Below are positions 1-64,000 of a DNA stretch of 64,000 nt, piece after piece. Position numbers and translations under genes: made by a program. Location of the stretch: contig NZ_JACETV010000001.1 in assembly GCF_013912375.1 (NCBI RefSeq), forward strand, positions 1,116,001 through 1,180,000. The letters are read 5' to 3'. This DNA comes from Emticicia sp. BO119. Lineage in GTDB: Bacteria > Bacteroidota > Bacteroidia > Cytophagales > Spirosomataceae. The number at the start of each line of letters is the position of its first letter. The first letter of the stretch is position 1. Under the pieces are notes generated by a model that saw only the letters and a list, made by a program, of their open reading frames with translations, was not told where the DNA came from and made no database searches.

Positions 1-244
1 AAGAAAGCGGTAAGAGATACTGTTCACTATCGCCTTCTTCGTATCGAGCCTCAAAAACCATGAAGATAAATTCTTCAAAGTGTACAACGTGTCTTACTTT
101 TAACTGTTTGATTTTCCGGGCTTTCCCTGCAAACCAGCGGCATTGTTGAATATAGGGGGGGAGAATATTATCTTCTAAAACAGTATGTACATACTTATCT
201 TTCTCAAATCCTTTCCACTCTATGGTTAAAACGAATTCAGTCAT
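1..244 (-). CDS. Maltokinase-like protein, N-terminal part (cut by window edge)
   Basis: An open frame starts at the ATG complementary to 242-244 and runs off the left edge, giving about 81 residues. It contains RWFAGKARKIK and a following mixed beta segment ending in YLLPLS, which match the N-terminal cap of maltokinases (Mak; also found as the C-terminal half of TreS-Mak fusions). These enzymes phosphorylate maltose to maltose 1-phosphate with ATP for the GlgE glucan route. Because an ATG lies just before the cap region, this looks like a free-standing kinase rather than a TreS fusion. The kinase core lies outside the window, so the substrate is inferred from family resemblance only. Confidence 0.6.
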   Translation of the reverse strand, partial: MTEFVLTIEWKGFEKDKYVHTVLEDNILPPYIQQCRWFAGKARKIKQLKVRHVVHFEEFIFMVFEARYEEGDSEQYLLPLS

Positions 245-446
245 TGTAGCAAGATGGTTAAAGTAATATTTGCGAAGATAGTAGTTAACCTTACATTTTT
301 TTAATTATTTATGATATTTCATGTTTTATTAATGATCAGTTAATGTGCAAGATGTGAGTCTGTTTAATCTGATGAAAAGTGTGTCTCAACAACAAAATCT
401 CAAATTAAATAGTATCCATAAGCTTATTCTTAAATGAGAGATAGTA

Positions 447-1223
447 TTATAATTTCCCCTCAAAAACCCTGACAGCAGGCCCAGTCAGGTATATATTCTG
501 AAAATCATTGTCGAAAGATACCTGTAAATTACCACCATTGGTAATGATTTTGACAGGGCTTTGCATACCGTATTTCAGATAGGCAGATATGGCACAGGCG
601 GTCACACCTGTTCCGCAAGAATAGGTTTCATCTTCCACACCTCTTTCGTAGGTTCGTACATAGATGGTTTCATTATCAAGTACCTCTACAAAGTTTACAT
701 TCGTGCCACCTCGTTTTACCCAATCAACAGCATATCTTACTTTTCGGCCTTCGTTAAAAACATCAAAGTTCTGAATGTCTGAGATGTATCTTACATAATG
801 TGGTGAACCTGTATTCATAAAGTCATAGTACTCATTATGTTCAAGGCTATGTACTTTTCCCATTTTTAATGAAATAACTGCCGAATCGGCCGATGCCTGG
901 TGTTCACCATCAATGGCAATAAAATTTGTACTTCCATTAAATATGCCTAAGTCTTCGGCAAAACGCACTGTACACCTTCCGCCATTGCCGCACATACTAC
1001 CCTCACGTCCATCAGCATTGAAATAAACCATTCTGAAATCGTAGTCAGGGTCATTTTGTAGTAGAATTAGTCCGTCTGCTCCGATGCCGAATCGGCGATG
1101 GCAAAGATGTTCAATATAAGCCTGATTGACAGGAAATTGCCCGTCACGATTATCAATCATCACGAAATCATTTCCTGTGCCCTGGTATTTATAGAAATTT
1201 CCGGAATAGTTTTGTTCGGTCAT
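447..1223 (-). CDS. dapF: Diaminopimelate epimerase
   Basis: 258 residues, normal length for DapF, which interconverts LL- and meso-diaminopimelate in lysine and peptidoglycan precursor synthesis in the cytoplasm. Both catalytic cysteines are visible: Cys78 in MCGNGGRC and Cys203 in SCGTGVTAC. The N-terminal YQGTGNDFVMID stretch is also typical. It stands alone, with about 200 bases between its stop and the maltokinase-like gene on the same strand, and a long spacer upstream. No clear promoter was recognised upstream. Confidence 0.95.
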   Translation of the reverse strand: MTEQNYSGNFYKYQGTGNDFVMIDNRDGQFPVNQAYIEHLCHRRFGIGADGLILLQNDPDYDFRMVYFNADGREGSMCGNGGRCTVRFAEDLGIFNGSTNFIAIDGEHQASADSAVISLKMGKVHSLEHNEYYDFMNTGSPHYVRYISDIQNFDVFNEGRKVRYAVDWVKRGGTNVNFVEVLDNETIYVRTYERGVEDETYSCGTGVTACAISAYLKYGMQSPVKIITNGGNLQVSFDNDFQNIYLTGPAVRVFEGKL

Positions 1224-1306
1224 TTTTTTTAATTAGTAACAGGCCGTTGAAATTAAACATTCATCGGTTAGATTGATGATAATGTTTTAACTCTGTCAGC
1301 CGATAA

Positions 1307-1487
1307 GGTTTTGTTGATTATAAAACGTTTTGCCCACGGTGAAGTTTCAATCAGAAAACGTCTCTGAGTAACATAAATCCCGGTTTTTTATACATAATTT
1401 TTTAAAAATGTATATAAAACATCATTTTAAATGCACAATAAGATTGCGAACACACATCAAAGGTTTTGTTGACGACTAAACGTTTTT
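1307..1487. repeat. Pair of diverged direct repeats in the dapF-hmgA spacer
   Basis: Two copies about 155 bases apart share GGTTTTGTTGA, then a short variable part, then TAAAACGTTTT or TAAACGTTTT (1307-1331 and 1462-1487). A TTGACGAC word inside the second copy recurs at 1491-1498. They could be regulator binding sites or remnants of a duplication; the sequence alone does not decide. Confidence 0.4.
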
Positions 1488-1790
1488 TATTTGACGACAT
1501 AGCTTTACTTAAAAAACCGAATGAGGTATTTGCATTTAACAGAATGCCTGAACTATTTCTTTTTTTAGGTCTGTGCCTTACAATAATAACATATTCCCCG
1601 CAAACTTAATTCTTTTCTCATAAACTATCTGTATCAGATTTTATCATTTCCTTACTTTAAGTTTTATGCGTTTCAAATTTAGAATACTTTATCAGGATTC
1701 TAAATATCTGGGTGTATGATTAAATGAAATTTTGAAGTGGATTGCCTGATAAATCCTATTTAATAAAAAAATAATAATAAATTATTTGTC

Positions 1791-1834
1791 ATAACAATTA
1801 TTTTTATTTTAATTTGTGTAGCAATAATTGTTAT
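1791..1834. promoter_or_regulatory. Inverted repeat upstream of hmgA, candidate operator
   Basis: ATAACAATTATT (1791-1802) and AATAATTGTTAT (1823-1834) form perfect 12-base arms separated by 20 bases, ending 9 bases before the hmgA ATG. The word TTGTCATAA just overlapping the left arm (1786-1794) recurs in inverted orientation in the marR upstream region (5012-5020). This makes it a candidate site for the MarR regulator encoded in the cluster. It could instead act as an mRNA hairpin in the hmgA leader. Confidence 0.4.
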
Positions 1835-1843
1835 AGCAAATAT

Positions 1844-3004
1844 ATGCCTATTTATCATAAATCCGGGAATATACCAGCCAAGCGCCATACACAATTTGAA
1901 AAACCAGATGGAAGCGGATTCTACTATGAGCAACTATTCGGGACTGTTGGTTTTGATGGCATGGCTTCGTTGATGTATCATATACATCGGCCAACAGAGG
2001 TTATACAGGTAGGAGACAGCATAGATTTAAGTCCTAAAATTGTTGATACGAATCAGTTAATGATGCGCAAGTTTATTGGGTTTAATGTGCTTCCTAAAGA
2101 GGATTTTCTGGAGAGCAGGGTGCCAATATTGGTCAATAAAGACTGTATAATCGGATTAGCTGCTCCACAAAAATCTCTCCGCGATTATTTCTATAAAAAT
2201 GCTGATGCCGATGAACTTCTATTTATTCATAAAGGCTCTGGTACACTTCGCACACAATTAGGAAATGTTTCTTTTGAATATGGCGATTACCTGATTATTC
2301 CAAGAGGAATGATTTATCAGATAGATTTTGATACAATAGATAATCGTATTTTCTATGTTGAGTCACATTCACCAATTTATACGCCCAAGCGTTATCGCAA
2401 TTATTTCGGGCAATTATTGGAGCATTCGCCTTATTGCGAGCGGGATTATAAATTGCCGGAAAATCTTGAAACACATGATGAACAAGGTGAATTTGTCATA
2501 AAAATAAAAAAACAAAATAAGCTCCATAGTTTAGTGTATCGGTATCATCCTTTTGATGTAGTAGGTTTTGATGGCTATAATTATCCGTGGGGGTTTTCAA
2601 TACACAATTTTGAGCCGATTACCGGGCGTATTCATCAACCTCCGCCCGTGCATCAGACTTTTCAGACAGATGCTTTTGTAGTTTGTTCGTTTTGTCCAAG
2701 ACTATTTGATTATCACCCTAAAGCCATACCTGCGCCATATAATCATTCAAATATTGATTCAGACGAGGTGATTTACTACGTAGACGGGGATTTTATGAGC
2801 CGTAATGATATTGCTCAGGGGCATATTACCTTGCATCCAGGGGGGATTCCGCACGGACCGCACCCAGGAGCAATGGAAAGGAGTATCGGCAAAAAAGAAA
2901 CTCAGGAACTGGCAGTAATGGTTGACACTTTCAGACCCCTTCTGCTTACAGAGGATGCGCTGAAATTGGACGACGGTAAATATTTTGGTAGCTGGATAGG
3001 GTAA
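1844..3004 (+). CDS. hmgA: Homogentisate 1,2-dioxygenase
   Basis: 386 residues from the ATG at 1844; an in-frame TTG at 1814 is possible, but the extra ten Cys/Asn-rich residues do not fit the family, which begins near MPIYHKSGNIPAKRHTQF. The enzyme opens the ring of homogentisate with O2 and Fe(II) to maleylacetoacetate. The cupin-type C-terminal half carries His-rich stretches (HQPPPVHQTFQT and HPGGIPHGPHPG) of the kind that holds the iron. It is first in a same-strand cluster with hppD 28 bases downstream, and is preceded by a perfect inverted repeat that may be an operator. Confidence 0.95.
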   Translation: MPIYHKSGNIPAKRHTQFEKPDGSGFYYEQLFGTVGFDGMASLMYHIHRPTEVIQVGDSIDLSPKIVDTNQLMMRKFIGFNVLPKEDFLESRVPILVNKDCIIGLAAPQKSLRDYFYKNADADELLFIHKGSGTLRTQLGNVSFEYGDYLIIPRGMIYQIDFDTIDNRIFYVESHSPIYTPKRYRNYFGQLLEHSPYCERDYKLPENLETHDEQGEFVIKIKKQNKLHSLVYRYHPFDVVGFDGYNYPWGFSIHNFEPITGRIHQPPPVHQTFQTDAFVVCSFCPRLFDYHPKAIPAPYNHSNIDSDEVIYYVDGDFMSRNDIAQGHITLHPGGIPHGPHPGAMERSIGKKETQELAVMVDTFRPLLLTEDALKLDDGKYFGSWIG

Positions 3005-3032
3005 TTATTTCTACTCAAAAACTAATGCAATT

Positions 3033-4163
3033 ATGCTTCATCAACAAAAAAAACGTATGAATGAGATCGGGAATACCGATTTCCTGCCAATTAATGGCAC
3101 TGATTATATAGAACTGTATGTAGGTAACTGCAAGCAGGCGGCTCATTATTATCAGTCGGCTTTTGGCTTTCAACCATTAGCTTACGCCGGACTTGAAACC
3201 GGATTAAAAGACCGTGAGAGCTATGTTGTACAACAGGGCAAAATCAGATTGGTTCTTACGTCTCCTTTGCATGGTGGTACTGAAATAGGCAAGCATATAG
3301 ACAAACATGGAGATGGTATAAAAGTAGTTGCTTTGTGGGTTGATGATGCCAGAGATGCCTACTATGAAACTATCTCACGTGGGGCAAAGCCTTATTTTGA
3401 GCCTGTTGAAGAGGAAGATGACTACGGGTATGTGGTGCGTTCGGGTATTCATACCTATGGTGATACGGTTCATGTTTTTGTGGAAAGAAGCAAATACAAT
3501 GGGGTATTCCTACCTGATTTTAAAGCATGGACACCTGCTTATCATCCTTCGCCGGTAGGTCTCAAATATGTAGATCATATGGTAGGTAATGTTGGCTGGA
3601 ATGAAATGAACGACTGGGTGAATTTTTATGCCAGCGTAATGGGCTTTAGCCAGTTGGTGAGTTTTGATGATAAAGATATTTCGACAGAATATACGGCTTT
3701 GATGAGCAAGGTGATGTCGAATGGTAATGGCAGGATCAAGTTTCCTATAAACGAACCTGCAGAAGGTAAGAAGAAGTCGCAGGTTGAAGAATACCTTGAT
3801 TTTTATGAGGGAGCAGGTGTGCAACACCTGGCTGTAGCAACTGATGACATTATTACGACCGTTACGCATCTGCTTGAGAGAGGGGTAGAATTCTTGCGCG
3901 TACCAGATAGTTATTATGAAGAATTAAAAGGGCGTATAGGAGATATTGATGAAGAGATAGTGCAATTAAAGGCTTTGGGTATTTTAGTAGACCGAGACGA
4001 TGAAGGTTATCTGTTACAGATTTTTAGCAAGCCTGTTGAGCCGCGCCCTACTATGTTTTTTGAGATTATTCAGAGAAAGGGTGCCCGGTCATTTGGGAAA
4101 GGAAATTTTAAGGCACTTTTTGAGGCCATTGAAAGAGAGCAGGAGTTAAGAGGTACTTTGTGA
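3033..4163 (+). CDS. hppD: 4-hydroxyphenylpyruvate dioxygenase
   Basis: 376 residues, usual family length. It converts 4-hydroxyphenylpyruvate to homogentisate using O2 and Fe(II), the step before HmgA. Two vicinal-oxygen-chelate domains are visible; the C-terminal one supplies the likely iron ligands His182 (VDHMVGNV), His265 (GVQHLAVAT) and Glu344 (MFFEIIQR). The start at 3033 is chosen, though the ATG eight codons later (MNEIGNTDF) is also possible. It is tightly packed between hmgA and phhA (16-base gap), so cotranscription is likely. Confidence 0.95.
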   Translation: MLHQQKKRMNEIGNTDFLPINGTDYIELYVGNCKQAAHYYQSAFGFQPLAYAGLETGLKDRESYVVQQGKIRLVLTSPLHGGTEIGKHIDKHGDGIKVVALWVDDARDAYYETISRGAKPYFEPVEEEDDYGYVVRSGIHTYGDTVHVFVERSKYNGVFLPDFKAWTPAYHPSPVGLKYVDHMVGNVGWNEMNDWVNFYASVMGFSQLVSFDDKDISTEYTALMSKVMSNGNGRIKFPINEPAEGKKKSQVEEYLDFYEGAGVQHLAVATDDIITTVTHLLERGVEFLRVPDSYYEELKGRIGDIDEEIVQLKALGILVDRDDEGYLLQIFSKPVEPRPTMFFEIIQRKGARSFGKGNFKALFEAIEREQELRGTL

Positions 4164-4179
4164 TAAACCAGATAAAATT

Positions 4180-4911
4180 ATGAACCAAACCTATTCATCT
4201 TATACGACAGATGACCACAAAGTGTGGAGACTGTTGTTTGAAAGACAATTAGAAAAATTGCCATCTCTGGCAAGTAAAGATTATTTAGCTGGTATTGAAA
4301 AAGCTGGTTTTGTGGCAAGTCATATTCCGGATTTTGAAAAGGAACTAAACCCAAGATTGGTAGCCCTGACGGGTTGGTCAGTAGTTGGCGTGCCCGGATT
4401 GGTGCCGATCAGGGAATTTTTTGAATTGATGGCTGCGAGGCAATTTCCGGCCTCGACCTGGTTAAGAAGCAGAGACCAACTGGAATATCTGGAAGAACCG
4501 GATATGTTTCATGATACTTTCGGACACGTTCCTTTATTGACCAATCAGGCTTTCTGTGATTTTTTAGCGGAATTCAGCAAGATTTCATTAAAGTATATTG
4601 AAGATGAGACGGCCATCAAAATGATGCAGAGACTGTATTGGTACACGGTGGAATTTGGATTAGTGCGAGAAAACAATGAATTAAGGATTTATGGTGGAGG
4701 TATTTTATCATCAAGTGGTGAAAGTGAGTACAGTCTGCATAGCAATATACCTGAAAGAGTACCTTTTACTATTGAAGAGATTATTGCTACAGAAATAAAA
4801 ATTGATGAGTATCAGAAAAAGTATTTCATCATTGATTCTTATGAACAGTTATTTCATTCATTGTCTGAATTTGAAAAAGTTTTGGAGCAACAATTATTAG
4901 TATGTCAATAA
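4180..4911 (+). CDS. phhA: Phenylalanine 4-hydroxylase
   Basis: 243 residues, the size of bacterial monomeric pterin-dependent hydroxylases without the regulatory domain found in animals. It makes tyrosine from phenylalanine with tetrahydropterin, Fe(II) and O2. The iron site is complete: His111 and His116 in FHDTFGH and Glu158 in WYTVEFGL. It follows hppD by 16 bases and is probably cotranscribed, feeding phenylalanine into the homogentisate route. The 156-base spacer after it holds inverted repeats and leads to marR. Confidence 0.95.
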   Translation: MNQTYSSYTTDDHKVWRLLFERQLEKLPSLASKDYLAGIEKAGFVASHIPDFEKELNPRLVALTGWSVVGVPGLVPIREFFELMAARQFPASTWLRSRDQLEYLEEPDMFHDTFGHVPLLTNQAFCDFLAEFSKISLKYIEDETAIKMMQRLYWYTVEFGLVRENNELRIYGGGILSSSGESEYSLHSNIPERVPFTIEEIIATEIKIDEYQKKYFIIDSYEQLFHSLSEFEKVLEQQLLVCQ

Positions 4912-4925
4912 TTGGAGGTTTTTTC

Positions 4926-5051
4926 TACTTTTGTAAAATATTTTGTCACTTAAAAGCATCGCAATAGAATATTCTTTTAAGTATTGAAATATAAATAACA
5001 TAATTTATATTTTATGACAATAGCGGATTGACATTCCGTTTTACAAAAGTA
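4926..5051. promoter_or_regulatory. Nested inverted repeats before marR
   Basis: The phhA-marR spacer holds a 13-base perfect inverted repeat, TACTTTTGTAAAA at 4926-4938 and TTTTACAAAAGTA at 5039-5051. Nested inside are 9-base arms ACTTAAAAG (4948-4956) and CTTTTAAGT (4974-4982). The outer arms each contain TACTTTTG, a TAnnTTTG-type -7 element, in opposite orientations. TTATGACAA at 5012-5020 is the reverse complement of a word upstream of hmgA. Likely a promoter/operator region for marR-fahA, with autoregulation as an inference. Confidence 0.4.
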
Positions 5052-5067
5052 TTGACAAACTAAAAAA

Positions 5068-5499
5068 ATGACACATTCTGACCAACGCTCTTATTTTTTT
5101 AAAATAGATACCACGATCAAGCGTATTCGTAGTTTTATGCAGAAGGGGCTGACTGATAATGGTATAGATCTGACAGTTGACCAGTGGGTAGTTCTTGACC
5201 ATATTAAACCCAAACCGGGTGTCAGCCAGAACGATCTGGCAGTTGACACTGCCAAAGATGCTCCGACCGTAACCCGTATTTTAGATTTATTAGTGGAAAA
5301 GAAATTAGTGAGACGACAAATGGCAGATGATGACCGAAGAAAATTCAATATTTTTCTGACCGAAGAAGGTGAAGAGTTACATACTAAAGCCCTGGAGGTA
5401 ATCGGGGAAATCAGGATGAAATCATGGGATGGGTTAACTGATGAAGATTATGATGAATTAGTTAGAATTATGAACACGATTCATAAAAACGTGAGTTAA
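5068..5499 (+). CDS. MarR-family transcriptional regulator
   Basis: 143 residues with the winged-helix MarR fold: a helical N-terminus, a DNA-binding part around residues 35-95 (QWVVLDHIKPKPGVSQNDLA, then KKLVRR and the wing with DDRRKFNIFLTEEG), and a C-terminal dimer helix. It lies inside the aromatic amino acid catabolic cluster between phhA and fahA. Its upstream spacer holds inverted repeats and a word shared with the hmgA upstream region, so it probably controls the cluster, perhaps in response to a pathway intermediate. The ligand and the sign of control cannot be read from the sequence. Confidence 0.85.
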   Translation: MTHSDQRSYFFKIDTTIKRIRSFMQKGLTDNGIDLTVDQWVVLDHIKPKPGVSQNDLAVDTAKDAPTVTRILDLLVEKKLVRRQMADDDRRKFNIFLTEEGEELHTKALEVIGEIRMKSWDGLTDEDYDELVRIMNTIHKNVS

Positions 5500-5534
5500 T
5501 GCGTTTCTGAAACTTTGTTTAATTTGTTTAAATT

Positions 5535-6764
5535 GTGATGAATTCCTGGCTAAATATTCCTTCAGACTCAGATTTTTCTATTTACAATCTTCCATTTGGT
5601 ATATTTAGTATTGGCCGGAAGTCTCCTCGTATGGGTGTGCGCATCGGAGATTTTGTGATAGATATGGAGCAGTTACGGAAATTTGGTTTAATAGAAGTTC
5701 CCCGTAATGTATGTAATCAGGCTTATCTGAACAATTTTATTAATTTAGGAAAGAAGAAAACAAATGCCGTTCGCTTACAATTACAGGAATGGCTTATAAA
5801 GGAGAAATCCCCCTTAAAAAGGTATTTTAAAGAGGCATTTTATCCAATCGAATCGGTAAAAATGCACTTGCCTGTTAAAGTAGGTGATTATACAGATTTC
5901 TACTCGAGCCTGGAGCATGCCACTAATGTAGGTAAGATGTTCCGGCCTGATAACCCGCTGGTTGCTAACTGGAAATATATACCGATTGCCTATCATGGAC
6001 GTGCAAGTTCTATCGTGGTATCTGGGACACCAGTAGTTCGACCAAAAGGGCAGATTAAGCCAGCAGATAGTCTGAATCCTGTTTTTTCGCCGACTAAAGA
6101 AATGGATTTTGAGGTGGAAATCGGTGCGATTATAGGTAAAAATTCCTTATTAGGTGAGAATATAAGCACTGAAGATGCTGAAAACTATATTTTCGGACTG
6201 GTTCTTTTTAATGATTGGTCTGCAAGGGATATTCAAAGGTGGGAGTATCAACCATTAGGGCCATTTTTGGGTAAAAATTTTGCCTCGTCTATCTCTCCGT
6301 GGGTTGTTACTTTAGAGGCCTTAGCCCACTTCAGAACTGCAACACCAGTACAAGACCCCTTACCTTTACCCTATCTTGCTTTTGAAGGGAAAAGAAATTT
6401 TGATATTAAGCTGGCGGTCAATCTTATAACAAAAGACAAAAAAGCATATACAATCTCAAATACTAATTTCAGATATATGTACTGGAATCTGGCACAACAG
6501 ATAGCGCATCACACCATAAATGGGTGTAATCTGAAAATTGGTGACATAATAGCGTCAGGCACTATCAGTGGTCCAATTCCAGATAGTTCAGGGTGTTTAT
6601 TAGAATTGAGTATAGGTGGGAAACAACCCATAGTATTGGAAAATAACCTGGAAAGAGCCTTTTTAGAAGATGGCGATACTTTGACAATAGGCGGGTTTTC
6701 TGAAAAAGATGGTATCAGAGTAGGATTTGGTGAAGTGAGTGGTGAAATAGTTGCGAGTCGTTGA
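5535..6764 (+). CDS. fahA: Fumarylacetoacetase
   Basis: 409 residues, length and order of a full fumarylacetoacetate hydrolase (N-terminal SH3-like part, then the FAH catalytic barrel). It cleaves fumarylacetoacetate to fumarate and acetoacetate, the last step of tyrosine breakdown. Family signatures are DFYSSLEHATNVG, DFEVEIGAIIG and NDWSARDIQRWEYQPLG, which hold the divalent metal site. It starts 35 bases after marR. No maleylacetoacetate isomerase gene is present in the cluster, so either that gene is elsewhere or isomerisation is not enzyme-dependent here. Confidence 0.95.
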   Translation: MMNSWLNIPSDSDFSIYNLPFGIFSIGRKSPRMGVRIGDFVIDMEQLRKFGLIEVPRNVCNQAYLNNFINLGKKKTNAVRLQLQEWLIKEKSPLKRYFKEAFYPIESVKMHLPVKVGDYTDFYSSLEHATNVGKMFRPDNPLVANWKYIPIAYHGRASSIVVSGTPVVRPKGQIKPADSLNPVFSPTKEMDFEVEIGAIIGKNSLLGENISTEDAENYIFGLVLFNDWSARDIQRWEYQPLGPFLGKNFASSISPWVVTLEALAHFRTATPVQDPLPLPYLAFEGKRNFDIKLAVNLITKDKKAYTISNTNFRYMYWNLAQQIAHHTINGCNLKIGDIIASGTISGPIPDSSGCLLELSIGGKQPIVLENNLERAFLEDGDTLTIGGFSEKDGIRVGFGEVSGEIVASR

Positions 6765-6822
6765 ATTTTTTGTAATTTACGACCTGATAGCTCTCATCAA
6801 TATTGCTAAACCTCACTACCAA

Positions 6823-7989
6823 ATGACCAACACTATTATCATTATCATTTGTTCGCTGATTCTGATAGCTTACCTATTTGATATTTCTGCCAAAAACACT
6901 AAAATACCCGGAGTGGTCTTATTACTTTCGGTTGGTATTCTTGCCAAAATTATCACGAATTATTCAAATTTTCATGTTCCGAATTTAGAACCATTTCTAC
7001 CGGTAATCGGCACGGTGGGGTTGATTCTGATTGTTTTGGAGGGAGCTCTTGAGTTAGAAATTAATGCACAAAAAAGAAAATTATTTACATCGACCGTAAA
7101 AAGTGCATTTACCGGTTTGGTTCTCTTCAGTACAGTCTTAGCAATCGGGTTATTTTATCTTACAGATAAACCTTTTCTGACATGTCTGATTAATGCAATT
7201 CCTCTGGGTATTATCAGTAGTGCTATTGCGATTCCAAGTGTGAAAAATCTGGATTCTCATAACCGTGAGTTTGTAGTTTATGAAAGTTCGATATCGGATA
7301 TACTGGGGATTATTTTTTTTAACTTTCTTGTACTACATGATTTTTTCGGGATAGGCACTTTTGCTTCATTCTTATTTGATATTATCATAATCATGGCTTT
7401 ATCAATTATCGCGAGCATAGCTCTGGGTAGTATGATCAGTAAATTGAACCATCATATTAAATATATTCCGATTGTTACGATTCTGATATTGCTTTACATA
7501 TTTACAAAAATATATCATTTGCCCTCATTGGTTCTGGTATTGATTTTTGGCTTGTTTCTGAACAATGTACATCTTATAAAATTTGATTTTGTTAAAAAAT
7601 GGATTAATCCTGAGAGCATAAAAGCTGAGGTTAATTCATTTGAACATCTTATTGCAGAAGTAACATTTGTGATCAGATCTTTCTTTTTTATCATGTTTGG
7701 CTATTACACAGATATTGAGGCACTTCTCAGCTTATCAGATTTTGTTAATGCTTTGTTGATACTGGTATTCATTTTTGCCGGAAGATATCTGATTTTTACT
7801 CTGTTAAAAATCAGGATTGCGCCTCTGCTTTATATTGCACCACGAGGATTGATAACCATTTTGTTGTTTTTGGCAATACCTGAAACACATCAGGTTTTAG
7901 AAGTAAATAAAGGATTGCTTACACAGATTATATTTTTGACAGCATTTGTGATGATGTTTGGCCTGATAAGGAATAAAAAAACTGTTTAA
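6823..7989 (+). CDS. Cation:proton antiporter (Na+/H+ exchanger family)
   Basis: About 388 residues from the ATG at 6823 (MTNTIIIIICSLILIAYLFD). An in-frame TTG at 6751 inside fahA would add 24 non-membrane residues and is less likely. The protein is nearly all hydrophobic helices, about 11-12 segments, with the family arrangement of a sodium/hydrogen exchanger core, including the LEGALELEIN segment and APRGLITILLFL near the end. It should sit in the inner membrane and exchange Na+ or K+ for protons. It lies between fahA and the flavin reductase-like gene; a link with aromatic acid metabolism is only positional. Confidence 0.85.
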   Translation: MTNTIIIIICSLILIAYLFDISAKNTKIPGVVLLLSVGILAKIITNYSNFHVPNLEPFLPVIGTVGLILIVLEGALELEINAQKRKLFTSTVKSAFTGLVLFSTVLAIGLFYLTDKPFLTCLINAIPLGIISSAIAIPSVKNLDSHNREFVVYESSISDILGIIFFNFLVLHDFFGIGTFASFLFDIIIIMALSIIASIALGSMISKLNHHIKYIPIVTILILLYIFTKIYHLPSLVLVLIFGLFLNNVHLIKFDFVKKWINPESIKAEVNSFEHLIAEVTFVIRSFFFIMFGYYTDIEALLSLSDFVNALLILVFIFAGRYLIFTLLKIRIAPLLYIAPRGLITILLFLAIPETHQVLEVNKGLLTQIIFLTAFVMMFGLIRNKKTV

Positions 7990-8000
7990 TTAAAAAGAGT

Positions 8001-8909
8001 ATGCTTACACTTGATCCGAAAGACTTAGAGCCAAGAGCTTTTTATAGTTATCTGACGGGTACGGTTGCGCCCAGACCTATTGCGTTTGTGAGTAGTACAG
8101 ACAAGCATGGGAATATAAACTTAAGCCCGTTCAGTTTTTTTAATATTATGGGTATTAATCCACCAATATTGGTGTTTGCCCCTAATAACCGCGGACGTGA
8201 CGGTTCGAAGAAAGACACTGCTTTAAATATTGCCGAAGTGCCAGAGGTAGTTATTAATATGGTTGATTTTGCAATGGTACAGCAAATGTCTTTGGCGAGT
8301 ATTGAGTATCCACGTGGCATTAATGAATTTATTAAGGCAGGATTTACACCTGAACCATCAATATTGGTAACACCGCCAAGAGTAAAAGAATCTCCGGCCC
8401 AGTTTGAATGCAAGGTGTTGGAGGTGCGCGAAATTGGCACTATGAATCTATACATATGCCAGATAATAATGGCGCATTTTGCAGAGGATATTATTGGTGA
8501 AAATGGAAAAATTGACCAACGCAAAACCAACTGGGTTGCCCGGATGGGGGCAGACTGGTATGCCCATATAAGCGAAGGAGCTATGTTTGAGGTTGAGAAA
8601 CCTAATACAAAGATTGGTATCGGGTACGATGCTATTCCAGAAAGTATCCGGTTATCGAAAATACTGACAGGGAATCATTTAGGACAATTAGGAAATATTG
8701 AAGTGTTACCGGATAAAACCGAGGTAATGGCGTATCGGAAGACCCAAACGATAAAGGATATTATAGAGCAATCTATAAATGGTTGTGCTTATTTAGATAA
8801 TCTATTGCATGACGAGGCGCGAAGGCTTTTAGAAATGAATAAAGTAAAAGAAGCATGGCTGGTTCTATTGCAAAGCCACAATGATTTTTTGGGATACAAT
8901 ACCCGATAA
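8001..8909 (+). CDS. Flavin reductase-like FMN-binding protein
   Basis: 302 residues. The first ~200 form a flavin reductase-like split-barrel domain (TGTVAPRPIAFVSSTD, NLSPFSFFNIMGINPPILVF), which binds FMN and in relatives reduces it with NAD(P)H for a partner oxygenase. The last ~90 residues are an extra tail with no family recognised. It follows the antiporter by 11 bases and ends the plus-strand catabolic run. Its place beside the homogentisate genes suggests a supporting oxidoreductase role, but neither substrate nor partner can be read from the sequence. Confidence 0.8.
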   Translation: MLTLDPKDLEPRAFYSYLTGTVAPRPIAFVSSTDKHGNINLSPFSFFNIMGINPPILVFAPNNRGRDGSKKDTALNIAEVPEVVINMVDFAMVQQMSLASIEYPRGINEFIKAGFTPEPSILVTPPRVKESPAQFECKVLEVREIGTMNLYICQIIMAHFAEDIIGENGKIDQRKTNWVARMGADWYAHISEGAMFEVEKPNTKIGIGYDAIPESIRLSKILTGNHLGQLGNIEVLPDKTEVMAYRKTQTIKDIIEQSINGCAYLDNLLHDEARRLLEMNKVKEAWLVLLQSHNDFLGYNTR

Positions 8910-9004
8910 AGGAAACCCCACCCTCCGAATCAGCAAATTTGACGATTTAAAGAGTGGGGCTAAAACCTGTAAGGCTTAGTTTAATTAGTAGATTAGTTTA
9001 AGCG

Positions 9005-9184
9005 TCACCCCTTATTGCCGCCACCTCCGAACATTTTGAAAAGACCTACTATAATCAGGACAATCACAATGATTACTACTACAATGCCTGTATTAAAGCC
9101 GGCTTTGAAAATACCAGCAATGGCATCGCATGAGGAAACAATCAATACAAAGCAGATGACTAAAAGATAATTTAATAGTTTCAT
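9005..9184 (-). CDS. Small single-span lipoprotein
   Basis: 59-residue frame from the ATG complementary to 9182-9184 to TGA at 9005-9007. It begins MKLLNYLLVICFVLIVSSC, a short lipoprotein signal with SSC lipobox. A mature stretch (DAIAGIFKAGFNTG), one Val/Ile-rich membrane segment and a glycine/lysine tail (FGGGGNKG) follow. Small lipoproteins of this design are widespread in Bacteroidota and sometimes carry misleading enzyme names; no enzyme could fit here. It probably sits in the envelope; function unknown. Confidence 0.7.
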   Translation of the reverse strand: MKLLNYLLVICFVLIVSSCDAIAGIFKAGFNTGIVVVIIVIVLIIVGLFKMFGGGGNKG

Positions 9185-9264
9185 GGCTGTTATAAAGTTT
9201 TAGTGAATTAAGTAATTAAAACTCATAAAAAACTGTGCCAGCCCACATGCACTGTTTTGCAGAT

Positions 9265-9756
9265 TTAAGGAGTGGGTTTCCACCGAAAGGATTTTTCGTC
9301 AACGGCACGCATGGTGCACAAGACTCCATTCAGGTGATCGTATTCATGTTGTAATAGTTCTGAAATTGCACTTTCTGCCTGCCATCTTTTTTCCTGCCAG
9401 TTTTCGTCTAAATATTTCATTGTTAATGATTTATGGCGTTTTACATAAACAAGTAAATTCGGAAAACTCATGCAATCATCCCAGAGTTCAAACATTTCAT
9501 CACTCATGTTTTCAAATTCTGGATTAATAATAACAACCGGAGTGTCAATATTTATGTAAATCAGGCGTTTCATAATTCCTAATTGTGGGGCGGCAATACC
9601 CCTGCCAAAATGATATTTTGCCCGTATTTCCTGCATTACATTGTGTAAATCTTTTACCCATTCTTTTACCTTAGGTAATTCTTCAGGTACCACTGGTTCG
9701 CAGACTTCATATAAGCGTGGATCGCCTAATAAGACTAAATCTTCAAGGTGTTTCAT
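9265..9756 (-). CDS. Peptide deformylase family protein, variant active-site motif
   Basis: 163 residues from the ATG complementary to 9754-9756; an upstream start at 9795 would add 13 residues that do not fit the family. Peptide deformylases remove the formyl group from nascent N-terminal methionine using a metal held by one Cys and two His. The GIAAPQ motif (about residues 53-58) and HEYDH with His137, Glu138, His141 are intact. The usual EGCLS motif is changed to DDCMS around Cys95. The metal ligands remain, so it may be active, but it may be a secondary paralogue with changed substrate use rather than the housekeeping Def. Divergent from the OmpA-family gene. Confidence 0.8.
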   Translation of the reverse strand: MKHLEDLVLLGDPRLYEVCEPVVPEELPKVKEWVKDLHNVMQEIRAKYHFGRGIAAPQLGIMKRLIYINIDTPVVIINPEFENMSDEMFELWDDCMSFPNLLVYVKRHKSLTMKYLDENWQEKRWQAESAISELLQHEYDHLNGVLCTMRAVDEKSFRWKPTP

Positions 9757-9923
9757 ATAATTTTTTAACAAAATATTGCATTTTTGTTGATGCAAAAATT
9801 GTATATAATAATTTTCGGGTAGATTTCGTAATATATCTGATAACAGCTTTTAACAAATATGACTCTTTTGTGTTAAACTAAGAAACGGTTAGAGCGAAAG
9901 TCTGTGCAATAAATTTTACGCCC

Positions 9924-11198
9924 ATGAAAAGAATATGTCTGATAATCCTCCTCTTTTGCTCCATTCAAAGTTTTGGACAAACGATTACGCATACGCCGGA
10001 AATTGATGACCAGGTAACTTACGATACTGATATTACCAAAGTGGAGCTCCGGGACGAATTTACAATTATTTCTTTCAGCTATCAATACAGTAATCGAAGA
10101 AGCCAGAATTATAATTTTCCGATTCCTTTGCCCAATCAAAGACCCCAGCAATCTACCGCTACTATTTCTATTAATCCTAAGAGCTACCTGAACGGAAACG
10201 GCAAACGTTTTAAATATATCAGGGCAACCGGCATACCCGAACTCCCTGATTCAAAACCTGTTTCACCTGGACAAGTGTACAATTTTACCGTTTATTATGA
10301 AAGATTAGACCCAGGAATTGAGCTTTTTAATCTGATAGAAGGTAAAAACTCTCCTGAGCAAACTTTGCAATTCTGGAATTTTTACGGGGTTCATATCAGA
10401 AATCCTTTAAGAAAAATACCAACCGCATCTACCGGGCCTATCACCCTGACTGTAAAAGGGAAAATAATAGATGCCAAAACTCAGAAACCTATTATGGGCA
10501 GAGTGGTTTATCAGTTTGATAAAAACGCTGCAAAAAAAGGTTCTGCAATTGTTTCGGCATCCGGCAATTATTCTTTCGCTTTAAGCCCTGATGCTTACAC
10601 ATTCACAGCTATAGCGAAAGGATACGAGTCTGAACAGGCCAGTCTGGATTTGTCTAAAATCAAGAAGAATCAGCAGTTTACTCAGAATATCTACCTGAAT
10701 CCTGTGGTTGAGAAAATTGTTTCAAAACCAGTCCAGAAAGAAACTTCAAAGAAAGTTCCTTCAGAGGTCGAACAACCGAAGGTTAAATCTCCTGTTGTTG
10801 ATACCTCTACGGTTGTCCAGCCCAAAGAAGAAACTGCCCCGGTGAAAGTGGAGGAAAATAAATTCAGACTTGATAAGGTCTATTTTAATACCGGAGAGTC
10901 GGGGTTATTACCTGAGTCTTTTGAGCAACTGAATGGCCTTTTAAAGATGATGAAAAATAGCCCGACTATGACTATTATTATTGAAGGGCATACGGATAAT
11001 ATTGGCGATCCCGGGCAAAACAAGCGTTTATCGTTAGAGCGGGCTTTTAATGTACGTGAGTATCTTATCAGTAAAGGAATTGCAGGTAAGCGCATTCAGT
11101 TTAAGGGTTACGGAGATACAAAACCTATTGCAGATAATGCTACTGAAGAAGGCAAAAAGTTGAATAGGAGAGTAGAATTTGTAATTTTGAAACCTTGA
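9924..11198 (+). CDS. OmpA-family outer membrane/periplasmic protein
   Basis: 424 residues. An N-terminal signal peptide (cleavage near SFGQ) is followed by a region of unknown fold, then a carboxypeptidase-regulatory-like beta domain around residues 170-250 (TVKGKIIDAKTQKPIMGRVV). A Pro/Lys/Val-rich linker comes next, and a C-terminal OmpA peptidoglycan-binding domain (about 315-424; IIIEGHTDNIGDPGQNKRLSLERA). It should tether the outer membrane to peptidoglycan or act as a periplasmic structural protein. A hairpin terminator follows the stop at 11236-11291. Confidence 0.85.
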   Translation: MKRICLIILLFCSIQSFGQTITHTPEIDDQVTYDTDITKVELRDEFTIISFSYQYSNRRSQNYNFPIPLPNQRPQQSTATISINPKSYLNGNGKRFKYIRATGIPELPDSKPVSPGQVYNFTVYYERLDPGIELFNLIEGKNSPEQTLQFWNFYGVHIRNPLRKIPTASTGPITLTVKGKIIDAKTQKPIMGRVVYQFDKNAAKKGSAIVSASGNYSFALSPDAYTFTAIAKGYESEQASLDLSKIKKNQQFTQNIYLNPVVEKIVSKPVQKETSKKVPSEVEQPKVKSPVVDTSTVVQPKEETAPVKVEENKFRLDKVYFNTGESGLLPESFEQLNGLLKMMKNSPTMTIIIEGHTDNIGDPGQNKRLSLERAFNVREYLISKGIAGKRIQFKGYGDTKPIADNATEEGKKLNRRVEFVILKP

Positions 11199-11235
11199 TT
11201 GTTATTCGACAACTGCAAAAAATAGTGCATGATAT

Positions 11236-11291
11236 AGCACAGAGTTTAAGTGAGTAATTCTAATAATGCTCAGTTTTTCTCTGTGCTTTTT
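11236..11291 (+). terminator. Terminator of the OmpA-family gene
   Basis: AGCACAGAG (11236-11244) pairs perfectly with CTCTGTGCT (11279-11287), followed by a run of T. The long loop holds a small inner stem (TGAG / CTCA). Confidence 0.65.
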
Positions 11292-11305
11292 AATGAAGAA
11301 AAACA

Positions 11306-12826
11306 TCAAAACTTAATATTCTCAATTATATCACTGGCAATCATAGCAGTAGTGCCTTTGAGTTGTGCTGCTTTGTCTCCGGCTAATCCATGCGCGTAGA
11401 CACCTAAAATGGCAGCTTCTTCTGGCACGTAACCTTGGGCTAATAGTGCTAAAATTATCCCTGTGAGTACATCTCCGCTACCCCCCTTAGCCATGCCCGG
11501 GTTTCCGGTTGAGTTAAAATGGATTGTTCCATCTGGCAGTGCAACAGATGTGAATGCTCCTTTAAGACATACAATGCAATGGTGTTCAATTGCGAAGTCT
11601 TTCAGAATCTCTAACTTCTCGTAATCGTTTTGCCATTTTTTACCAATCAGGCGTTGAAACTCTTTGGGGTGCGGGGTTAAAATGGCACTTTTAGGTATAA
11701 GTTTTAAAAAATTTTTATTGGCTGCAATAATGTTTAATGCATCGGCATCTATTACAACTGGTACTTTTACTTTTTTTAATAATTCTTCTACCATTGCAAC
11801 AGTGGTCTTATTTGTGCCAATGCCACAACCTATACCTACAGCCTGATAATTATCTAATTCTGGAAGTCTTTCAAGGAAGTCAGAACTTTTATCGCATAGA
11901 CACATAGCTTCTGGAATAGCTGTCTGAAGAATTTCGTATCCACATTCAGGTGTATAAATTGTTATTTTACCTACACCAGACCTTAAACAAGCTTTTGTTG
12001 AAAGTACAGCGGCACCAATCATGCCATAACTCCCGGCCATCATCATGGCATGGCCGAAATTCCCCTTGTTCGCAAATTTCTTTCGGGGTTTAATCAAAGC
12101 ATTTGCAGTTTCATTATCAGTATAGACATAAGTACTTTGCGTTTTTTCAATAAAACTTTCATTAAGCCCAATATTAACGATTGTCCAGCTACCTACTAAT
12201 TCAGCATTCTGGGGTAGTACAAAAGCTAATTTTGGCAATTGAAAAGTGATTGTCTGAGTGGCTTTTATGATTGCATCATTTTCTGCATTCAATGAATCTG
12301 CAAATAAACCTGTCGGAATATCAACAGCTACTATTTCATTATTAGTTTTATTTAGTTTCTCTGCTACCGATTTTATTAAACCTTCGAGCGGTCTTGAAAG
12401 CCCTACTCCCAAAATAGCATCAATCACTAATTCATCAGGTAGAAAGTCAGGAATTTCACATGGGTTATTAATCCACTGCGAGTGGATTTTATTTTTTAAT
12501 CTTTCAAGATTTATCTGAAAGTTAATAGATTGTTTAGACGAATAATTGATAATATATACTTTTACTTCATAACCCAAAGCATAGAGCATACGGGCAATGG
12601 CGAGTCCATCACCTCCATTATCTCCTAAACCACATAATATGATTATTTTTTTGTAAGAGACTGGAAAATGCTGAATGAAGTTACTTACGAATGCGCTTGA
12701 TGCCTGTTCCATCAAATCGATTGATGCGATAGATTGGTGGGCAATGGTATATTCGTCTGCTTCTTTTATCTCTGATATATAATTGCCTGCCTCCGTCTTC
12801 TTTCTTGTTAATAAAATTTTCATCAA
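11306..12826 (-). CDS. nnr: Bifunctional NAD(P)H-hydrate epimerase / dehydratase
   Basis: 506 residues, a fusion of two NAD(P)HX repair enzymes. The N-terminal half (about 1-215) is the YjeF_N/NnrE epimerase, with ILCGLGDNGGDGLAIARML and the IDAILGVGLSRPL segment. The C-terminal half (about 235-506) is the NnrD dehydratase of the ribokinase-like fold, with LTPHPKEFQRL and GMAKGGSGDVLTGII. Together they return damaged hydrated NADH/NADPH to the normal cofactors in the cytoplasm. Length is standard for the fused form. The gene is monocistronic, convergent with the OmpA-family gene. Confidence 0.93.
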   Translation of the reverse strand: MMKILLTRKKTEAGNYISEIKEADEYTIAHQSIASIDLMEQASSAFVSNFIQHFPVSYKKIIILCGLGDNGGDGLAIARMLYALGYEVKVYIINYSSKQSINFQINLERLKNKIHSQWINNPCEIPDFLPDELVIDAILGVGLSRPLEGLIKSVAEKLNKTNNEIVAVDIPTGLFADSLNAENDAIIKATQTITFQLPKLAFVLPQNAELVGSWTIVNIGLNESFIEKTQSTYVYTDNETANALIKPRKKFANKGNFGHAMMMAGSYGMIGAAVLSTKACLRSGVGKITIYTPECGYEILQTAIPEAMCLCDKSSDFLERLPELDNYQAVGIGCGIGTNKTTVAMVEELLKKVKVPVVIDADALNIIAANKNFLKLIPKSAILTPHPKEFQRLIGKKWQNDYEKLEILKDFAIEHHCIVCLKGAFTSVALPDGTIHFNSTGNPGMAKGGSGDVLTGIILALLAQGYVPEEAAILGVYAHGLAGDKAAQLKGTTAMIASDIIENIKF

Positions 12827-13001
12827 TTTTGTATTTTAATAAAAAATGAGCTTATTCGTATCACAAAAATACAATGAGCTTTTGATATATTATTTTTCTA
12901 CGCTTGATTAAGAATTATTAAATACCTTTAGGGGAGTCAACTCTCTTACTTGTCTTTAATTATATAAAACAAACACTTTTTAAACCTAATTATACGAATT
13001 T

Positions 13002-14051
13002 ATGTCAGAATTTATTAGTGGAATTCAACAAGTGGGGATTGGTGTAAGAGATGCAGCGAAAGCTTTCAATTGGTATAATAAAATATTAGGGTTGAATGTA
13101 CCTCTTTTTGATGATGTGGCAGAAGCTAAATTGATGACTCCGCATACCAACGGTATTATCAGACAACGCCGTGCGATTCTTGCCTTAAACATGGCAGGGG
13201 GCGGCGGTGCTGAAATCTGGCAATCGAATCGTCCGGAACCTCTGGCCCCTGATTTTACTCCTGAATTAGGCGATTACGGTATATTTGCGATCAAGATTAA
13301 ATCTTTAGATGTAAAGCAATTTGCTGAAGTCCAAAAACTAAAGGTTGAGGTTTCGCCGGAAAATAAAAGCCATAGCTGGCTTCAGGACCCTTACGGTAAT
13401 CAGTTGCAGATAGTGTCTGATAACTCATGGTTTAAGCCGAACGGAAGTCTGACTGGTGGTGTAGTTGGCGTAATAATCGGGGTAAGTAATATTGACAAAG
13501 CTCTGAAATTATATAAAGATACCTTGGGTATTAATGAAATAGTGTATGATAAAAGCGGAGAGTTTAATGATTTTGCTACTTTGGGTAAAGGTAATACCCG
13601 TTTCAGAAGGGTGCTATTGCGTAAAACCGTTAAAGATAAAGGTGCATTCAGCCGCTTGTTAGGCAATGTAGAGGTTGAGCTCATACAGAATATAGAAACC
13701 GATGCCAGGCCAAGAAAAATATTCGGTGATCGTAGCTGGGGAGATTTAGGATTTATTCATCTTTGTTTCGACACATTAAATATGGATAATCTGAAACAAT
13801 CCTGTCAGAAAAATGGTTTTCCTTTTACGGTTGACAGTAGCGATACCTTTGATATGGGAGAGGCCGGTGGCAGGTTTACTTATATTGAAGACCCTGATGG
13901 TACATTGATAGAGTTCGTTGAAACACATAGAGTGCCTATTATTAAAAAAATAGGCTGGTATCTTGATCTGAAGAAAAGAAAAACACAGAAACCTTTGCCA
14001 AACTGGATGGTGGCTACAATGGGTTGGGGTAAGGTAAAAGCTGAGGATTAA
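13002..14051 (+). CDS. VOC-superfamily protein with two glyoxalase-like domains
   Basis: 349 residues made of two vicinal-oxygen-chelate units. The first (about 5-140) runs from GIQQVGIGVRDAAKAFNWYN to WLQDPYGNQLQIV. The second (about 150-310) runs from VVGVIIGVSNIDKALKLYKDTLG to FTYIEDPDGTLIEFVETHRVP. A ~35-residue basic tail follows. Such proteins are metal-dependent lyases, isomerases or ring-cleaving dioxygenases; which one applies cannot be decided here. It is a separate gene from hppD and has no near neighbour on its strand. Confidence 0.75.
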   Translation: MSEFISGIQQVGIGVRDAAKAFNWYNKILGLNVPLFDDVAEAKLMTPHTNGIIRQRRAILALNMAGGGGAEIWQSNRPEPLAPDFTPELGDYGIFAIKIKSLDVKQFAEVQKLKVEVSPENKSHSWLQDPYGNQLQIVSDNSWFKPNGSLTGGVVGVIIGVSNIDKALKLYKDTLGINEIVYDKSGEFNDFATLGKGNTRFRRVLLRKTVKDKGAFSRLLGNVEVELIQNIETDARPRKIFGDRSWGDLGFIHLCFDTLNMDNLKQSCQKNGFPFTVDSSDTFDMGEAGGRFTYIEDPDGTLIEFVETHRVPIIKKIGWYLDLKKRKTQKPLPNWMVATMGWGKVKAED

Positions 14052-14089
14052 AGGGGTTTAGCAGGGGTAACGAATATTTTTATACGAAA

Positions 14090-14116
14090 TTGAAAAAAAA
14101 CTAAATTTTTTTTCAA
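14090..14116 (+). terminator. AT-only hairpin after the VOC gene
   Basis: TTGAAAAAAAA and TTTTTTTTCAA form an 11-base perfect stem with a 5-base loop 38 bases after the VOC stop. It is A/T rich, so a weak terminator at best. Confidence 0.35.
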
Positions 14117-14190
14117 TCAAATTTTACCCAAGTAATTTTTTTTTATATATTAGCACCAACAAATACAACAAATGAAAAATCCATTCGTTT

Positions 14191-14222
14191 TTTGGATTTT
14201 ACAGGAATAATTATTAATTTTG
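14191..14222 (+). promoter_or_regulatory. Promoter of rplS
   Basis: TTTG at 14191-14194 and TAATTTTG at 14215-14222 are spaced by 20 bases, matching the Bacteroidota sigma pattern TTTG-N-TAnnTTTG. The start site would lie near 14229, giving a leader of about 80 bases before the rplS ATG. Confidence 0.6.
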
Positions 14223-14307
14223 CACTCCGATTAGGAGAATGCTGGATATGTACGATTCAGCCGCTTCACTAAACGAGTAAATTAATAATCAAGTAAATAA
14301 CAAAGCA

Positions 14308-14661
14308 ATGGATTTGATTAAATTGGTTGAGTCAGAATTTACTGGCAAAAGAGAAAAACAACCGGATTTTAAAGCAGGTGATACTGTAAACGTTCACGTT
14401 AAAATCAAAGAAGGTAACAAAGAGCGTATTCAGGTTTACACTGGTACAGTTATTCAGCGTCGTAATGCTGGTACAAATGGTGAGAGTTTTACCGTTCGTA
14501 AAATTTCAAATGGCGTGGGTGTAGAGAGAATTTTCCCTGTTTTATCGCCAAGTATTGATAAAATTGAGGTATTGCGTTATGGTAAAGTACGTCGTGCAAG
14601 ATTGTTCTACTTACGTGGAAAACAAGGTAAAGCTGCTCGTATCAAAGAATTAAAGAAATAA
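14308..14661 (+). CDS. rplS: 50S ribosomal protein L19
   Basis: 117 residues, standard L19 length. The protein sits at the 30S-50S interface of the ribosome. Family features are [23 protein letters not shown] near the start, [13 protein letters not shown], and the basic C-terminus [16 protein letters not shown]. The gene has its own consensus promoter upstream and a strong terminator downstream, so it is a single-gene unit here. Confidence 0.97.
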
Positions 14662-14753
14662 TGTACATCAAACCAACAATAGTTAAACTATTCAAGGTTT
14701 CAGATGTCTAAAGATAAAAGTAATAGCTTTTTCATAATTTTGTATGGGAAAAG

Positions 14754-14779
14754 GTCGCTTCTTTGAAGCGGCTTTTTTT
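14754..14779 (+). terminator. Terminator of rplS
   Basis: CGCTTC-TTT-GAAGCG stem, extended by one G-T and one G-C pair, followed by seven T. Confidence 0.8.
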
Positions 14780-14816
14780 GTTTACAGGAGTTCTTAATTT
14801 AAGCTATTTAAAATAA

Positions 14817-14841
14817 AATCCCGCTTCTTAAAAGCGGGATT
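14817..14841 (-). terminator. Terminator of acs
   Basis: AATCCCGCTT and AAGCGGGATT form a 10-base perfect stem with a 5-base loop just after the acs stop; on the minus strand it is followed by a T-rich tract. Confidence 0.75.
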
Positions 14842-14866
14842 TCTCAAACAAAAAATAGTTATAAAG

Positions 14867-16768
14867 TTACCGCATCTGCTGTGCTCCATTTTTTATCTCC
14901 TCAACCACATTAGGGTCAAGAAGAGTAGAGGTGTCACCTAAATTAGTCGTCTCGCCCTCAGCAATTTTCCTTAAAATACGACGCATAATTTTGCCGGAAC
15001 GTGTTTTGGGCAAGCCACTTACAAACTGAATTTTATCGGGTTTGGCAATCGGGCCGATTACACGTGAAACGGTGGCCAGGATGTCTTTACGGGTTAACTC
15101 CAGATCATTCATATGAGTTTCACAAATTACATAAGCATAGATGCCTTGTCCTTTAATATCATGTGGGTAACCTACCACAGCCGATTCAACCACCCCTGTG
15201 TGCATATTGATAGCGTTTTCAACTTCGGCTGTCCCAATTCTATGTCCTGACACATTCAATACGTCATCTACACGACCTGTGATTCTATAAAAACCGTTTT
15301 CGTCGCGCATGGCGCCATCACCCGTAAAATACAGGTCAGGATACGCGGCAAAATAGTTGGTACGGCATCGTTCATGGTCTCCCCAGGTGGTACGGATAGT
15401 AGATGGCCATGGGAATTTAATACATAAATTACCACTGACATTGCCACCTAAAATCTCATTACCGTTTTCGTCAACCAGCAACATCTGCACACCCGGTAAC
15501 GGGAGTGAAGCCCAGGCCGGTTTCAAAGGAGTGATGCCTGCTAATGCTGAAATCAGGATACCTCCGGTTTCAGTTTGCCACCATGTATCTACAACCGGAC
15601 AATTGTCTTTTCCGATATTTTTAGAATACCAGTGCCAGGCTTCTTCATTGATGGGTTCGCCGACCGAACCTAATATTTTAAGGGAACTTAAATCTTTACC
15701 TTCAACATATTCAGTTCCGAAACCCATTAAAGAGCGAATAGCCGTAGGGGCTGTATAAAGTATGTTTACACTATGTTTTTCGACAATTTCCCAGAATCTT
15801 CCTGCATCGGGATATGTAGGGATTCCTTCAAACATCAATGAAATGGCACCGCATGCTAAGGGTCCATACACGATGTAGGAATGTCCGGTTATCCAGCCTA
15901 TATCAGCAGTGCAGAAATGAACCATACCTGCTTTATACTGAAATACATTCATAAAAGTATAAGCTGTGTAGACCATGTAGCCCCCACAGGTATGCACTAC
16001 TCCTTTGGGTTTTCCGGTAGAGCCAGAAGTATAAAGTATAAACAATGGGTCTTCTGAGTCCATTTCTTCAGCAGGGCAATCAGAATTTACAAATTTTACT
16101 TCTTCTTCCCACCAAACATCCCGACCTTTTATCATGCTAACAGGGGTACGGGTGCGTGTTGCTACAATTACTTTTTTAACCGACGGACATCCGATTAAAG
16201 CATCATCGACTGTATCTTTCATCGGAATAGTCTTGTTTCCCCTTACGGCTCCGTCTGTCGTAATTACTGCTATACACTGAGAGTCATTGATACGGTCGGC
16301 AATAGAAGAGGCCGAAAAACCACCAAATACTACTGAATGAATGGCCCCGATACGCGCACAAGCCAAAGTAGCAATGGCTAATTCAGGAATCATGGGCATA
16401 TATATGCAAACCCTATCACCTTTTTTTACTCCATTGCGTTTGAGCACATTGGCAAAGCTGCATACACGGTCAAATAACTGACGGTAGGTAAGGGTAATAC
16501 TATCTTCACCAGGGTCGTTAGGTTCCCAGATAATAGCAGGCTGGTGAGGTTTTTCTCTTACATGTCGGTCGAGGCAGTTTTCGGTTATATTCAGTTTGCC
16601 GCCAACAAACCATTGTATTTTAGGTTCTTTAAAATTCCAGTCTAATACTTTTGTCCAGGGTTTTTTCCATTCAAAATTATTGGCAGCAATTTCAGCCCAG
16701 AAGCCTTCAGGGTCTTGCACACTTGCCTCATAGGCTTTTTGATACTCTTCGTAGGTTTGAATAAGCAT
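14867..16768 (-). CDS. acs: Acetyl-CoA synthetase
   Basis: 633 residues, full length for AMP-forming acetate-CoA ligase, which activates acetate to acetyl-CoA via acetyl-AMP. The AMP-binding core motif YTSGSTGKPKGV, the substrate-pocket segment VDTWWQTETGG, and the C-terminal PKTRSGKIMRR, which holds the catalytic lysine that is acetylated in relatives, are all present. It lies downstream of a same-strand transporter operon but is separated by an 82-base spacer. A role in scavenging acetate fits; the acetoacetate produced by FahA would need a different activating enzyme. Confidence 0.96.
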   Translation of the reverse strand: MLIQTYEEYQKAYEASVQDPEGFWAEIAANNFEWKKPWTKVLDWNFKEPKIQWFVGGKLNITENCLDRHVREKPHQPAIIWEPNDPGEDSITLTYRQLFDRVCSFANVLKRNGVKKGDRVCIYMPMIPELAIATLACARIGAIHSVVFGGFSASSIADRINDSQCIAVITTDGAVRGNKTIPMKDTVDDALIGCPSVKKVIVATRTRTPVSMIKGRDVWWEEEVKFVNSDCPAEEMDSEDPLFILYTSGSTGKPKGVVHTCGGYMVYTAYTFMNVFQYKAGMVHFCTADIGWITGHSYIVYGPLACGAISLMFEGIPTYPDAGRFWEIVEKHSVNILYTAPTAIRSLMGFGTEYVEGKDLSSLKILGSVGEPINEEAWHWYSKNIGKDNCPVVDTWWQTETGGILISALAGITPLKPAWASLPLPGVQMLLVDENGNEILGGNVSGNLCIKFPWPSTIRTTWGDHERCRTNYFAAYPDLYFTGDGAMRDENGFYRITGRVDDVLNVSGHRIGTAEVENAINMHTGVVESAVVGYPHDIKGQGIYAYVICETHMNDLELTRKDILATVSRVIGPIAKPDKIQFVSGLPKTRSGKIMRRILRKIAEGETTNLGDTSTLLDPNVVEEIKNGAQQMR

Positions 16769-16850
16769 GATTGAATAAGAGGGTAATTAGAAAAATAATG
16801 ATAGTACTCCAAAAGTGCTATTACAATAGCTTTGCAAATATCGCAGATAA

Positions 16851-17903
16851 TTATCCTACAATCCAACTGCCCACTTTAGGAATTTTGCTGATAATTTTTA
16901 CTATCAGGTAGCTGATAACAACAGTTATCAGAAAATGAGCAGAAATTCCGACTAATGGGTGAATCCATGTAAAATTTATCTGGTATTCTCTTGATAATAT
17001 CCTCAAAATTAAGGCATGAGCCAGATAGATACCATAGCTTGTCGTATCTAATTCGGTCATAACTTTGGGCAGAAAATCCACATTGCAAGTTTTCTGAAAC
17101 AATAAAAATATGAAAACAGACATCAGCATTACAGGAAGACTTAAATAATCTGTATAATCATATATGTATTTTCCAGCCTGCCACGAAACTGTATAACAAA
17201 TATAAGCTATTAGTGCCCAGGATGCTAAAAATAAGAGGATAAGCACAATTTTTGAGAGTTTTGTGCCAGAATTACCTAACCAATATCCTAATACGAAGTA
17301 GCCAACAAAGCCTGTGAAATACCTGATGTCAAATTTAATTTCAAATCCCAACCACTTGTTTACTAAAGTGTAAACTACATTGCCAACTACCCACAAGAAT
17401 ATAAAATAGCTGATTTCATTGCGCCGGGCATCATGATTTCGGCTATTTTCTGTGCCTTTAATCCATCGGCTGATAACCGGAGTAAAAGTATAAATGCCTA
17501 AAAGCATATACACAAACCATAAATGCCCTGCACCACCACCGCCACCGGTTAATATTTTCTTTACAAAATCACCAACAGTCCAGAGGGTTCTTTCATTGGC
17601 TAAACCCTTAAAATTAGACCAGATAATATAAATCAGACTCCAGATAAGAAAGGGCACAAAAATACGGGTAAAGCGTTTTTTGAGAAAACTATTTAACTCT
17701 TCATACTTGCCAATGAGTAAATAGCCTGAAAGCATGACAAATACAGGGACGGCAAATCGGCCAAAAACGTTGATGATATGGCAAATCCACCAGTCTGAAT
17801 AAGGAATTTTCTTAACATGCAACGAACCATAGCCCGCTGCATGTAATAAAATAACTGTGAGCGTTGCAAAAACCCGGAGGTTTGTTACCCAATATTTTTT
17901 CAT
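16851..17903 (-). CDS. Acyltransferase family 3 membrane protein
   Basis: 350 residues with about ten hydrophobic helices and the N-terminal RVFATLTVILLHAAGYG stretch, whose histidine matches the conserved catalytic one of the OafA/acyltransferase-3 family. Members transfer acetyl or succinyl groups to surface polysaccharides, peptidoglycan or antibiotics at the inner membrane. Its ATG overlaps the stop of the preceding small membrane gene by four bases (ATGA), so translation is probably coupled and the two belong to one operon with the MHS transporter. Acceptor unknown. Confidence 0.85.
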   Translation of the reverse strand: MKKYWVTNLRVFATLTVILLHAAGYGSLHVKKIPYSDWWICHIINVFGRFAVPVFVMLSGYLLIGKYEELNSFLKKRFTRIFVPFLIWSLIYIIWSNFKGLANERTLWTVGDFVKKILTGGGGGAGHLWFVYMLLGIYTFTPVISRWIKGTENSRNHDARRNEISYFIFLWVVGNVVYTLVNKWLGFEIKFDIRYFTGFVGYFVLGYWLGNSGTKLSKIVLILLFLASWALIAYICYTVSWQAGKYIYDYTDYLSLPVMLMSVFIFLLFQKTCNVDFLPKVMTELDTTSYGIYLAHALILRILSREYQINFTWIHPLVGISAHFLITVVISYLIVKIISKIPKVGSWIVG

Positions 17904-18133
17904 AGTTTTTCACCATCTCTGGTGCTATACTCTCCTTGTAAGGCATAGTAGCCGAATACAGACATTCCAAAAGAAATGATAGGGGCCAGAATAAAAGTAT
18001 AGATAATAGCAGGTACAAGATCATTGCCTCCGGTCTTCCATAGGGGTAATGCCTGAAAGTAAATTAAGTAAATTCCGGCACTCACACCTATTAGAATCCA
18101 CAAAATACCTAATGCTTTTCTGATTGCGTTCAT
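17900..18133 (-). CDS. Small two-helix membrane protein, partner of the MHS transporter
   Basis: 77 residues with two hydrophobic segments (about 8-27 and 42-62) and a polar tail. It lies 12 bases after the transporter gene and overlaps the acyltransferase start by four bases. It resembles the small DUF6814-type proteins that accompany MFS transporters in Bacteroidota, a match made from memory. It is probably an accessory or stabilising subunit of the transporter. Confidence 0.65.
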   Translation of the reverse strand: MNAIRKALGILWILIGVSAGIYLIYFQALPLWKTGGNDLVPAIIYTFILAPIISFGMSVFGYYALQGEYSTRDGEKL

Positions 18134-18145
18134 AGTTTTTAAGGG

Positions 18146-19708
18146 TTAGTCGTGAATATTTCTGTCTTTTCCATTAATGTAGATCAATCCGATTACAAAG
18201 CATACCCCAGCAATGATAATAGGATAGTATAAACCTTGCAGATAGGGTTTATCAAATACCATTGCCTGCCCTGCTGCTTTCGCTTTAGTATTTATATCGT
18301 TTGCCTGTGTAGCCAGAAAAGTAGCAATAGCAGGCATTAAACCTCCGAATACTCCATTGCCGATATGGTAGGGCAGAGACATTGAAGAATACCGGATTTT
18401 AGTCGGAAACATTTCAACCAGAAAAGCTGCAATAGGGCCATAGGCCATTGTAACAAATATAATCAGGCAGAATACCAGTAGTACCAGTGTCCACTTATCG
18501 GTGTTGTTAATAGTAATGGTCTTTTTGGTTTCTGCTTTTGGTGGTGTAACAGATTTATCAGCCAGATTAGTGGTTTTTATTACTTCTTTCATAATGGTTC
18601 CATCTTCATAGTCGTGCATGGTTGTAGTTGTTACTACCGAATCTGCGATGGTTTTAGCAATCAGTTCTACCTGAATATTTGTTTTATCAGTAGTATTAAT
18701 TTCTATTTTGTTAGCAACATTAACTGTCTGATAAATTTTGTCAAAGATAGGTCTATATAGTAATACAGCTAATAACATTCCGGCGAGCATAATGCCTTTT
18801 CTACCGATTTTATCAGACAAGGCTCCGAATACAATAAAGAAAGGAGTACCCATAATTAAGGCCCACATCATGATACTATTGGCCTGAACATCATCAATGT
18901 TACAGGTCTTTAACAGGAAACTCTGGGCATAGAACTGGCCTGTGTACCACACTACTCCCTGTCCCATTGTAGCTCCAAAAAGGGCTAATAAGACAAACTT
19001 GAAATTCAGTTTGTTGCCAAATGATTCTTTTAGCGGATTGGTTGAGATTTTTCCTTCTTTTTTTGCTTTTTCAAACAGGGGCGATTCTGACATATTACGG
19101 CGAATCAGGAAAGAAACTAATACCATCAGAATAGATACAAGGAAGGGTAAACGCCATCCCCATTCATCAAAAGCCTCTTTCGACATGGAAGTTCGTGTAA
19201 TCATAATCACGCCTAATGATACAAATAGCCCTACTGTAGCTGTGGTTTGTATCCAGGAGGTCCAGTAACCTCTTTTATGGACTGGTGAGTGCTCGGCTAC
19301 ATAGGTGGCGGCACCGCCGTATTCACCACCTAATGCCAGGCCTTGTAATAATCTCAGCAAAAGAACCAGAATAGGAGCTAATGCACCAATGGTTTGATAA
19401 CTTGGTATAAGTCCAATGGCGAAGGTAGCCCCTCCCATTAGCAAGAGAGTAACCATGAAAGTATATTTCCGGCCGATTAAATCACCTAAACGGCCAAACA
19501 CCAAAGCCCCAAACGGCCTTACAACAAAACCTGCGGCAAAAGTGGCAAGAGTATTTAGAAAACCCGCCGTGGGGTTATCGGTCGGGAAAAACTTTGAAGC
19601 TAAAACTGTGGCAAGGCTACCAAAAATGTAAAAGTCGTACCATTCAATAAGCGTACCTACTGACGAAGCGCCAATAATGTAGCCCAAACTTTGCTTTTTT
19701 TGAGACAT
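18146..19708 (-). CDS. MFS transporter of the metabolite:H+ symporter (MHS) type
   Basis: 520 residues in the ProP/ShiA-like MHS branch: GTLIEWYDFYIFG at the N-terminus, GRLGDLIGRK in the loop after the second helices, and GGEYGGAATYVAEH. It should import a carboxylate or zwitterion with protons. Unlike common relatives (about 430-460 residues), it has an insertion of roughly 80 residues (about 320-400), rich in Thr, Lys and Asp, between the cytoplasmic loop after helix 8 and the next helix. It lies 51 bases after the InsA-like gene and 12 before the small membrane gene, in one operon. Substrate not determinable. Confidence 0.88.
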   Translation of the reverse strand: MSQKKQSLGYIIGASSVGTLIEWYDFYIFGSLATVLASKFFPTDNPTAGFLNTLATFAAGFVVRPFGALVFGRLGDLIGRKYTFMVTLLLMGGATFAIGLIPSYQTIGALAPILVLLLRLLQGLALGGEYGGAATYVAEHSPVHKRGYWTSWIQTTATVGLFVSLGVIMITRTSMSKEAFDEWGWRLPFLVSILMVLVSFLIRRNMSESPLFEKAKKEGKISTNPLKESFGNKLNFKFVLLALFGATMGQGVVWYTGQFYAQSFLLKTCNIDDVQANSIMMWALIMGTPFFIVFGALSDKIGRKGIMLAGMLLAVLLYRPIFDKIYQTVNVANKIEINTTDKTNIQVELIAKTIADSVVTTTTMHDYEDGTIMKEVIKTTNLADKSVTPPKAETKKTITINNTDKWTLVLLVFCLIIFVTMAYGPIAAFLVEMFPTKIRYSSMSLPYHIGNGVFGGLMPAIATFLATQANDINTKAKAAGQAMVFDKPYLQGLYYPIIIAGVCFVIGLIYINGKDRNIHD

Positions 19709-19759
19709 GTACTAATAGTTTAAGGGAATAGATTGATATTTTAATGGTTGGTTGCTGTT

Positions 19760-20182
19760 TTACTTTTTTGTACGTTCCCACTTGATAAGCATAAATTTAT
19801 CATCAATTTCGGTTACTGTAACGCCAATGCCACGCAGATTTTCTCTGTTGGCATAAAATTCGATTAGTTCGGCGTAGGTCAGAATGAGTGTGCTTGGCCT
19901 GTAATTGTTTTTTCTGCCGGGAATTATGATCTGATATTTTCTGACCCAGTTCATTACAGAAACATGGCTAATACCCAAAAGTCGTTCAATTTCACGGAAA
20001 CTGAGGCCCTCTAAATACAATTGTAACGCTTTTGTTACAAAATAGCCTTCGATACTTTTACCCAATTTATCAACGGTAAAATTGTATCCACAGTCTTTGC
20101 ATTTGTAACGCTGCTTTTCTTTGACGATCCCATTTCTGGAAATATTGTTAGAATCACATTGAGGGCAGTGAGGGAGTTCCAT
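19760..20182 (-). CDS. InsA-like zinc-ribbon/HTH protein, probably a domesticated transposase module
   Basis: 140 residues. The N-terminus has a zinc ribbon with Cys6, Cys9, Cys28 and Cys31 (CPQC and CKDCG). This is followed by a helix-turn-helix (about 60-83; LSFREIERLLGISHVSVMNW), as in the IS1 InsA protein. A C-terminal domain of about 55 residues follows. No InsB catalytic frame and no terminal inverted repeats are visible nearby. The gene heads an operon with the MHS transporter under a consensus promoter, which points to a transcription regulator derived from a transposase rather than a mobile element. The target is unknown. Confidence 0.75.
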   Translation of the reverse strand: MELPHCPQCDSNNISRNGIVKEKQRYKCKDCGYNFTVDKLGKSIEGYFVTKALQLYLEGLSFREIERLLGISHVSVMNWVRKYQIIIPGRKNNYRPSTLILTYAELIEFYANRENLRGIGVTVTEIDDKFMLIKWERTKK

Positions 20183-20493
20183 TGTGTTCTATAGTTTTTT
20201 AGCAAAGATAATTTTTTTTAGGAGCATACAAAGTTTCAACTTAATATTATATTTCATAGCACGGTATAGTTAAACTTTGCTATTTTCTATTATTAATGAT
20301 AATTAAAGCCGAATATTTATCATTTATGAAACTCTTGTCGGCATAAGTCAAGGTTTTTTTCGGTAAAATAAAAAAGACAAATTTTTTTGAAAAGTATAAA
20401 TCCGGTTTTCTAAAGTCTCCGTATATATGTTTGATTAGGTAATCAACTTTATAGAAAAAAACTGAATAGCCATTTAAACTAAAACCCAAATGA
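20183..20493. other. Intergenic spacer upstream of the InsA-like operon
   Basis: About 310 AT-rich bases. It carries the minus-strand promoter of the InsA-like operon near its left end and a plus-strand TATGTTTG (20426-20433) that could be the -7 element of the structured region to the right. A 69-codon minus-strand frame (20280-20489) is present but has no family resemblance and is not called. Confidence 0.5.
20203..20232 (-). promoter_or_regulatory. Promoter of the InsA-like/MHS operon
   Basis: On the minus strand TTTG (20229-20232) and TATCTTTG (20203-20210) are spaced by 18 bases, a close match to TTTG-N-TAnnTTTG. The start codon is 20 bases further on, so the leader is very short. Confidence 0.6.
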
Positions 20494-20804
20494 AGTCTTT
20501 AATAGCAGGTTACTGCTATTAAAGACTATTTGAGTAATAACTTAATTGAAAACAATGATGCTATGATTTACGCTCTTGTTCACTTTTCGACTGGTGCGAA
20601 ATAGTTGTAAGCTTGGAGTAGCTTAGTCGGATGTGCTTGAGCAAAAGAAGTGAGTAACAACTTTTGCTAAAACCAGAACGACTGCCAGAGTATTAACCTG
20701 TTATAAAAGAGTTAGAGAAACGAATACTTTTAGTGCAGTGCATTTCAGTTACGTAATCCGCAAAGTAAAAGCCCTAAAGAGAAAATCTTAGGGCTTATTT
20801 TTTT
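20494..20804 (+). ncRNA. Candidate structured RNA (no known family recognised)
   Basis: A gene-free stretch of about 310 bases with many nested stems. 20494-20508/20513-20527 is a perfect 15-base stem with loop GTTA. CTGGT 20591-20595 pairs with ACCAG 20672-20676 and encloses two hairpins (TAAGCT/AGCTTA at 20608-20625; AGCAAAAG/CTTTTGCT at 20640-20668). ACTGC and AGTATT (20681-20694) pair with AATACT and GCAGT (20723-20739). A terminator at 20769-20804 ends the stretch. A TAnnTTTG element lies at 20426-20433. It is not tmRNA, RNase P RNA or SRP RNA by their hallmark words. It could be a non-coding RNA on the plus strand, or chance structure ahead of a shared terminator. Confidence 0.35.
20769..20804 (+). 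terminator. Terminator, probably bidirectional
   Basis: AAGCCCTAA and TTAGGGCTT form the stem (one bulged A on the left side) with seven T on the plus strand. On the minus strand it lies just after the porin stop and is followed by TTTT, so it can also end the porin transcript. Confidence 0.7.
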
Positions 20805-20824
20805 GTCGGAATTCGAGCCTCTTC

Positions 20825-22144
20825 TTAATTGAAAAATACCTGATATTGAATAATTGCCGAGCCTTTTCTGCTACTGGATTCGCCTTTGTTGTTACTATCG
20901 GTTAAGAAGAGGGGTCTGTCCTGATAAGCAAGAGTCAGTTTAGAATTATGGCCATTTAATAGCCAGACCACCCCAAAATCATAGAAGTTCATTCGCTGAT
21001 TCAAGCGTTCATAATCGGCATGCTGGAAAGAAATATAAGGTAAAAGTGTAGTTTTGCCAATCAGGTTATCCTTGAATTTATAACCTATCTGCGTATAAAA
21101 GACATTACCAGTTCCGTAAGCCGGAAATCCATTGCCTGAACCATTAATCAGGTCTTTTCTGGAACTCCCGTTGGCAGGGTTCATTACTGCAAGATTACGA
21201 AGGTAGTTTTTGCCAAAATCAAAGTATCCGAGAGAAGCATAGGCACTTATAGACTGGCCTTCGGCACCTACAGGTGCATCATAATAGGCATCTAATGCTA
21301 ATTGTACCATACTGGTTTGAACTGTATCGATTTTATTTGCAGCTAATGTCCACATGGCTTCAGGCTGATAAACGAATCCAGCGCCTATATTGAAAACCTT
21401 TTTTTTGCCAAGGTATGTGCCAGTCATATAAGGTGTAAGGTTGCTTTCCTGTTCAAGAAACTGCCATTGGAAATAGCCATTCCACTGAAACCTGGGTGGT
21501 TTTGAAGAAAAATTGGCAATATCGGCACTTAATACACTATTATAAGAGGCAGCTTTCTGAAAAGCCATTGGGTCTGATAAGGCAAGTCGATAATCAAATT
21601 TACCTAATTTGCCTTTGGCGTAGACCGATAGTTTCCTTAAGAACTGATCTGTGATATCGTTGGTTGATTGCTGATACAGAGGAGCATCAACACCTAATAT
21701 ACTTCCGACTGAAGGAGATGCAAAACGAGCCAGTCCACTCCAGGCAGCTAATCCACCTCCTAAAGAAAGTTTGTTTTTAATAAGCACATATTCACCCAGG
21801 GCATCGTGAATAAAGAAGCCAAATTTACGGTCTGAAATGCCATTAAAGTTGTTTTCTCCAAACTGGCTGTAAATAAAGACTCTATCAGTCAGTTGCCCAT
21901 AAAATTGGATTCTGAAACGACGGATGCCAATATCCCATTTATTAGAAGAGGCATATCCAAAAATCGTTGAGCCCTCATTTAACTGTGTGTTACGCAACCA
22001 GGCCTGATTTACCATTGTAAGTTTTACATAACGAGAGCCGTCATCATTGAGTGTCAGTTTTCCATCTTTTAAAACCTGTGCCTGCAAAAACAGCGGAGAT
22101 GAAACAATGATGAGATATAAAAAGACAGTTTTAGCAAATTTCAT
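20825..22144 (-). CDS. Outer membrane porin-like beta-barrel protein
   Basis: 439 residues from the ATG complementary to 22142-22144; eight upstream residues from 22168 would precede the signal peptide and are not favoured. A signal peptide ends near LFLQAQ. The rest alternates short aromatic beta strands with turns and ends in QYQVFFN, a C-terminal aromatic typical of outer membrane barrels. It resembles phosphate-selective-porin-type families. It lies 200 bases after carbonic anhydrase on the same strand, so it may serve anion or bicarbonate passage with SulP; this is inference. Confidence 0.75.
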   Translation of the reverse strand: MKFAKTVFLYLIIVSSPLFLQAQVLKDGKLTLNDDGSRYVKLTMVNQAWLRNTQLNEGSTIFGYASSNKWDIGIRRFRIQFYGQLTDRVFIYSQFGENNFNGISDRKFGFFIHDALGEYVLIKNKLSLGGGLAAWSGLARFASPSVGSILGVDAPLYQQSTNDITDQFLRKLSVYAKGKLGKFDYRLALSDPMAFQKAASYNSVLSADIANFSSKPPRFQWNGYFQWQFLEQESNLTPYMTGTYLGKKKVFNIGAGFVYQPEAMWTLAANKIDTVQTSMVQLALDAYYDAPVGAEGQSISAYASLGYFDFGKNYLRNLAVMNPANGSSRKDLINGSGNGFPAYGTGNVFYTQIGYKFKDNLIGKTTLLPYISFQHADYERLNQRMNFYDFGVVWLLNGHNSKLTLAYQDRPLFLTDSNNKGESSSRKGSAIIQYQVFFN

Positions 22145-22285
22145 AAGATTATCTTCGGTGTGATTCAATAAAAATTGTTTAACTGATTGGACCTGAGCCT
22201 GAGAGTACGTAACAACAGATTCTTTTAGTTAAAATTTATTAAGTTGGCAGTCTTTGAGTAGCTTATTAAAATAAAGACGCCTAAA

Positions 22286-22317
22286 CGATAAGCGTATGAG
22301 AAACCTATCGATAAGCG
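22286..22317. repeat. Short direct repeat in the carbonic anhydrase-porin spacer
   Basis: CGATAAGCG occurs at 22286-22294 and 22309-22317. Its function is unknown. Confidence 0.25.
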
Positions 22318-22346
22318 CCTTATTGAAACAAACGCAAACTGTAAGA

Positions 22347-23021
22347 TTATTTTTTCACCTCTTCAACTTTTTTGTTTTTTGTCTTATTGAAGTCAAAGTT
22401 ATAAACGTCTTCTAAAGCATCGTTGTCTTTTGAATCTATCTCAATAATAGTCTTAATAAGACCCGAGTGCAAATTAAGTACCCAACCATGTAATTTTGGA
22501 TATTCATCGTTGTTCCACGCGTTTTGTACAATCGTAGTTTTAGCGAGGTTTTTTACCTGTTCTATTACATTAACTTCCACTAACCGGTCAAAACGTTCCT
22601 TGTCATCATCAATGCTTTGCAGCTCGTCCTGGTATTTTGCATAGACATCCTTTATATTGCGCAGCCAGTTATTAATCAATCCATAATCATTGTTGGTCAT
22701 AGATGCTTTTACGCCCCCACATTGATAATGACCTACTACCAGAATATGCTTTACTTTCAATACTTCAACGGCATATTGTAATACACTTAGCATACTCATG
22801 TCAGTATGTATGACTAAATTAGCGACATTGCGGTGTACAAAAATTTCACCAGGTTGTGTACCTGTTACCTGATCGGCAGGTACACGGCTGTCCGAACAGC
22901 CAATCCAAAGAAATTCGGGTTTCTGATCGGCAGCTAAGTTGGTAAAATAGGTAGGGTCTAACTGAAGTTTTTCAGCTGCCCATGCTTTATTAGCTAACAA
23001 GAGTTTTTGATACGATTCCAT
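22347..23021 (-). CDS. can: Beta-class carbonic anhydrase
   Basis: 224 residues. Beta carbonic anhydrases interconvert CO2 and bicarbonate with a zinc held by two Cys and one His. All ligands are visible: Cys42 with Asp44 and Arg46 in GCSDSRVPAD, and His98 and Cys101 in HYQCGGV. The C-terminus is Lys-rich. Its start overlaps the end of the SulP transporter gene by 32 bases in another frame, indicating one mRNA and coupled translation. Together they look like a bicarbonate uptake or CO2 balance unit. Confidence 0.95.
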   Translation of the reverse strand: MESYQKLLLANKAWAAEKLQLDPTYFTNLAADQKPEFLWIGCSDSRVPADQVTGTQPGEIFVHRNVANLVIHTDMSMLSVLQYAVEVLKVKHILVVGHYQCGGVKASMTNNDYGLINNWLRNIKDVYAKYQDELQSIDDDKERFDRLVEVNVIEQVKNLAKTTIVQNAWNNDEYPKLHGWVLNLHSGLIKTIIEIDSKDNDALEDVYNFDFNKTKNKKVEEVKK

Positions 23022-24570
23022 CGCTTTTTCTATAATTTAATTTTCTTCTTTTAATATTTTTAAATTCAATATTGATATGTCTGACTTTGGCTTCTGTCTG
23101 AAACTCTTCTAAAGTAAGGAATATATCATGATCAATAAAGGTGGTTTTGCTGCCATCAACCAAAACCTGGTCACCAGACTTTAATGTGGCCAGATTTTGC
23201 ATTAACTCCGATTTATTGAAGTAGAAAATGTCTTTATTGAAGGTAATTAACACGTTTTTATCTTGTCTTACGACAGTCATTGAACCTTTATAGTTGGTAT
23301 AGAGAATATATATCATGGCTATGGCCACACCTATGGCTATGCCAGTAAGCAAATCTGTAAATACAACGGCTAAAACCGTTATTATAAAAGGCACAAACTG
23401 GTCTGGACCTTCTTTAAACATTGATTTGAACATACTTGGTTTTGCCAGTTTGTAGCCTACCATAATCAGAACCGCTGCTAAAGAGGCAAGCGGAATGAGA
23501 TTAAGCAAACCCGGAATACTTAAAGTACAGACCAGAAGGATAATACCATGAATGATTGCTGATAATTTTGATTTATTGCCAGACTGGATATTAGCAGAAC
23601 TACGGACAATAACCTGGGTAACTGGCAAACCTCCTATTAAACCTGAAATAATGTTACCAGAGCCCTGGGCTATTAATTCACGATTGGTTGGAGTGAGTCG
23701 GCTTTGTGGGTCTAATTTGTCAGTTGCTTCGACAGAGAGGAGGGTTTCAAGGCTGGCAACAATGGCAATTACAAAAGCAGTTTTCCAGATAAGTGGATTG
23801 GATATAGCAGAAAAATCGGGAAAGACTAAGAAACTTGTAATATCAGATAGAGAATTAGTAACAGGTAAGTTTACTAAATGATTATTCTGTAAATGAAAGT
23901 TAGGAGGTAATATACTCAAGCCACTGTTTAAAAATACACCTAATAGTACAGCAAGGAGAGGACCCGGAACAATACTTAAAATTTTGTTTCTTTTGATGAA
24001 GTCTGTATCCCAAAATATCAAAACAAGTATAGAAATGACTCCAATAATCAGCGCGCCTTCATTCAGGCGATCGGTGATGTTTAATAACTCTGAGAAAGTG
24101 TTTTCGCCATCTTTCTGAATAAAGTTTTCATCTCCTTCGTAATCCTGATCAATACCGAAAACATGGGGAATTTGTTTCAGAATAATAATAATGCCTATAG
24201 CCGTGAGCATACCTTTGATTACGGAAGAAGGGAAGTAGTAACCTATAACACCGGCTTTGACTGCTCCAAGAATAATCTGAATGAATCCGGCTAAAACCAC
24301 AGCAAGAATGAAGGAATCAAATGCACCTAATTCTGTGATGGCGTTGAGCACTATAACGGTAAGGCCGGCAGCAGGCCCAGCTACACCTACTTGTGAGCCA
24401 CTAATGGCACCAACTACTATACCACCCACTATGCCTGCAACGACCCCTGAAATTAACGGTGCTCCAGAAGCCAGGGCTATACCTAAGCAAAGTGGGAGTG
24501 CAACCAGAAAGACCACAAGCCCAGATGGGAAATCATGTTTCAGATTTGAAAAGTTTAATAATGATTTCAT
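22990..24570 (-). CDS. SulP-family anion transporter
   Basis: 526 residues: about twelve to fourteen hydrophobic segments in the SulP fold (GLVVFLVALPLCLGIALASG, VAGPAAGLTVIVLNA, GLIGGLPVTQVIVRSSANIQSG). A C-terminal cytoplasmic STAS-like domain follows (about 430-510). SulP proteins move sulfate, bicarbonate or dicarboxylates. The overlapping carbonic anhydrase gene downstream favours bicarbonate as substrate, a known pairing in this family. The spacer upstream (24571-24762) is AT-rich with small hairpins. Confidence 0.88.
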   Translation of the reverse strand: MKSLLNFSNLKHDFPSGLVVFLVALPLCLGIALASGAPLISGVVAGIVGGIVVGAISGSQVGVAGPAAGLTVIVLNAITELGAFDSFILAVVLAGFIQIILGAVKAGVIGYYFPSSVIKGMLTAIGIIIILKQIPHVFGIDQDYEGDENFIQKDGENTFSELLNITDRLNEGALIIGVISILVLIFWDTDFIKRNKILSIVPGPLLAVLLGVFLNSGLSILPPNFHLQNNHLVNLPVTNSLSDITSFLVFPDFSAISNPLIWKTAFVIAIVASLETLLSVEATDKLDPQSRLTPTNRELIAQGSGNIISGLIGGLPVTQVIVRSSANIQSGNKSKLSAIIHGIILLVCTLSIPGLLNLIPLASLAAVLIMVGYKLAKPSMFKSMFKEGPDQFVPFIITVLAVVFTDLLTGIAIGVAIAMIYILYTNYKGSMTVVRQDKNVLITFNKDIFYFNKSELMQNLATLKSGDQVLVDGSKTTFIDHDIFLTLEEFQTEAKVRHINIEFKNIKRRKLNYRKSDGIVSKTLVS

Positions 24571-24762
24571 GTTTTATATAGAATGATAGTTCAGAAATTC
24601 TATAGTTTATTTAAGCTTAATATCTTAAAATTTTAAAATATCAAATAAAATATAATGCAGAACAACTGATAAATAAATTAAGAATAGTAGACACCATTCG
24701 TTAAGAAACAAGTGTTTTCTTGTTTAAGCAATCCTATTGTTTATAGCAATAGTGGGTATTAA

Positions 24763-25068
24763 TTATGCTTTGGGAGGGGGCGATTGGATCAATCGAATAG
24801 GAAACAGTTCTGAAGATTGTGTGAAAAAGTAAATACTTTTTTCAGAAGAGAAGTATTTAAATGTAAAGTTTAGCCCCAAAAAAGACATCAGATACTTATT
24901 TGGCTCACTTTTTTTGTCCTGATTTTCATTCTCGCATTCATTTTCATCACTTTCGCAGGGATCTACACTGCAGCAGATTACCTCGCCAAAGAAACCTTTG
25001 ACGTATTCGCTGAAAGTCGAACACTCGATAATCAGAAACAGAAATAAGACTGCAATTCTATTAATCAT
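24763..25068 (-). CDS. Small Cys-rich secreted protein of unknown function
   Basis: 101 residues. An N-terminal hydrophobic stretch (about 4-16) looks like a signal or anchor. It is followed by a Cys/acid cluster (VICCSVDPCESDENECENEN), a hydrophobic middle and a Pro-rich end (SPPPKA). The Cys and acidic residues suggest metal binding in the envelope; similar small proteins accompany metal efflux genes in Bacteroidota, but none are next to it here. A TATCTTTG element lies about 60 bases upstream. The family is not recognised with certainty. Confidence 0.5.
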   Translation of the reverse strand: MINRIAVLFLFLIIECSTFSEYVKGFFGEVICCSVDPCESDENECENENQDKKSEPNKYLMSFLGLNFTFKYFSSEKSIYFFTQSSELFPIRLIQSPPPKA

Positions 25069-25127
25069 ACGATGGTAATGCGAGATCGCTCATTTAGGTG
25101 CGTAACGAAAAATCCCGAACTTTTGTT

Positions 25128-25135
25128 CAAAGATA
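25128..25135 (-). promoter_or_regulatory. Possible -7 element of the Cys-rich gene
   Basis: TATCTTTG on the minus strand, 60 bases before the start codon. The nearest TTTG upstream is only 14 bases away, shorter than usual, so the call is weak. Confidence 0.3.
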
Positions 25136-25215
25136 CAAAGGAATACTTGCAAAAAATTATAGATGTGGAGATTTTATTAGAATTTAATTTTGAATCCTGA
25201 TTTGCAGGCAGCTAA

Positions 25216-26706
25216 TCAGTAACCCAATTTCTCCAAAAATCTGCTTCGGGCATTTGCCATCTTTTCTGTTTGGCGGGAGTCAAACCAGATAAAATGTCCG
25301 GCTCCTGTCAAAGGTAAAAATGTAAGGTTATAGTTTCCGGCAGTTACCATGTCTTCTCCGAATTTCCGGGCTGACTGATAGGGTACATTCCTGTCGAGTG
25401 TTCCATGAAAAATCAGTGCTGGCGGAAAGTCTTTTCTTATGAGATAGTTCGGAGATATTTCTTTTGCCTGATTTTTATCTTTTAAATCTTTTCTGATCCA
25501 TGCTGTCAGGTCATCAGTTAAATCGTACACACCAGCATTAATTATCAGGGCATTCGGTTTGGCACTGAACTTTAAATTGTCTGTTTTTTCGTTCCAGTTA
25601 TCAACCAAAGCAGTGGTCAAAGCCAGATGCCCTCCGGCAGAATTGCCTGTTGCAATAATTCTGGTGGTATCTACTTTATAAACATCGGCATTTTGCCTTA
25701 TCCATCGTATGGCAGATTTAGCGTCCATTACCGCTTCAAATGGTAACGTTCCGTGTCGGCTATACGTCCGGTACTCAACAGCACAGGCTACCCAGCCTTT
25801 TTGTGCATAGCTCTGGCAAGTAGAAAAAAACCAATCCGGCTTGCCCTCTGACCAGCTACCCCCGTGAAAAAATACAATAGCAGGTCTTTTCTCAGTCTGA
25901 TTGTCAGGTACAAAAAGGTGTATATCTAAACTAAAAGATCCTACTGTCTTGTAGGTTTTAATTATATGCCCTTCTTTTCCTGCCAAATCTTCTGTATAGA
26001 TATTATTTATTTTGTTTAGATAAACTGTGTCTTTGCAGGTTGTATTAAACTCTTTATATATGGTATCAATGTGCTTAATACCATTATTATCTATTTGATT
26101 GAAAAGATACTCATATTGCCAGTATTCTCTGCATTTAAGATTAGAAACATATTTTGGAATCAGTTTCCATTGTGCCTTGAAATGTTGGTTATCCTGATTT
26201 TTATAAAGGCCTTTTCTGAGTTCGAGATAGGTTTGAAATGATAAAAAGGCTTTAAAGTAATTTGTGAAATCTGAGTTTTTCAGTAATTCCGGTTTATTAA
26301 AGTCGGTAAGATTAGTTTTTAGCATTTCTGGTATTTTTGAAGTTGTGGCTAAAACCTTTCCTCCATAAACCTCGTGTGTAAGTGGATAGTCAATCAATAG
26401 TTTGTCGAAATAATACTTAATTTCCAACTGTTGATTTTCAACATAAACTGTCTCAAGTTTAGCTTTATACTTATTAAGGGTAGCATCAAAGCCTTTCCTG
26501 GCTGAATCTATTTTATCAATAAATGCTTTTTCGGGTAGCGCATATATTTGACTATAATTCGGATAAAAACTATCACTGAATTTCTTGCCCAAAGCTTTTA
26601 GTTCTGCCTGATAACTTTGCTGGTTTTGATTTACAGGCTTTTGTGATTCTTGTGCCCGGAGTTGGTGTATGAATAGTAATAGGATAAGTGTTAATTGCTT
26701 AATCAT
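25216..26706 (-). CDS. Secreted alpha/beta hydrolase (esterase) with unknown N-terminal domain
   Basis: 496 residues from the ATG complementary to 26704-26706, which starts directly with a signal peptide (MIKQLTLILLLFIHQLRAQ). Residues about 20-240 form a mostly helical region that I do not recognise. Residues about 255-496 are an esterase/lipase domain of the alpha/beta hydrolase fold, with oxyanion segment FHGGSWSEG, nucleophile GNSAGG, and late Asp and His in HGTLDRNVPYQ and GAGHFIW. It probably acts in the periplasm on an ester of sugar or peptide nature; substrate unknown. Confidence 0.8.
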   Translation of the reverse strand: MIKQLTLILLLFIHQLRAQESQKPVNQNQQSYQAELKALGKKFSDSFYPNYSQIYALPEKAFIDKIDSARKGFDATLNKYKAKLETVYVENQQLEIKYYFDKLLIDYPLTHEVYGGKVLATTSKIPEMLKTNLTDFNKPELLKNSDFTNYFKAFLSFQTYLELRKGLYKNQDNQHFKAQWKLIPKYVSNLKCREYWQYEYLFNQIDNNGIKHIDTIYKEFNTTCKDTVYLNKINNIYTEDLAGKEGHIIKTYKTVGSFSLDIHLFVPDNQTEKRPAIVFFHGGSWSEGKPDWFFSTCQSYAQKGWVACAVEYRTYSRHGTLPFEAVMDAKSAIRWIRQNADVYKVDTTRIIATGNSAGGHLALTTALVDNWNEKTDNLKFSAKPNALIINAGVYDLTDDLTAWIRKDLKDKNQAKEISPNYLIRKDFPPALIFHGTLDRNVPYQSARKFGEDMVTAGNYNLTFLPLTGAGHFIWFDSRQTEKMANARSRFLEKLGY

Positions 26707-26848
26707 AAATTTATAAAGAGGAATGGTTGTGAAGTTCAATGGAGCAATTTACTTTTTTTATTTCGATTCTTCGGTAGAAAAGGGCTATTATCTATTTATC
26801 GTGAATGTGAAATATGAAAAAGCTCATTATTATAACCTATGAATCGAA

Positions 26849-26879
26849 TTTGTCGAAAATTTTAATTCTCGTACTTTTG
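26849..26879 (+). promoter_or_regulatory. Promoter of the THUMP-like methyltransferase gene
   Basis: TTTG (26849-26852) and TACTTTTG (26872-26879) with a 19-base spacer, an exact fit to the Bacteroidota pattern; the ATG is 35 bases downstream. Confidence 0.65.
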
Positions 26880-26913
26880 CTATGATTTATGGTATATCAG
26901 AACTAAAGGTTTT

Positions 26914-28110
26914 ATGGATTTGGAAATACTGAAAAAAGCAAGAGATACGGCACATCAGATTCAGGAGTCGGATATTCAGACGTATATTCTGAAAAATCAG
27001 AAAAGGATGGATGCCGATTTCTTGCGATTAGTAGCCGACCAATGGATAGCCCGTAAAAAAGCCCGTTATAAATTACCAATCTGGTATGCCAATACCCATA
27101 TCATTTTCCCGGCTCCTTTGTCAGTTGAACAGTCGTCCTCCGAAATAACGGCAGATTACAAAGCCAGACTTTTTCATAAATCAACCCATAAACAATTAAC
27201 AGATCTTACAGGAGGAATGGGTGTAGACACCTCTGCATTTGCCCGGCATTATAATCAGGTAATATATGTGGAAAGAAATGAGACCTTGTGCCAGATAGCC
27301 CGATATAATTTTGATGTACTGGGTTTCAAAAATATAAAGGTGATTAACGAAGAAGCAGGCAGTTTTCTGAATCAGATAACTATTGAACCTGATACAGATT
27401 GTTATATAGACCCTGCTCGAAGAAATGCCGCTAAAAATAAAGTATTTAAAATAGAAGATTGCGAACCAGATATACTGAAAATAAGACACCAATTAGGCAA
27501 TTATCTGATAAAATATTCGCCAATTCTGGATATAAAACAAGCAATTGAACAACTTAAGCCTATTTCGGAAGTATTTGTAGTAGCAGTTGAGAATGAAGTG
27601 AAGGAACTTTTATTTCTAAAACAAAAGGAGATCCCAGAGCCAGCTATTGTCTGTACGAATTTTCTTGGTGATTCGTTTCAGCATTTCAGGTTCAGCTATG
27701 AATATGAACAGGCTGCATACATTTCCTATAGTGAGCCAAAGAAATATATTTATGAACCCAATCCTACTATTTTAAAAGCGGGAGCCTTTAAGCTTGTGGG
27801 AAATGTATTTGGCCTTGAAAAGCTTGCCCCTAATAGCCATATTTACACTTCTGATGAATTGAAAGCTGACTTTCCAGGTCGTATATTTAAATGCGAAGCG
27901 GTTTGTAAATTTGATAAAAAAGAAATCTTATCTAAACTTCCGGGCAATCAGGCAAATATATCTACCCGAAATTTTCCGATGAAGCCAGAAGAAATTAAAA
28001 AGAAATTGGGATTGAAAGATGGAGGAGATATGTATCTTTTTGCTACCGAGAACCATCATCAACAGAAAATAGTTTTAATTTGCAGGAAAACTACTCAGAC
28101 TGATGTTTGA
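26914..28110 (+). CDS. Class I SAM-dependent methyltransferase with THUMP-like domain
   Basis: 398 residues. A helical N-terminal part is followed by a Rossmann methyltransferase core (TDLTGGMGVDTSAFA as motif I at about 97, VIYVERNE, and DCYIDPARRNAAKNK as the motif IV-like segment). After a ferredoxin-like middle part, the protein ends in a small THUMP-like domain. The layout matches the Bacteroidota family with these domain names; it probably methylates an RNA base, with the exact target unknown. It stands first in a plus-strand run with a coiled-coil protein and MiaE. Confidence 0.8.
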   Translation: MDLEILKKARDTAHQIQESDIQTYILKNQKRMDADFLRLVADQWIARKKARYKLPIWYANTHIIFPAPLSVEQSSSEITADYKARLFHKSTHKQLTDLTGGMGVDTSAFARHYNQVIYVERNETLCQIARYNFDVLGFKNIKVINEEAGSFLNQITIEPDTDCYIDPARRNAAKNKVFKIEDCEPDILKIRHQLGNYLIKYSPILDIKQAIEQLKPISEVFVVAVENEVKELLFLKQKEIPEPAIVCTNFLGDSFQHFRFSYEYEQAAYISYSEPKKYIYEPNPTILKAGAFKLVGNVFGLEKLAPNSHIYTSDELKADFPGRIFKCEAVCKFDKKEILSKLPGNQANISTRNFPMKPEEIKKKLGLKDGGDMYLFATENHHQQKIVLICRKTTQTDV

Positions 28111-28176
28111 CGAATATATGGTTTTTTGTTGTTACCTGACAGTTTATTTTTAGTCAAAAATAAAAAAAGAATCGTG

Positions 28177-28848
28177 ATGAAAAAAATAGGCACATTACTA
28201 ATAGTTTTATACATGAGCCAAGGGTTATATGCACAGACTATTTTGAGCGGCTCTGAGCTTTTTGGCAAAGACCGTAAAGATGGGTTTTATATGACCCTGA
28301 GTGTTGAAAAGAAATTTATTGAAAAAGACTGGCCACTATTTTTAGCCAAATATGGTAGTATATCTCAGAACAGAGACGTATATAATATAGCATCGGCCAG
28401 TATCCCCGACCTAACATCTGAACCTGTCAATCTATTGACTAAAATTATCTCTGACCAGAAATCAAAAACGAAGGTTTTTGCCTCTTTTGATATTGGTGGT
28501 ACTCCTGTCTCAGGTAGTTCTGGTAGTTATTATGAAGTCGAAAAATTTATGAAAGAATTTTATAATTATGCCATGCAGAATGAAGATGTAAGATTGGCAG
28601 AAAGAGATGCAGGTGAATCACAGAAGAATTTTGACAGAGTAGAAAAAACAGGGAAGCGGATAGCAAGAGATATTGAAAGAAACAAACGTGAGAAAGAGAC
28701 TTTATTGCGCAAAATTGAAGAAAATAAGGTAGAATTAGAAAAACTATTAGAAGAAGAAATTGCCAATAAGCAGGATTTGGAAAATGCAAAAATAGCTTTG
28801 GAAGAAAAACAAAAGTCTTTAAGTACAGTAAAAACCAAAAAACAATAG
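28177..28848 (+). CDS. Exported coiled-coil protein of unknown function
   Basis: 223 residues from the ATG at 28177; the longer frame from 28126 would bury the signal peptide. Signal peptide MKKIGTLLIVLYMSQGLYAQ, then about 120 residues with no family recognised. A long Lys/Glu-rich coiled coil (about 135-220; ERNKREKETLLRKIEENKVE) ends the protein. It sits 66 bases after the methyltransferase gene and directly abuts miaE, so the three may share an mRNA, although this one is exported and the others act on RNA. Confidence 0.65.
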   Translation: MKKIGTLLIVLYMSQGLYAQTILSGSELFGKDRKDGFYMTLSVEKKFIEKDWPLFLAKYGSISQNRDVYNIASASIPDLTSEPVNLLTKIISDQKSKTKVFASFDIGGTPVSGSSGSYYEVEKFMKEFYNYAMQNEDVRLAERDAGESQKNFDRVEKTGKRIARDIERNKREKETLLRKIEENKVELEKLLEEEIANKQDLENAKIALEEKQKSLSTVKTKKQ

Positions 28849-28851
28849 TTG

Positions 28852-29448
28852 ATGCAATCGCTTACGACTCTTGGGCTTAAATTGCCAAGTGACCCCAGAT
28901 GGGTAAATATTGCAGAGATGAATCTGGCAGATATTTTAATAGACCATGCTTTTTGTGAGCAAAAAGCAGCTTCTTCTTGTATATCTCTGATTGTTCGTTA
29001 TCCTGATAAGGAAAAATTGGTAGAGATTCTTACGCCTGTTGTAGCAGAGGAGTGGGGGCATTTTCAGCGTGTTTTAAAGGAAATGCGGAATCGAGGTATT
29101 AAACTGACACATAAACGTAAAGATGAATATGTAGAAAAACTACAGAACTGTTTGCAAAAAACCAGCGATTATAATATCCGGCTACTGGAGCAATTACTTT
29201 TATGTGCATTAATAGAGGCCCGGAGTGCCGAGCGATTCAAATTGCTTTCTGAGAATATAGCAGACGAAAGCCTGAGGAAGTTTTATCATGAACTGATGAT
29301 TTCTGAAGCAGGACATTACCGCAATTTTATAGAACTGGCAGAAGAATATATGCCGAAAGAAGTAGTAAGGAAGAGATGGGAAACGTTTTTGGCGCAGGAA
29401 GCAGAAATAATGAGGAACCTGGAGGTAAGAAAAGATAGATTTCATTAA
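28852..29448 (+). CDS. miaE: tRNA-(ms2io6A) hydroxylase
   Basis: 198 residues from the ATG at 28852, three bases after the preceding stop. MiaE is a ferritin-like diiron monooxygenase that hydroxylates the isopentenyl group of ms2i6A at tRNA position 37. The four-helix bundle carries the expected iron ligands: Glu in DHAFCEQKAAS, EEWGH, EARSAERF and SEAGHYRNF. Length matches the family. It is cotranscribed with the exported coiled-coil gene and probably the methyltransferase. Confidence 0.9.
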   Translation: MQSLTTLGLKLPSDPRWVNIAEMNLADILIDHAFCEQKAASSCISLIVRYPDKEKLVEILTPVVAEEWGHFQRVLKEMRNRGIKLTHKRKDEYVEKLQNCLQKTSDYNIRLLEQLLLCALIEARSAERFKLLSENIADESLRKFYHELMISEAGHYRNFIELAEEYMPKEVVRKRWETFLAQEAEIMRNLEVRKDRFH

Positions 29449-29602
29449 ATCTGTCTTTTTTTTTGAATTAATTTCTATGAGGAACAATTCTTGCTTTTTG
29501 ATGCAGGAGAATACTTTGCTATTCATATTGTATTATAGCAACAAGTTTTTTGATTTTTACAAGTGATTAGAGAAGGGGTATTTCTTCGTGTGCATTTTTT
29601 TT

Positions 29603-29610
29603 TATTTTTG
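29603..29610 (+). promoter_or_regulatory. Possible -7 element before the MGH1 glycosidase gene
   Basis: TATTTTTG, 25 bases before the ATG at 29636. No clear TTTG at the right distance upstream. Confidence 0.3.
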
Positions 29611-29635
29611 CGACAACCACCTAAATGAACCTATT

Positions 29636-32308
29636 ATGACAGAATTGGCGGAGAAGATACGACTTAACCTAAGAAAAGATAATAAAGGCTGGAAAAGATG
29701 GGGCCCTTACCTGTCGGAAAGACAGTGGGGAACTGTTCGCGAGGATTACAGCGTATATGGTAGCACATGGGACTACGTTTCTCATGATATGGCCCGTTCG
29801 TGGGCGTATAGATGGGGAGAAGATGGAATTGGTGGGGTTTCGGATAATAAACAGTTTCTGTGTATTGCTTTTTCTTTCTGGAATCACCAGGATAAAATCG
29901 TGAAAGAACGCCTTTATGGCCTGGCGGGCTCTGAAGGTAATCATGGAGAAGATGTAAAAGAACTGTATTATTACCTTGATAGTACGCCTACGCATTCGTA
30001 TATGAAGATGCTTTACAAGTACCCGCATAACGAATTTCCCTATAAGAAAATTATTGACGAGAATTCTAAACGCTCAAGGAAAGACCCGGAATTTGAAATT
30101 CTGCAAACTGGCATTTTCGATAATAATGAGTATTTTGACATATTTATTGAATATGCTAAAGCTGATGAATCGGATATGTTAATTAAGGTTACAGCGCATA
30201 ACCGTGGTAAAAAAGCTGCCCCTCTTACAATATTGCCCACTATATGGTTTAGAAATACGTGGTCGTGGGGGTACGAAAATTTCAAGCAAAGACCGATTCT
30301 TACCGGAATTGCCAATTCACAGATCGAGGCCAATCATCATCTTGTTGGTAAATACAAGTTTTATATAGAAGATGCTGATGAACTGATATTCTGTGAGAAT
30401 GAAACCAATATGGAGCGGGTGTTTGGCAAACCTAATAATACCATGTATGTAAAAGATGGTATTAGTAATTATGTTATTACAGGCAAGGATAAATATGTGA
30501 ATCCGAATCGGATTGGTTCAAAGGCAGCGGCTAAATTTACTAAAAAAATACCAGCCGAAGGTTCGGTAAGTATCCGCCTCAGATTCAGTCAGAATAAGCA
30601 TAGTAAGCCGTTTACAGATTTTGATGAAATATTTGCGCTCAGATTGCAGGATGCAGAAGATTTCTATGCAGAGGTACAAAAAAACATCCAAGGTGAAGAG
30701 CTTAAGAAAATCCAGCGGCAGGCATTTGCCGGTATGATGTGGAACAAGCAGTTTTACTATTATAATATTAATGAATGGATAAATGGCGATCCGAAAATGC
30801 CATTTGAATTTAAAGGCCGTGCCTACCAGCGAAATCATACATGGAAGCATGCTTATATGGCGAATATCCTTTCAATGCCGGATAAATGGGAGTATCCGTG
30901 GTTCGCGGCATGGGATTTGGCCTTTCATACACTTACCTTAGCCCGTATTGATCCTGATTTTGCCAAAAGACAGTTAGCCGTTATTCTTCGCGAGTATTAT
31001 ATGCACCCCAATGGGCAATTACCTGCCTATGAGTGGAATTTTTCTGATGTAAACCCTCCGGTACATGCATGGGCAACCTGGAAAGTCTATGAAATCGATA
31101 AAAAGAATAATGGTAAAGGGGATATCCTGTTTTTAGAGAAGGTTTTTCATAAATTATTGATGAATTTTACCTGGTGGGTTAATCAGAAAGATGAAGAAGG
31201 TAACAATATATTCGGGGGAGGCTTTCTGGGCCTTGATAACATCGGGGTATTTGATCGTAATACACAGATTCCGGGTGTAAAGCTGGAACAGGCTGACGCC
31301 ACAGGGTGGATGGCGATGTACACCTTGAATATGCTGCGTATTGCCTGTGAAATTTCACTTGAAAGGCCTGTGTATCAGGACATGGCGTCCAAGTTTTTTG
31401 AGCATTTTCTGCATATTGCAGGAGCTATCAATAAGCCTATCAAAGGAAATGATTTAGGTTTGTGGGATGAGGGAGACCAATTCTATTATGATAAATTACA
31501 CGCTCCTAATGGCGAGACTATCTTTATGAAAATCCGGTCTTATGTAGGGCTGATTCCTCTCTGTGCAGTTGAAGTGCTGAATGAAGAAACCCTGGCAAAA
31601 TTACCTGATTTCAAAAGAAGACTCGAATGGGTATTAAATAACCGGCCGGACTTAGCTTCTCTGATTTCGCGTTGGCACGAGCCAGGAAAGGGTGAGACAC
31701 ACCTGTTATCGTTACTGAGAGGGCATCGAATGAAAATGGTTGTGAAACGTATGTTCGATGAAGCTGAGTTTCTATCAGATTATGGTCTTCGCTCTTTATC
31801 GAAGTGTCATGACGAGCATCCCTATAAATTTAATATGCAGGGAGAGATGCTGAGTGTCAAATATACACCTGCTGAATCAGACCTGAGTATAATGGGTGGA
31901 AACTCCAACTGGCGTGGGCCAATCTGGTTTCCGATCAATTATCTGATAATTGATGCCATGTTGAAATTCTACGAATATTATGGTGATGATTTTGAGATTG
32001 AATACCCAACCAATTCGGGTAATATCATGTCAATAAAAGATGCTACAATGATGGTAGCTCAACGCCTTATTAATATTTTTATGATGAATAAGACTAATCA
32101 AAGACCTGCCATGACAGGCGTTGACAGATTTGATAATGATCCTTATTTTAAAGACCTCTATCTTTTTTATGAATATTTTAATGGGGATAACGGGGCAGGA
32201 TTGGGTGCTGCCCATCAGTGTGGGTGGACAGGGCTTGTAGCTGATTTAATTGATGCTGTAAGCGAGTATAGCGCAGTAAGTACAGACTTAAGCAAGAGTC
32301 TGGTTTAA
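29636..32308 (+). CDS. MGH1-like (GH63-related) glycoside hydrolase
   Basis: 890 residues from the ATG at 29636; the longer frame from 29588 adds a Cys/Phe-rich leader that fits no signal peptide and overlaps the likely promoter. The N-terminal ~370 residues form a beta-rich domain; the rest is an (alpha/alpha)6 glucosidase barrel with segments WEYPWFAAWDLAFHTL, GGFLGLDNIGVFDRN and GGNSNWRGPIWFPINYLI. Relatives hydrolyse alpha-glucosides such as glucosyl- or mannosylglycerate or short glucans. No export signal is seen, so it should be cytoplasmic. Substrate unknown. Confidence 0.8.
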   Translation: MTELAEKIRLNLRKDNKGWKRWGPYLSERQWGTVREDYSVYGSTWDYVSHDMARSWAYRWGEDGIGGVSDNKQFLCIAFSFWNHQDKIVKERLYGLAGSEGNHGEDVKELYYYLDSTPTHSYMKMLYKYPHNEFPYKKIIDENSKRSRKDPEFEILQTGIFDNNEYFDIFIEYAKADESDMLIKVTAHNRGKKAAPLTILPTIWFRNTWSWGYENFKQRPILTGIANSQIEANHHLVGKYKFYIEDADELIFCENETNMERVFGKPNNTMYVKDGISNYVITGKDKYVNPNRIGSKAAAKFTKKIPAEGSVSIRLRFSQNKHSKPFTDFDEIFALRLQDAEDFYAEVQKNIQGEELKKIQRQAFAGMMWNKQFYYYNINEWINGDPKMPFEFKGRAYQRNHTWKHAYMANILSMPDKWEYPWFAAWDLAFHTLTLARIDPDFAKRQLAVILREYYMHPNGQLPAYEWNFSDVNPPVHAWATWKVYEIDKKNNGKGDILFLEKVFHKLLMNFTWWVNQKDEEGNNIFGGGFLGLDNIGVFDRNTQIPGVKLEQADATGWMAMYTLNMLRIACEISLERPVYQDMASKFFEHFLHIAGAINKPIKGNDLGLWDEGDQFYYDKLHAPNGETIFMKIRSYVGLIPLCAVEVLNEETLAKLPDFKRRLEWVLNNRPDLASLISRWHEPGKGETHLLSLLRGHRMKMVVKRMFDEAEFLSDYGLRSLSKCHDEHPYKFNMQGEMLSVKYTPAESDLSIMGGNSNWRGPIWFPINYLIIDAMLKFYEYYGDDFEIEYPTNSGNIMSIKDATMMVAQRLINIFMMNKTNQRPAMTGVDRFDNDPYFKDLYLFYEYFNGDNGAGLGAAHQCGWTGLVADLIDAVSEYSAVSTDLSKSLV

Positions 32309-32351
32309 TAATTTGCCAAATATTATTTGGCATTGCTTTGGGTATTCCTTC

Positions 32352-32388
32352 TGCCTCTCTTTTGTACTGCTGGAAGAGGGGCATTTTT
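32352..32388 (+). terminator. Terminator of the MGH1 glycosidase gene
   Basis: TGCCTCTCTT pairs with AAGAGGGGCA (one T-G pair), followed by five T. A smaller hairpin (TGCCAAA / TTTGGCA) lies just upstream at about 32313-32331. Confidence 0.6.
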
Positions 32389-32475
32389 ATAGCATTTCTT
32401 AAGGGAAAACCTGGATTGTAGAGGTTAATTCCAAATAATATTTCGTTCAATCTTCTTTTAAGTATTCCACTTTCA

Positions 32476-32483
32476 TATCTTTG
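32476..32483 (+). promoter_or_regulatory. Possible -7 element of the ALDH gene
   Basis: TATCTTTG, 29 bases before the ATG at 32513; no good -33 TTTG found. Confidence 0.35.
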
Positions 32484-32512
32484 TATAATTAATCCAACAA
32501 ACAAAACCAGCA

Positions 32513-34039
32513 ATGAAAAAAGTATTAAAAGCATTAAATATCAAGGCTGTTAACAACGGAGTAAGTACAGGGGTGGAAAATTGGGCAGGAGGCGGTAAGA
32601 TTCTGAGTTCTTACTCTCCGGTTGATGGAGAACTTATAGGAAAGGTCCGGCAAGCAACACATGATGACTACGAAAAGGTAATTATTAAAGCCGAAGAAGC
32701 CTATAAAATATGGAGAGAGGTGCCTGCACCAAAACGTGGTGAAATTGTTCGCCAGATGGGAGATGCGCTTCGTGCCAATAAAGATAATCTGGGCAGACTG
32801 GTAAGTTATGAGATGGGTAAGAGTCTGCAAGAAGGTTGGGGAGAAGTACAGGAAATGATTGACATATGCGATTTTGCAGTGGGGTTGTCTCGTCAGTTAT
32901 ATGGGCTAAGTATGCATTCTGAACGGTTACAGCATCGGATGTATGAGCAATGGCATCCGTTGGGAATTGTAGGAATCATTTCAGCTTTTAATTTTCCGGT
33001 TGCTGTTTGGTCCTGGAACTCTATGTTGGCCTGGGTTTGTGGTGATGTATGCGTGTGGAAGCCTTCTGAAAAAACACCTTTGTCGGCTATTGCCTGTCAG
33101 AATATTATTCAGGAAGTGTTGCGCAGTAATAATGTGCCTGAAGGAATATCAGGTTTAATTGTCGGTGACAGAAAAGTAGGTGAGTGGTTATCGAACGATT
33201 TAAGAGTGCCACTAATTTCTGCCACAGGGTCTACCCGCATGGGCAAAGCAGTAGGCCAGGCAGTAGCAGGTCGTTTGGGCAGAAGTCTACTGGAATTAGG
33301 TGGCAATAATGCTATTATCGTAACAGAAAATGCTGATTTACAGATTGTTATTCCTGCGGTTGTCTTTGGCGCAGTAGGTACGGCAGGACAAAGATGTACT
33401 ACTACACGCCGCCTTATTCTTCATGAAAATATTTATGAAAATGTTAAGAGCCGGCTAATAAAAATCTACTCGCAATTACGTATTGGTAACCCTTTAGATA
33501 CCGATAACCATGTAGGTCCGTTGATTGACACTGATGCAGTAAATAATTATAAAGTTGCGATTGAAAGAGTAGCTGATGAAGGTGGAAATATACTTTTTGG
33601 TAATGAGGTATTAAATGGTAGTGAGTATGAATCAGGCTGCTATGTAAAACCAACCATTGTAGAGGTTGCTAATCAGACTCCAATGGTTTGCCATGAGACC
33701 TTTGCTCCAATTCTGTATTTAATAAAATACAAAACGCTTGACGAGGCCATAGCCATACAGAATGGTGTACCCCAAGGATTATCCTCAGCTATTTTTACAC
33801 TTAATCTTCGTGAAGCAGAGCAGTTCCTGTCGGCAAATGGCTCAGACTGCGGAATTGCGAATGTAAATATTGGTACATCAGGTGCCGAGATAGGTGGGGC
33901 TTTCGGTGGAGAAAAAGAAACCGGAGGGGGGCGTGAGAGTGGTTCTGATGCCTGGAAAAACTATATGCGTCGCCAGACTAATACAATCAATTACAGTACG
34001 AACTTACCATTGGCACAGGGCATTAAGTTTGATATATGA
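32513..34039 (+). CDS. amaB: ALDH7-type aldehyde dehydrogenase (probable piperideine-6-carboxylate dehydrogenase)
   Basis: 508 residues, the size of ALDH7/antiquitin proteins. These oxidise alpha-aminoadipic semialdehyde, in balance with piperideine-6-carboxylate, to aminoadipate in lysine breakdown. Visible are the NAD-site segment [27 protein letters not shown], the catalytic Cys in [12 protein letters not shown], and the ALDH7-like end [20 protein letters not shown]. It stands alone between two terminators, so context does not confirm lysine catabolism; another semialdehyde substrate is possible. Confidence 0.82.
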
Positions 34040-34507
34040 CAAATAGCCTTGAAATGGAGTTAACTGATTTGTATGGTTACTTTGATTTATGGCTTATTGA
34101 CTGTTAAAAAAAACCTTGCCTACTTGTCGGAATAATATTCGAAAGAAGTGCTTAACTACTCTTATGATTTAATAAAAAAGCAAATCAGGCACTAATAAAT
34201 CAGAGTTCAGAACATATTATCTATTACACCAAAACCGATGTTAGCAATAGCTTCGGTTTTTTTGTTAAAAAAGGATTTTTTTTCTACGAATTTTATGCCA
34301 AAATTCTAAGTGTCACCTTTTAATAACTTAAAAAAGTGCAATTTTTTTCTTGTTTTTTGGCTTAACCTATAAAACTTACCAAATATCCCTCTTTTTCTTC
34401 TGAATATCGAAAAGTCCGTTCTTTCATCTTTTATTAGCTGACCTTTGTCATGTAAAATGGCTTGAAAATTGCTATTTTATCTAACGATCATAAATATTAT
34501 TTAAACG
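34040..34507. other. Spacer between the ALDH gene and the LruC pair
   Basis: About 470 AT-rich bases without a credible gene. A terminator lies at 34231-34263. The remaining ~240 bases before the first LruC gene should hold its promoter, but no TTTG/TAnnTTTG pair was recognised. Confidence 0.5.
34231..34263 (+). terminator. Terminator downstream of the ALDH gene
   Basis: AAAACCGA (34231-34238) pairs with TCGGTTTT (34253-34260), continuing into a run of T. Confidence 0.6.
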
Positions 34508-36571
34508 ATGAAAACAAGATTTTATCAATTATTGACAGTAACTTTTGCTATTTTATTAAATGCCTGTGCCCCGGAAATCGTAGACTTAGTACCTACTCCT
34601 GGTACTAACAACTCTGCCTCTAAAATGGATAAATTGAGTATTCCAGCCAATTTTAATTTTAATACAAGTGGAGAAATAAAATTTGATATAGGCACCTTTG
34701 ATAATGCAGACAAGCCAATAAAGGGTGTGGTAGTATCGGTTTATAGTTATCCTGAAGAGCAATTATTATTTAAAGGCATTACTTCATCTGCGGGTTTGTT
34801 AAGTATAAGCCAGAAAATACCTACTTATGTCAAACAAGTAGTTATAAAACCAAATTATATCGGATTGCCTTCACAGATGATTGTAACAATTGCCAACAAT
34901 AAAGTGCAATTGACTTTAGGTGGCAAAAACCCGCAAATATCCGGTTATGTAGTTGAGCCAGCGATTCCAACTATGATCGCCGGAGCCAGAACTAATGCAC
35001 AAGATTATCCGCCTATTTCGTATATGGGTAGCTGGGATAGCAATGGTGTGCCTAAATATTTAGAAAGTACAAGAGATGCCGTTTCTTCAAGCTTTTTAGA
35101 GAAAATCAATTCAAGTGTTCCTGAAGGGCAGCCAGTTCCATCGGCGCATCCGGACTTTTTGAATACTGCTAATCGCAATTATTTGGTTATTAAAGAGTTA
35201 TCAGACGTATGGGTAACATTTGTGCATGAAGGTGCTGGTTGGTTAAATACCTTAGGCTACTATACATTTGATCCGGCGGCTCCACCAACCAAGCCATCGG
35301 ATATATCAAAAATTAATATCATTTTCCCAAATGTTTCCTACAAAGGCGATGGTGGTGGTTTAGTGACAGGCGATAAAGTAAAATTAGGCAGATTCAATGC
35401 TAATACTGCAATCGGATTTGTTCTTTTAGCAAATGCCTACAGCTCAAACACTGTCGGTAAAGGCTATTACGCACATTATAGCCAGGATGCCTTAAATATT
35501 GAAACGCAAGCAAATCTTCGTCGTCATTTGATTGTGTTGAACGACCCTGAGACAAATCGCATGGTACTTGCTTTTGAGGATGTTAGCCGCCAGAATACTC
35601 CAATTAATTGTGATAACGACTTTAACGATGCCATTTTCTTTGCCACATCGAATCCGGTTAAAGCTATTGATACAGATAATGTCCCTGTAGTAGATTCAGC
35701 AAAAGATACCGATGGAGATGGAGTAGGTGACAGCCGTGATGAGTATCCGAATGATCCGGCAAGAGCAATAAACAATTACACTCCATCAAAAAACACATAC
35801 AGCACCTTGGCTTATGAAGATTTGTGGCCGTCCCAAGGCGATTACGATTTGAATGACCTTGTTGTGAACTATCAGTTTCAGGAAGTATTAAATGCCTCGA
35901 ATCAGGTAGTTGAAATGAAGGTGAAGGCATATGTTAAGGCTATTGGTGCTTCGTTTGCCAGTGGATGGGGATTCCAGATCCCAATTGATCCATCAGCAGT
36001 GAAATCGGTAACAGGAGCATCATTAACAGACGGTAAGATTAAAACTGCTTCGAATGGTTTAGAAGCAGATCAGAAATATGCCGTGGTGATTGCCTTTGAC
36101 AATGCCTTTAAGCGAATGAAATCTTATGACGGGTTTGTTAATACGGCACAAGGGTCGTCTATTGTAGCCCCTACAGATACTTTAAATTTAAATATTGTAT
36201 TTACGAGTCCTGTCAATAAAAGTACGTTAGGTAATGCTCCGTTCAATCCGTTCAGTTTCAGAACCAATGAAAGAGGTAAAGAAGTACATTTACCAAACAT
36301 GGCTCCAACCAGTAGGGCTGATCTATCTTTATTTGGTACAGGTAATGATCAGTCGCAACCAACAAAGGGTATTTACTATAAAACAGCTACAGGCTTACCG
36401 TGGGCACTTGATTTTACAACAGAGTTCAGGTATCCTGCAGAAACACAAGCTATTATTGATAGCTATCTGAAGTTTGCAGAATGGGCAGAAAGTGGGGGAA
36501 CGTCTTATCCGGACTGGTATCTTCAGAAAACCGGATATACAGACGAAAGCAAGATATTTAAGAGTAAATAA
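34508..36571 (+). CDS. LruC-domain lipoprotein, copy 1
   Basis: 687 residues. Lipoprotein signal with Cys20 (LLNACAPE). A beta domain at about 50-135 resembles a carboxypeptidase-regulatory fold (DNADKPIKGVVVSVYSYPEE). The middle LruC region includes RMVLAFEDVSRQ and DNDFNDAIFF. An Asp-rich calcium-type loop follows (DTDGDGVGDSRDEYPNDPAR), then a C-terminal DUF4842-like part beginning near YEDLWPSQGDYDLNDLVVNY. It should be anchored in the outer membrane or exposed at the surface. Function of the family is not established. It is followed by a near twin. Confidence 0.8.
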   Translation: MKTRFYQLLTVTFAILLNACAPEIVDLVPTPGTNNSASKMDKLSIPANFNFNTSGEIKFDIGTFDNADKPIKGVVVSVYSYPEEQLLFKGITSSAGLLSISQKIPTYVKQVVIKPNYIGLPSQMIVTIANNKVQLTLGGKNPQISGYVVEPAIPTMIAGARTNAQDYPPISYMGSWDSNGVPKYLESTRDAVSSSFLEKINSSVPEGQPVPSAHPDFLNTANRNYLVIKELSDVWVTFVHEGAGWLNTLGYYTFDPAAPPTKPSDISKINIIFPNVSYKGDGGGLVTGDKVKLGRFNANTAIGFVLLANAYSSNTVGKGYYAHYSQDALNIETQANLRRHLIVLNDPETNRMVLAFEDVSRQNTPINCDNDFNDAIFFATSNPVKAIDTDNVPVVDSAKDTDGDGVGDSRDEYPNDPARAINNYTPSKNTYSTLAYEDLWPSQGDYDLNDLVVNYQFQEVLNASNQVVEMKVKAYVKAIGASFASGWGFQIPIDPSAVKSVTGASLTDGKIKTASNGLEADQKYAVVIAFDNAFKRMKSYDGFVNTAQGSSIVAPTDTLNLNIVFTSPVNKSTLGNAPFNPFSFRTNERGKEVHLPNMAPTSRADLSLFGTGNDQSQPTKGIYYKTATGLPWALDFTTEFRYPAETQAIIDSYLKFAEWAESGGTSYPDWYLQKTGYTDESKIFKSK

Positions 36572-36593
36572 TTGATAAAAATTTGTGATAGGG

Positions 36594-36630
36594 AATCGCT
36601 ATCGTCGGCTGACGGTAGCGATTTTATTTT
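36594..36630 (+). terminator. Terminator between the two LruC genes
   Basis: A 13-base stem (AATCGCTATCGTC with GACGGTAGCGATT, one T-G pair) and loop GGCT, followed by a T-rich tract; the two LruC genes are therefore probably separate transcripts or partly read through. Confidence 0.7.
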
Positions 36631-36689
36631 ATAAAAGATGGCAACATAATTGCTGTTAATCTGGTGTATTACCATCAGATTACAAAGCT

Positions 36690-38762
36690 ATGAAACAAAC
36701 ACTTACCTGCTTGTCTGTAATTTTTATACTATTGGTTAATGCCTGTGCGCCAAAACTGACTGAATTAATGCCTGAGTCTGATCAACAAGGAAGCTCGAAT
36801 ACAAAAATGGATAAACTGGCAATCCCCTCAAATTTTAACTTTAATACAAGTAGTGAAATAAAATTTGATGTCCGTACACTTAACAATGCGGATAAACCCA
36901 TTAAGGGTGTTGTAATTTCGGTTTTTAGTTATCCTGAAAACAAATTATTATTTAAAGGGGCAAGTTCGTCTTCCGGCTCATTGAGTTTTGTCCAGAAAAT
37001 ACCAACTTATATTACCAAAGTTGCCATAAGACCCAATTATATCGGATTACCTATTGAAGTCGTTGTTGAGATAGTTAACAATAAAGTTCTTTTGACCTTA
37101 GGAGGCAAAGAGCCTCAAACTTCGGCCAATGTAATTACTTCGCCATTAAGAACTCAGGAGTTATCAGGTGCAAGAGCTATTGCTCAGGATTATCCTTCCT
37201 TTGAATACTTGGGAGGCTGGAATGCCCTGGGAGTTCCTAAATATCTGGAAAAAAACAGAGATGAAATTACCTCCAGATTTTTAGATAATATCAATGCAAG
37301 TCTGCCAGAAGGAGACCCGCTTACCAGGACTCATCCTTCTTACCTTAATACTTTTAATCGTAATGTTTTGTATATCAAGGAGTTGTCTGATGTTTGGGTC
37401 ACATTTGTACATGAAGGTGCCGATTGGTTAAATACGTTGGGGTTTTATACTTTTAATCCAAAAACTCCGCCATCTGAGCCTTCAGATATTTCTAAAATTA
37501 CAATTGTATTTCCTAATGTATCTTATAAAGGAAGTGGTGGCGGATTAGTATCCGGCGATAAGGTAAAAATAGGGAGGTTTGCGGCCGGAACAGCGATAGG
37601 TTTTGTTTTAATTGCCGATGCTTATGACAATAAATCAGTAACAAAAGGGAATTATGCCCATTATAGCCATGATGCACTTAATACTGAAACCTCAAAAGAT
37701 GTGCAACGCCACCTGATTGTCCTGAACGATCTTGAGACCAAAAGAATGGTATTAGCATTTGAAGATGTAAACCGTCAGAACAAGCCGTTTGACTGTGATA
37801 ATGATTTCAACGATGCGATTTTCTTTGCAAGTTCTAATCCGGTTAGTGGGATTGATGCTGATTATATTCCACTGGTAGACAGTAAAGATGACGCAGATAA
37901 AGATGGAATTGAAGATAGTGAAGACCAGTATCCTAATGATGCCACAAAAACTGTAAGCAATTTTACACCTGATAAAAACGGTTATAGTTCTTTGGCGTTT
38001 GAAGATTTATGGCCCTTTCAGGGTGATTATGATATGAACGATCTGGTAATAAACTATCAGTTTGAAGAAGTTCTGAATGCCAGTAATCAGGTTGTTGAAA
38101 TTAAAGCTAAAGCTTATGTAAAGGCAATTGGAGCATCGTTTATAAGCGGTTGGGGTTTTGAACTACCAGTTGAATCTTCACTAATAAAATCAGTAACCGG
38201 AACTTTTCTTACTGAAGGGAAGATCAAAACTTTAGCCAATGGTGCAGAGGCCGACCAGAAATATGCTACAATTATTGCTTTTGATAATGCTTTCAAGTGT
38301 GTGAAATCAGCCAATGGCTTTGTAAATACTGAGCAGGGGGCTGAAATAATTGCACCTGCTGATACGCTTAATATGAAAATTGTTTTTACGAAGCCTATCG
38401 ATAAAAATACTCTTGGCTCAGCTCCTTATAATCCTTTTATATTTAAAAACGATGAAAGAGGGAAAGAAATTCACTTGCCGAATAAGGCACCGACGAGTAA
38501 GGCAGACGCAGCATTGTTAGGAACCGGACATGACCGCTCCGTGCCTGCAAAAGGCACCTATTATAAAACTGCAAAAGGGTTACCCTGGGCCATTGATTTT
38601 TCTTCTGATTTTCAATATCCGGCCGAAAGAGAGGCAGTAGTAGATACTTATCTGAAATTTGGCGACTGGGCAGAAAGTGGAGGATTAAACTTTGCAGATT
38701 GGTATCTCCTAAACCTATTGTTTATCAATGAAAGTAAGGTTTTTAAAGGAAAGAAAAAATAA
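36690..38762 (+). CDS. LruC-domain lipoprotein, copy 2
   Basis: 690 residues with the same order of parts as copy 1: lipoprotein Cys19 (LLVNACAPK), carboxypeptidase-regulatory-like beta domain, LruC region, Asp-rich loop (DADKDGIEDSEDQYPNDAT) and DUF4842-like C-terminus (FEDLWPFQGDYDMNDLVINY). Long identical blocks are scattered along both proteins and both DNA copies, so the pair arose by tandem duplication and has since diverged. The differences are spread evenly rather than confined to one domain. Outer membrane or surface lipoprotein; function unknown. Confidence 0.8.
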   Translation: MKQTLTCLSVIFILLVNACAPKLTELMPESDQQGSSNTKMDKLAIPSNFNFNTSSEIKFDVRTLNNADKPIKGVVISVFSYPENKLLFKGASSSSGSLSFVQKIPTYITKVAIRPNYIGLPIEVVVEIVNNKVLLTLGGKEPQTSANVITSPLRTQELSGARAIAQDYPSFEYLGGWNALGVPKYLEKNRDEITSRFLDNINASLPEGDPLTRTHPSYLNTFNRNVLYIKELSDVWVTFVHEGADWLNTLGFYTFNPKTPPSEPSDISKITIVFPNVSYKGSGGGLVSGDKVKIGRFAAGTAIGFVLIADAYDNKSVTKGNYAHYSHDALNTETSKDVQRHLIVLNDLETKRMVLAFEDVNRQNKPFDCDNDFNDAIFFASSNPVSGIDADYIPLVDSKDDADKDGIEDSEDQYPNDATKTVSNFTPDKNGYSSLAFEDLWPFQGDYDMNDLVINYQFEEVLNASNQVVEIKAKAYVKAIGASFISGWGFELPVESSLIKSVTGTFLTEGKIKTLANGAEADQKYATIIAFDNAFKCVKSANGFVNTEQGAEIIAPADTLNMKIVFTKPIDKNTLGSAPYNPFIFKNDERGKEIHLPNKAPTSKADAALLGTGHDRSVPAKGTYYKTAKGLPWAIDFSSDFQYPAEREAVVDTYLKFGDWAESGGLNFADWYLLNLLFINESKVFKGKKK

Positions 38763-38768
38763 TTACTG

Positions 38769-38801
38769 AAAAAGGCTATCATAATACTTGATAGCCTTTT
38801 T
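38769..38801. terminator. Bidirectional terminator between LruC copy 2 and the DUF885 gene
   Basis: AAAAAGGCTATCA and TGATAGCCTTTTT form a perfect 13-base stem with a 7-base loop between two convergent genes; A and T tracts at the ends serve both strands. Confidence 0.8.
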
Positions 38802-38809
38802 CAATAATC

Positions 38810-40129
38810 TCATTTAGTAGGTTTAATAAGGTCTGTCGGGCGTACCTGATTACTTAATAGCCATTCAAATAACTCCCAACGTTTCGCTTCATTATCTGAG
38901 GTTCCTCCATTTGATTCAATATAATCTTTCACTATGTCTTGTCCGAAATTGTAATTAATTACATAAGTACGGTATTTTTTGATAAAATTGATGTCTTTAC
39001 TTGCTAAGGTTTTCTCGCGTAGACCATAGTTTGTTAACCATTTTGTTACTTCACTCTCGTTCATGGTATTATTGATAATACCCCTTGCCACTTCATTACG
39101 AGCATAGGCTAATTTACTTTTCAAAGCCAACGCCTGAAAATATAAATCTGTGTTTGTTGTATTCAAGCCGGCTAAAGGCAATAAAACTTCTTTTACAAAT
39201 TTGTTTTTTTGAGTTCCGGGGAAGGCAATTTCAATCCCGTAATTAGCACTACCTTCAGCAATTAATGATTGTGGACTGAATAATGGATATAATGAAATTT
39301 CTGTCCAGCCCTTATCATGATATAAATTCTTCTCAAGCAACATATTATAAACATGATGACCAGGATAACCCTCATGGCAGGCCAAATCAATAGCACGCTC
39401 AATGAAAATTGGCATATCTATGCTTATCTGAATCTTGCTCTGATAATTCCCCTGATACCAGTTATAACCCGACCACGGTTTCCCAGTCACATATTCCAGC
39501 GTAAAGTTTTCGTTGGCAGGTAACTGATAATGTGCCAGAGTACGTTTACGTGCTTCTGCGATAGCGGTTTTAAAAACCGTGTCGACTTTAGCCTTTGGAA
39601 TGATAAACTGATTTGCCAGTTTCTCAAAGCGGCTATTAAGACTTCCAGGGCCTGGCAGCAAGCTATCTAATTGAGCCACCAATGCCTGATAATGACTTTC
39701 AGGATAAGAGGGAGCCGCAACACCGAATAAATCTTTCGATTCCTCATCAAATGCCTGAAACTTTCCGGTATAAATATTGATTCTTCTACCAAACGCTATC
39801 AACTGACCTGACATCCACTTAGCTCTTCTGGCTAAAGTATCATCGCTTACTGTTTGATTAAATTCAATCAATTGGCCAATCAAACCATTGACAGCTGCCA
39901 ATAAACTATCTTTAGGGAACATGGCCTTAGGTTGAGTTTTAGGTTTCAGTGAATCAGGGCCATAATAGGCATCAACAAAATCGCTGTCATATTGCCCGAT
40001 AGTTAAACCCAATCGGATATATTTTTCGGCTAACTGGTTAAGTTTGGCTTGAGCGTTTTCAGTTTGTGTAGTGCTTTCTTTACAAGCAATAACGCAAAGA
40101 ATTAAAAGAGAAAGGAAGACTTTTTTCAT
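38810..40129 (-). CDS. DUF885-family lipoprotein, probable metallopeptidase
   Basis: 439 residues from the ATG complementary to 40127-40129, where a lipoprotein signal begins (MKKVFLSLLILCVIACKES, Cys16); 35 more upstream codons are open but not signal-like. The mature part is helical and carries HEGYPGHHVYN, the metal-binding motif of the DUF885 family, which is related in design to M32/M3-type carboxypeptidases. It probably hydrolyses peptides in the periplasm. It is convergent with LruC copy 2 and divergent from rimP. Confidence 0.8.
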   Translation of the reverse strand: MKKVFLSLLILCVIACKESTTQTENAQAKLNQLAEKYIRLGLTIGQYDSDFVDAYYGPDSLKPKTQPKAMFPKDSLLAAVNGLIGQLIEFNQTVSDDTLARRAKWMSGQLIAFGRRINIYTGKFQAFDEESKDLFGVAAPSYPESHYQALVAQLDSLLPGPGSLNSRFEKLANQFIIPKAKVDTVFKTAIAEARKRTLAHYQLPANENFTLEYVTGKPWSGYNWYQGNYQSKIQISIDMPIFIERAIDLACHEGYPGHHVYNMLLEKNLYHDKGWTEISLYPLFSPQSLIAEGSANYGIEIAFPGTQKNKFVKEVLLPLAGLNTTNTDLYFQALALKSKLAYARNEVARGIINNTMNESEVTKWLTNYGLREKTLASKDINFIKKYRTYVINYNFGQDIVKDYIESNGGTSDNEAKRWELFEWLLSNQVRPTDLIKPTK

Positions 40130-40335
40130 AATTAATAAATCAGGTAAAAAAAGAGATGAGATGATATACCTGAAGTGAAACAGGCGGTGCAAATAAATTA
40201 AAAAATATTCAAAAAATAAATGTAATGATACCAAATCAAATCAGACCAGTGTTTTTTGCGCGTGTGTAAGGATATTCTCAGGTTAAGAAATATTTGAATG
40301 AGCAAGACTATAAGTCCTTTTATTTCTCAATCAAA

Positions 40336-40367
40336 TTTGTAAAAAAGGAAAAATATTCCTATCTTTG
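40336..40367 (+). promoter_or_regulatory. Promoter of rimP-nusA-infB
   Basis: TTTG (40336-40339) and TATCTTTG (40360-40367), 20-base spacer, an exact match to the Bacteroidota promoter pattern. Transcription should begin near 40374, immediately before a hairpin. Confidence 0.65.
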
Positions 40368-40380
40368 CCTAAGAATTGTG

Positions 40381-40409
40381 AAAAAGGAGGAGCGAAGCCC
40401 TCCTTTTTT
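40381..40409 (+). promoter_or_regulatory. Leader hairpin with T tract, candidate attenuator
   Basis: AAAAAGGAGG (40381-40390) and CCTCCTTTTT (40399-40408) form a perfect 10-base stem with an 8-base loop, ending in six T. It starts within about ten bases of the predicted transcript start and lies 54 bases before the rimP ATG, so it looks like a terminator placed in front of the operon rather than after a gene. It may attenuate the operon or stabilise the mRNA 5' end. Confidence 0.5.
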
Positions 40410-40462
40410 CTTTGTATAGTAAGGAAACTCCTCTGTTTGAAGGGTTTCGGCATAGTGGAAAT

Positions 40463-40939
40463 ATGAACATAGAACACAAACAAAAAATCGAAGAACTTCT
40501 GCAACCACTACTCGAAGACGATAAGTATTTCATAGTGGATGTTAAAGTGTCTTTGTCAAGAGTAAATAGTAAAGTTACAGTCTTGTTAGACTCTGATGAA
40601 GGTATCACAATCGATGAATGTACCGAAATCAGTCGGAAACTGGGCAAAGAATTAGATGAAATAATGCCTGACAAATATACTTTGGAAGTTTCGTCGCCGG
40701 GTATCGATTTTCCTTTAAAAAGCGAAAGAATGTATCGGAAGAACATAGGCAGGAGTCTAAAAGTAGTATTAAAAGATGGGAAGGAGGTCAAAGGTAAATT
40801 GGAGGGTCTTGCTAACCACGAAATTACTTTGATTGAAGACAAAAAACGCACAGGAAAAGCCAAAAATGAGCCCATCGAACCTATAACCATTTCACTTGAA
40901 AACATTAAAGAAGCACAAGTAATTATTTCATTTAAATAA
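40463..40939 (+). CDS. rimP: Ribosome maturation factor RimP
   Basis: 158 residues from the ATG at 40463; the longer frame from 40412 starts at TTG next to the leader hairpin and is not favoured. RimP helps mature the 30S subunit. The N-terminal alpha/beta part (about 1-75) ends in YTLEVSSPGIDFPLK, the family signature, and is followed by an SH3-like domain. It is the first gene of the rimP-nusA-infB operon. Confidence 0.92.
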   Translation: MNIEHKQKIEELLQPLLEDDKYFIVDVKVSLSRVNSKVTVLLDSDEGITIDECTEISRKLGKELDEIMPDKYTLEVSSPGIDFPLKSERMYRKNIGRSLKVVLKDGKEVKGKLEGLANHEITLIEDKKRTGKAKNEPIEPITISLENIKEAQVIISFK

Positions 40940-41030
40940 AATTATAATTAAGGAATTTGATTTAATGAGTTTTGATGAATGAAGCGAATCATTCACTAAA
41001 TCAACAAAATCGCTAACTCATGAATAGAAT

Positions 41031-42275
41031 ATGCACAGCGGAGAGTTAATTGCATCGTTTTCAGAATTTGCCCGTGAAAAGAATATTGATCGTCCAACCA
41101 TGATAAAGGTGTTAGAGGACGTATTCCGGACAATGATTCGTAAAAAATTTGGTACTGACCACAATTTCGATGTTATCATCAATGCCGATAGCGGCGACCT
41201 TGAAATGTGGCGTACACGCGAAATCGTAGATGACAACTCTGAAGATATTTGGGATCCTGATAAAATCATGTTGTCAGAAGCTCAGAAGATTCAGCCTGAC
41301 TTTGAAATTGGTGAAGAAGTAGCTGATGAAGTAAAATTAGAAGATTTTGGCCGTCGTGTGGTGCAAACTGCACGCCAGACCTTGATCCAGAAGATTAAAG
41401 ATTTAGAGAAAGAGATGTTATATGCCAAATACAAAGATTTGGTAGGGGAGTTAATCATCGTAGAGGTTTATCAGATTTTAGGTAAAGAATTAGTTTGTTT
41501 AGATGGCGAAAGCAACGAATTGGTGCTGCCAAAATCTGAACAGATTCCGAAAGACCGCCCAAGAAAAGGCACAAGTATCAAGGCTGTTGTTCATAAAGTA
41601 GAAATGAATAACGGTACTCCACGTATTACGTTGTCCCGTACTTCGCCTGTATTCCTGGAGCGTTTATTTGAACAGGAAATTCCTGAAATTCTTGATGGAC
41701 TTATCTCTGTACGTAAAATTGTACGTGAACCGGGTGAAAGAGCCAAAGTGGCCGTTGAGTCGTATGACGACCGTATTGATCCGGTAGGCGCATGTGTGGG
41801 CATGAAAGGTTCTCGTATTCACACCATTGTGCGTGAATTAGAGAATGAGAATATTGATGTCATCCAATGGACTGATAACCTGAACTTATTGATTTCGAGA
41901 GCGTTGAGCCCTGCAAAAATCAGTAATATCCAGGTTGATAATGACAAGAAACGTGTAGCAGTTTATCTGAAACCAGATCAGGTGTCATTAGCTATTGGTA
42001 AAGGAGGCATGAATATTAAACTGGCTGGGAAGTTAGTAAATATGGAACTTGATGTATTCCGTGACCTTGAAGGAGAAGAAGAGGAAGAAGATGTTGACCT
42101 ATCAGAATTCTCTGACGAAATTGAGGACTGGATTCTTGACGAGTTCCGCAAGATTGGTCTTGACACCGCAAAATCTGTACTGGCGTTGTCAGTAGAAGAT
42201 ATTGCGCGTCGTACCGAACTTGAAGAAGAAACCATTGCCGAAGTATTAGAAATTTTGAGTAAAGAATTTGAATAA
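41031..42275 (+). CDS. nusA: Transcription termination/antitermination factor NusA
   Basis: 414 residues, typical of the shorter Bacteroidota NusA. It binds RNA polymerase and nascent RNA to control pausing and termination. Domains in order: N-terminal RNAP-binding part (about 1-130), S1 (about 133-200), KH1 and KH2 (about 205-345; DPVGACVGMKGSRIHTI and LAIGKGGMNIKLAGKLV). An acidic C-terminal helix-hairpin-like part (about 355-414) ends the protein. It lies between rimP and infB as in most bacteria. The hairpin at the operon start could be a site of NusA feedback. Confidence 0.95.
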   Translation: MHSGELIASFSEFAREKNIDRPTMIKVLEDVFRTMIRKKFGTDHNFDVIINADSGDLEMWRTREIVDDNSEDIWDPDKIMLSEAQKIQPDFEIGEEVADEVKLEDFGRRVVQTARQTLIQKIKDLEKEMLYAKYKDLVGELIIVEVYQILGKELVCLDGESNELVLPKSEQIPKDRPRKGTSIKAVVHKVEMNNGTPRITLSRTSPVFLERLFEQEIPEILDGLISVRKIVREPGERAKVAVESYDDRIDPVGACVGMKGSRIHTIVRELENENIDVIQWTDNLNLLISRALSPAKISNIQVDNDKKRVAVYLKPDQVSLAIGKGGMNIKLAGKLVNMELDVFRDLEGEEEEEDVDLSEFSDEIEDWILDEFRKIGLDTAKSVLALSVEDIARRTELEEETIAEVLEILSKEFE

Positions 42276-42391
42276 AAAAACTCAGGGAACAGGAGACGCT
42301 TAATTGGTGTTATCTATAATGGTGAAGGTTTTTTAATTCTTTCTAATAAATCCGGCAACTCAAAATAAACAACAGATTTTTAATTTACTTT

Positions 42392-45300
42392 ATGATAGAA
42401 TCAAAAGAAATGCGACTAAGCCAGGCGGCTAAGAAACTAAGCGTTGGTATTACTACCATCGTAGAGAAACTTGCCGGAAAGGGCCATCGTATTGATACCA
42501 ATCCAAATGCTAAACTTAATTTTGAGCAATTAAATATCCTGTCAAAGGAATTTAACAATTCTTCGTTGCTGGAAGAGAGTGCGGCTGTAAAACCTGCAGA
42601 AGAACAAAAGTCTTCGTCGGGTGATATGGATATTCTTTATTTTAGAGACCAACCAAAAGTCGAAGAGAAGAAGGTAGAGAAAATCCCTGAGATAACCCCA
42701 GAGAAGCCTGTGGAGGTGATTCGTGCTGAGCAGAAATTGCAGGGTCCCACTATTTTAGGGAAAATAGATTTAGATAAAAAAACCTCTACACCATCGACAC
42801 CAACACCCGAACCACCTAAAACTGAACCTGTAGTAGTGGAGAAACCGAAGGTTGAAGAAACTCCGAAACCTGTAGTTGAACCTGCTAAACCAGTAGAACT
42901 ACCCAAGGCTGAAGAGAAAGCAGAACCTAAATCTGAAAAACCAGCTGAAGTAGTAAAACCTGTTGCTGAAACTCCAAAAGAGGAGATTAAACCAGTAGCA
43001 GAGCAACCAAAAACTGTTGAACTCCCTAAACCACAGTTCCAACAGAACAGAGATAACCAAGGTAATAGAGAATATCCCCAGAATAGAGATAATCAGGGTA
43101 ACAGAGATAATTATCAGAATCGCGATAATCGCCCGAATCGTGATAATAATCAACCGAATAGAGATTTTTCTCAAAACCGAGACAGAAATAACCAAGGCCA
43201 GGGTAATAGAGATCAGAATAGACCTAATAATAACAACTGGAATAACCAGAACAGACCTAATAATAATCCCAATAACCCGAGTCAAGGCCAGGGTAACAGA
43301 GACTTTGCTAATAGAGATAATAGAGGCGGAGACCAGAACAGGCCACCAAGGCCACCGCAACAGGGGCAGCAAGGTCAGGGAGGTTATCAGAATACCAAAC
43401 CTACCTATGAGCAAAGACCACAGAATCCGGCATTCAAAAAACCTACCCCACCGCCTGTAGAGGAAGAGGAGGATGAACCTGAATTGATTCAGGCCAGAGG
43501 TGAAAAACTGCAAGGTTTGAAGGTATTAGGTAAAATTGAACTACCGGTTGAGAAAAAAGGTACCTCAAACTCTAACGCCGAAGATGCTAAACGTAAGCGT
43601 AAACGCAAGCGTGTGAAGAGAGTAGAAAAGGTAAATAGCAATGAGGGGGCATCGGTTAAACCTAAGAATCCTGCAACTACCGGAGGCGGGGCTACTGGCA
43701 ATAAGAAAGTAGATCCGAAGAAGAAAAAAGAGCGTCGTGAGGAAGTATCTCAAACTGAGGTAAAAGAGCAAATCAAGCAAACGATGGCTCGTATGCAAAC
43801 CAAAGGTCCAGACTTTGGAGCGAAATACCGCAAGGATAAACGTAAGATGCGTGCTGATCAGGAAGAGCAACGTGTTTTGCAAGAGCAGGAGGATAGCAAC
43901 ATACTGAAAGTAACAGAGTTTATCTCTGCTGCTGAACTTGCTTCAATGATGGATGTCTCGGTTACTCAGGTAATCTCAGCCGCCATGAAAATGGGTATGT
44001 TCATATCTATTAATCAGCGTCTTGATGCTGAAGTAATTCAGATGATTGCCCTTGATTTTGAATACGATGTTCAATTTATCTCAGCTGAAGATGAAGTTCA
44101 GACTGATGCCGTAGATAAAGATGATGACGTAGAAGATACTGAACCAAGAGCACCGATTGTTACTATCATGGGTCACGTTGACCACGGTAAAACATCATTG
44201 CTTGACTATATTCGTCGCGCACGTGTTGCGGCTGGTGAGGCAGGGGGTATCACCCAGCACATCGGAGCTTATTCAGTAGAAATGAAGGATGGGCCGAATA
44301 AAGGTAAAAAGATTACTTTCCTTGATACTCCCGGTCACGAAGCTTTTACGGCCATGCGTGCGAGAGGGGCAAAAGTTACAGACGTCGTAATTGTAGTTGT
44401 AGCGGCTGATGACAGCGTGATGCCTCAAACACGGGAGGCAATTAACCACGCACAAAATGCAGGTGTACCTATTGTGTTTGCCATTAACAAAATTGATAAG
44501 CCTGGCGCAAATCCGGCTAAAATCAGAGAAGATTTATCGAAAGAAAATATCCTTGTTGAAAGCTGGGGCGGAAAGTATCAGGAGCAAGAGGTTTCTGCCA
44601 AAAAAGGTACTGGTATAGCTGAACTACTCGACAAAGTATTATTAGAAGCCGAATTGCTTGACCTTAAATCTAATTCTGACCGCTCGGCAGTAGGTACTGT
44701 AATTGAAGCTTCTTTGGATAAGGGTCGTGGATATGTGGCTACTATTCTGGTACAGAACGGTACTTTAAAAGTCGGAGATATTATTCTTGCAGGGCCATAC
44801 TTTGGCCGTGTGAGAGCAATGATTGATGATTTAGGAAACAGAATTAAAGAAGCCGGCCCATCAACTCCGGTTCAGATTTTAGGTTTACCAGGTGCGCCAC
44901 AGGCAGGTGATAAGTTCAATATCATGGAAAGTGAGCGAGAAGCCCGTGAAATTGCCAATAAACGGGAGCAGATTATCCGCGAGCAAAGCTTAAGGGCCAG
45001 AAAACACATTACTTTAGAGGAAATTGGCCGTCGTAAGGCGATTGGAACTTTCCATCAGTTAAATGTAATTGTGAAAGGAGATGTGGACGGGTCTGTGGAG
45101 GCTTTATCTGACTCATTACTGAAACTTTCTACTGATGAAGTACAAGTAAGTATTATTCATAAAGGTGTAGGACAAATCTCTGAATCTGATGTTAATCTTG
45201 CATCCACTGCTGATGCCATCATTATAGGCTTCCAGGTACGCCCTTCAAACAGTGCCAGAAGAATAGCCGACCAGGAGGAAATTGAAATAAGACTTTATTC

Positions 45301-45664
45301 GATCATCTATGATGCCATTAACGAAATCAGAGATGCAATGGAAGGCTTATTGGCACCGAAAGAGGAAGAAACTATAGTAGGTACAATTGAAGTAAGAGAG
45401 GTATTTAAAATCAGCAAGGTGGGTACTATTGCCGGTTGTTATGTGACAGATGGCAGCTTCAAGCGTAATAATAAAGTACGTGTTATCAGAGAAGGTATTG
45501 TAGTGCATGAAGGAGAAATCTCTGCACTTAAACGCTTCAAAGATGATGTGAACGAAGTAAGAACTAATTTTGAGTGTGGTTTGAGTATCAAAGGTTTCAA
45601 CGACATTGAGATAGGAGACACTATCGAAAGTTATGAAATTAAAGAGGTAAAACGTACACTTTAA
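42392..45664 (+). CDS. infB: Translation initiation factor IF-2
   Basis: 1090 residues, long for IF-2. It brings initiator tRNA to the ribosome as a GTPase. Residues 1-50 form a small helical domain, 80-215 are Pro/Glu/Lys-rich, and about 216-343 are a low-complexity Asn/Arg/Gln/Asp tract with repeated NRDN and QGNRD words. After a basic linker come the IF2-N domain (about 505-560) and the GTPase beginning near 586 ([24 protein letters not shown]). Beta-barrel domains and the tRNA-binding C-terminus follow. Third gene of the operon; a terminator follows at 45681. Confidence 0.96.
43030..43420 (+). repeat. Low-complexity repeat region inside infB
   Basis: Codons for Asn, Arg, Asp, Gln and Gly recur in short imperfect units (NRDNQGNRD and variants), giving A/G-rich near-repeats in the DNA. 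It encodes a probably disordered part of IF-2 and is likely to vary in length between strains. Confidence 0.7.
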
Positions 45665-45680
45665 GTTATCGTTATAAAGT

Positions 45681-45713
45681 AAAAGGCTTCTCAATTTATT
45701 TGGGAAGCCTTTT
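45681..45713. terminator. Terminator after infB, probably bidirectional
   Basis: AAAAGGCTTC (45681-45690) and GAAGCCTTTT (45704-45713) form a perfect 10-base stem between convergent infB and the DUF1398 gene. Confidence 0.75.
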
Positions 45714-45730
45714 CTATTTGTTTATATATC

Positions 45731-46123
45731 TTATACGCCCGGTATTGTCTCTACTAATATTTCATTACCTTTTTTGTCATAATAAGTGCAGGTCATATTT
45801 ATTATATCTGTTACCCATTTATCAGTCCCGGTTTCGGCCGCCTGTTTAGACAAGGTATAATAATCTGATTTTCCTTGTTGGTGATTTTTTATATATTGCA
45901 GGAACTGATCTGGGTTACTTTCATTCGCAATAAATAAAACCTCATATCTGGCGTCGGAAGTAAGTGAATAGTTATCTGTACCAATAAATTCAGTATGCCC
46001 ATCACTGACATAGGTTGTATATTTTAAAATTCCTAATTGGGCTAATTCTTGAATGTACTTCGGGAAATCAGCCCCGCTTTTTACTTTTGCGTGTGCCTCT
46101 TTGATTTGATTGAGTGTAAACAT
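45731..46123 (-). CDS. DUF1398-family protein
   Basis: 130 residues, a small soluble protein matching the DUF1398 family by its start (MFTLNQIKEAHAKVKSGADFP) and the YTTYVSDGHTEFIG segment. The family has no established function and is found in many Gram-negative bacteria. It lies 80 bases downstream of the aldo/keto reductase gene on the same strand, close enough for shared transcription. Confidence 0.75.
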   Translation of the reverse strand: MFTLNQIKEAHAKVKSGADFPKYIQELAQLGILKYTTYVSDGHTEFIGTDNYSLTSDARYEVLFIANESNPDQFLQYIKNHQQGKSDYYTLSKQAAETGTDKWVTDIINMTCTYYDKKGNEILVETIPGV

Positions 46124-46203
46124 TTTTCTGGTGGTTTAAAATTTCAACAAAGGTCGGCAATACCTTTATCCTGAAATTGTAAAAAAACGTTTATTTCCGG
46201 TAC

Positions 46204-47241
46204 TCAGTAAAATTTAGGTGGGGGATTCAAAGTCAGATTCTGTCGTTGATGCCAGTATGGATAAACCGGGGGTGTTTCACTTGCTTTATCCAGTCTTTTG
46301 ATTTGCTCTGTTGTCAGATTCCAGCCGATGGCTTCAAAGTTTTCTTTCAATTGCTTTTCATTTCGAGCACCAATAATAATACTTGATACCGTTGGTCTTT
46401 GTAGTACCCAATTAATCGCTATCTGTGCAACGGTTTTTCCCGTTTCTACAGCAATTTCTTCTAAAACGTCAACTACATTGTACAGCACTTCTTCATTGAT
46501 AGCAGCAGAAGGGACAGGGCTTCCGCCTTGTGCTGTACGGGTATCGGTAGGTTTTGGTTGATTACGTTTATATTTGCCGCCTAATAGACCTGCTGCCAAC
46601 GGCGACCACACAATGGCTCCGACTTTCTGGTCGAGACCCAAAGGCATGAGTTCCCATTCATAATCACGGTTGGTTAAAGCATAATATACCTGATGTGCTA
46701 CATAGCGATTCCAACCATATTTTTCAGAAATAGCTAAGGATTTCATCAAGTGCCAGCCTGAGAAATTAGAAGCCGCCAGATATCTTATTTTGCCACTTTG
46801 TACCAGATCGTCAAGCGTTCGCAAAGTTTCTTCTACAGGAGTTATACCATCAAAACCGTGCATATGGAATATGTCGATATAATCAGTATTCAGACGCTTC
46901 AAACTGCCTTCAACCTGTTTTAACAAGTGAAAACGAGATGATCCCTGATTGTTTGGCCCTTTGCCGAAGGTAAAAGTAGCTTTGGTTGAAATCAATAACT
47001 GGTTTCTTTTTCCGGCAATAGCCTTACCTAAGATTTCTTCAGATAGCCCTTGCGAATAAACATCGGCTGTATCAAATAAATTAATACCTGAGTCAAGACA
47101 CAAATCCACCAGTCGGGTAGCTTCTTCTACCTGTGTACTTCCCCAGGCTTTGAAAAATTCAGTGCCGCCACCAAAAGTAGCTGTACCGAAACTTAATACC
47201 GAAACTTTTAAACCTGATGCTCCCAATTGTCTGTATTCCAT
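46204..47241 (-). CDS. Aldo/keto reductase
   Basis: 345 residues forming a TIM barrel of the aldo/keto reductase superfamily, which reduces aldehydes or ketones with NADPH. The active-site segment LFDTADVYSQGLSEEILGKA with catalytic Asp and Tyr is present, as are DIFHMHGFDGITPVEETL and the cofactor-binding IIGARNEKQLKENF near the end. It resembles the broad YajO/Tas-like subgroup. It lies about 85 bases after map, with a long hairpin between them. Substrate unknown. Confidence 0.88.
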   Translation of the reverse strand: MEYRQLGASGLKVSVLSFGTATFGGGTEFFKAWGSTQVEEATRLVDLCLDSGINLFDTADVYSQGLSEEILGKAIAGKRNQLLISTKATFTFGKGPNNQGSSRFHLLKQVEGSLKRLNTDYIDIFHMHGFDGITPVEETLRTLDDLVQSGKIRYLAASNFSGWHLMKSLAISEKYGWNRYVAHQVYYALTNRDYEWELMPLGLDQKVGAIVWSPLAAGLLGGKYKRNQPKPTDTRTAQGGSPVPSAAINEEVLYNVVDVLEEIAVETGKTVAQIAINWVLQRPTVSSIIIGARNEKQLKENFEAIGWNLTTEQIKRLDKASETPPVYPYWHQRQNLTLNPPPKFY

Positions 47242-47287
47242 ATTTGATAAGTGATTTAATGAATGCGTGATTGAGTGATTTTTGTCT

Positions 47288-47327
47288 GAACAATGATTTA
47301 GCTGATTAATCTGCTAAATCATTGTTC
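47288..47327. repeat. Perfect 15-base inverted repeat overlapping the map stop codon
   Basis: GAACAATGATTTAGC (47288-47302) and GCTAAATCATTGTTC (47313-47327), 10-base loop which is itself nearly palindromic. The map TGA lies at 47326-47328. No T tract follows directly on the minus strand, so it is more likely an mRNA 3' stabiliser or processing site than a classic terminator. Confidence 0.5.
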
Positions 47328-48090
47328 AAGACCATATCTTATTCATTTCAGTCAGAATGATAGGCTTATCGGCTGTTACTACAATAGTATGTTCATGTTG
47401 TGCTACGTAGCCACCTTTATTACCGGTTAGTGTCCAACCATCACTTTGTGTCTCAGCTATAGTTGAGTGTGTTGAAATAAAGGTTTCTACAGCCACTACA
47501 GAGTTTTTTCTAAATCTTGTGGTATTGAATCTATCAAAAAAGTTGGCAATTTCGTGCGGCTCTTCGTGCAGACTTTTGCCTATTCCATGCCCGGTTAGAT
47601 TCCTGATAACCTTATAGCCTGATTTTTTAGCCTCTGTTTCAATTAGCTTACCAATATCAGCTATTTTTACACCACCTTTAATCTGGCTGATAGCTTTCTT
47701 GAGAATACGTTTAGAGGCATCAACTAATGGCTGATGCCCATTAGTATCATCACCCAGGACAAATGAGCTTCCGTTATCTGCCCAATAACCACCTAATTCT
47801 GCTGATACGTCAATATTGATTAAATCACCTGCTTGTAGAATAGTCTTTTCTGACGGAATCCCATGCGCTACTTCACTATTAACACTGATACATGTAGCCC
47901 CCGGAAAGCCATAAGTAAGAGAAGGAGCGGGTTTAGCTCCTGAATCATTCAAAATTTTTACGCCATAATCGTCTAATTCCTTGGTTGTCATACCAGGCCT
48001 GGCATAATTACACATGGCTTTCAAAGTAAGGGCCACTGCTTCACTTACTTTTTTCATTCCCTCTAATTCTGCTTCTTTGGTAATTGACAT
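47326..48090 (-). CDS. map: Methionine aminopeptidase
   Basis: 254 residues, type I MetAP size; it removes the initiator methionine from new proteins. Metal-binding signatures are present: ISVNSEVAHGIPSEK, INIDVSAELGGYWAD (Asp ligand), TGHGIGKSLHEEPHEI, and the late QHEHTIVV. A possible -7 element TACGTTTG lies 29 bases upstream. Confidence 0.94.
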   Translation of the reverse strand: MSITKEAELEGMKKVSEAVALTLKAMCNYARPGMTTKELDDYGVKILNDSGAKPAPSLTYGFPGATCISVNSEVAHGIPSEKTILQAGDLINIDVSAELGGYWADNGSSFVLGDDTNGHQPLVDASKRILKKAISQIKGGVKIADIGKLIETEAKKSGYKVIRNLTGHGIGKSLHEEPHEIANFFDRFNTTRFRKNSVVAVETFISTHSTIAETQSDGWTLTGNKGGYVAQHEHTIVVTADKPIILTEMNKIWS

Positions 48091-48118
48091 GGTTTGTATT
48101 TTATGCTTTTTATAGGAA

Positions 48119-48126
48119 CAAACGTA
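48119..48126 (-). promoter_or_regulatory. Possible -7 element of map
   Basis: TACGTTTG on the minus strand, 29 bases before the ATG; no convincing -33 element. Confidence 0.3.
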
Positions 48127-48217
48127 TAAGCTTTATGATTCATCTGAATTTCAGATAAATGAAATTTGGAGTTATTGTCCGTTACAACTATTTTCATCAG
48201 TCAGGAAAGACCTAAAA

Positions 48218-48250
48218 AAGCCTCTTCCCAAAATAACAGGAAAGAGGCTT
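48218..48250 (-). terminator. Terminator of rny
   Basis: AAGCCTCTT and AAGAGGCTT with additional CC/GG pairing inside; on the minus strand it runs into six T. Confidence 0.75.
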
Positions 48251-48268
48251 AATTCATTAAAAATAGTC

Positions 48269-49834
48269 TTATTTTGCATAAGCTACACTACGCATCTCAC
48301 GAATAACAGTGACCTTGATTTGTCCTGGATACTGCATTTCTTTTTCTATACGTTGTGAAATATCAAACGACATTTTGCTTGCAATTTCGTCATTTACGTT
48401 TTCAGAGTCTACAATCACACGCAATTCACGCCCGGCTTGAATCGCATAACATTTTTCAACGCCATTGAATGATAGTGCCAGGTCTTCCAAATCACGAAGA
48501 CGTTGTACATAAGACTCCATCATTTCACGGCGCGCACCCGGGCGAGAACCTGAAATAGCATCACAAACCTGTACAATTGGAGAAATCATTGAAGTCATTT
48601 CAATTTCGTCATGGTGAGCACCAATCGCATTGATTACCTCTGGATGTTCTTTATATTTCTTCGCCAATTCCATCCCTAACAAGGCATGAGGCAATTCCTG
48701 CTCTTCGTGCCATACCTTACCAATATCGTGCAATAAACCTGCACGTTTGGCTAATTTTGCGTTCAGGCCTAATTCGGCTGCCATTGTAGCACACATTTTT
48801 GCTACTTCGCGGGAGTGTTGCAGCAAGTTTTGTCCATAAGATGAACGGAACCGCATTCTGCCGATCATTCTGATCAATTCAGGATGCAAGCCGTGAATAC
48901 CTAAATCGATGACAGTACGCTCGCCTATTTCAACGATTTCGTTTTCTATATCCTTTTTGGTTTTGCCTACAACCTCTTCAATTCGGGCAGGGTGGATACG
49001 ACCGTCCTGCACTAAACGATGCAAAGACAGGCGAGCAATTTCACGACGTACCGGGTCAAAACTTGAAATTACAATGGCTTCTGGGGTATCATCTACAATT
49101 ACTTCAACTCCTGTTGCGGCCTCCAGTGCACGGATATTACGCCCTTCACGACCAATGATTTTACCTTTTACCTCATCGCTTTCGATATTAAATACAGATA
49201 CACAGTTTTCAATGGCCTGTTCGGAAGCGGTGCGTTGAATAGTTTCGATGATAATTTTTTTCGATTCTTTTGTTGCCGATAATTTAGCTTCTTCAATAGT
49301 CTGTTTGATATAAGAAGAGGCTTTTGTTTCCGCCTCGCCTTTTAAAGCATCAATTAGTTGTTGTTTGGCCTGATCGGCTGTAAGATTGGCAATTTTTTCC
49401 AATTGTTCAACCTGTTGACCAAGCATCCGGTCGGCTTCTTCTTTACGCTTGTTTGCTGCCTCAATCTGTTCGTTGAGCTTGTTTTGTAAAGTATCTAATT
49501 CGGTTTCTCTACGCTTGTTTTGCTCTAACATCTGAGCAGCCTGTTGCTGCATTTGTTTTACTTTCTGCTCATTCTGAATGATGAAACTTTTACGTTTGTT
49601 AGCGTCTTCATCAAATTCAGCTTTCAACTTTAAAAAATGTTCTTTGGCTTCTAAAATTTTGTCTTTTTTAACGTTTTCGGCTGTTTGCTGGGCATTTTTT
49701 AGTAATTCATTGGCACGTACTTCGGCTTCTGCCTCTTTGCTTTGGAAAGTTTTTTTAATGAATGCTCTACCAACAAAGAACCCTATTACCAAAGCTAACA
49801 GGTCTGTGAAGAGCATAGTCATAATTTCTGACAT
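48269..49834 (-). CDS. rny: Ribonuclease Y
   Basis: 521 residues from the ATG complementary to 49832-49834 (a TTG one codon earlier is open). RNase Y is a membrane-anchored endonuclease that starts mRNA decay. One N-terminal membrane helix (about 7-23) is followed by a long coiled coil (about 25-200). A KH domain (about 212-270; [17 protein letters not shown]) and an HD domain with HDIGK and later HHDE residues come next. Length matches the family. It follows zapA with a 155-base structured spacer that may encode a small RNA. Confidence 0.95.
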
Positions 49835-49861
49835 CAATTTATATGTTTTAAATAATTAAGA

Positions 49862-49985
49862 ATGAAACAAAAACCATTTTTGTACTACAGAGTTTGGCTA
49901 TAGTAGGACAACAGCCCGAACAAAACTCTATCAAAAACGATTTGATTGACAAAAAGCAGAATGGCTATACTGAAGAAACGTAGAA
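49862..49985 (-). ncRNA. ssrS: Candidate 6S-like RNA between zapA and rny
   Basis: The 155-base spacer after zapA is highly structured on the minus strand. CCA and TTTTTGT near its start pair with ACAAAAATGG near its end, enclosing two hairpins. One is ATCAAA/TTTGAT. The other has closing stem AGAGTTT / AAACTCT and inner GGCT / AGCC. A small 6S-type RNA (the 6S-Flavo family) is known in Bacteroidota, and zapA-ssrS adjacency is known from other bacteria. The assignment rests on position, size and folding, not on a recognised consensus. It may instead be the rny leader. Confidence 0.4.
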
Positions 49986-49989
49986 TATT

Positions 49990-50286
49990 TTAATTGAGCG
50001 TAAGGCGGTTGCTGAGGTCTTCTAACCTTTTATCAAGGTCTTGTTGCAGCAAAAGATATTTATCCTGATTTTTTTGGTTTTCCACTACACCTTCAATGGC
50101 AACAATAATCAGAAAATCCAAAAAATCCATGTCACCTTCCGCATTTTTTTTCATATAAAAATTAAGGCGTTGGTTAACAAAGGTAGCCGCATTACGGAAA
50201 TAAGGTTCTAACTCCGGCTGAATCTTAAGTGTAACTACTCTTTGCAGTACCCTTAAATTGATTTCTATTTTTTCACTATCTGCCAT
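49990..50286 (-). CDS. zapA: Cell division protein ZapA
   Basis: 98 residues, ZapA size. ZapA binds FtsZ and promotes filament bundling at the division site. An N-terminal alpha/beta part (IEINLRVLQRVVTLKIQPE) is followed by a C-terminal coiled coil (NQKNQDKYLLLQQDLDKRLEDL). It sits 35 bases after a small coiled-coil gene on the same strand, in an arrangement that suggests a division-associated pair. Confidence 0.9.
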   Translation of the reverse strand: MADSEKIEINLRVLQRVVTLKIQPELEPYFRNAATFVNQRLNFYMKKNAEGDMDFLDFLIIVAIEGVVENQKNQDKYLLLQQDLDKRLEDLSNRLTLN

Positions 50287-50321
50287 TGTTGATTCACCTT
50301 CAAGGGCTGTATTAGGTTAAA

Positions 50322-50693
50322 CTATTCTTCGTTCAGCAACTCAACGCACACATCAATCTCTTGTATTAATTCTTCTATTAGTTTCTTCAATTGAGCCTTT
50401 TCTTCAGACTGTCGTACTTTATTAGCTACAATTTTAACACTTTCTTTTTTAATTTCTTGTTTTTTTTCAATAAAATCTTGATTTTTTTGCTTTATTTTTA
50501 ATTTTTTTATCTCCTCGTCCTTATCCTTAATGATTTTATTGAGTGTATTTATCTGACTTTTCAATAGCAGGATTTCTTCCTGTGCCTGCGATTTCTCAAA
50601 CAAAAGGGTATTGGTCAGTTTATTGAAAACTGTGAAGGTTCTGATGTTTTCAGCTTTAACTATCTCTGCAATATATTGTTGTTCAACAGTCAT
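50322..50693 (-). CDS. Coiled-coil protein upstream of zapA
   Basis: 123 residues, almost wholly helical, with heptad-like Leu/Ile and Lys/Glu content (about 35-80 and 95-120). No family was recognised. It lies 8 bases after metZ and 35 before zapA, so all three should share a transcript. By size, fold and place it could work with ZapA, as the coiled-coil ZapB does in Proteobacteria; this is inference from context. Confidence 0.6.
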   Translation of the reverse strand: MTVEQQYIAEIVKAENIRTFTVFNKLTNTLLFEKSQAQEEILLLKSQINTLNKIIKDKDEEIKKLKIKQKNQDFIEKKQEIKKESVKIVANKVRQSEEKAQLKKLIEELIQEIDVCVELLNEE

Positions 50694-50701
50694 AGCACTT
50701 T

Positions 50702-51871
50702 TTATATACTCTTTTTGGCAGCCTGTTTAAAGTCGGCAATTAAATCGGTTATATCTTCTAAACCTACCGAAACGCGGATTAGCCCTTCGGTGATGCCCAA
50801 TTTTGCTTTGTCTTCTTTTGGCAATTTGCTATGTGTGGTCGTATTAGGATTAGTGATAATCGTACGTGAATCTCCCAGATTTGAGGAGATAGATACAATT
50901 TTTAGCTTTTGAGTGAAACGGTTTACACGCTCAAAACCACCCTCCAGTTCAAACGTTACCATGGCACCGCCGGCTTTCATTTGTTTTTTAGCTAATTCAT
51001 ATTGCGGATGAGAGGGTAAATGTGGGTATTTTACATTCACAATGCCTTCCATTTTCTCCAGTGCTTTTGCCAACTTCATTGCATTCTCGCAATGCCTTTC
51101 CATTCTGAGTTCAAGGGTTTCCAGACTCTTTGATAATACCCAGGCATTAAAAGGAGACATTGATGGGCCTGTATGCCTGCAAAAGAAGCGAACAGGAGCT
51201 ATCAATTCTTTTGTCCCTGTGATAATTCCGCCTAAAACACGGCCTTGTCCGTCCATAAATTTCGTTGCCGAATGGACAATCAGGTTTGCACCATAATCAG
51301 TAGGTGTATGGATAACCGGAGTAGCAAAGCAATTATCAACATAATAAATCAGGTTATGTTTTTTAGCAATACGCCCAACCATCGCCATATCAACCAATTC
51401 CAAACCCGGATTCGATGGGGTTTCCAGGTATATCATTTTCGTATTTGGCTGGACAGCCGCTTCCCATTCGGTTTCGGGGGCGGTTGCGTCTAAATAGGTA
51501 TGAGTGATGCCCCATTTAGATAATATCTGTGTAAGAATCTGATGTGCTGAACCAAATAAAGCTCTTGACGAAACTACGTGGTCACCTGATTTGAGATGTG
51601 CGGCAAAGCCTGCAAATACAGCTGCCATACCAGTAGCGGTTGCCAGGCCCTCTTCGCAGTTTTCAAGCATACAAACTTTATCAATAAACTCTTGTACGGA
51701 TGGGTTTGAAAAACGTGAATAAAGATTGCCTTCAAGTGTTTCGTCGAAAATTGCTTTGCCCTGAGCTGCGTCTTCAAAACAGAAACTGCTTGTCAGAAAT
51801 AATGGTGTAGAATGTTCTCTGTATTGTGAACGTTTGGTCTGGATTCTTATTGATTGCGTTTGTTTCTTCAT
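50702..51871 (-). CDS. metZ: O-succinylhomoserine sulfhydrylase
   Basis: 389 residues, a PLP enzyme of the Cys/Met metabolism family. The segment LIVHSATKFMDGQGRVLGG holds the PLP lysine, and SRFSNPSVQEF and CEEGLATATGMAAV are family features. The sequence style fits MetZ, which makes homocysteine from O-succinylhomoserine and sulfide. A closely related gamma-synthase or lyase cannot be fully excluded. It lies between an acyltransferase gene and the coiled-coil/zapA pair on one strand with small gaps. Confidence 0.85.
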   Translation of the reverse strand: MKKQTQSIRIQTKRSQYREHSTPLFLTSSFCFEDAAQGKAIFDETLEGNLYSRFSNPSVQEFIDKVCMLENCEEGLATATGMAAVFAGFAAHLKSGDHVVSSRALFGSAHQILTQILSKWGITHTYLDATAPETEWEAAVQPNTKMIYLETPSNPGLELVDMAMVGRIAKKHNLIYYVDNCFATPVIHTPTDYGANLIVHSATKFMDGQGRVLGGIITGTKELIAPVRFFCRHTGPSMSPFNAWVLSKSLETLELRMERHCENAMKLAKALEKMEGIVNVKYPHLPSHPQYELAKKQMKAGGAMVTFELEGGFERVNRFTQKLKIVSISSNLGDSRTIITNPNTTTHSKLPKEDKAKLGITEGLIRVSVGLEDITDLIADFKQAAKKSI

Positions 51872-51904
51872 TGCACTATTCTGCCTGCTATATTGGTCTA
51901 TAAA

Positions 51905-52471
51905 TTAAAACTCCCCCTTTTCATAATTGGCTAACCAATTTTTTTTTACACCCCCAATCTGCTGGTAAAAAGGGATAAAATATTTTTTCATATCAGCTTC
52001 AAAATCTCCACTGGTATAAAATGGCTTTTCGACAAATACTGTTTTTCTTGGGTAATCGAAACCCACCATAATAATCGGAATTCTGGCGGCATGCGCCATA
52101 TAATAAAAGCCGGTTTTTAATCTTTCTACGTTTTTACGTGTGCCTTCTGGAGCAATAGCGACTAAAAGTTTTTCGTGTCTGTCGAAAGTCTCAGCTACCT
52201 GTTGAACAAAGTTGGTACTATGCGAACGAATCACAGGGGTACCACCCAAAGCCTTGAATAACCAACCAAAAGGCGGGCGAAACAGTTCGGCTTTACCTAA
52301 ATACTTGATTGATTTCTCTAAATCAGAACGAGCACCTACACCAACCAGGAAATCGTACCAGGTTGCATGAGGTGCTACTGCAAAAATTCCTTTTTTCAGG
52401 TCAGGTGGGAGATGGTCAATTGTTTTCCAACCTACTAATCTGAAAATAGATTTTGATAGCCAGCTAAGCAT
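51905..52471 (-). CDS. Lysophospholipid acyltransferase family protein
   Basis: 188 residues, a short PlsC-like protein. The HATWYDF motif gives the catalytic His-X4-Asp, and APEGTRKNVERLKTGFY gives the conserved EGTR substrate motif. Such enzymes acylate glycerophospholipids or ornithine-type lipids at the inner membrane; the acceptor is unknown. Its start overlaps the end of the M50 protease gene by 8 bases, suggesting coupled translation. Confidence 0.85.
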   Translation of the reverse strand: MLSWLSKSIFRLVGWKTIDHLPPDLKKGIFAVAPHATWYDFLVGVGARSDLEKSIKYLGKAELFRPPFGWLFKALGGTPVIRSHSTNFVQQVAETFDRHEKLLVAIAPEGTRKNVERLKTGFYYMAHAARIPIIMVGFDYPRKTVFVEKPFYTSGDFEADMKKYFIPFYQQIGGVKKNWLANYEKGEF

Positions 52472-53600
52472 TTTGTATAATAATAAATGGCTTTGGTGTA
52501 AAGCACAGAATAAAAATCAACAGCGCAAGCCACCCCAAAATTTGTCTTTCTAAAGAGAGGGGTTGCTTGTCGTAGGTGGGAGGATGATAAATTCCTAAAA
52601 AACGGCCAATCATTAAGCCAAAAGCTAAGAATCCTGAGTACCCCTCAACTGTGGGGTAAAAATACGTGATTATTAACTGAATCGCAATAACACTTAATGT
52701 TATCAGCAAATTTGTCATCAGATTTTCAGAAATTCTTGAAAAACAAAGATATATAAAGCCCACATAAAGGGCGAATTTCCAGATTATGTCTGTATCGGGC
52801 ATAAAGAACTCATCAACTTTAAATAATCCTAAACCTGCATAAAATACAAATGTAGTAAACAGGATAGGGGAGGCGATGTTAAAGGCCCTGTCGCCAATCA
52901 AACTATAGAGAATATGACCACCATCTAACTGACCAATCGGGAAGAGATTTAAGGCAGTAAAGAAGAGTGATAAGTATCCGGCAAAGATGATTGGATAATT
53001 AGTATATAGATAGGGATGAGGCAGTTCACCAACAGCTATATAGTCTTCAAAAAACTTAAATAATAAGCTATCTCCTAATTTGATAGAAGTGTATTCGGTG
53101 GTAGTTTCCAGAAACTTTCCGTACTCGTTGCCATACTGATTCAGTTGTGGAAACAGATTAAAAACATAGTCAAGACTTGGCAGATGCGTAAATCCATACC
53201 AGAGTACAACCAAAGCGGCCACAAAACCAGCCAAAGGCCCGGCAATGCCAATATCAAAATACTTAACTCTTGATTGTATGCGCTCTTTGATACGGATAAA
53301 TGCGCCTAAAGTGCCAAAAGTAGCACTCAAACCACCTAACCAAAGTGGAATATAAAAAGGTAAGGTTACATCTGTTTTGTGTTTTCTGGCAATAAAATAA
53401 TGCCCGAATTCATGGATAGTTAAAACACCCAAGAAAGGAAGTGAGTACTGGAAACCCTCAACCAATTCATGCCAGCCCATTGGATTCGGTCCAAAAAAGA
53501 AAGAATTACCAAAAATCCATTCTGCTCCTGTGATTGTTGTTGTGAAAAGTGTGACGACAAATAAGGTAATTTGTATAAGTAATGTTCTGTTTTGATTCAT
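52464..53600 (-). CDS. Site-2 protease family membrane metalloprotease (M50)
   Basis: 378 residues with about nine or ten hydrophobic helices. The zinc site HEFGH (in LTIHEFGHYFIARKHK) and the second motif FPIGQLDGGHILY are intact. The protein resembles the S2P-like group without a PDZ domain found in Bacteroidota and plants. It should cut membrane-anchored regulators or signal remnants within the inner membrane; substrates unknown. It overlaps the acyltransferase gene by 8 bases and follows the HAD gene by 33. Confidence 0.88.
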   Translation of the reverse strand: MNQNRTLLIQITLFVVTLFTTTITGAEWIFGNSFFFGPNPMGWHELVEGFQYSLPFLGVLTIHEFGHYFIARKHKTDVTLPFYIPLWLGGLSATFGTLGAFIRIKERIQSRVKYFDIGIAGPLAGFVAALVVLWYGFTHLPSLDYVFNLFPQLNQYGNEYGKFLETTTEYTSIKLGDSLLFKFFEDYIAVGELPHPYLYTNYPIIFAGYLSLFFTALNLFPIGQLDGGHILYSLIGDRAFNIASPILFTTFVFYAGLGLFKVDEFFMPDTDIIWKFALYVGFIYLCFSRISENLMTNLLITLSVIAIQLIITYFYPTVEGYSGFLAFGLMIGRFLGIYHPPTYDKQPLSLERQILGWLALLIFILCFTPKPFIIIQNA

Positions 53601-53633
53601 CTGCTATGAAAAATTGTGATACAAAGAAACGAC

Positions 53634-54254
53634 TTAAAAAATCGTTTTACAATATTCAGTGATACAAGTTGGCGGTTCAACCAAGATGGTTTGCATTCCT
53701 AAGGCGTTAGCTGATTGGATATTGTGGTGATTATCGTCTAAAAATAATACTTCGTGTGGTTGTAGATTGATTTCATTTAATACATATTGATAGATTTCGG
53801 TATCGGGTTTCCACATACCTATTTCATAGGAAAGAAATAACTGGTCGAATAATTCATCAAGATGTCTATAGCCAAAAGTTTTTTTTAGATAAGAGTTTGA
53901 TGCCTCAATGTGAATATTATTGGTATTGCTGAGTAAATAGATAGGGTACTTTTTACGGATTTCTTTTAATAAATCAATCCTTTCCGGTGGAATATCCAGC
54001 AATAGAGAGTTCCATGCTTTGTCTACTTCATGATCGCTAAGAGGAAATCCAACGGTTTGCCTGACAATTTCTCTGAATTCAATATCAGTAAATTGACCGG
54101 TTTCATAACGTCTGAATAATTGATTTTCAAGGACAAGTTTTTCAATAATCGCTTGTCTTTTGCCAGTAAGGCTGGCGAATGCCTGGAAGGTACGAGGGAT
54201 GTCGATGTTGATGATTACGTTTCCGAAGTCAAAAATAACGGCTTTTACTTTCAT
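53634..54254 (-). CDS. HAD-superfamily hydrolase (HAD-IA type)
   Basis: 206 residues with all HAD motifs: DFGNVIINID at the N-terminus (here the first Asp of the usual DxD is kept, and the second position is Asn), LLSNTNNIH as motif II, a Lys in MWKPDTEIYQ, and FLDDNHHNIQSA as motif IV. Such proteins are phosphatases of small metabolites or haloacid dehalogenase relatives. It starts the run HAD-M50-acyltransferase-metZ on the minus strand. Substrate unknown. Confidence 0.87.
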   Translation of the reverse strand: MKVKAVIFDFGNVIINIDIPRTFQAFASLTGKRQAIIEKLVLENQLFRRYETGQFTDIEFREIVRQTVGFPLSDHEVDKAWNSLLLDIPPERIDLLKEIRKKYPIYLLSNTNNIHIEASNSYLKKTFGYRHLDELFDQLFLSYEIGMWKPDTEIYQYVLNEINLQPHEVLFLDDNHHNIQSANALGMQTILVEPPTCITEYCKTIF

Positions 54255-54449
54255 ACAGATTTATGGTAGAGATGGAGCAATAAAAAAGTGTCAAACTGTT
54301 GATAAACGTCTGACGCTTTCGAAATATTTTGTAATGGGTAGGGCAGAAATTAAAAAATATGATGGATAATTAATTATTGCAATCTTATTAAGCTGTTAAA
54401 CAGATGCTAATAAATCAAATAATCAGATTCTGGAGGGGTAAAGAAAGTT

Positions 54450-54920
54450 TTATTTAAGAATTGTTGTTTCTCTATATCCTTTTGACGTATCCCATTTTAA
54501 TTCATCATTGACAAATATCTTTTCAGTAAGCATATTTCCGCCTGCAAGATTTAAATGAAAGGTTATTTTATCTTTACTGGTTTCGTTCCAGTAAATAGTT
54601 ACCGTATGAATTTCTTTCACAGGCTCATAAGTAGTAGGGAAAATTCTTAAGTAATATCTGTTACTATTCCGGAAAAACAGGGGCTGATTCATTTGTATAG
54701 CATCAATACCAGTCCTTTGATTAGGAAAGTCCGAAAATTCTAAGGTTACTTTTTTTATATCATAATGGTTTTCGAGACCTGGATTTAGTAGATCTTTATT
54801 GGTAGATTTCTCTAAAACTGATATATCAACAAATGTATCTACTAAAACGCAGCATTCAAGTGTCCTTTTGCAGCTAAGAAAAAAACAAAAAATTGTTAGT
54901 GTAAATAAGAACTTTTTCAT
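54450..54920 (-). CDS. Lipoprotein of unknown function
   Basis: 156 residues from the ATG complementary to 54918-54920, which begins a lipoprotein signal (MKKFLFTLTIFCFFLSC, lipobox Cys17). The mature part is rich in beta-prone segments, with two further Cys (ECC) just after the lipobox, and has no recognised family. It stands alone between accA and the HAD gene with spacers of about 180 and 195 bases. Confidence 0.65.
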   Translation of the reverse strand: MKKFLFTLTIFCFFLSCKRTLECCVLVDTFVDISVLEKSTNKDLLNPGLENHYDIKKVTLEFSDFPNQRTGIDAIQMNQPLFFRNSNRYYLRIFPTTYEPVKEIHTVTIYWNETSKDKITFHLNLAGGNMLTEKIFVNDELKWDTSKGYRETTILK

Positions 54921-55043
54921 GAAATAGAAGGATTGGTGTGTCAAAGCAAATTTCAAATACTAATTTATTGATTATTGAGCTAAAACAAGCAAAGCTAACA
55001 TCAAATCTTATTTTAAGGCTCAAACTATTATATCTTAAACAAA

Positions 55044-55077
55044 AAAGCGAGTAATGGCGTAAGCCATTACTCGCTTT
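55044..55077 (-). terminator. Terminator of accA
   Basis: AAAGCGAGTAATGGC and GCCATTACTCGCTTT form a perfect 15-base stem with loop GTAA, followed on the minus strand by six T. Confidence 0.85.
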
Positions 55078-55098
55078 CAATATATTATTCAATCATTC

Positions 55099-56055
55099 TT
55101 ATGCTTCCTCAAAGAATCCCATTGAGCAGAATTTCTCAATGCGGGCATCAATTCTGTCTTGCGAAGATAATTTTTCCAATTCTTCGATTTCTGATAGGAT
55201 TCTTGTTTTTAAGCGTTCAGACATATCATCCCAATCAAGATGTGCACCTCCCAAAGGTTCTTCGATAATACCGTCAATCAGCTTATTGTTCAACATATCT
55301 GTTGCTGTTGGCTTTAAGGCCTCAGCTGCTTGTTCCTTGTAATCCCAGCTACGCCATAAGATAGTAGAACAGTTTTCTGGGGAAATTACCGAATACCATG
55401 AGTTTTCCAGCATTAATACTCTGTCACCAATAGCAATACCCAGTGCGCCACCTGAAGCGCCTTCACCGATAATAATACAGATAACAGGCACTTTCAATAC
55501 GCACATTTCACGCAGGTTTCTTGCAATCGCCTCTGCCTGTCCACGTTCTTCGGCTTCCAGACCCGGAAATGCACCCGGGGTATCGATTAAGGTTACGATT
55601 GGCTTATTGAATTTTTCAGCCATCTTCATTAATCTCAGGGCTTTTCTATATCCTTCCGGGTTTGGCATACCAAAGTTTCTATATTGTCTTTCTTTGGTTT
55701 TACGTCCCTTTTGCTGACCAATCAGCATGATTGTTTTTCCATCAATATCAGCAAAACCACCAACAATAGCCGGATCGTCTCTTACTGTGCGGTCGCCATG
55801 TAGTTCATGAAACTCCTGACATATTTTTTCTATATAGTCTAATGTATATGGGCGGTCAGGGTGGCGCGACAATTGCACTCTTTGCCAGCGTGTCAGGTTT
55901 GAAAACGTTTCTTTTTTCAGGTTCAGAATGTTTTCTGAAAGACTTCTTACTGCTTCCCTCACATCAACATTGTTTTCATCGGCCAGTCTTTGCATATCAT
56001 CAAGCTTTGCTTCGAGCTCGGCAATGGGTTTTTCAAAATCAAGAAGAGTTCTCAT
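55099..56055 (-). CDS. accA: Acetyl-CoA carboxylase carboxyltransferase subunit alpha
   Basis: 318 residues from the ATG complementary to 56053-56055; the longer frame from 56118 would overlap the upstream gene and adds 21 residues not seen in the family. AccA with AccD transfers the carboxyl group from biotin to acetyl-CoA in fatty acid synthesis. Characteristic segments are [37 protein letters not shown] and [19 protein letters not shown]. It starts 25 bases after the beta-CASP nuclease gene on the same strand. Confidence 0.95.
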
Positions 56056-56080
56056 AAACGAATTTGCTTTATGGGCTTTG

Positions 56081-57502
56081 TTAAATTTGGTAAGTTTGCC
56101 CTTTATCCGGTATCTCAATTTGTTGATACCCTAATTGTTCAAGTGTAATTTTAAAATTCTGCATGGTTGGGTACTCGCCATGTACCAGAAAAACCTTTTT
56201 TATTTTATCTATCTCTTGTGAGGCCACGAAATTAGTCAAATCTTTGAAATCACCATGACCGCTGAATACGTCGATTCTCAGAATAGTAGCATTTACAGGA
56301 AATTTCTGCCCCCGAATGCTTAATTCTTTTCGTTCACCATTCAGTAATTTCCAACCTAAAGTACCTTCGCTGGCATAGCCCACCATTAATATTGTGGCAT
56401 AAGGATTACTGATATTGGCTTCAATATGGTGTTCAATTCTACCCCCTTGTACCATACCTGAAGCAGAAATAATAATGCACGGTTCTGCATGGTTAGAGAC
56501 AGCCTTACTTGCCTGATTCGACTCCAAATATATCAGATTCTCGAAATCAAACAAAGATTCATTTTCTTCATGAAACGTTCTGGCGTGTTTATTAAGTAGT
56601 TTCACACTTTTTTCATAGACCCTTGAACTTGCTTTTGCTAAAGGGCTATCTGTAAAAACCTTGATAGGGGTGAAGCCACGCTCGGTATATAATTTATTGA
56701 GCGTATAAAGCATGGCTTGTGTACGGCCAACACTAAAAGACGGAATAATGAGCCTACCAGGCACATCAATGCAGGCTTTCTGGATAATTCCGGCTAAAAT
56801 ACTTTCAGCCTCTTCCTGATCGATATGATGGCGGTCGCCATAGGTTGTTTCTGTAATCAGATAATCGACAGGAGGTAAAGGTTGAGGGTCTATCAGCAGA
56901 GGATAGTTTTTTCGACCAATATCTCCTGAAAAACCTAATGTTTTTTTCTTGCCGTCTTCCCAGAACTCAATATATACATGAGCAGCACCTAACAAATGCC
57001 CTGCCGGAATAAAAGTAAGGTAACCATCATCTTTAAACTTAAAACGCTGGTCGAAAGCAATCGGTACAAAATTATCTAATGCTTCTTTTACCTGTCTTTC
57101 CAGATACAATTCCCTTGAATCAACGTCTTTTCTTTTCTTTGATCTTTTTTTGCTATCATGGATCAGTTTGAACTTCCGCTGGTTTAGCGATGCTGAGTCA
57201 AGCAAAAGTAATTCGCTTAAATCCATAGTAGCCTTTGTACATAAAACCTGCCCTTCAAAACCCTCTTTATACAAATTAGGAATCTGACCTGAGTGGTCGA
57301 TATGTGCATGAGTAAGAATAACCAGATTGATTAATGAAGGATCAAATGGGAAAATGCCATATTCGAACTTAGGTTTTTCGGGGTTATTTTCTCTCTCTAA
57401 ATCAGTGCCGCAATCAATCAAAACTTTATACTCATCATCAAACTCAAGTAGTACCATACTACCTGATACCTGTCTTGCTGCACCCCAAAAAGTTATTTTC
57501 AT
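56081..57502 (-). CDS. Beta-CASP metallo-beta-lactamase fold RNA-processing protein
   Basis: 473 residues with a metallo-beta-lactamase core ([15 protein letters not shown]) and a beta-CASP insertion ([29 protein letters not shown]). A C-terminal RNA-specificity segment ends in [14 protein letters not shown]. The family comprises CPSF-73-like and archaeal-type ribonucleases that cut or trim RNA with two zinc ions. It is upstream of accA by 25 bases, probably in one transcript, but the two have no known functional tie. Confidence 0.88.
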
Positions 57503-57655
57503 ACGAAAATGCTATCAAAATATTAAAAATATTAAACAAAATAGGTTTTGCTTCATATTCAAGCACAAATTAAGGAAAGAAATCTTTTTTTTACTAAGCA
57601 TTTTTTTTAAATTCGTTTAATCTGAGGCCTCCTCCTTTAACTCATTCTTGTTTCT

Positions 57656-59098
57656 ATGAAGTTACTTTTATTTGTCTTATTACAACTAAATACTCCTCTC
57701 GAAAAGTTTCAGCAACTCCTGGATAGCATACAGAATGATAACGAAATCCAGACCGGAGTAGTGGCCGCTTCAATTCGTTCAACCCAGACAGGAGCTTATA
57801 AAATTCAGTTCAATGCCCGTAAATCTGTCAACTCTGCTTCTACACTTAAACTCGTTTCAACGGCTTCTGCTTTATCAGTCTTAGGGCCTGACTATAAATA
57901 TCAGACTTTTATAGAATATGATGGTACTATTGCCGATAGTGTTTTGAAAGGCAATATTTATATCAGGGGTACAGGCGACCCTTCATTGGGTTCGTCAAGA
58001 GTAGGATTAGATTTTCAGCAGATTGTCAATCTTTTTGCCCGGAAAATCAAAGATTTTGGCATCAAAAAAATAGAGGGATCAATTATTGGTGATGGCAGTG
58101 CTTTTCCTGACAATACCCTGGCTAATTCGTGGGTATGGGGCGATATTGGAAATTATTATGGAGCCGGAATAAGTGGTTTAAATATCAATGAAAACCTTTA
58201 TGAGATTCATTTTAAACCTGGCAAATCGTTGGGTGAAGAAGCGCTGGTTTCAAGGCTTGCTCCACAGATTCCTAATATTTCGTATATAAATAGAGTAACA
58301 ACTGCTGAAAGGGGCTCTGGCGATAATGTTATAGTTTATAATACGCCTTTCAGTAATACAATCATGTCGGAAGGAACAGTGCCGATAGGACCATCGGATT
58401 TTGTAGTAAAAGGTTCTATACCTGACCCCGCTTATTTTTTAGCTTTTCATGTGCAAAGAAAATTTCAGGAATTACGAGGAGAAATAAGTAACGAAGCATT
58501 GAGTTATCCACTTTACAAGGCAAAATTTCAGAAAAGCCCATCCATAAGAAACCTTATTCTGAGTTATGACTCTCCGACTATTTCTACTCTGGCACAACAT
58601 TGCAATTTTCAGAGCATCAATCTTTATGCAGATGCTTTTCTGAAAACGGTTGGATACAGTTTATCAAAAGACGCAAGTTTTGAAGCAGGGGTTAAAGCAG
58701 AGAAATTTCTATGGTCTGGAAAGGGGGTTGATTTACAAGGATTTATGATAAGAGACGGGAGTGGTTTATCACCTTCAGGGGTACTAACAGCTAATAATTT
58801 AGTAGATATTTTATTTACCATGCGACATGATAGCGCATTTAATGATTTCTACGCTTCTATACCTGTGGTTGGTATAACAGGCACGGTACAAAATTTAGCA
58901 AAAGGCTCAAAGGCAGTGGGTAATGTAAGAGCCAAGAGCGGTTCTATTGCCAATACAAGGGCTTTTTCAGGTTATTATACTTCCCGCGATGGAGAATTGA
59001 TGTCGTTTGCTTTTATTATTAACCGCTATGCTGACGGTGCCGACCGCAAAGTAAGGAGATATTTAGAAGAAATGATTAAGTTGATGGTCGAGATATAA
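57656..59098 (+). CDS. dacB: D-alanyl-D-alanine carboxypeptidase/endopeptidase (PBP4 type)
   Basis: 480 residues of peptidase family S13, which trims or cleaves peptidoglycan cross-links in the periplasm. Catalytic SxxK is Ser62-Thr-Leu-Lys65 (NSASTLKLVSTA). The SxN motif is in NFQSINLYADAFLK, and the KTG-like motif appears as KSG in VRAKSGSIANTRAFSGYY. The N-terminus (MKLLLFVLLQ) is a short hydrophobic stretch rather than a long classical signal. Upstream is the divergent beta-CASP gene. Confidence 0.92.
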   Translation: MKLLLFVLLQLNTPLEKFQQLLDSIQNDNEIQTGVVAASIRSTQTGAYKIQFNARKSVNSASTLKLVSTASALSVLGPDYKYQTFIEYDGTIADSVLKGNIYIRGTGDPSLGSSRVGLDFQQIVNLFARKIKDFGIKKIEGSIIGDGSAFPDNTLANSWVWGDIGNYYGAGISGLNINENLYEIHFKPGKSLGEEALVSRLAPQIPNISYINRVTTAERGSGDNVIVYNTPFSNTIMSEGTVPIGPSDFVVKGSIPDPAYFLAFHVQRKFQELRGEISNEALSYPLYKAKFQKSPSIRNLILSYDSPTISTLAQHCNFQSINLYADAFLKTVGYSLSKDASFEAGVKAEKFLWSGKGVDLQGFMIRDGSGLSPSGVLTANNLVDILFTMRHDSAFNDFYASIPVVGITGTVQNLAKGSKAVGNVRAKSGSIANTRAFSGYYTSRDGELMSFAFIINRYADGADRKVRRYLEEMIKLMVEI

Positions 59099-59173
59099 GT
59101 GTATAACGATTTCCTAAATCGAAGAAAGGAATTTGATTTTGACTAAAGCTGTATTTTTGTGGTAAGAGAAAAT

Positions 59174-59279
59174 CACAACTAAAAATCATAACCCTAAAAC
59201 ATCATTTCTTGTTTGAGCACAATTAAAAATCGAGATAGTGTTTTACAATGAGATAAAAACTTTCAGATTTTTAATTGTG
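59174..59279. repeat. Triple CACAAYTAAAAATC words
   Basis: CACAACTAAAAATC (59174-59187) and CACAATTAAAAATC (59218-59231) are near-identical direct copies. GATTTTTAATTGTG (59266-59279) is the exact reverse complement of the second copy. The second and third form a 14-base perfect hairpin. Possible regulator sites or a small non-autonomous repeat. Confidence 0.45.
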
Positions 59280-59306
59280 TGAGTTTAAATGATGGCTGTT
59301 TTTTGG

Positions 59307-59335
59307 GTTACTTTTTTTCAGCTAAAAAAAGTAAC
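59307..59335. repeat. 12-base A/T-rich inverted repeat
   Basis: GTTACTTTTTTT and AAAAAAAGTAAC with loop CAGCT. It may act as a terminator-like element after dacB, though no T tract follows the stem on the plus strand. Confidence 0.45.
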
Positions 59336-59415
59336 AACCCGGGACTATAAAAATGGGATTAGTTTTGGAATAATTTAAAACCACGCTATTATTCATTACC
59401 CCCCCCTAAACCACT

Positions 59416-60213
59416 ATGCCAACCCTCCTAATCAACGGAGTAAACTACCATTACGAAGAAACCGGAAGCGGCCAAGATACTATTATCTTCTCGCATGGTC
59501 TTTTATGGAGTGGCCGTATGTTTCATAAACAAGTAGCCTATTTTAAAGACCGATACAGAATTATTACCTATGACCATCGTGGACAAGGCAAAACGGAAGT
59601 CTCAGCCAATGGCTACGATATGGATACTCTCTACGAGGATGCCGCTGTACTAATAGAAAAATTAGTAGGCAAACCCGTAATTTTTGCAGGTCTTTCAATG
59701 GGTGGTTTCGTCGGTATGCGCTTAGCAGCCAGAAAACCTGAATTAATCAAAAAGTTGATACTGCTTGAAACAACTGCCGACCCTGAACCCTCTGAAAATG
59801 TGCCTAAGTATAAAATGCTGAATAATATAGTGAACTATATTGGTTTCTGGCCGGTGATTGGTAAAGTAATGCAGATTATGTTCGGGCAGAAATTCCTGAA
59901 TGACCCCAAGCGGTTAATAGAAAAAAAATACTGGATACATCAACTTAATTTGAATAACAGAAAAGGAATTTGCAGAGCAGTAGATGGCGTAATTTACAGA
60001 AAAGGTATTGCTGATGAAATTCATCATGTCAATTGCCCGACTCTTGTAATGGTAGGCGACCAGGATATAGCTACTAAACCCGAAAAAGCGCAGAAAATTC
60101 ATGCGCTTATTAAAAACTCAAAACTGGTTGTCTTTGAAGGTGGCGGGCATACGTCTTCCATAGAAGAACCTGAAATCTATAACCGGGAGATTGAAAAGTT
60201 TTTGAATAGTTAG
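59416..60213 (+). CDS. Alpha/beta hydrolase
   Basis: 265 residues, cytoplasmic, single alpha/beta hydrolase domain. The segment IIFSHGLLWSGRMF carries the oxyanion region, GLSMGGFVG the nucleophilic Ser, and GDQDIATKP and GGGHTSSIEEP the likely Asp and His. It resembles the 3-oxoadipate enol-lactonase/haloperoxidase-like group of small hydrolases, but the substrate is unknown. Its stop overlaps the convergent stop of the hemoglobin gene by four bases. Confidence 0.85.
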   Translation: MPTLLINGVNYHYEETGSGQDTIIFSHGLLWSGRMFHKQVAYFKDRYRIITYDHRGQGKTEVSANGYDMDTLYEDAAVLIEKLVGKPVIFAGLSMGGFVGMRLAARKPELIKKLILLETTADPEPSENVPKYKMLNNIVNYIGFWPVIGKVMQIMFGQKFLNDPKRLIEKKYWIHQLNLNNRKGICRAVDGVIYRKGIADEIHHVNCPTLVMVGDQDIATKPEKAQKIHALIKNSKLVVFEGGGHTSSIEEPEIYNREIEKFLNS

Positions 60214-60581
60214 GTGCTGCTATTCATTTTTGCATTCATAATCTGCCCGATTTCCAAGGCTTTGTTTTTAACAAATTCAGCCTTTGGGCCACTAAATAGT
60301 GTATCTGTTGTCATAAACCACAGTGCCAGCCAGCGTTCGAATCGTTCAGTTGTAAGTCCATGCTTTTGATTAGCCTGCAGGTGAACCCACATCATTCCAC
60401 CATTATAACTTCCCGTCTGGAAAAGCCAGTTTTCCCAGAAATTTACTACCCTTGTAATATGCCTTTCCCATTCTTCTTCGGGCATAACAAATACCGGGGC
60501 AAGGTCAAAATCTTTATGTACTTTTTCGTAAAAATCATTTACTAAAAGCTCTACGTCTGCTCTATTCTGAATATCGTTCAT
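60210..60581 (-). CDS. Group III truncated hemoglobin
   Basis: 123 residues from the ATG complementary to 60579-60581; the longer frame from 60620 adds 13 residues across the likely promoter. It fits the short group III (P-type) truncated globins: NDFYEKVHKDFDLAPVF at the start, then FWENWLFQTGSYNGGMMWVHLQ with the proximal-side histidine region, and RWLALWFMTT. These bind heme and O2 or NO in the cytoplasm; the role is uncertain. Convergent with the hydrolase gene with a 4-base overlap. Confidence 0.85.
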   Translation of the reverse strand: MNDIQNRADVELLVNDFYEKVHKDFDLAPVFVMPEEEWERHITRVVNFWENWLFQTGSYNGGMMWVHLQANQKHGLTTERFERWLALWFMTTDTLFSGPKAEFVKNKALEIGQIMNAKMNSST

Positions 60582-60597
60582 TACACGGAAATTTTTG

Positions 60598-60625
60598 CAA
60601 AGGTACGCAATAATGGCCAATCAAA
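60598..60625 (-). promoter_or_regulatory. Possible promoter of the truncated hemoglobin gene
   Basis: TACCTTTG on the minus strand at 60598-60605 with TTTG at 60622-60625, spacer 16 bases, slightly short of the usual 17-23. Confidence 0.4.
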
Positions 60626-60685
60626 AGCTGATGAAAATCATATTCGGCATTAGAAAGGTATTTGAAAAAAATAATATCAAATAAG

Positions 60686-60717
60686 TTTGTCAAAATGTAA
60701 AGTTTATTTTACATTTG
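60686..60717 (+). promoter_or_regulatory. Promoter of the membrane protein/XRE cassette with embedded operator
   Basis: TTTG (60686-60689) and TACATTTG (60710-60717), 20-base spacer. Between and over them lies a palindrome AAATGTAAA-6-TTTACATTT (60693-60716). A further half ACTTTACA at 60727-60734 is the reverse complement of TGTAAAGT within the left arm. A repressor bound here would block the promoter; the XRE protein of the cassette is the obvious candidate. Confidence 0.6.
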
Positions 60718-60755
60718 TTGCGTTATACTTTACAAAATTTAAACATTACAAAATT

Positions 60756-61268
60756 ATGGAACCAAGATTCTTATTTTCACATCGTTACAAGCTAATTGGC
60801 TGGCTATTGGCTGTCCCATCTTTAATTTTGGGCTTATTTGTGTTAATCGGCGATTTCTCTTTTGATTTTCTCACGGTGGAGCTTCCATTTAAGTATGTTT
60901 TTTCGGATACTTTTGGTAGTTCGAGCGGAACAGGCTTCGGGCATGTGAAAGATGAAGTATCTATTCTGAACTTTACGGATGAAATAGCCGCTATAGGAAC
61001 AATCATCGGTTTACTTTTAGCGGCTTTTTCAAAAGTTAAAATTGAAGATGAATACGTTTCTAAAATCCGTCTTGAATCTTTACAATGGGCTATCTACCTT
61101 AATTTCGGCTTGTTGGTGCTTGCTATAATTTTTATACATGGTATGGCCTTTTTTAGTGTTATTGTGTATAATATGTTCACGCCATTACTATTCTTTATTA
61201 TCAGATTCCATTATATTCTATTTATCAAGCCATCGTTCGAGGCAAACGGGAAACTACAAAACAACTAA
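60756..61268 (+). CDS. Four-helix membrane protein paired with an XRE regulator
   Basis: 170 residues from the ATG at 60756 (MEPRFLFSHRYKLIGW); the longer frame from 60687 overlaps the promoter. Four hydrophobic segments (about 13-33, 68-88, 108-128, 133-153) with a polar loop after the first. No family with known function. It lies four bases before an XRE-type regulator; membrane protein plus small HTH pairs like this are common in Bacteroidota and Firmicutes and may sense envelope or signal changes. Confidence 0.7.
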   Translation: MEPRFLFSHRYKLIGWLLAVPSLILGLFVLIGDFSFDFLTVELPFKYVFSDTFGSSSGTGFGHVKDEVSILNFTDEIAAIGTIIGLLLAAFSKVKIEDEYVSKIRLESLQWAIYLNFGLLVLAIIFIHGMAFFSVIVYNMFTPLLFFIIRFHYILFIKPSFEANGKLQNN

Positions 61269-61272
61269 AGCT

Positions 61273-61473
61273 ATGAGAAACCGGATCAGAATCGAGCGTG
61301 CTATACTCGACATTACTCAAGCCGATTTAGCAGAGCGTATAAACGTCAGCCGCCAGACTATTAATGCCATTGAAAGCAATAAGTATGTGCCTTCGGCAGT
61401 ATTAGCAATGAAAATTGCAAGGATTTTTGGAAAAGCAGTTGAAGAAATTTTTGAATTAGATGAAAACGACTGA
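61273..61473 (+). CDS. XRE-family small transcriptional regulator
   Basis: 66 residues from the ATG at 61273, four bases after the membrane gene; a longer open frame overlapping that gene is not used. The whole protein is a helix-turn-helix of the Cro/CI type (DITQADLAERINVSRQTINA, then AVLAMKIARIFGKAVEEIF), like YozG-type repressors. It probably binds the palindrome in its own promoter (60693-60716). A terminator follows at 61557-61582. Confidence 0.88.
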   Translation: MRNRIRIERAILDITQADLAERINVSRQTINAIESNKYVPSAVLAMKIARIFGKAVEEIFELDEND

Positions 61474-62063
61474 TGTAAAGACCTTCTTTTGAAATCTACT
61501 ACCATTTCTTTTAAAGGTTTTTTCCATGCATACATTTTGAAAAAGCTCGTGCAAAGCCCTTATTTATTAATAAGGGTTTTTTGTTTTAATCAGAAGCTGA
61601 TTTAAATATTATTTAACGTGGTATTATTTTAGCAGGCTATCGTAGTTATATCGCCTGATAGTCTGGAGTTAATTAAAGTACAATTTAATTTTTTCAAACA
61701 TTATGAGGTTGATTTGGATTTTTTATAGATAATCAGGATAACCAAACCGAAGAAATAAGATTATTTTATGATGGAATATTTGCCAGGGGGTTTTATAATT
61801 AATTGACAAATAAGAAAAATAATATAAGGAATAAATTGAAATGAAAATATTATTATTATTTATTGAAATAGTAATATAATATTGCTTAAAATCTCAATAT
61901 TTTTTTTAATTCAATATTTAATTCAATCTATCGTTTTTCGTTTTCATAAGAAGCAACTATTTTTAGGAACTTGTTTGAATAGTTAATATATCACGAAAAA
62001 GCAAAACTACCTATACGGGCAACATAAGGGCTATACTCTTGTCTTTTTTAGGTTTACAATTGA
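61474..62063. other. Long AT-rich spacer
   Basis: About 590 bases. It holds the terminator of the XRE cassette near its left end and otherwise very AT-rich sequence (especially 61780-61960) with no credible gene and no clear promoter for the following gene. Confidence 0.5.
61557..61582 (+). terminator. Terminator of the membrane protein/XRE cassette
   Basis: CCCTTATT-TATT-AATAAGGG followed by six T. Confidence 0.8.
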
Positions 62064-63167
62064 ATGATGGAGTTCATCAGACTTTTCTTGAAGCGATTCT
62101 TATTCTTTCTGAATATGATTCTGGCACTATATACTTTATTAGTATATCAGTTAAGCTATTCAGTAAGTGTGAAGCACTGGCTTGGAGGATTCCTGATGTT
62201 ATCTTTACCTCTCGCTTTCGCTGGAAATGTCTTTTTTATTCTCCTATGGACCTTCAGAAGATCGAGGAGAGCCTTTATTTCTGTTATGATATTATTAATC
62301 GGATTTCCGCTTATACTCCGAACATTTACATGGCATACTATAGATGACGAAGATAACCGAAAGGGTATCTCTGTATTAAGTTATAACCTGATGTGGTGTG
62401 ATATTGAAAGTTATAGCCTAAAGCGTGATACGGTAAATCCAATTAAGCTGATTAAAAATGCGGTTAATTTAGATGCTGATATTAAATGTGTGCAAGAGCT
62501 ATTCAATGTTGATTACATTCCTCAATACAGAATGATTCAGAAGTTCAGGAATACTCATCCCTATTATACCTATGTGCATTCTACTCCGGGTAATGATAAA
62601 GGACAAGGGTCTATAGGATTAGCTATTTTCTCAAAATACCCTATAGTGAGAAAAGAAGAAAAGCATTGGTCTGTGAACCATAATGGATTATTATCGGCAG
62701 ATATTGTAGTCGGGAAAGATACTATCAGGGTAATAAACCTACAACTGAAATCAATGGGTGTCAGGGTTAATCGGGTTTTTGATGCAGGAGACGACAAAGA
62801 AAAAGCAAAAAAAGAAGCTAAAACAATCTATCATCAATTAAAAGAGGGTTTTAATGATAGGATAATTCAGATGATTGAATTAGAACTCTGGATAAAAAAT
62901 AGTCCGTATCCGATCATATTGGCCGGCGATTTCAATGAGGTACCATATGGCTATACCTATGGCAGAACCAGAAAATACTTGAAAAATGCGTTCGAAGAGG
63001 AAGGCAGAGGCTTTGGTTTTACCTACCACCGCTCACCCGGCTTTCTTAGAATTGATAATCAGTTTTATGATAGCAGATATTTTGAATTAAAACGTTTCAA
63101 AACTTTTTCTGAAATCCCGTATTCGGATCATTATCCTATTTGGGGAGAGTATATTCTGAAGAAATAA
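62064..63167 (+). CDS. Membrane-anchored endonuclease/exonuclease/phosphatase family protein
   Basis: 367 residues. The N-terminal ~90 residues hold three hydrophobic helices; the rest (about 100-367) is a DNase I/exonuclease III-like fold. It carries VLSYNLMW with the metal-site Asn, a Glu in CVQELFNVD, ILAGDFNEVPY and SDHYPIWGEY with late Asp and His. The catalytic part should face the periplasm or cytoplasm depending on topology. Relatives cut nucleic acids, phospholipids or phosphate esters; the target is unknown. It lies just before dprA on the same strand. Confidence 0.85.
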   Translation: MMEFIRLFLKRFLFFLNMILALYTLLVYQLSYSVSVKHWLGGFLMLSLPLAFAGNVFFILLWTFRRSRRAFISVMILLIGFPLILRTFTWHTIDDEDNRKGISVLSYNLMWCDIESYSLKRDTVNPIKLIKNAVNLDADIKCVQELFNVDYIPQYRMIQKFRNTHPYYTYVHSTPGNDKGQGSIGLAIFSKYPIVRKEEKHWSVNHNGLLSADIVVGKDTIRVINLQLKSMGVRVNRVFDAGDDKEKAKKEAKTIYHQLKEGFNDRIIQMIELELWIKNSPYPIILAGDFNEVPYGYTYGRTRKYLKNAFEEEGRGFGFTYHRSPGFLRIDNQFYDSRYFELKRFKTFSEIPYSDHYPIWGEYILKK

Positions 63168-63221
63168 AACATCTTTCTGCTTTATCGGCCAAAATCTCAT
63201 ACTTCTCTATCTCTACTTTAC

Positions 63222-64000
63222 ATGGAAAAACATTATCAGCTTGCTTTAACTCTGGTGGACGGTGTGGGTAGTATTATGTTCCGTCAATTAATTAATACGA
63301 TGGGCTCTGCAGAAAATGTTTTTAAGGCCAGAACAGACAAACTATTAAAAACGCCCGGAGTTGGAAAACAGATTATTGATAGTTTAAAAGATAAAACCTT
63401 GCTGACAAAAGCCGAGAACATATGGAAGGAGTCTGAAAAACAACAGGTAAAGCTATGTTTTTCAATCGATAGAGATTATCCTTCCCGTTTAAAGAGTCTA
63501 TATGATGCTCCAGCTATTCTTTATTTCAAAGGGAATGGAGATTTAAGCGCACTTCGAACAGTAGGAATTGTAGGCACAAGACAAGCGACTGAATATGGAA
63601 GAAAAGTAACAGAAGATATAGTTGAGCAACTTAAACCCTATAAAGTAAGTATTATAAGCGGTCTGGCTTATGGGATAGATATAATTGCTCATAAGGCAGC
63701 TATAGACCAAGGAATACCAACCATTGGGGTGATGGCGAGTGGTATCGATGTTGTTTATCCGGCAGCGCACAAAAAATATGTTGAACAGATGCTTGATAAA
63801 GGGGGGGTATTATCAGAAAATCCTTTCGGAATGAAACCTATCCGAAATCTGTTTATTGCGCGCAATAGAATTATTGCCGGAATAAGTGATGTAAACATAG
63901 TAGTGGAATCAGCAGAAAAAGGCGGGGCATTGATAACGGCAGATTTCGCGAATAATTACCATCATGAAGTATTTGCTGTTCCTGGTAGTCTTGATAATAA
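63222..64000 (+). CDS. dprA: DNA-processing protein DprA, N-terminal part (cut by window edge)
   Basis: An open frame from the ATG at 63222 runs past the right edge, giving about 259 residues (MEKHYQLALTLVDGVG at the start). It has an N-terminal helix-hairpin-like part with TPGVGKQIIDSL. The Rossmann-like DprA core follows: VGIVGTRQATEYGR, IISGLAYGIDIIAHKAA, YPAAHKKY, IRNLFIARNRIIAG, and VVVESAEKGGALITA. DprA protects incoming single-stranded DNA and loads RecA in natural transformation. The C-terminal winged helix, if present, lies outside the window. Confidence 0.93.
   Translation, partial: MEKHYQLALTLVDGVGSIMFRQLINTMGSAENVFKARTDKLLKTPGVGKQIIDSLKDKTLLTKAENIWKESEKQQVKLCFSIDRDYPSRLKSLYDAPAILYFKGNGDLSALRTVGIVGTRQATEYGRKVTEDIVEQLKPYKVSIISGLAYGIDIIAHKAAIDQGIPTIGVMASGIDVVYPAAHKKYVEQMLDKGGVLSENPFGMKPIRNLFIARNRIIAGISDVNIVVESAEKGGALITADFANNYHHEVFAVPGSLDN

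Follow-up and report, generated by a model that had tools for sequence, protein, structure and literature searches.

A probable InsA-derived autorepressor with candidate operators resembling IS1 ends at an acetate locus of Bacteroidota

The 140-aa protein that we call REG is, with good probability, a domesticated InsA autorepressor that retains terminal-repeat specificity and controls a locus for acetate uptake and activation, as judged by sequence. We reached this view from a 64,000-nucleotide stretch of the Emticicia sp. BO119 genome (the window) and from related loci across Bacteroidota. The ancestry of REG, its single copy, the purifying selection on it, its linkage, the conserved sites near it and their likeness to the ends of the nearest IS1 elements were all obtained by computation.

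In the window, the REG gene (19760–20182) and every other feature given here lie on the minus strand. The next gene encodes a 520-aa MHS-type MFS transporter (18146–19708), assigned by profile match; its best model, TIGR00883 (MHS type), gives 370.6 bits, below the cut-off of 443.45. An earlier note on this DNA had placed REG 51 bases before such a transporter, and the coordinates (19760 to 19708) give this gap. It had also described a small membrane protein followed by an acyltransferase with an ATGA overlap, and these can now be named: a 77-aa DUF6814 protein (PF20664, 17900–18133; 88 bits, cut-off 25) and an acyltransferase family 3 protein (PF01757, 16851–17903), whose start overlaps the DUF6814 stop by ATGA. 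The transcription unit need not stop there: after an 82-bp gap, the same strand carries the acetyl-CoA synthetase gene acs (14867–16768; 633 aa), with 948.5 bits against TIGR02188 (cut-off 724.95). Terminator-like stems lie 3′ of acs (14815–14843, 13 pairs) and between REG and the gene upstream of it (20769–20796), although such stems are no commoner in the region (5) than in shuffled sequence (mean 6.1). The upstream gene encodes a 447-aa outer-membrane porin-like protein (20825–22168) with a weak match to the ExtI porin model (33.4 bits, cut-off 150) and no Pfam match. The sequence before REG holds a putative −33 box, TTTG (20229–20232), and a putative −7 box, TATCTTTG (20203–20210), which we take to fit the Bacteroidota consensus TTG/TAnnTTTG; the candidate operator described below overlaps the −7 box.

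REG consists of a zinc ribbon (residues ~1–38), an HTH (46–82) and a conserved C-terminal region (94–137). The NCBIfam model of the IS1/IS1595 Zn domain (NF050000) matches it with 49.3 bits (cut-off 28), identifying the zinc ribbon and HTH, and Cys 6, 9, 28 and 31 are invariant among 29 aligned sequences, in agreement with the earlier reading of an InsA-like protein with intact cysteines. The full IS1 transposase model (NF033558) aligns over residues 6–129 and reaches 84.2 bits, below its cut-off of 100. There is no InsB/DDE domain in the same or an overlapping frame, and the next genes encode a transporter or a porin, so the absence of an InsB partner is upheld. The same note's claim that terminal repeats are lacking stands in part: a search of the window for an IS-like pair found no terminal inverted repeats with a target duplication around REG, yet the promoter does contain terminal-repeat-like copies, one good and one decayed. 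An AlphaFold model of REG (pLDDT 85, pTM 0.63) gave no Foldseek match at E up to 0.001. Its VIA-align rows, all below Z 8, were mostly HTH (GcrA with Z 7.5 over 44 residues at rmsd 1.4; the IstA transposase; Pax); the ribbon gave a few weak rows (NrdR, Z 5.7) and residues 92–140 a single one (Z 5.1). The best E in a PDB sequence search was 0.053.

REG forms one clade (44 rows plus L161; 98/97) nested among IS1 InsA proteins in a tree of 86 rows. Our phylum survey at E up to 1e-20 found 31 of 392 genomes with a match, exactly one each; one of these (G247) is an IS1 element, which leaves 30 REG genomes. The window genome has one full-length copy, not the several copies per genome that are usual, though not obligatory, for IS1 transposases. 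Against two relatives, dN/dS is 0.036/1.45 and 0.064/2.23, with dS near saturation, and REG is under strong purifying selection. Of 77 related loci with 2 kb or more of downstream sequence, 76 have a symporter downstream of REG; the locus set counts some organisms twice (e.g. L059/L215 and L082/L231). This symporter is either the MHS type or the DUF4212/VC_2705 type, which are unrelated to each other and never occur together, and it is usually accompanied by a porin; in many other loci porin homologues lie between REG and the symporter. All 19 longer regions uncut by a contig end have acs nearby, among 20 regions that were hand-picked, not drawn at random, from ~51 REG-bearing genomes. One locus (L079) retains REG without operon or operator. 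REG thus shows the marks of a domesticated regulator: it forms a single clade, occurs once per genome, is under purifying selection and sits at a fixed position in the operon. The neighbourhood survey that the earlier note had called for therefore bears out its view, with REG found once per genome and consistently located before a symporter, acs present in all 19 longer regions, and dN far below dS; the finding it had named as fatal, many copies with flanking repeats, was looked for and not found.

A search for a DNA site, also proposed at that stage, led to a tandem repeat upstream of REG. In nearly all loci the sequence 5′ of REG carries a direct repeat with a 19-bp period, TTTGCTAA-N5-TATA. 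Scores of at least 13 of 16 were found in 74 of 80 upstream sequences (79 loci plus the window) compared to 57 of 800 shuffles; the spacing, allowed to vary from 19 to 24, was 19 in 71 of these 74, and the operator mostly starts 37–66 bp before REG. One locus whose REG was missed by ORF calling (L086) stands outside this count, and its site was seen in a separate scan. L114 has its best repeat at −151, L218 has a weak site (11.7), and L230 has no operator in the 49 bp of upstream sequence available. In L213 and L221 the tandem lies 3′ of REG, before the transporter or porin. A pattern search of 60 genomes placed 22 of 27 matches next to REG, which covers 22 of 34 supplied genomes with REG, and the remaining 5 compare with 4 for the reversed pattern. 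At 13 loci of the same type without REG, no operator-like site scored above 3.9. The window is a weak example of the operator, with one unit decayed and none before acs or MHS. Its putative unit 2, TTGCTAAAAAACTATAG (20189–20205), is intact with a unit score of 17.5, while unit 1, CTCCTAAAAAAAATTAT (20208–20224), 19 bp from unit 2, is decayed at 6.5. The strict 60-genome pattern has no match anywhere in the window genome. Under a 42-bp model the tandem site (20190–20231) scores 28.0, compared to 10.4 for the next best in the window and at most 15.3 for the maxima of 20 shuffled windows.

Single inverted copies of the candidate operator also occur before porin and acs in some loci. Before acs, 9 of 27 loci (about a third) have a unit score of at least 12 in the nearest 250 bp, versus 2 of 270 shuffles; the count falls to 8 of 26 when L227 is set aside, where acs is divergent and the site is the REG tandem itself. 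Five acs genes from REG-less genomes score up to 10.4, close under the line of 12. At the same threshold the other genes gave 1 of 59 (MHS), 0 of 37 (SSS), 0 of 84 (kinase) and 0 of 26 (receiver). This test dropped loci whose gene start was unreached or aligned late, leaving 8 usable porin upstreams (2 with a unit), and we replaced it for porins by a test of the stretch between REG and the next gene. There, with 10 loci of gap below 40 bp dropped, 17 of 89 (about a fifth; 15 inverted) contained a unit compared to 6 of 890 shuffles. In the window, the best score is 1.9 before acs and −2.5 before MHS, so neither has a unit. We rejected a single-unit regulon in the window genome, where 26 matches compare with 27 for the reversed-pattern control. 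In the surroundings of 20 of these 26, apart from REG itself, no 42-mer exceeds 5.2, and we claim no wider regulon beyond the locus in this genome.

We compared these sites with 18 IS1 elements with defined ends, of which 8 have 8-bp target duplications; a further 47 loci, including REG orthologues and repeats of counted elements, are on a "no ends" list outside the 18. The four elements with the top InsA-to-REG scores have both ends above zero at a fixed register (ranks 1–5 of 1420–1496 17-mers), and the remaining 14 have both ends below zero, a split that holds only for elements with definable ends. Over all 18, which are not independent of one another, the Spearman coefficient is 0.51 (p 0.03). 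By sequence comparison, the predicted REG operator is nearly the terminal repeat found in those IS1 elements that are closest to REG and have defined ends. Seven further relatives or copies have an operator-like left end 35–54 bp before insA, and no such left end was found in IS1 elements of another tree clade with InsA scores of 45–62 (L190, L188/L031, L197/L135, L200, L204); L185 (InsA score 74) is counted on neither side. The ends of E. coli IS1A (NC_000913) score −14.6 and −20.0 against the operator model.

The substrate of the REG locus is most likely acetate. The earlier note had inferred a domesticated regulator for uptake of a carboxylate or similar compound; we support this, with regulation itself still deduced, and we narrow the compound to acetate in view of the gene content: acs is part of the locus, which elsewhere also includes a CrbS-like kinase, malate synthase, isocitrate lyase and a RamB-like protein. 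The window Acs passes the acetate-CoA ligase cut-off of TIGR02188. An SSS-fused histidine kinase is present in 65 of 72 related loci and absent from the window genome, which also has no close match to the receiver protein. The idea that the acyltransferase replaces the kinase in Emticicia was dropped; Pseudarcicella (L044) has a like gene start and the kinase.

We consider it rather unlikely that REG governs uptake of some other short carboxylate, or of a mixed diet in which acetate is secondary. These searches do not settle which substrates the MHS transporter and the VC_2705 symporter carry, which leaves room for it, but two unrelated symporters fill one slot while acs stays, Acs favours the acetate model (948 bits, versus 612 for the best propionate-CoA ligase model, cut-off 955), and glyoxylate-shunt genes and a RamB-like protein adjoin the locus in Arcicella/Flectobacillus relatives. 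Somewhat more plausible, though still doubtful, is that REG serves as the DNA-binding output of the CrbS-like SSS-fused kinase and a receiver-only regulator, with the phosphorylated receiver acting on REG. The receiver has no DNA-binding part (118–134 aa in the 14 loci, of 18, where ORF picking yielded it), whereas CrbR is described as LuxR-type (PMC5715377). Surveys of 392 genomes each at the same settings, the same genomes judging by shared handles, found both genes in 27, the kinase only in 13 and REG only in 3, besides the IS1 match of G247. In Emticicia, the operator pair scores 35.2–38.5 where kinase and receiver are both present (three loci), 12.6 and 25.3 where there is a receiver only (two loci), and 3.2–25.4 where both are missing (four loci). 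However, this series comes from a single genus in which independent events are few, and the co-occurrence tracks phylogeny, the 13 kinase-only genomes all belonging to other classes. Among those 13 loci, all 7 with a readable receiver ORF are also receiver-only, so REG is not a substitute for an output domain that was lost. In the window genome and in three relatives, moreover, REG persists with neither kinase nor receiver.

Alternatively, the tandem motif could serve as a promoter, or another protein could use it as operator, REG being a passenger. It does overlap the −7 box (TATATTTG lies inside the motif) and is AT-rich. In Bacteroidota, −33/−7 pairs are spaced about 27 bp apart. The repeated TTTG is spaced 19 bp, however, compared to 26 for the −33/−7 pair in the window, and in L213 and L221 the tandem follows REG. 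The 13 same-type REG-less loci have no tandem site, nor does it occur beyond chance away from REG, and the closest IS1 elements with defined ends terminate in a similar sequence; we regard this explanation as improbable. It seems hardly credible that REG is what remains of a decaying IS1 or is an element still capable of moving. Such a reading would fit the kinship with InsA, the IS1-like sites nearby in the family and the real IS1 element (L139) elsewhere in the window genome, but not a single-copy gene with low dN/dS, one clade, a conserved place, no DDE domain and a conserved C-terminus.

We therefore return to REG as a domesticated autorepressor, for which we infer binding by REG, repression rather than activation, acetate as the signal and control of acs. 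REG has retained the zinc ribbon and HTH without the catalytic InsB part, its conserved C-terminal region being its own. It most likely binds 17-bp units, TTGCTAA-N5-TATA(G/T), with two in tandem at a 19-bp period on its own promoter and single inverted ones before porin and acs in some loci. Bound at the REG promoter, it would hold the locus repressed, and with it acetate entry (porin), import (MHS–DUF6814 or DUF4212–VC_2705) and activation (Acs); a signal of acetate use would relieve this repression. It is tempting to speculate that repressor and operator were captured together: an IS1 may have inserted before an acetate porin/symporter operon in a Cytophagales/Flavobacteriales ancestor and lost insB, its left end (later doubled) and right end becoming operators, with end copies later gained before acs. 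We offer this history tentatively, at slightly less than even odds; if true, at least two bacterial orders have kept what began as a transposon's negative feedback loop and now serves as a carbon-source regulator.

Eukaryotes offer well-known examples of regulators derived from transposases. Among the matches listed in full-text searches of open-licence PMC papers there was no paper on an InsA-derived regulator of an acetate locus, and the tandem repeat before REG, the inverted copies at porin and acs and the likeness to IS1 ends are new here. The course from an IS1 subgroup to a host circuit, later losses included, can be traced for protein, binding site and target operon at once, which opens the route from selfish autorepressor to metabolic switch to bench testing. 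For Flavobacterium and Cytophagales, the family also supplies candidates for both the regulator and the operator of acetate use, REG being present in those 30 of the 392 sampled phylum genomes.

Among known systems, E. coli IS1 InsA is described as binding both terminal repeats and repressing a promoter that overlaps the left one (PMC12428005). REG resembles it, as far as that account goes, in its zinc ribbon and HTH, in a promoter that overlaps the site and in a site just before the gene (PMC12428005), and its family has forward sites upstream and, in part, inverted ones downstream. It differs in having no InsB, no mobility, its own C-terminal region and a tandem upstream site where IS1 InsA has a single one, and its site sequence is like that of some Cytophagales IS1 elements and unlike E. 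coli IS1A. With CrbS/CrbR, the relatives of the window share an SSS-fused histidine kinase, a response regulator, a symporter and acs as one functional set (PMC5715377). CrbR is, by the same source, a LuxR-type activator (PMC5715377), whereas the regulator in the 14 readable relatives is receiver-only and an InsA-derived DNA-binding protein heads the locus; the window genome differs further in having neither kinase nor receiver. The RamB-like regulator with an XRE HTH, a neighbour in some REG loci, matches the model of an acetate regulator (NF038139), at 55.9 bits against a cut-off of 700, and is unrelated to REG. Bacterial regulators co-opted from mobile elements have been drawn from phage and toxin–antitoxin sources (Ner/SfsB, antitoxins; PMC8987985), and neither IS1 nor InsA is named anywhere in the text of that review. 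These cases share with REG the recruitment of a mobile-element regulator to host carbon metabolism, insofar as that review covers them (PMC8987985); they came from phage and toxin–antitoxin systems, whereas the source of REG is a transposase operon.

In the window, the 140-residue InsA-like protein REG is encoded on the reverse strand in a row of genes with the same orientation, which runs from a porin-like gene (22168–20825) directly to REG (20182–19760) and on through an MHS transporter (19708–18146), DUF6814 (18133–17900) and an acyltransferase (17903–16851) to acetyl-CoA synthetase (acs, 16768–14867). These coordinates confirm the gene gaps and the ATGA overlap described in the earlier note. 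Because the gap between acyltransferase and acs is 82 bp and a terminator-like stem, of a kind not commoner than in shuffles, lies 3' of acs, the transcription unit plausibly extends as far as acs. An acyltransferase family 3 gene sits between symporter genes and acs in the window (16851–17903) and in Emticicia loci L035–L037 and L041–L043; in L044, which has a kinase, a like gene starts near its end. Carbonic anhydrase and SulP-type transporter genes are found 5' of REG or the porin in the window (22347–24570) and most Emticicia-group loci (L035–L042), perhaps as a bicarbonate supply.

REG is not a live element. A single full-length copy is present in the window genome, where the next match has an E value of 0.014. 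Among 392 genomes sampled across the phylum, 31 have a match with E ≤1e-20, one per genome; the match in one of these, G247, belongs to an IS1 element (L153) that carries terminal repeats of its own, so that REG genomes number 30. At E ≤1e-40, 24 of 58 related genomes have a match, again one each. REG combines a four-cysteine ribbon with an HTH; in 29 aligned sequences all four cysteines are invariant, as are Y94, P96, E105, L106, G120, E125, D128, I133, W135 and R137 in the C-terminal stretch. Its dN/dS is 0.036/1.45 and 0.064/2.23 against two congeners, with synonymous sites near saturation, 0.003/0.175 for a Flavobacterium pair and 0/0.22 for a Flavobacteriaceae pair. In a tree of 86 InsA-type domains, REG and L161, whose InsA-type gene adjoins a porin, form a single clade (98/97) within IS1 InsA proteins; the alignment has 93 columns, branches are long and the bootstrap had not converged, which leaves the deeper forks unsure.

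The collection scan returned 499 stretches encoding relatives, of which we kept the best 80 (55–94% identity; Bacteroidota, as far as titles tell). Among these best 80 of 499, a same-strand symporter gene lies 3' of REG in 76 of 77 loci with at least 2 kb downstream (MHS in 46, DUF4212/VC_2705 in 30, both in none), and a porin lies downstream in 68 of the 77. Of the 72 loci that extend for at least 4.5 kb, 65 encode, 3' of REG, an SSS-domain kinase like CrbS of the CrbS/CrbR acetate switch (PMC5715377); the rest are five Emticicia-group loci, L064 (kinase gene 5' of REG) and L079. Of 20 longer regions, 19 do not run into a contig end, and every one of these carries acs, at most 11.4 kb from REG and, in two, divergent and 5' of it; 18 of the 19 also have the kinase and a receiver. 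In several Arcicella, Flectobacillus and Pseudarcicella loci the neighbours include malate synthase, isocitrate lyase and a RamB-like protein. That either of two unrelated importers fills the slot while acs is retained points to acetate as their common substrate.

Locus L079 is the sole one of the 77 without a symporter, and the operator is also absent there; its REG (6001–6417), which has no operon and is identical to that of L194 over the tree segment, could be a copy that has strayed or a regulator that has moved. In many loci a 64-residue membrane-type protein (cluster c2, such as L099:9760–9954), whose representative has no Pfam or NCBIfam match, is encoded 5' of the SSS-kinase gene; 8 of the 13 REG-less kinase loci contain weak matches to it. 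A divergent cluster adjoins REG upstream in the Flavobacterium-type loci L085, L088, L089, L091, L097, L101–L104, L108, L110, L112 and L114; it comprises putative flavin reductase-like, FAD/old-yellow-type fusion and AMP-ligase genes, which may form an aromatic acyl-CoA pathway.

In 74 of 80 sequences 5' of REG, from 79 loci and the window, a pair of words resembling TTTGCTAA reaches at least 13 of 16, with a spacing of exactly 19 in 71 of those 74; an equal tandem score is reached in 57 of 800 first-order shuffles. Across the 1.85 million positions of the 80 loci, a 42-bp matrix built from 43 distinct sites gave 91 matches; apart from a weak one in L079, each was assigned to the REG site as read forward or in reverse. 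When run on 60 whole genomes, 34 with REG, a strict pattern matched 27 times, 22 of them adjoining REG (reversed control, 4); it had no match in the window genome, where the first unit is decayed. The putative window operator (20190–20231) scores 28.0, compared with 10.4 for the next best site in the window and a maximum of 15.3 over 20 shuffled windows. Thirteen same-type loci from REG-less genomes had no operator (best score 3.9).

This operator resembles certain IS1 ends. Ends were defined for E. coli IS1A and 17 elements of the phylum, 18 in all; a 17-bp matrix derived from REG sites alone was then used to score the two ends of each element at a single fixed register. In the four with the top InsA score against the REG profile, the ends rank 1–5 among the 1420–1496 17-mers of the element, examples being GGCATTGTTAATTTAATATAG in L029, with an 8-bp duplication, and GGCATTGTTAATTAGTTATAG in L153, where no duplication was seen; in the remaining 14 of 18, both ends fall below zero. 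Seven further loci, including several copies in one genome, have an operator-like left end 35–54 bp before insA (L156, L186, L199, L205, L206, L208, L211), the same place as REG's operator, whose unit 1 starts mostly 37–66 bp before the ATG (L114 has its tandem at −151). Counting against the likeness, no operator-like left end was found in L190, L188, L197, L200 and L204, of another InsA clade. The window genome also contains a real IS1-type element (G000:C12:466788-467374; L139, L002) with an 8-bp target duplication and ends, such as GGTATTGTACTGAAATGTATGATG, unlike the REG operator. At a contig end, L201 encodes an InsA-type protein that the tree places as sister to REG (98/91); a single operator-like unit (score 10.4) stands 75 bp 5' of its gene, and the protein may be an intermediate between element and regulator.

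As described in PMC12428005, E. coli InsA binds both repeats, the left of which overlaps its own promoter, and represses that promoter. Because domain, kind of site and place are as in InsA, autorepression is the simplest inference for REG, which would repress its own locus until acetate must be used, when repression would be lifted. The CrbS-like kinase is a candidate sensor for this circuit and might be directly linked to REG: in Emticicia, two good units are retained by three loci that have both kinase and receiver, and the first unit is weak in the kinase-less Emticicia loci, two with a receiver and four, including the window, with neither. However, kinase loci without REG exist, and their regulators are receiver-only where readable.

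Units also occur beyond the REG promoter region. Of 27 loci, 9 carry single units scoring at least 12 within 250 bp before acs, compared with 2 of 270 shuffles; that of L227 is the REG tandem itself, and seven of the other eight are inverted relative to acs. Such units precede 1 of 59 MHS, 0 of 37 SSS, 0 of 84 kinase and 0 of 26 receiver genes used as controls, and five acs genes from REG-less genomes score at most 10.4. Between REG and the next gene they appear in 17 of 89 cases, 15 inverted (shuffles, 6 of 890), and L213 and L221 have the tandem itself 3' of REG, before the transporter or porin. None of these extra units, whether before acs, between REG and the next gene or as a tandem after REG, was seen in the window. 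Units in these three positions suggest that the whole operon, beyond the regulator gene alone, seems to be the target.

IS1 likewise has forward sites before its gene and inverted sites after it. Since the sites around REG match this layout, a bolder reading, which we would place a little short of even, is that one IS1 inserted before an acetate operon and lost insB, its ends being kept as host operators and copies later arising before acs. Co-option of mobile-element regulators in bacteria is already known, as PMC8987985 describes. Among the matches listed in our full-text search of open-licence PMC papers, none concerned an InsA-derived acetate regulator and, as far as that search goes, an IS1 repressor with its own end sequence as operator is new.
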